Assembly (NCBI GenBank): GCA_945283395.1
Contig: CALYQH010000018.1
Span: 1 to 10,725, forward strand
Origin: an uncultured Ventosimonas sp.
GTDB lineage: Bacteria; Pseudomonadota; Gammaproteobacteria; Pseudomonadales; Pseudomonadaceae
DNA length: 10,725 bases
Direction: 5' to 3'
The position numbers and the translations under genes are program-made. Below are positions 1 to 10,725 of this stretch, piece by piece; position 1 is the first letter of the stretch, and every line of letters starts with the position of its first letter. The notes beneath the pieces are model-generated. The model searched no databases, was not told the origin of the DNA, and saw only the letters and a list, made by a program, of their open reading frames with translations.

Positions 1-153
1 GATCTTTACAAACACCATATAAGGGTAACTTTTCATCAAAAGTTGCGTGATGAAATAAAATTTACCTCACTTGAAGAGTTAACAGCAGCAATTAACAATG
101 ATGTGACCAATGCTCGTGCTTATTGGCAAGCACGTGGCTTATTAAACCATTAG
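1..153 (+). CDS. ribF: Bifunctional riboflavin kinase / FAD synthetase, C-terminal end (partial)
   Basis: The first frame is open from base 1 to a TAG at 151-153 and gives the last 50 residues of a protein whose start lies outside the window. The tail carries the closing helices typical of the RibF flavokinase domain, with KLRDEIKF near residues 14-21 followed by a SLEEL...DV..AR.YW pattern. RibF phosphorylates riboflavin to FMN and adenylates FMN to FAD in the cytoplasm. The stop is 10 nt before the ileS ATG, and ribF-ileS-lspA is a classic proteobacterial order, which supports the call despite the short fragment. The upstream part and any promoter cannot be seen. Confidence 0.87.
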
Positions 154-163
154 GGCTTATATT

Positions 164-2995
164 ATGAGTGACTATAAAGCTACATTGAATTTACCGGAAA
201 CAGATTTTCCTATGAAAGCTAGTTTACCCCAGCGGGAGCCTGCTATGATTGAACAATGGACTGAAGGAAATCTTTACCAAAAAATTCGTGAAATAAGTAC
301 GGGTCGCCCAAAATTTTTATTACATGATGGCCCTCCCTATGCCAACGGTCAAATTCATATAGGCCATGCAGTTAATAAAATTCTTAAAGATATAATTAAC
401 CGTTCAAAAATATTAGCGGGGTATGACGTAGCTTATATACCGGGTTGGGATTGTCATGGTCTCCCTATTGAAAACCAAATTGAAAAGAAACATGGTAAGA
501 ACATTGAAGCTTATAAGATGCGTGAGCTTTGTCGTGCTTATGCTCAGGAGCAAGTGAATTGTCAAAGGAAAGATTTCATTCGCTTAGGGGTATTAGCTGA
601 TTGGGCTAATCCCTATTTAACTATGAATTATGCTAATGAAGCAGGTGAAGTGCGTGCCCTAGCTGAAATGGTTAAACAAGGCTATGTTTTTAAAGGTTTG
701 AAACCTGTTAATTGGTGTTTTGACTGTGGGTCAGCATTAGCTGAGGCGGAAGTTGAGTACCAAGATAAATCATCAGATGCAATAGATGTTGCTTTCCCTT
801 CATTAGAGGATACCAAGTTAGCTGAAGCCTTTGGTTTGCAATCTTTACCTAAAAAAGCTTATGCGGTAATCTGGACTACTACCCCTTGGACTATTCCTGC
901 TAACCAAGCGCTTAATTTCCATCCTGAATTTGGGTATAGCTTAGTAGATGTGGGCAACAAATTACTATTATTAGCATCTGATTTGGTAGCAAGTTGTCTT
1001 GAGCGTTATCAGCTAAAAGGTCAAGTTATAGCTAAAACCTTAGGTGAAAATTTAGAACTAATTGCCTTCAAACATCCATTCTATGATAGGCAATCACCTG
1101 TTTATCTAGCAAATTATGTGGAGGCTAGCTCTGGTACAGGTATTGTCCACTCTGCTCCTGCTTATGGTGTAGATGACTTTAATACCTGTAAACATTATGG
1201 TATGAGCAATGATGATATTTTAACGCCCGTGCAAAACAATGGTGTTTATATCGATGACTTACCTTTTTTTGGTGGTCAATTTATCTGGAAAGCCAACCCT
1301 AATGTAGTAAATAAACTGAGAGAAGTAGGCTGTTTATTAGCCTATGAAAAAATAGTTCATAGTTATATGCATTGTTGGCGTCACAAAACGCCACTGATTT
1401 ATCGCGCTACAGCTCAGTGGTTCGTGGGCATGGATAAACAACTTATTGCAGGTAAAACATTAAGAGAGAGCGCGTTACAAGGTATTGAACAAACGGTCTT
1501 TTATCCTGCTTGGGGTAAAGAACGCTTATACGATATGATTGCTAAACGTCCAGATTGGTGTATTTCAAGGCAACGTAATTGGGGCGTACCTATTCCTTTC
1601 TTCTTAAATAAACAAACGGATGAATTACATCCTAGAACTGTTGAGTTAATGGAGGAGGTAGCCAAGCGCATAGAACAAGAGGGAATAGAAGCATGGTTTA
1701 AATTAGACCCTGCGGAACTATTAGGAACAGAGGCAGATGATTATAATAAAATTACTGACACTTTAGATGTATGGTTTGATTCAGGTACTACCCATTGGCA
1801 TGTGTTACGTGGCTCACACCCATTAGGGCATGCCGCTGGACCACGAGCAGATCTTTATTTGGAAGGCTCTGATCAGCATAGAGGATGGTTCCATTCTTCG
1901 TTATTAACAGGCTGTGCGATAGATGGTCATCCACCTTACCGTGGGTTATTAACGCACGGTTTTACTGTAGATGAAAATGGCCGTAAAATGTCCAAATCAC
2001 TGGGCAATGTGATTGCTCCACAAGAAGTAACTAATAAATTGGGAGCTGATATTTTAAGATTATGGGTTTCCTCGGTTGATTACTCTAGTGAAATGGCCGC
2101 TTCGCAAGAGATTTTCCAACGTAATGCAGATGCTTATCGACGTATTCGTAATACCATTAGATATTTACTAGCCAATTTGTCAGGATTTGATCCTGAGAAG
2201 GATTTGTTAGCTAATGATCAATTATTAACTTTAGACCGCTGGGTGATAGATGCAGCTGCCCTAGTACAAAGTGAATTAGCAAATGCGTATGAACAGTATA
2301 AATTCTGGCAGGTTTATCAGAAATTACATAATTTCTGCACTCAGGAATTAAGTAGTTTCTATTTGGATCTTATTAAAGATCGTCAATATACTACAAGAAA
2401 AGAAAGTATAGCTAGACGTTCTTGCCAAACGGCCCTGTTCCATATTGCTGAAGCACTAGTGCGTTGGATTGCGCCCATTTTACCTTTCACAGCAGAAGAA
2501 GCTTGGCGTTACTTACCAGGTAAACGCAATGAGTCAGTAATGTTAAACACATGGTATAACGGCTTAGCTGAATTGCCAGAAAGTTTTGAATTAGGTCGTG
2601 AATATTGGCAACAAATCATGGCAGTGAAAACAGCTGTTAACAAGCAAATTGAAATCCAACGTAATAATAAAGCAGTGGGTGGTAGTTTGCAGGCTGAAGT
2701 TACTCTTTATGCTAAAGGTAATTTATTTGACGCTTTAAATAAATTAGGTGACGAATTACGTTTTGTGATGATTACTTCAAAGGCTGATATACTTCCTTTT
2801 GAACAAGCTTCAAATGAGGCGGTAACTACTGATTTGCAGGATCTTAAGCTAGTAGTAAGAAAATCAACTCATCAAAAATGTGAACGTTGTTGGCATTATG
2901 TAGCAGATGTTGGCCAGCACCCAGATCATCCTGATTTATGTGGTCGTTGTATTTCCAATGTATATGGTAATGGCGAATTGCGTCGTAATGTTTAA
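164..2995 (+). CDS. ileS: Isoleucyl-tRNA synthetase
   Basis: This 943-residue class Ia aminoacyl-tRNA synthetase charges tRNA-Ile with isoleucine in the cytoplasm and edits misactivated valine. The HIGH signature is HIGH at residues 65-68, just after the DGPPYANG approach. The KMSKS loop is at 608-612. The CP1 editing region lies between them and includes the WTTTPWT motif. The C-terminal zinc finger is intact, with Cys906/Cys909 (CERC) and Cys926/Cys929 (CGRC). The length equals that of Pseudomonas IleS, and the zinc-finger tail marks the bacterial type. The ATG at 164 is preceded by AGGG about 8 nt upstream. The gene sits between ribF (10-nt gap) and lspA (30-nt gap), so it is probably co-transcribed with both. 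Nothing is missing or unusual. Confidence 0.98.
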
Positions 2996-3025
2996 TTATC
3001 TTAATTATTTGAAGGATTAGCATTA

Positions 3026-3526
3026 ATGGTACGTTATGGTAAGTTACCTTGGGTATGGGTTTCTATATTGGTCATTATGATTGATCAATATACAAAGTAT
3101 TTAACGGTTAAATATTTACCCTTTCAACAGTTAGTAGACGTTATTCCTGGCTATTTTGGCTGGTTGCATACTTATAATTATGGTGCCGCTTGGAGCTTTT
3201 TAGCTGATCATTCAGGCTGGCAAAAATGGCTATTTGCAGGAATAGCATTCATTGTAAGCATTGTGCTAGTGGTTTGGCTAACCCGTCTTAAAGGAACTAA
3301 AGTAACTTGGCTGGCTATAGGTTTAGCACTCATATTAGGTGGTGCTTTAGGTAATTTATATGATCGCGTAGTACTTGGATATGTAGTGGATTTTATTTGT
3401 GCACATTGGCAAACAAACTATTATTTTCCTTCTTTTAATTTAGCAGATAGTGCTATTAGTGTTGGCGCAGCAATGCTTATTATTGATATGTTATTCTTTG
3501 CCAAAAAGCGAGAAAAAAGTGACTAA
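3026..3526 (+). CDS. lspA: Lipoprotein signal peptidase (signal peptidase II)
   Basis: LspA is an inner-membrane aspartyl protease that cleaves the signal peptide from diacylglyceryl-modified prolipoproteins. The 166-residue product has four hydrophobic segments, at roughly residues 9-20, 66-86, 94-110 and 138-158. It carries the family blocks: ID at 19-20 with the following QYTKY, YNYGAAWSF at 50-58, GNLYDR at 109-114, VVDF at 120-123 and NLADSAI at 138-144. The catalytic pair is predicted to be Asp122 and Asp141. An AAGGA sequence 9 nt before the ATG gives a good ribosome binding site. The gene lies 30 nt after ileS and overlaps the proposed GTG start of fkpB, so translation of fkpB is probably coupled to it. 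Confidence 0.97.
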   Translation: MVRYGKLPWVWVSILVIMIDQYTKYLTVKYLPFQQLVDVIPGYFGWLHTYNYGAAWSFLADHSGWQKWLFAGIAFIVSIVLVVWLTRLKGTKVTWLAIGLALILGGALGNLYDRVVLGYVVDFICAHWQTNYYFPSFNLADSAISVGAAMLIIDMLFFAKKREKSD

Positions 3527-3947
3527 CTCTATTAATAAGCAAAGCCAAGTAACTTTACACTTCATCCTTAAATTAGTTAATGGTGAAGTAGTAGATAGTA
3601 CTAGAGATAAAGCCCCTGCTAGCTTTACAATGGGTGATGGAAATTTATTGCCTGGCTTTGAGTTGGCCCTTATAGGATTAAAAGTGGGTGATAAAAAAGA
3701 GCTTCATATTTTACCACAGCAAGGTTTTGGTCAATATAATCCACAAAACCAACAGGTAATCCCCATCAGTCAATTTAAGGATATAGAACTGCAAAAAGGA
3801 TTGCTGATAATGTTTCATGATGCAGCTAATACCGAATTACCTGGCGTAGTAGCAAGTTTTAATGATCTAGAGGTAATAGTTGATTTCAATCATCCATTAG
3901 CAGGTAAAGAGCTATTGTTTGAAGTAGAAATTCTTACAGTAAATTAG
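3519..3947 (+). CDS. fkpB: FKBP-type peptidyl-prolyl isomerase (SlpA/FkpB type)
   Basis: FkpB is a cytoplasmic FKBP-type prolyl cis-trans isomerase and chaperone. I place the start at the GTG at 3519, which gives 142 residues beginning VTNSINKQSQVTLHF. This matches the usual N-terminus of pseudomonad FkpB. The longer frame opening at an ATG at 3450 would add 23 residues read through lspA in another frame and is not family-like. Typical blocks are visible: VTLHF, DGNLLPGFE, GLKVGDKK, FGQ.NPQ, PGVV and DFNHPLAGK.L.FEVEI. The IF-domain insertion is present. The GTG overlaps the lspA stop by 8 nt, and the Shine-Dalgarno is only weak (purine-rich GCGAGAA), so translational coupling is likely. In many pseudomonads ispH follows directly, but here a convergent gene does. 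Confidence 0.93.
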   Translation: MTNSINKQSQVTLHFILKLVNGEVVDSTRDKAPASFTMGDGNLLPGFELALIGLKVGDKKELHILPQQGFGQYNPQNQQVIPISQFKDIELQKGLLIMFHDAANTELPGVVASFNDLEVIVDFNHPLAGKELLFEVEILTVN

Positions 3948-3971
3948 CGTAAGCTTTTAAACTTAAGGTAT

Positions 3972-4053
3972 TTTGGCGCTTGAAAGTGATGATAACTTAT
4001 GTTAATTTTTTATTATGTGCGTAAGTACAAGGCATTCTGGTGGAAGCGCCAAA
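3972..4053. repeat. Nested inverted repeat in the fkpB/yjjV convergent gap
   Basis: A perfect 10-bp inverted repeat, TTTGGCGCTT at 3972-3981 and its complement at 4044-4053, encloses a second 7-bp helix (3995-4001 with 4020-4026, one G-U pair). The outer arms are much more GC-rich than the surrounding intergenic DNA. There is no U-tract after either arm, so it is not a standard intrinsic terminator. It could be a structured RNA, a 3' end protector for the fkpB transcript, or a small repeat element. The function is unknown. Confidence 0.5.
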
Positions 4054-4065
4054 TTGCATTCTATT

Positions 4066-4103
4066 TTATGTATGAGTAATGTTTTTCAGGAAAACATACA
4101 TAA
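4066..4103. repeat. Inverted repeat with two alternative stems
   Basis: TTATGTATG at 4066-4074 is matched by its exact complement at 4095-4103 across a 20-nt loop. Inside that loop a competing 7-bp hairpin can form, from ATGTTTT at 4079-4085 to AAAACAT at 4091-4097 with a TCAGG loop. The two stems share bases 4095-4097 and cannot both form fully. The site lies about 120 nt after fkpB and about 90 nt past the end of the convergent nuclease gene, so a bidirectional end-of-transcript role is possible but not shown. The rest of the gap, 4104-4190, holds nothing I recognise. Confidence 0.4.
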
Positions 4104-4190
4104 GTGCCACCATTAACACAACTAAATAAGAATTATTATACTTAGTACATAACGATGCGTTGCTTATTGCTGAAAGTTTTTCATGTTAAC

Positions 4191-4997
4191 TTAACTATTA
4201 GTTAGTTCATTAAATGACCAATTGAAGAGATCACAAGCATTTTTTGAGGAGTGATAAGCAAGCTGTTCGGTAGATATTCCTTTAATTTGAGCTAACTGCT
4301 GGCAAATTTCTGGTAAGTATTCAGGACTATTACGTTGCCCTTGACGAGAAACAGGAGATAGATCAGGAGCGTCAGTTTCTAGGACAATAGCCTCTAAAGG
4401 TAATTGTTTTAAAATTTTATGCATTCTGCGTGCTTGAGGATAAGTACCTGCACCACCTAAGCCTATTTTGAATCCAAGTTTGATATATTCTTTAGCCTCT
4501 TCATAGCTACCGCTAAAAGCATGGACTATTCCACGGTATTTAAACTGATGGTCTTTTAAAGTGGCTATAACATCCGCATGAGCACGCCTCACATGGAGTA
4601 GCACAGGGCGATGAGCGAATGTGGCTAATTCCAGTTGATTATTAAACACCTTTAGTTGCAATTCTTTATCAACATTTGCAATATAGTAATCTAAACCAAT
4701 TTCACCAAAGGCACATAGTTTTTGATCATCTAGTCTTTGTTGGAAGAGTTGCTTTAGTAGGTTTAGAGCTGAAGAAAGCTGATTAGCATCAGAGATATAC
4801 ATAGGATGTATACCACAGGCCATATAAAGCGCTGCATGCTTATCAGCTAGTTGTAATAAGGGATACCATTCAGCAGCAAATACCCCTATCATAATTTGTC
4901 TAACAACACCTTGCTTAATACTCTGGGCTAATATTTGGCTGCGATCTATATCAAATAAAGCGCAGCCCAAATGATTATGAGTATCCACAAGATACAT
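4191..4997 (-). CDS. yjjV: TatD-family metal-dependent hydrolase / DNase, YjjV type
   Basis: The 268-residue product is a complete TatD-family TIM-barrel hydrolase. Metal-binding residues are present in order: the HxH motif in DTHNH (His7, His9), Glu99 in GEIGLDYY, His135 in LLHVRRAH, His159 in IVHAFSGS and Asp209 in LETDAPD. The family are cytoplasmic metal-dependent nucleases, with roles in DNA repair and degradation proposed for TatD itself. The blocks VRRAH, VHAFSGS and KIGLGGAGTYP resemble YjjV more than TatD or YcfH. The ATG is 5 nt after the stop of the helicase-like gene and has no clear Shine-Dalgarno, so it is probably translated by coupling in that transcript. The substrate is not established from sequence. 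Confidence 0.9.
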   Translation of the reverse strand: MYLVDTHNHLGCALFDIDRSQILAQSIKQGVVRQIMIGVFAAEWYPLLQLADKHAALYMACGIHPMYISDANQLSSALNLLKQLFQQRLDDQKLCAFGEIGLDYYIANVDKELQLKVFNNQLELATFAHRPVLLHVRRAHADVIATLKDHQFKYRGIVHAFSGSYEEAKEYIKLGFKIGLGGAGTYPQARRMHKILKQLPLEAIVLETDAPDLSPVSRQGQRNSPEYLPEICQQLAQIKGISTEQLAYHSSKNACDLFNWSFNELTNS

Positions 4998-5002
4998 GGT
5001 TG

Positions 5003-6919
5003 CTATTCGTCATCTAATGTTTTGCGCGATAATAACATGGGTTTTTCTGTTTTAGGAATATGACGATTTGGCAAACTGTCTAAGTTTTCTAAAGTAGGCA
5101 ACCGGTCAACCCTAGAATGCTTTTTATGAATAATAGCAGGTACAGTAGTACTAGTACGTCTGACTGAGAACTCACTAGGACTTCTAATAGGAGTTGGGGT
5201 AGTCACTATGGATGATTTTTCACTATAGTTTGTATTTGCAAAACTAGCATTTCTTATGTTACGTCTATAAAGTGAGTTTCTTGGTCGACGTTGTTCTGTT
5301 TGATGATTTAAGGTATGTGCCTTGGCTGAACGACTAGTTTTAGTTTTAGGTTGATGAGGAGTAGAAGTTTTAGGCGCAGCAAACTCATTGTTAGCTGTTT
5401 TACTGGTGAAACGTTTATTTCTACTGCTTTTTTCCTTGCTTTGATAAGGGCTAATATAATCGACACTATTACCGAAGTTATCATACTCATCATCACGGAA
5501 TTCATCTTCAGGACGATCAGGTGGTAACGTATCCAAGTCAACTAATGGAGTAGTTGTTCTTCTGTGTTTATTATAAGGATTGCGAGTATTTTTGGCTCGA
5601 ACACGGTTGAAAGGAGACTTGGTTGATCTGGTTGTTTTGGGTTCTGATAATATGTCCTCATCAGAGTATGCAGCTTTATTTTCATCTATAATTGATTCAG
5701 TCACTAGTTTTTTCCGAGATTTCCTTCCTACAGCGGGATGGCGGAATATACGTCTAAATCTATCATTACTTTTAGTAGCAGTTTCTTTTTCATCAAAAAT
5801 AAATCCGGACATATCGGCATCAGGGATTTTATACTTGATATAATTCTCTATGACTAACAATAATTTTTCTTCTTCAGGGCTAATAAAAGAAATAGCCTCA
5901 TTTACCTGAATAGTATTAATACGTTGCACATAGTCATCTTCTATATAGGGTAGGTCAAAATTAATAATACAAGGTATACTGCTAATATCTAAGCTATCTA
6001 TAGCGACATCTGTGACAATTAGAACTTGGATTCGTTGTTCTTGCAAATCGGCTAATGTTTTATTTCTACTATTAGGTGCTTTACTAGGGTAGATACTATT
6101 AGTGCTAATACCTTTTCTGTTTAGATAACCAGCTAATCTACTAGCTCCATATTTAGTTCTGGTAAAGACAAGTAACTGTGACCATTTATAGGTATTAATT
6201 AGATGGACCAGCAAAGCTGATTTTTGTCTTGTGGGAATGGAATAAACACATTGCTTAATGTGCTCAATAGATGGTGTAACAGTAATTTCAATACGTTCAG
6301 GGGTCTTTAATAAGAAATGTGCGGCAACTATTACATCATCAGTGAAGGAAGTTGCATATAAAAGCGTTTGGCGAGTTGCTGGTAGCTTTTCAACCACTTG
6401 CTTGGTGGAACTATTAAACTCGTTATTAGTTAATAATTCTGCTTCATCTAATACTAACAGTTGGATCTGAGTTAAATCAATAGCGTCTTGATTCATTAAT
6501 TCAACTAGACGAGTGGGGGAGGCTATAAGGACATCAACGCCTCTACCTAATATTTTTATTTGTGGAATGATACTAACATTATCTAATATACAGGCAGTTG
6601 TTAAAGAAAAATCTAAGGAACAAGCATTAAAAAAGTCAGTAATTTGAATAGCTTCATCTTGATTGATAACTAAGATAAGTACACGTGCTTGTTTAGCAAC
6701 TAGTGGCTGCGCTGTTATGTTTCCCTTTGGAAATAATTTTTCAATAATAGCAGAAGCAAAGCTAACAATCTTCCCAGTACCTGTAGGAGTAGCAACCATA
6801 AGATCATTATTCTGTAAAATAATGGGTATAGCCTGTTCTTGTAATGAGGTTGGTGTATCGTATAAAGCTTTAATTGTATCTGATAATAAATCTGAAAGTC
6901 CCAGAGCTGTAAAGGACAT
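5003..6919 (-). CDS. rhlE: RhlE-like DEAD-box protein with degenerate helicase motifs
   Basis: This 638-residue protein has the fold and spacer sequences of the long pseudomonad RhlE RNA helicases, from MSF.LGLS at the start to PMLLSRK near the end. The start is the ATG at 6919, which has AGGA upstream and this family N-terminus. The frame remains open to an ATG at 6991, but those 24 residues are not family-like. The Q motif is kept (TPTSLQ, 22-27), and motif IV, LVFTRTK, is intact (250-256). The catalytic motifs are not: motif I ends GKI instead of GKT (49-51), Ia has INQDEA in place of PTRELA, II is DEAE (158-161), III is YAT (188-190), V reads TDVAIDSLDI, and VI keeps only QRI (332-334) and loses the GRTGR arginines through a gap of about 4 residues. 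The basic, Ser/Thr/Arg-rich tail (about 351-638) has an acidic block near 461-493. ATP-driven unwinding is unlikely; a binding or scaffold role is my inference. The metF gene lies upstream. Confidence 0.9.
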   Translation of the reverse strand: MSFTALGLSDLLSDTIKALYDTPTSLQEQAIPIILQNNDLMVATPTGTGKIVSFASAIIEKLFPKGNITAQPLVAKQARVLILVINQDEAIQITDFFNACSLDFSLTTACILDNVSIIPQIKILGRGVDVLIASPTRLVELMNQDAIDLTQIQLLVLDEAELLTNNEFNSSTKQVVEKLPATRQTLLYATSFTDDVIVAAHFLLKTPERIEITVTPSIEHIKQCVYSIPTRQKSALLVHLINTYKWSQLLVFTRTKYGASRLAGYLNRKGISTNSIYPSKAPNSRNKTLADLQEQRIQVLIVTDVAIDSLDISSIPCIINFDLPYIEDDYVQRINTIQVNEAISFISPEEEKLLLVIENYIKYKIPDADMSGFIFDEKETATKSNDRFRRIFRHPAVGRKSRKKLVTESIIDENKAAYSDEDILSEPKTTRSTKSPFNRVRAKNTRNPYNKHRRTTTPLVDLDTLPPDRPEDEFRDDEYDNFGNSVDYISPYQSKEKSSRNKRFTSKTANNEFAAPKTSTPHQPKTKTSRSAKAHTLNHQTEQRRPRNSLYRRNIRNASFANTNYSEKSSIVTTPTPIRSPSEFSVRRTSTTVPAIIHKKHSRVDRLPTLENLDSLPNRHIPKTEKPMLLSRKTLDDE

Positions 6920-6997
6920 GCAAAATTTCCTATAGTTGATTAATAAATATATGACATGGGTTATTAATATTTCTACGCAGCTTAATTTCAACTTAGT

Positions 6998-7038
6998 ATT
7001 GCTAGATACGCTGTCCTGCGTATTACAGGTATAGCAAT
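6998..7038 (-). promoter_or_regulatory. Hairpin in the leader of the RhlE-like gene
   Basis: Two inverted repeats are nested. ATTGCTA at 6998-7004 pairs with 7032-7038, and inside it ATACGC at 7006-7011 pairs with 7018-7023 around a 6-nt loop. One side carries an 8-nt internal loop (7024-7031). On the - strand this lies about 80 nt before the gene's start codon and would form in its 5' leader. A regulatory leader element is plausible. No clear promoter with both boxes was found nearby. Confidence 0.4.
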
Positions 7039-7071
7039 TTTAGAAGAGATAGTAAGTTGAATATTTTTATG

Positions 7072-7126
7072 CTTTTTAGGCAATTAGCTTACATCCATGA
7101 TAATAATTGCTATTATACCTAAAAAG
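7072..7126. repeat. Imperfect long inverted repeat after metF
   Basis: CTTTTTAGG at 7072-7080 is the exact complement of 7118-7126, and the adjoining CAATTA at 7081-7086 is the complement of 7104-7109. The result is a 15-bp stem broken by one 8-nt bulge (7110-7117). It starts 16 nt beyond the metF stop on the - strand, so it may end the ahcY-metF transcript. Neither flank has a U-tract, which makes it a poor intrinsic terminator. An operator for the downstream gene is the alternative. Confidence 0.4.
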
Positions 7127-7142
7127 TTAATAAATACTAGTG

Positions 7143-7994
7143 TTACCCTTGTAAATTATTCCAAATTGCAAGACTAGGTTCAGCTTGATTTAATGTATAG
7201 AAGTGTAAACCAGGCGCTCCACCCAATAATAATTCTTCACAAAGTCGCGTTATAACTTCTGTTCCAAAGGCTTGAATACTTTTAATATCGTCGCCATAAG
7301 CTTCTAGTTGTTTGCGGATCCAACGAGGTAATTCGGCACCACAAGCATCAGAAAAACGTGCAAATTTGCTATAATTAGTAATAGGCATAATTCCTGGGAT
7401 GATAGGAATATTTATCCCCATCTTTTGTACACGTTCAACAAAATAAAAGTAACTATCAGCATTGAAGAAGTATTGGGTAATAGCACTATTTGCACCAGCT
7501 TTTACTTTATTTACAAAATATTTTAAGTCATTTTCCATACTTGTGGCTTGCGGATGGACTTCTGGATAGGCTGCAACTTCTATATGAAACTGCTCAGTAG
7601 TTTGTTCTCTAATAAAGCTTACAAGATCGGCAGCATAACGTAATTCTCCGGTAGCCATGCCCATCCCTGAGGGTAAATCGCCTCGTAAAGCAACAATTCG
7701 TTTGATTCCCTGTTGTTGATAAACATCAAGTAACGATTTAATAGCATCTTTACTGTCACCAACACAGGAAAGATGTGGAGCGGTAGCTGTATTTGTGGCG
7801 TGGAAAATTTGTAAAACAGTATTTAATGTCCTATCTTTAGTAGAACCTCCTGCTCCATAGGTACAGGAAAAGAACACAGGATTACAGGCAATTTGTAATT
7901 GTTTAGCTACTATTAGTAACTTCTCAGCGCCTATCTCAGTTTTAGTAGGAAAAAACTCAAAGCTAATGGATTTGTTAGTTAATTTCATAATCAA
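7143..7994 (-). CDS. metF: 5,10-methylenetetrahydrofolate reductase
   Basis: MetF is a cytoplasmic flavoprotein that reduces 5,10-methylene-THF to 5-methyl-THF, the methyl donor for remaking methionine from homocysteine. Counting from the ATG at 7988 (281 residues), the family blocks are SFEFFPTKT at 8-16 with catalytic Glu11, SCTYGAGGSTKDRT at 41-54, ALRGD at 100-104 and TQYFFN at 171-176. The length is normal for a bacterial MetF. Start choice is uncertain. The only good Shine-Dalgarno (AAGGAG, 8008-8013) is 19 nt from the ATG but about 13 nt from a TTG at 7994, so I give the longer frame of 283 residues. That Shine-Dalgarno is buried in a hairpin. The gene lies 46 nt behind ahcY and probably shares its riboswitch-controlled transcript. 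Confidence 0.95.
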   Translation of the reverse strand: MIMKLTNKSISFEFFPTKTEIGAEKLLIVAKQLQIACNPVFFSCTYGAGGSTKDRTLNTVLQIFHATNTATAPHLSCVGDSKDAIKSLLDVYQQQGIKRIVALRGDLPSGMGMATGELRYAADLVSFIREQTTEQFHIEVAAYPEVHPQATSMENDLKYFVNKVKAGANSAITQYFFNADSYFYFVERVQKMGINIPIIPGIMPITNYSKFARFSDACGAELPRWIRKQLEAYGDDIKSIQAFGTEVITRLCEELLLGGAPGLHFYTLNQAEPSLAIWNNLQG

Positions 7995-8006
7995 TTAATA
8001 GTTCTG

Positions 8007-8024
8007 GCTCCTTTTGCAAGGAGC
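8007..8024 (-). promoter_or_regulatory. Hairpin that sequesters the metF ribosome binding site
   Basis: On the - strand GCTCCTT and AAGGAGC form a perfect 7-bp stem closed by a GCAA tetraloop of the GNRA class. The 3' arm contains AAGGAG, the only strong Shine-Dalgarno between ahcY and metF. No U-tract follows, so it is not a terminator. Occluding metF initiation is the simplest reading, with opening by ribosomes finishing ahcY (stop 17 nt upstream) or by a trans-acting factor. Confidence 0.6.
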
Positions 8025-8040
8025 GCTTTATTGTGAAAAG

Positions 8041-9438
8041 TTAATAACGGTAAGTATCTGGTTTAAATGGGCCTTCAACAGGAACATCAATATATTCGGC
8101 TTGTTGAGGTGTCAATCTAGTAATTACACCAGCAAATCCTTTGACCATTTCTGTAGCGACTTCTTCATCTAATTTTTTAGGTAGTACTTCCACTCTTAAT
8201 AGTTTTGCTTTTTGTTCATTAGTTAAAGTAGCATATTTTTGTTGATAGAGATGAATTTGTGCTAACACTTGATTAGCGAAAGAGCCATCCATAACACGAC
8301 TTGGATGGCCTGTAGCATTACCTAGATTAACTAAACGTCCTTCCGATAATAGTATTAAATAATCATCATTATCTGCTTCAAACCTGTCTTTACCGGTTCT
8401 GTGTACCTTATGTACTTGAGGTTTAACTTCTTCCCAAGCCCAGTTTTGGCGCATAAAAGCAGTATCAATTTCATGATCGAAATGCCCTATATTACAAACA
8501 ATAGCACGTTTCTTAAGGGCTTTCAGCATAGGTGCGTCACATACATTGATATTACCAGTAGTAGTAACTACTAAATCAATCTTTTGTAGAAGCTCCTTAT
8601 TAATACATTGGTCGGAACCGTCATTAACACCATTTATATAAGGGGAAACTACTTCATAGCCATCCATACAAGCTTGCATAGCACAGATAGGATCAACTTC
8701 TGTAACCTTTACGATCATGCTTTCTTGGCGTAAAGATTGGGCTGAACCTTTGCCTACATCGCCATAACCTATAACTAGTGCTTGTTTACCTGATAAAAGA
8801 TGATCGGTAGCGCGTTTGATCGCATCATTGAGACTATGACGGCAGCCATATTTATTGTCGTTTTTGCTTTTAGTAACCGAATCATTAACATTAATAGCAG
8901 GCACTTTCAAAGTACCCTTCTTCCACATTTCTAACAAACGATGAACGCCTGTGGTAGTTTCTTCGGTTATGCCATGGATATGAGTTAGCATCTCTGGATA
9001 TTTGTTATGTAAAACAGCGGTTAAATCCCCTCCGTCATCAAGTATCATGTTAGCATCCCAAGGTTTGCCTTGTTGGAGAATAGTTTGTTCGATACACCAT
9101 TCATATTCTTGTTCAGTTTCCCCCTTCCAAGCAAAAACGGGAATGCCCGCTGCGGCAATGGCAGCAGCAGCTTGATCTTGGGTTGAGAAAATATTGCAAG
9201 ATGACCAACGTACTTCAGCCCCTAAACTAACTAAAGTTTCAATGAGTACTGCTGTTTGAATTGTCATATGGATGCAACCAAGAATTTTTGCACCTGCTAA
9301 CGGTTTTTTAGCTGCATATTTACGACGTAGGCTCATTAGGGCTGGCATTTCTGATTCGGCAATGACAATCTCACGGCGTCCCCAATCAGCTAAGGAAATA
9401 TCAGCTACTTTATAATCGGTAAAATTTGTAACACTCAT
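8041..9438 (-). CDS. ahcY: S-adenosylhomocysteine hydrolase (adenosylhomocysteinase)
   Basis: AhcY is a cytoplasmic NAD-dependent enzyme that splits S-adenosylhomocysteine into homocysteine and adenosine, removing the product inhibitor of methyltransferases. The start is the ATG at 9438, because GGAG lies 6 nt upstream. The earlier in-frame ATG at 9450 has no Shine-Dalgarno and sits in the leader. The 465-residue product shows GCIHMT at 54-59, EETTTG at 159-164, the catalytic stretch [10 protein letters not shown] at 186-195 (Lys190 and Asp194 by family alignment), the NAD-binding GYGDVGKG at 224-231 and the C-terminal FKPDTYRY. The roughly 40-residue insertion of the long bacterial form is present. 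Residues match pseudomonad AhcY very closely. Control is by the SAH riboswitch upstream, and metF follows. Confidence 0.98.
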
Positions 9439-9450
9439 ATTAGACTCCAT

Positions 9451-9520
9451 AAAAAAGGATTTTTTACATAAACTTGCTATTAAGATAATTCAGTATCTAG
9501 TAGCAATTTGCTGTAAAAAA
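9451..9520 (-). promoter_or_regulatory. Candidate riboswitch expression platform before ahcY
   Basis: On the - strand TTTTTTACA (9520-9512) can pair with TGTAAAAAA (9468-9460), with an inner TTGCTA/TAGCAA helix (9506-9501 with 9479-9474). TCC and a run of six T (9456-9451) follow, giving a weak, A-U-rich terminator-like outline. The A-run at 9465-9460 can instead pair with the downstream T-run in a small hairpin that abuts the ahcY Shine-Dalgarno. The two pairings exclude each other. How either is linked to ligand binding cannot be decided by eye. Confidence 0.45.
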
Positions 9521-9540
9521 GTTTCTAGTTTAAGTTTATA

Positions 9541-9626
9541 TGAGCGCCGTTCTAAGCAAGCTATCTATCATAGATAATTGCACTAATCGAGCCTGACAAC
9601 TAGGATGTTGCTGCAACGCTCCTCGG
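9541..9626 (-). ncRNA. S-adenosylhomocysteine (SAH) riboswitch
   Basis: The - strand leader of ahcY carries the three conserved blocks of the SAH riboswitch in order: CCGAGGAGCGTTGC at the 5' end, CAGGCTCG in the middle and AACGGCGCTCA at the 3' end. P1 is GAGCG (9621-9617) with CGCTC (9546-9542). The P2 hairpin is CAAC (9610-9607) with GTTG (9600-9597). The pseudoknot is CGAG (9625-9622) with CTCG (9591-9588). A variable 6-bp hairpin occupies 9576-9562. The class binds SAH and raises expression when SAH accumulates. Its position about 100 nt ahead of ahcY, with metF next, is the known genomic context. I recognised this from its sequence blocks and did not score it against a model. Confidence 0.93.
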
Positions 9627-9648
9627 TTCGCATTATAAATGCTTGCCA

Positions 9649-9677
9649 ATTATAATCATTTTTAGGTGAGTTCCCAA
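9649..9677 (-). promoter_or_regulatory. Sigma-70 type promoter for ahcY-metF
   Basis: On the - strand TTGGGA (9677-9672) and a perfect TATAAT (9654-9649) are separated by 17 nt. Transcription would begin near 9642, a few bases before the riboswitch. A second TATAAT at 9637-9632, with no good -35 box, would start transcription almost exactly at the aptamer edge and is the alternative. From 9678 to 9735 I see nothing further. Confidence 0.65.
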
Positions 9678-9735
9678 GAAATAACTATAAATTAATCAGC
9701 AGATTTACCAAAAATAAGAAAGGAGAGAAAGGTTA

Positions 9736-9768
9736 TTTGTAGTACTTATATAAAATAAGTACTACAAA
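9736..9768. terminator. Perfect 14-bp inverted repeat after the roadblock-like gene
   Basis: TTTGTAGTACTTAT at 9736-9749 is the exact complement of 9755-9768 across a 5-nt loop. It lies 12 nt past the stop of the gene at 9781 on the - strand. That fits a 3' hairpin ending this transcript before the ahcY promoter. The stem is AT-rich and no U-tract follows in either direction, so the terminator label is tentative. A protein-binding palindrome is possible. Confidence 0.45.
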
Positions 9769-9780
9769 ATGAATAATAAG

Positions 9781-10191
9781 TTAAACGTTTTCTTCTAACA
9801 TAGGTAGTTGCATACGAGCTTTAGTCAGAGCCATACCAAGATTAGCACTTTTACGACAAACGAAACAAATAATATAGTCAGGATAACGTTTCCCACGCAT
9901 AAAGATATGAAGTAGGTTTTCACTATTTACTATGATTTCTTGAAAGTAGTGGGCATTAGCATCAGGAGGTAAGCCACGTGCTTTTCTGAATAATTGCTCA
10001 ATCATTGAAACATTAGGGCCTTGAAAGATATCGGCAGTAGCGGCAGCCACTAAATCTAATACTTCCCTAGGATGTGAATCTATAGTTTTGACAGAAAGTA
10101 GCATTCCTGAACTAACATCAACATATCCTGCTGCTAGACATTCAGGGATAGAACTAATCGCGGTTTGTATAGCTTGATCTAAATTAGCCAT
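9781..10191 (-). CDS. Small conserved protein, roadblock/LC7-like
   Basis: The 136-residue soluble protein has no signal peptide or membrane segment. The opening helix (LDQAIQTAISSIPE), then a strand pair around GYVDVSSGMLL (22-32), and a C-terminal strand-helix ending NLGMALTKAR resemble the layout of roadblock/LC7 proteins. This family acts as dimeric regulators of small GTPases and of motility or polarity systems in bacteria. The similarity is judged by eye and is modest; the safe description is a conserved protein of unknown function. The start is well supported: ATG with AAGGA 7 nt upstream. It has its own promoter, a phosphatase gene upstream and a perfect inverted repeat at its 3' end, so it is probably a single-gene transcript. 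There is no GTPase gene next to it in this window. Confidence 0.8.
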   Translation of the reverse strand: MANLDQAIQTAISSIPECLAAGYVDVSSGMLLSVKTIDSHPREVLDLVAAATADIFQGPNVSMIEQLFRKARGLPPDANAHYFQEIIVNSENLLHIFMRGKRYPDYIICFVCRKSANLGMALTKARMQLPMLEENV

Positions 10192-10261
10192 AATTTTTCC
10201 TTTTTTAATGTTATATGTATATTGATTAAAGTCATAGAAAATTTTGTTTATAATTTTATAT

Positions 10262-10291
10262 ATTATACTGTTACATTTAAGATTAAGGCAA
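10262..10291 (-). promoter_or_regulatory. Sigma-70 type promoter for the roadblock-like gene
   Basis: On the - strand TTGCCT (10291-10286) and a perfect TATAAT (10267-10262) are 18 nt apart. A start near 10255 would give a leader of about 65 nt before the ATG at 10191. The leader is very AT-rich and has no structure I would defend. Confidence 0.55.
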
Positions 10292-10331
10292 TTCTAAATA
10301 TACTTTTTTCATTCGTTGTTCATGTCATTAG

Positions 10332-10725
10332 CTAGGTGGCTCTAATTAAGATATTTTCTTCTAATGCATATAGCAAGTCTTCTTGTTCTTTAGATTGTAC
10401 GTAACCTGCATCTATTTGACGTAGACGTTTTAGGGTTTCTTCCGCAGTTAATCCTTTTTTGATTAACCAGGCACCTAATACTGTACCCGTTCTTCCAAGC
10501 CCAGCAAGGCAGTGTACAGCAAGAACATCACCCTTTGCTAATAATTTATCAATTTGCACTAATAGCATTTTTATCCACATAATGGGTGGTGCACGTCTGT
10601 CCTCAATTTTAAATTGAACGCTACGCATGTTATATTGAGACAATATATCAGTAGGTAATTCTCTATCAGTTAAGTTAACAAGTACGGTTACGCCTACATC
10701 TCTCAATGCAGCTAAATCATATTCT
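10332..10725 (-). CDS. Dual-specificity-type protein phosphatase (5' end outside window)
   Basis: The frame is open from the window's right edge to a TAG at 10334-10332, showing 130 residues of a cysteine-dependent phosphatase. The signature HCxxGxxRTG is present as HCLAGLGRTG, with nucleophile Cys at codon 10511-10509 and the phosphate-binding Arg six residues later. An IEDRRAP segment about 30 residues before it supplies the likely general-acid Asp. The order VTVLVNLTDRELP, then acid loop, then P-loop, then a helical C-terminus matches compact dual-specificity or CDKN3-like phosphatases. The family removes phosphate from Tyr/Ser/Thr or from non-protein substrates; the target here is unknown. 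A TTG at 10706 is not a believable start, because family-like sequence (EYDLAALRDVG) continues past it to the edge. No membrane segment is visible. Confidence 0.88.
   Translation of the reverse strand, partial: EYDLAALRDVGVTVLVNLTDRELPTDILSQYNMRSVQFKIEDRRAPPIMWIKMLLVQIDKLLAKGDVLAVHCLAGLGRTGTVLGAWLIKKGLTAEETLKRLRQIDAGYVQSKEQEDLLYALEENILIRAT

What the first reader, a model, noticed from the sequence alone, without database searches (positions are those of the whole stretch)
5003..6919. RhlE-like DEAD-box protein that has lost its catalytic motifs but kept its scaffold: a probable pseudo-helicase
Seen directly: the 638-codon frame is intact and closely follows the RhlE framework between motifs (MSF.LGLS, the Q motif, LVFTRTK, INFDLP, EAIS...PEEEKLL). 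Losses fall at the invariant positions: GKT to GKI, PTRELA to INQDEA, the GG motif to DN, TPGR to SPTR, DEAD to DEAE, SAT to YAT, ARGLDI to IDSLDI, and HRIGRTGRAG reduced to QRINTI. Known for DEAD-box enzymes: the motif I Thr, the motif V Asp/Arg residues and the motif VI arginines are needed for ATP hydrolysis and unwinding. Losing all of them together while the frame stays open suggests selection for something other than unwinding, such as RNA or protein binding. A recently released gene on its way to decay is the alternative.
Basis: partly seen in the sequence, partly recalled or inferred. Interest (0 to 1): 0.82.

Follow-up and report, generated by a model that had tools for sequence, protein, structure and literature searches.

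The report
Conserved dead DEAD-box helicase in Entomomonas
An insect-gut bacterial genus related to Pseudomonas keeps, under strong selection, an RNA helicase that has lost most of the residues needed to burn ATP, suggesting that the protein now works as a non-enzymatic binding platform rather than an unwinding motor.

Summary
The minus-strand 638-codon frame at 5003-6919 is the positional orthologue of Pseudomonas RhlE2 (beside metF and ahcY) in an Entomomonas-type genome. Motifs Ia, GG, III, V-Arg and VI are broken in 17 of 17 database clusters of its family and 4 of 4 genus genomes read. They are intact in 103 of 103 next-best relatives (one has DEAA), in 32 of 32 genomes of other Pseudomonadaceae genera, and in 14 of 14 other DEAD-box proteins of the same four genomes. 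No second RhlE was found. The family has one origin, followed by renewed constraint: core dN/dS 0.039 (95% interval 0.021-0.064), against 0.007-0.036 for ten canonical pairs. Both RecA-like domains are predicted to fold. The two most conserved 17-residue stretches lie in the disordered tail: an old RhlE2 block (DNFGN) and a new basic block, RFRRIFRHPAVGRKSRK, in 17 of 17 against 0 of 103. Best reading: a bacterial DEAD-box pseudohelicase, probably an RNA- and RNase E-binding adaptor (untested). Pseudohelicases are known, so this is a new variant of a known kind.

The parts
5003..6919 (-). rhlE2-type gene, 638 codons plus stop, catalytically degenerate DEAD-box protein
6290..6919 (-). RecA-like domain 1 (about residues 1-210)
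   Evidence: AlphaFold model; fold matches
5807..6277 (-). RecA-like domain 2 (about residues 215-371)
   Evidence: AlphaFold model; fold matches
6767..6793 (-). degenerate motif I, ATPTGTGKI (canonical AAQTGTGKT); Lys kept, Thr lost
6650..6667 (-). degenerate motif Ia, INQDEA (canonical PTRELA)
6578..6583 (-). lost GG motif, now DN
6509..6520 (-). degenerate motif Ib, SPTR (canonical CPGR); Arg kept
6437..6448 (-). motif II, DEAE (canonical DEAD); Walker-B Asp-Glu kept
6347..6355 (-). degenerate motif III, ATS (canonical SAT)
5984..6016 (-). degenerate motif V, VTDVAIDSLDI (canonical ATDIAARGLDI); the Arg is now Asp
5909..5932 (-). degenerate motif VI, YVQRINTI (canonical YVHRIGRTGRAG)
5711..5761 (-). 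new, almost invariant basic block RFRRIFRHPAVGRKSRK (residues 387-403; R or K at one place), directly after the core; 17 of 17 in this family, 0 of 103 canonical
5441..5506 (-). RhlE2 tail block DEFRDDEYDNFGNSVDYISPYQ (residues 472-493), core DNFGN shared with canonical RhlE2
5021..5125 (-). RhlE2 C-terminal block, ...RLPTLENLDS...EKPMLLSRK (residues 599-633), shared with canonical RhlE2
7143..7988 (-). metF, upstream neighbour, same order in the Pseudomonas loci examined
8041..9450 (-). ahcY, second upstream neighbour, same order in the Pseudomonas loci examined
4191..4997 (-). tatD, 5 bases downstream; next gene in this order in 4 of 4 genus loci

Best explanation
This is a DEAD-box pseudohelicase conserved across the sampled genus: the RhlE2 of Entomomonas, which lost the motifs for RNA-dependent ATPase and unwinding once, before the sampled family members split, and was re-fixed as a folded, non-catalytic protein (shown by comparison; lack of activity is inferred from residues). 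Most likely mechanism (inferred): the two RecA-like domains serve as a folded platform, while the disordered tail tethers it to RNA and to RNase E. The tail keeps the old RhlE2 blocks (DNFGN, EKPxLLSR) and has gained the basic block RFRRIFRHPAVGRKSRK. It would thus act as an adaptor or brake that places RNA, RNase E or an active helicase (RhlB, DeaD) without itself unwinding.
Against: No biochemical data. Gln of the Q motif (17/17), Walker-A Lys (16/17) and Walker-B Glu (16/17) are kept, so nucleotide binding is not excluded. RNase E binding is transferred from P. aeruginosa; which tail block binds is not known, and the new block has no known counterpart. The P. aeruginosa interaction is RNA-dependent and RhlE2 is not counted there as a core degradosome part. 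Only one genome pair has unsaturated dS, and its dN/dS is the highest of the eleven RhlE2 pairs measured. The clusters are predicted proteins, so broken copies would not be listed among them.
Confidence: 0.55

Rival explanations
1. Nucleotide-gated clamp: the core still binds ATP or ADP without hydrolysing it and uses the bound nucleotide to hold RNA or a partner.
For: Q-motif Gln 17/17, Walker-A Lys 16/17, Walker-B Asp 17/17 and Glu 16/17; motif IV largely kept (0.90 of cells).
Against: Motif I Thr lost in 16/17, motif V Arg turned acidic in 15/17, motif VI second and third Arg lost in 17/17, motif Ia and the GG pair lost in 17/17; P0008 has lost both the Walker-A Lys and the Walker-B Glu.
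Confidence: 0.18
2. The core is a passive remnant; only the disordered tail has a function and the core is tolerated as a spacer.
For: The two most conserved 17-residue stretches are in the tail; the C-terminal region suffices for RNase E binding in P. aeruginosa RhlE2 (PMC11964227, passage).
Against: Core dN/dS 0.039 is lower than the tail's 0.090 and its interval overlaps those of most canonical RhlE2 cores; 34 re-fixed core positions; mean conservation is higher in the core than in the tail (0.80 vs 0.69); both domains predicted to fold.
Confidence: 0.15
3. Catalytically active enzyme with an unorthodox active site.
For: Walker-A Lys and Walker-B Glu kept in 16/17; AlphaFold keeps the two-domain arrangement.
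Against: The motif V Arg, the second and third Arg of motif VI, and motifs Ia, GG and III are broken in 17/17 and their replacements vary between lineages; motif positions are kept no better than others.
Confidence: 0.05
4. A gene recently released from selection and decaying.
For: Divergence from canonical RhlE2 is large (45% core identity to the 103 canonical relatives, against 86% for canonical P0018 to the other canonical ones).
Against: No stop inside in 4/4 genus genomes; single old origin; dN/dS 0.039 with likelihood ratio 240 against 1; conserved position in 4/4 genus loci.
Confidence: 0.02

Closest known systems
RhlE2 of Pseudomonas (PA0428; NCBIfam NF053710)
   Same: Best NCBIfam model, full-length match 1-633 of 635; same gene order ahcY-metF-rhlE2 in the 4 loci examined; same tail blocks DNFGN (103/103) and EKPxLL[ST]R (100/103).
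   Different: Score 512.6 against a cut-off of 925; ATPase, coupling and RNA motifs broken; extra basic block after the core.
Deinococcus radiodurans PriA pseudohelicase (PMC4504706, abstract read)
   Same: Bacterial helicase orthologue whose motifs are not conserved in one lineage; keeps binding and a partner; shown to lack ATPase and unwinding.
   Different: A DNA replication-restart helicase, not a DEAD-box RNA helicase; experimentally shown.
Yeast Utp25 pseudohelicase (PMC9539457, abstract and first part of the Description read)
   Same: DEAD-box-like two-RecA fold with vestigial motifs and a conserved role.
   Different: Eukaryotic ribosome-assembly factor with only limited sequence similarity to helicases; the present protein is still 45% identical to canonical relatives in the core.

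Membership tests
Active DEAD-box RNA helicase | Two RecA-like domains | tested here: met
Active DEAD-box RNA helicase | Q motif glutamine | tested here: met
   17 of 17
Active DEAD-box RNA helicase | Motifs I (GKT), II (DEAD), III (SAT) | tested here: not met
   GKI, DEAE, ATS in the window; GKT 0/17, DEAD 1/17, SAT 0/17 in the family
Active DEAD-box RNA helicase | Motif V Arg and motif VI HRIGRTGR | tested here: not met
   0 of 17 keep either
Active DEAD-box RNA helicase | RNA-dependent ATPase and unwinding | not testable with these tools
   needs purified protein
RhlE2 (NF053710) | Curated score cut-off 925 bits | tested here: not met
   512.6 bits, best of the 13 NCBIfam models matched
RhlE2 (NF053710) | Positional orthology next to metF and ahcY | tested here: met
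   same order in 3 of 3 other genus loci and in 4 of 4 Pseudomonas/Stutzerimonas loci examined, chosen out of 21 fetched
RhlE2 (NF053710) | Conserved C-terminal tail blocks | tested here: met
   DNFGN 17/17, EKPxLL[ST]R 17/17
RhlE2 (NF053710) | Binding to RNase E through the C-terminal region | not testable with these tools
   reported for P. aeruginosa (PMC11964227, passages)
Pseudohelicase (as used for Utp25 and D. radiodurans PriA) | Lost catalytic motifs with retained fold | tested here: met
   the fold is a prediction
Pseudohelicase (as used for Utp25 and D. radiodurans PriA) | Retained under selection | tested here: met
   dN/dS 0.039 [0.021-0.064], one genome pair
Pseudohelicase (as used for Utp25 and D. 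radiodurans PriA) | Shown to lack ATPase | not testable with these tools
   needs assay

The most novel reading that the evidence does not exclude
A helicase of the RNA-decay machinery was converted, within one bacterial genus, into a purely non-enzymatic RNase E/RNA adaptor, with a newly invented 17-residue binding motif (RFRRIFRHPAVGRKSRK) fixed in the same clade that lost catalysis. That would make the Entomomonas protein a natural separation-of-function form of RhlE2 and a bacterial DEAD-box pseudohelicase.
Probability: 0.4. Interest if true: 0.75.

Novelty: new variant of a known kind. Interest (0 to 1): 0.62.

Why it matters
How much of a DEAD-box protein's role in RNA decay needs ATP is hard to separate in active enzymes. 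Here evolution has done the experiment: the only RhlE found in the genus genomes searched keeps its RhlE2 tail and fold under strong selection after losing the motor. It also shows that automatic annotation ('DEAD/DEAH box helicase') names a protein that very probably has no helicase activity. Four full-text searches listed no bacterial DEAD-box pseudohelicase and no study of an Entomomonas helicase; two searches listed only the top 20 of 2,827 and 30 of 371 papers, and the library holds open-licence papers only.

Tried and rejected
Sequencing or assembly error: rejected, other genomes and clusters agree. Duplication with an intact copy left elsewhere: not found; the other DEAD-box proteins found in the four genomes are DeaD/CsdA, RhlB and SrmB types (4 of 4 each) and DbpA (2 of 4); their matched pieces score best with those NCBIfam models, none with RhlE1 or RhlE2. 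RhlB and DbpA pieces pass their cut-offs; DeaD and SrmB pieces do not. 'Losses concentrated at motifs': tested and rejected as phrased; motif and non-motif invariant positions are kept equally. Former motif columns freer to vary than others inside the family: only a trend, p 0.08. Pseudo forms elsewhere in the family: in 398 Pseudomonadaceae genomes only the four genus members score at or below 3.3e-236, the next is 7.4e-126; three genomes had no match at 1e-60, a few only weak ones (about 1e-61 to 1e-65), and for most genomes only scores, not motifs, were seen. Intermediates in the protein database: none among the best 120 listed; a gap from 869 to 544 bits. Relatives of the new block: no PDB match, one place per genome in the four genus genomes; the region search of the protein database gave 3 significant proteins of 8 candidates, all of this family, but missed 14 of the 17 known holders, so it says little about absence elsewhere. 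dN/dS between the window and other genomes: synonymous sites saturated, not used. Order of loss: P0008 and P0017 keep the last Asp of DEAD, and P0008 the motif I Thr, so the coupling motifs and arginine fingers probably went first, but their branching is weakly supported (81/19) and P0017 is a long branch. Genome-contig scan returned no named Entomomonas among 21 loci. Rfam found nothing at the gene. A motif-string count that gave one SAT in the family proved to be a chance match in the tail of P0005.

Full report
What is there. The frame at 5003-6919 lies on the minus strand and reads 638 codons from ATG to stop without a break. Pfam finds both helicase halves. The best NCBIfam model is RhlE2, matched over its full length (1-633 of 635) but at 512.6 bits against a cut-off of 925. 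The window's genome is a 1.85-Mb, 358-contig assembly of 78% completeness. Its nearest named protein relative is labelled Entomomonas asaccharolytica (P0005), of an insect-gut genus (abstract in the listing) of the Pseudomonadaceae.

Family-wide loss. A 5.8-billion-protein search gave 17 clusters at 45-99% identity, then a drop to Pseudomonas RhlE proteins. A profile search kept the gap: 869 bits for the 17th, 544 for the next. The 17 include the window's own cluster P0001; they are predicted proteins, so broken copies would not be listed. By aligned residue, of 17: the motif I Thr is kept in 1, motif Ia Arg in 0, motif Ib Gly in 0, the last Asp of DEAD in 2, motif III Ser in 1 and Thr in 1 (never SAT), the GG pair in 0, motif V Arg in 0 (11 Glu, 4 Asp, 1 Gln, 1 Pro), and the motif VI His, second Arg and third Arg in 0. 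Kept are the Q-motif Gln 17, Walker-A Lys 16, Walker-B Asp 17 and Glu 16, motif Ib Arg 17 and the first motif VI Arg 17. In the 103 next-best relatives these positions are intact in all, except one DEAA (P0105). In 36 Pseudomonadaceae genomes read directly, the 4 of this genus are degenerate and the 32 of other genera canonical. The other 14 DEAD-box proteins of the four genus genomes all have GKT, a motif II of the form DExD, SAT, the motif V Arg and HR[IV]GRTGR; departures are DEVD or DETD in 3 SrmB types, and PTRELV and RGIHI in the 4 RhlB.

No backup RhlE. The four genus genomes hold, beside this gene, DeaD/CsdA, RhlB and SrmB types in 4 of 4 and DbpA in 2 of 4, names checked by NCBIfam on the matched pieces. 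No RhlE1 was found. Genomes G001-G003 are listed as complete; the window's own is not.

Orthology. The order ahcY-metF-rhlE2 is shared with four of four Pseudomonas/Stutzerimonas loci examined (chosen from 21 fetched), and the whole block from ileS to the phosphatase gene with three of three other genus loci. In the same loci metF is 69-75% and ahcY 81-84% identical to the window's genes while the best piece of rhlE2 is 37-40%; so this gene changed much faster than its neighbours between the genus and Pseudomonas. Within the genus it is ordinary: 60-62% against 62-69% for tatD and 58-64% for fkpB.

One origin, then new constraint. In a 56-row tree the 21 degenerate rows form one side of a branch (100/100, all 200 bootstrap trees) with a stem of 2.34 changes per column. 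Cautions: motif columns were left in, P0017 is a long branch, and eight degenerate rows have unlike amino-acid make-up. dN/dS of the core for the one unsaturated pair (G002-G003, dS 0.72) is 0.039 [0.021-0.064]; ten canonical RhlE2 pairs give 0.007-0.036, so it is the highest of the eleven, its interval overlapping most but not all of theirs (G024-G008 is 0.0022-0.0181); the tail gives 0.090 [0.054-0.148]. For the same pair DeaD gives 0.015, RhlB 0.013 and the SrmB type 0.042. The other five pairs have saturated or near-saturated synonymous sites and are not used. A likelihood ratio of 240 against dN/dS of 1 speaks against a gene in decay.

Losses do not pick out the motifs. Among 248 core positions invariant in at least 102 of 103 canonical proteins, the window keeps 40 of 80 in motifs and 91 of 168 outside (p 0.59), whereas DeaD and RhlB of the same genome keep 61 and 59 of the 80 but 80 and 62 of the 168. 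What vanished is the special protection of the motifs. In addition 34 core positions, each the same in at least 100 of 103 canonical proteins, switched to another residue that is fixed in at least 16 of 17, a sign of re-purposing rather than mere relaxation.

The tail. The two most conserved 17-residue stretches of the whole protein are in this disordered tail: DEFRDDEYDNFGNSVDY (472-488) and RFRRIFRHPAVGRKSRK (387-403), ahead of any stretch of the core. The first is an RhlE2 block: DNFGN is in 17/17 and 103/103. The second is in 17/17 (with R or K at one place) and 0/103. It is intact even in P0017, whose protein is 45% identical to the window. It was found once per genome in the four genus genomes and has no PDB match. 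A region search of the protein database returned it only in this family, but recovered just 3 of its 17 known holders, so its absence elsewhere is not established.

Mechanism. In P. [quoted passage not shown] the two original papers are not held). RNase E is present in 4 of 4 genus genomes, and its C-terminal part shows a membrane-segment-like helix, an AR1-like arginine stretch and an NDPR motif in 4 of 4 by reading the sequences. So the expected partner of the tail is there. The best-supported picture is an RNA/RNase E adaptor with a folded, non-catalytic core. Shown: motif loss, single origin, selection on core and tail, tail conservation. Inferred: absence of ATPase, binding partners, the role of the new block. 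Roles of the single motif residues are textbook knowledge recalled, not from a call.

Place among known things. Pseudohelicases are known: D. radiodurans PriA lacks ATPase but keeps DNA and DnaB binding (PMC4504706, abstract), and yeast Utp25 is described as a DEAD-box-like pseudohelicase (PMC9539457, abstract and part of the Description). Searches for DEAD-box with pseudohelicase, for pseudohelicase, pseudo-helicase, inactive DEAD-box and pseudoenzyme, for DEAD-box with pseudoenzyme, and for Entomomonas with helicase listed no bacterial DEAD-box case; two of these lists were capped. The verdict is a new variant of a known kind: very probably a true bacterial DEAD-box pseudohelicase (about 0.93), with the adaptor mechanism at about 0.55.

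Noticed in passing
9535-9630 (-): SAH riboswitch (RF01057, 48.3 bits) directly upstream of ahcY, as expected for SAH hydrolase control.
   Followed up: no
9781-10191 (-): A 136-aa protein without Pfam (E 0.001) or NCBIfam (E 0.1) match is 93-97% identical in the three other genus genomes, more than ileS (85-87%).
   Followed up: partly
10332-10706 (-): Dual-specificity-type protein phosphatase, cut by the window end, next to the 136-aa gene in all four genus loci.
   Followed up: no
4998-5002: Only 5 bases separate the stop of the pseudohelicase gene from the start of tatD, and tatD follows it in 4 of 4 genus loci, suggesting one transcript.
   Followed up: partly
G000 and G002 (whole genomes): No DbpA-type helicase was seen in these two genus genomes, while G001 and G003 have one; G000 is incomplete.
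   Followed up: no
P0008: A relative that branches early in the family (weak support) carries Walker-A Lys to Glu and DEAD to DQAD, a different route to a dead site than the rest of the family.
   Followed up: partly
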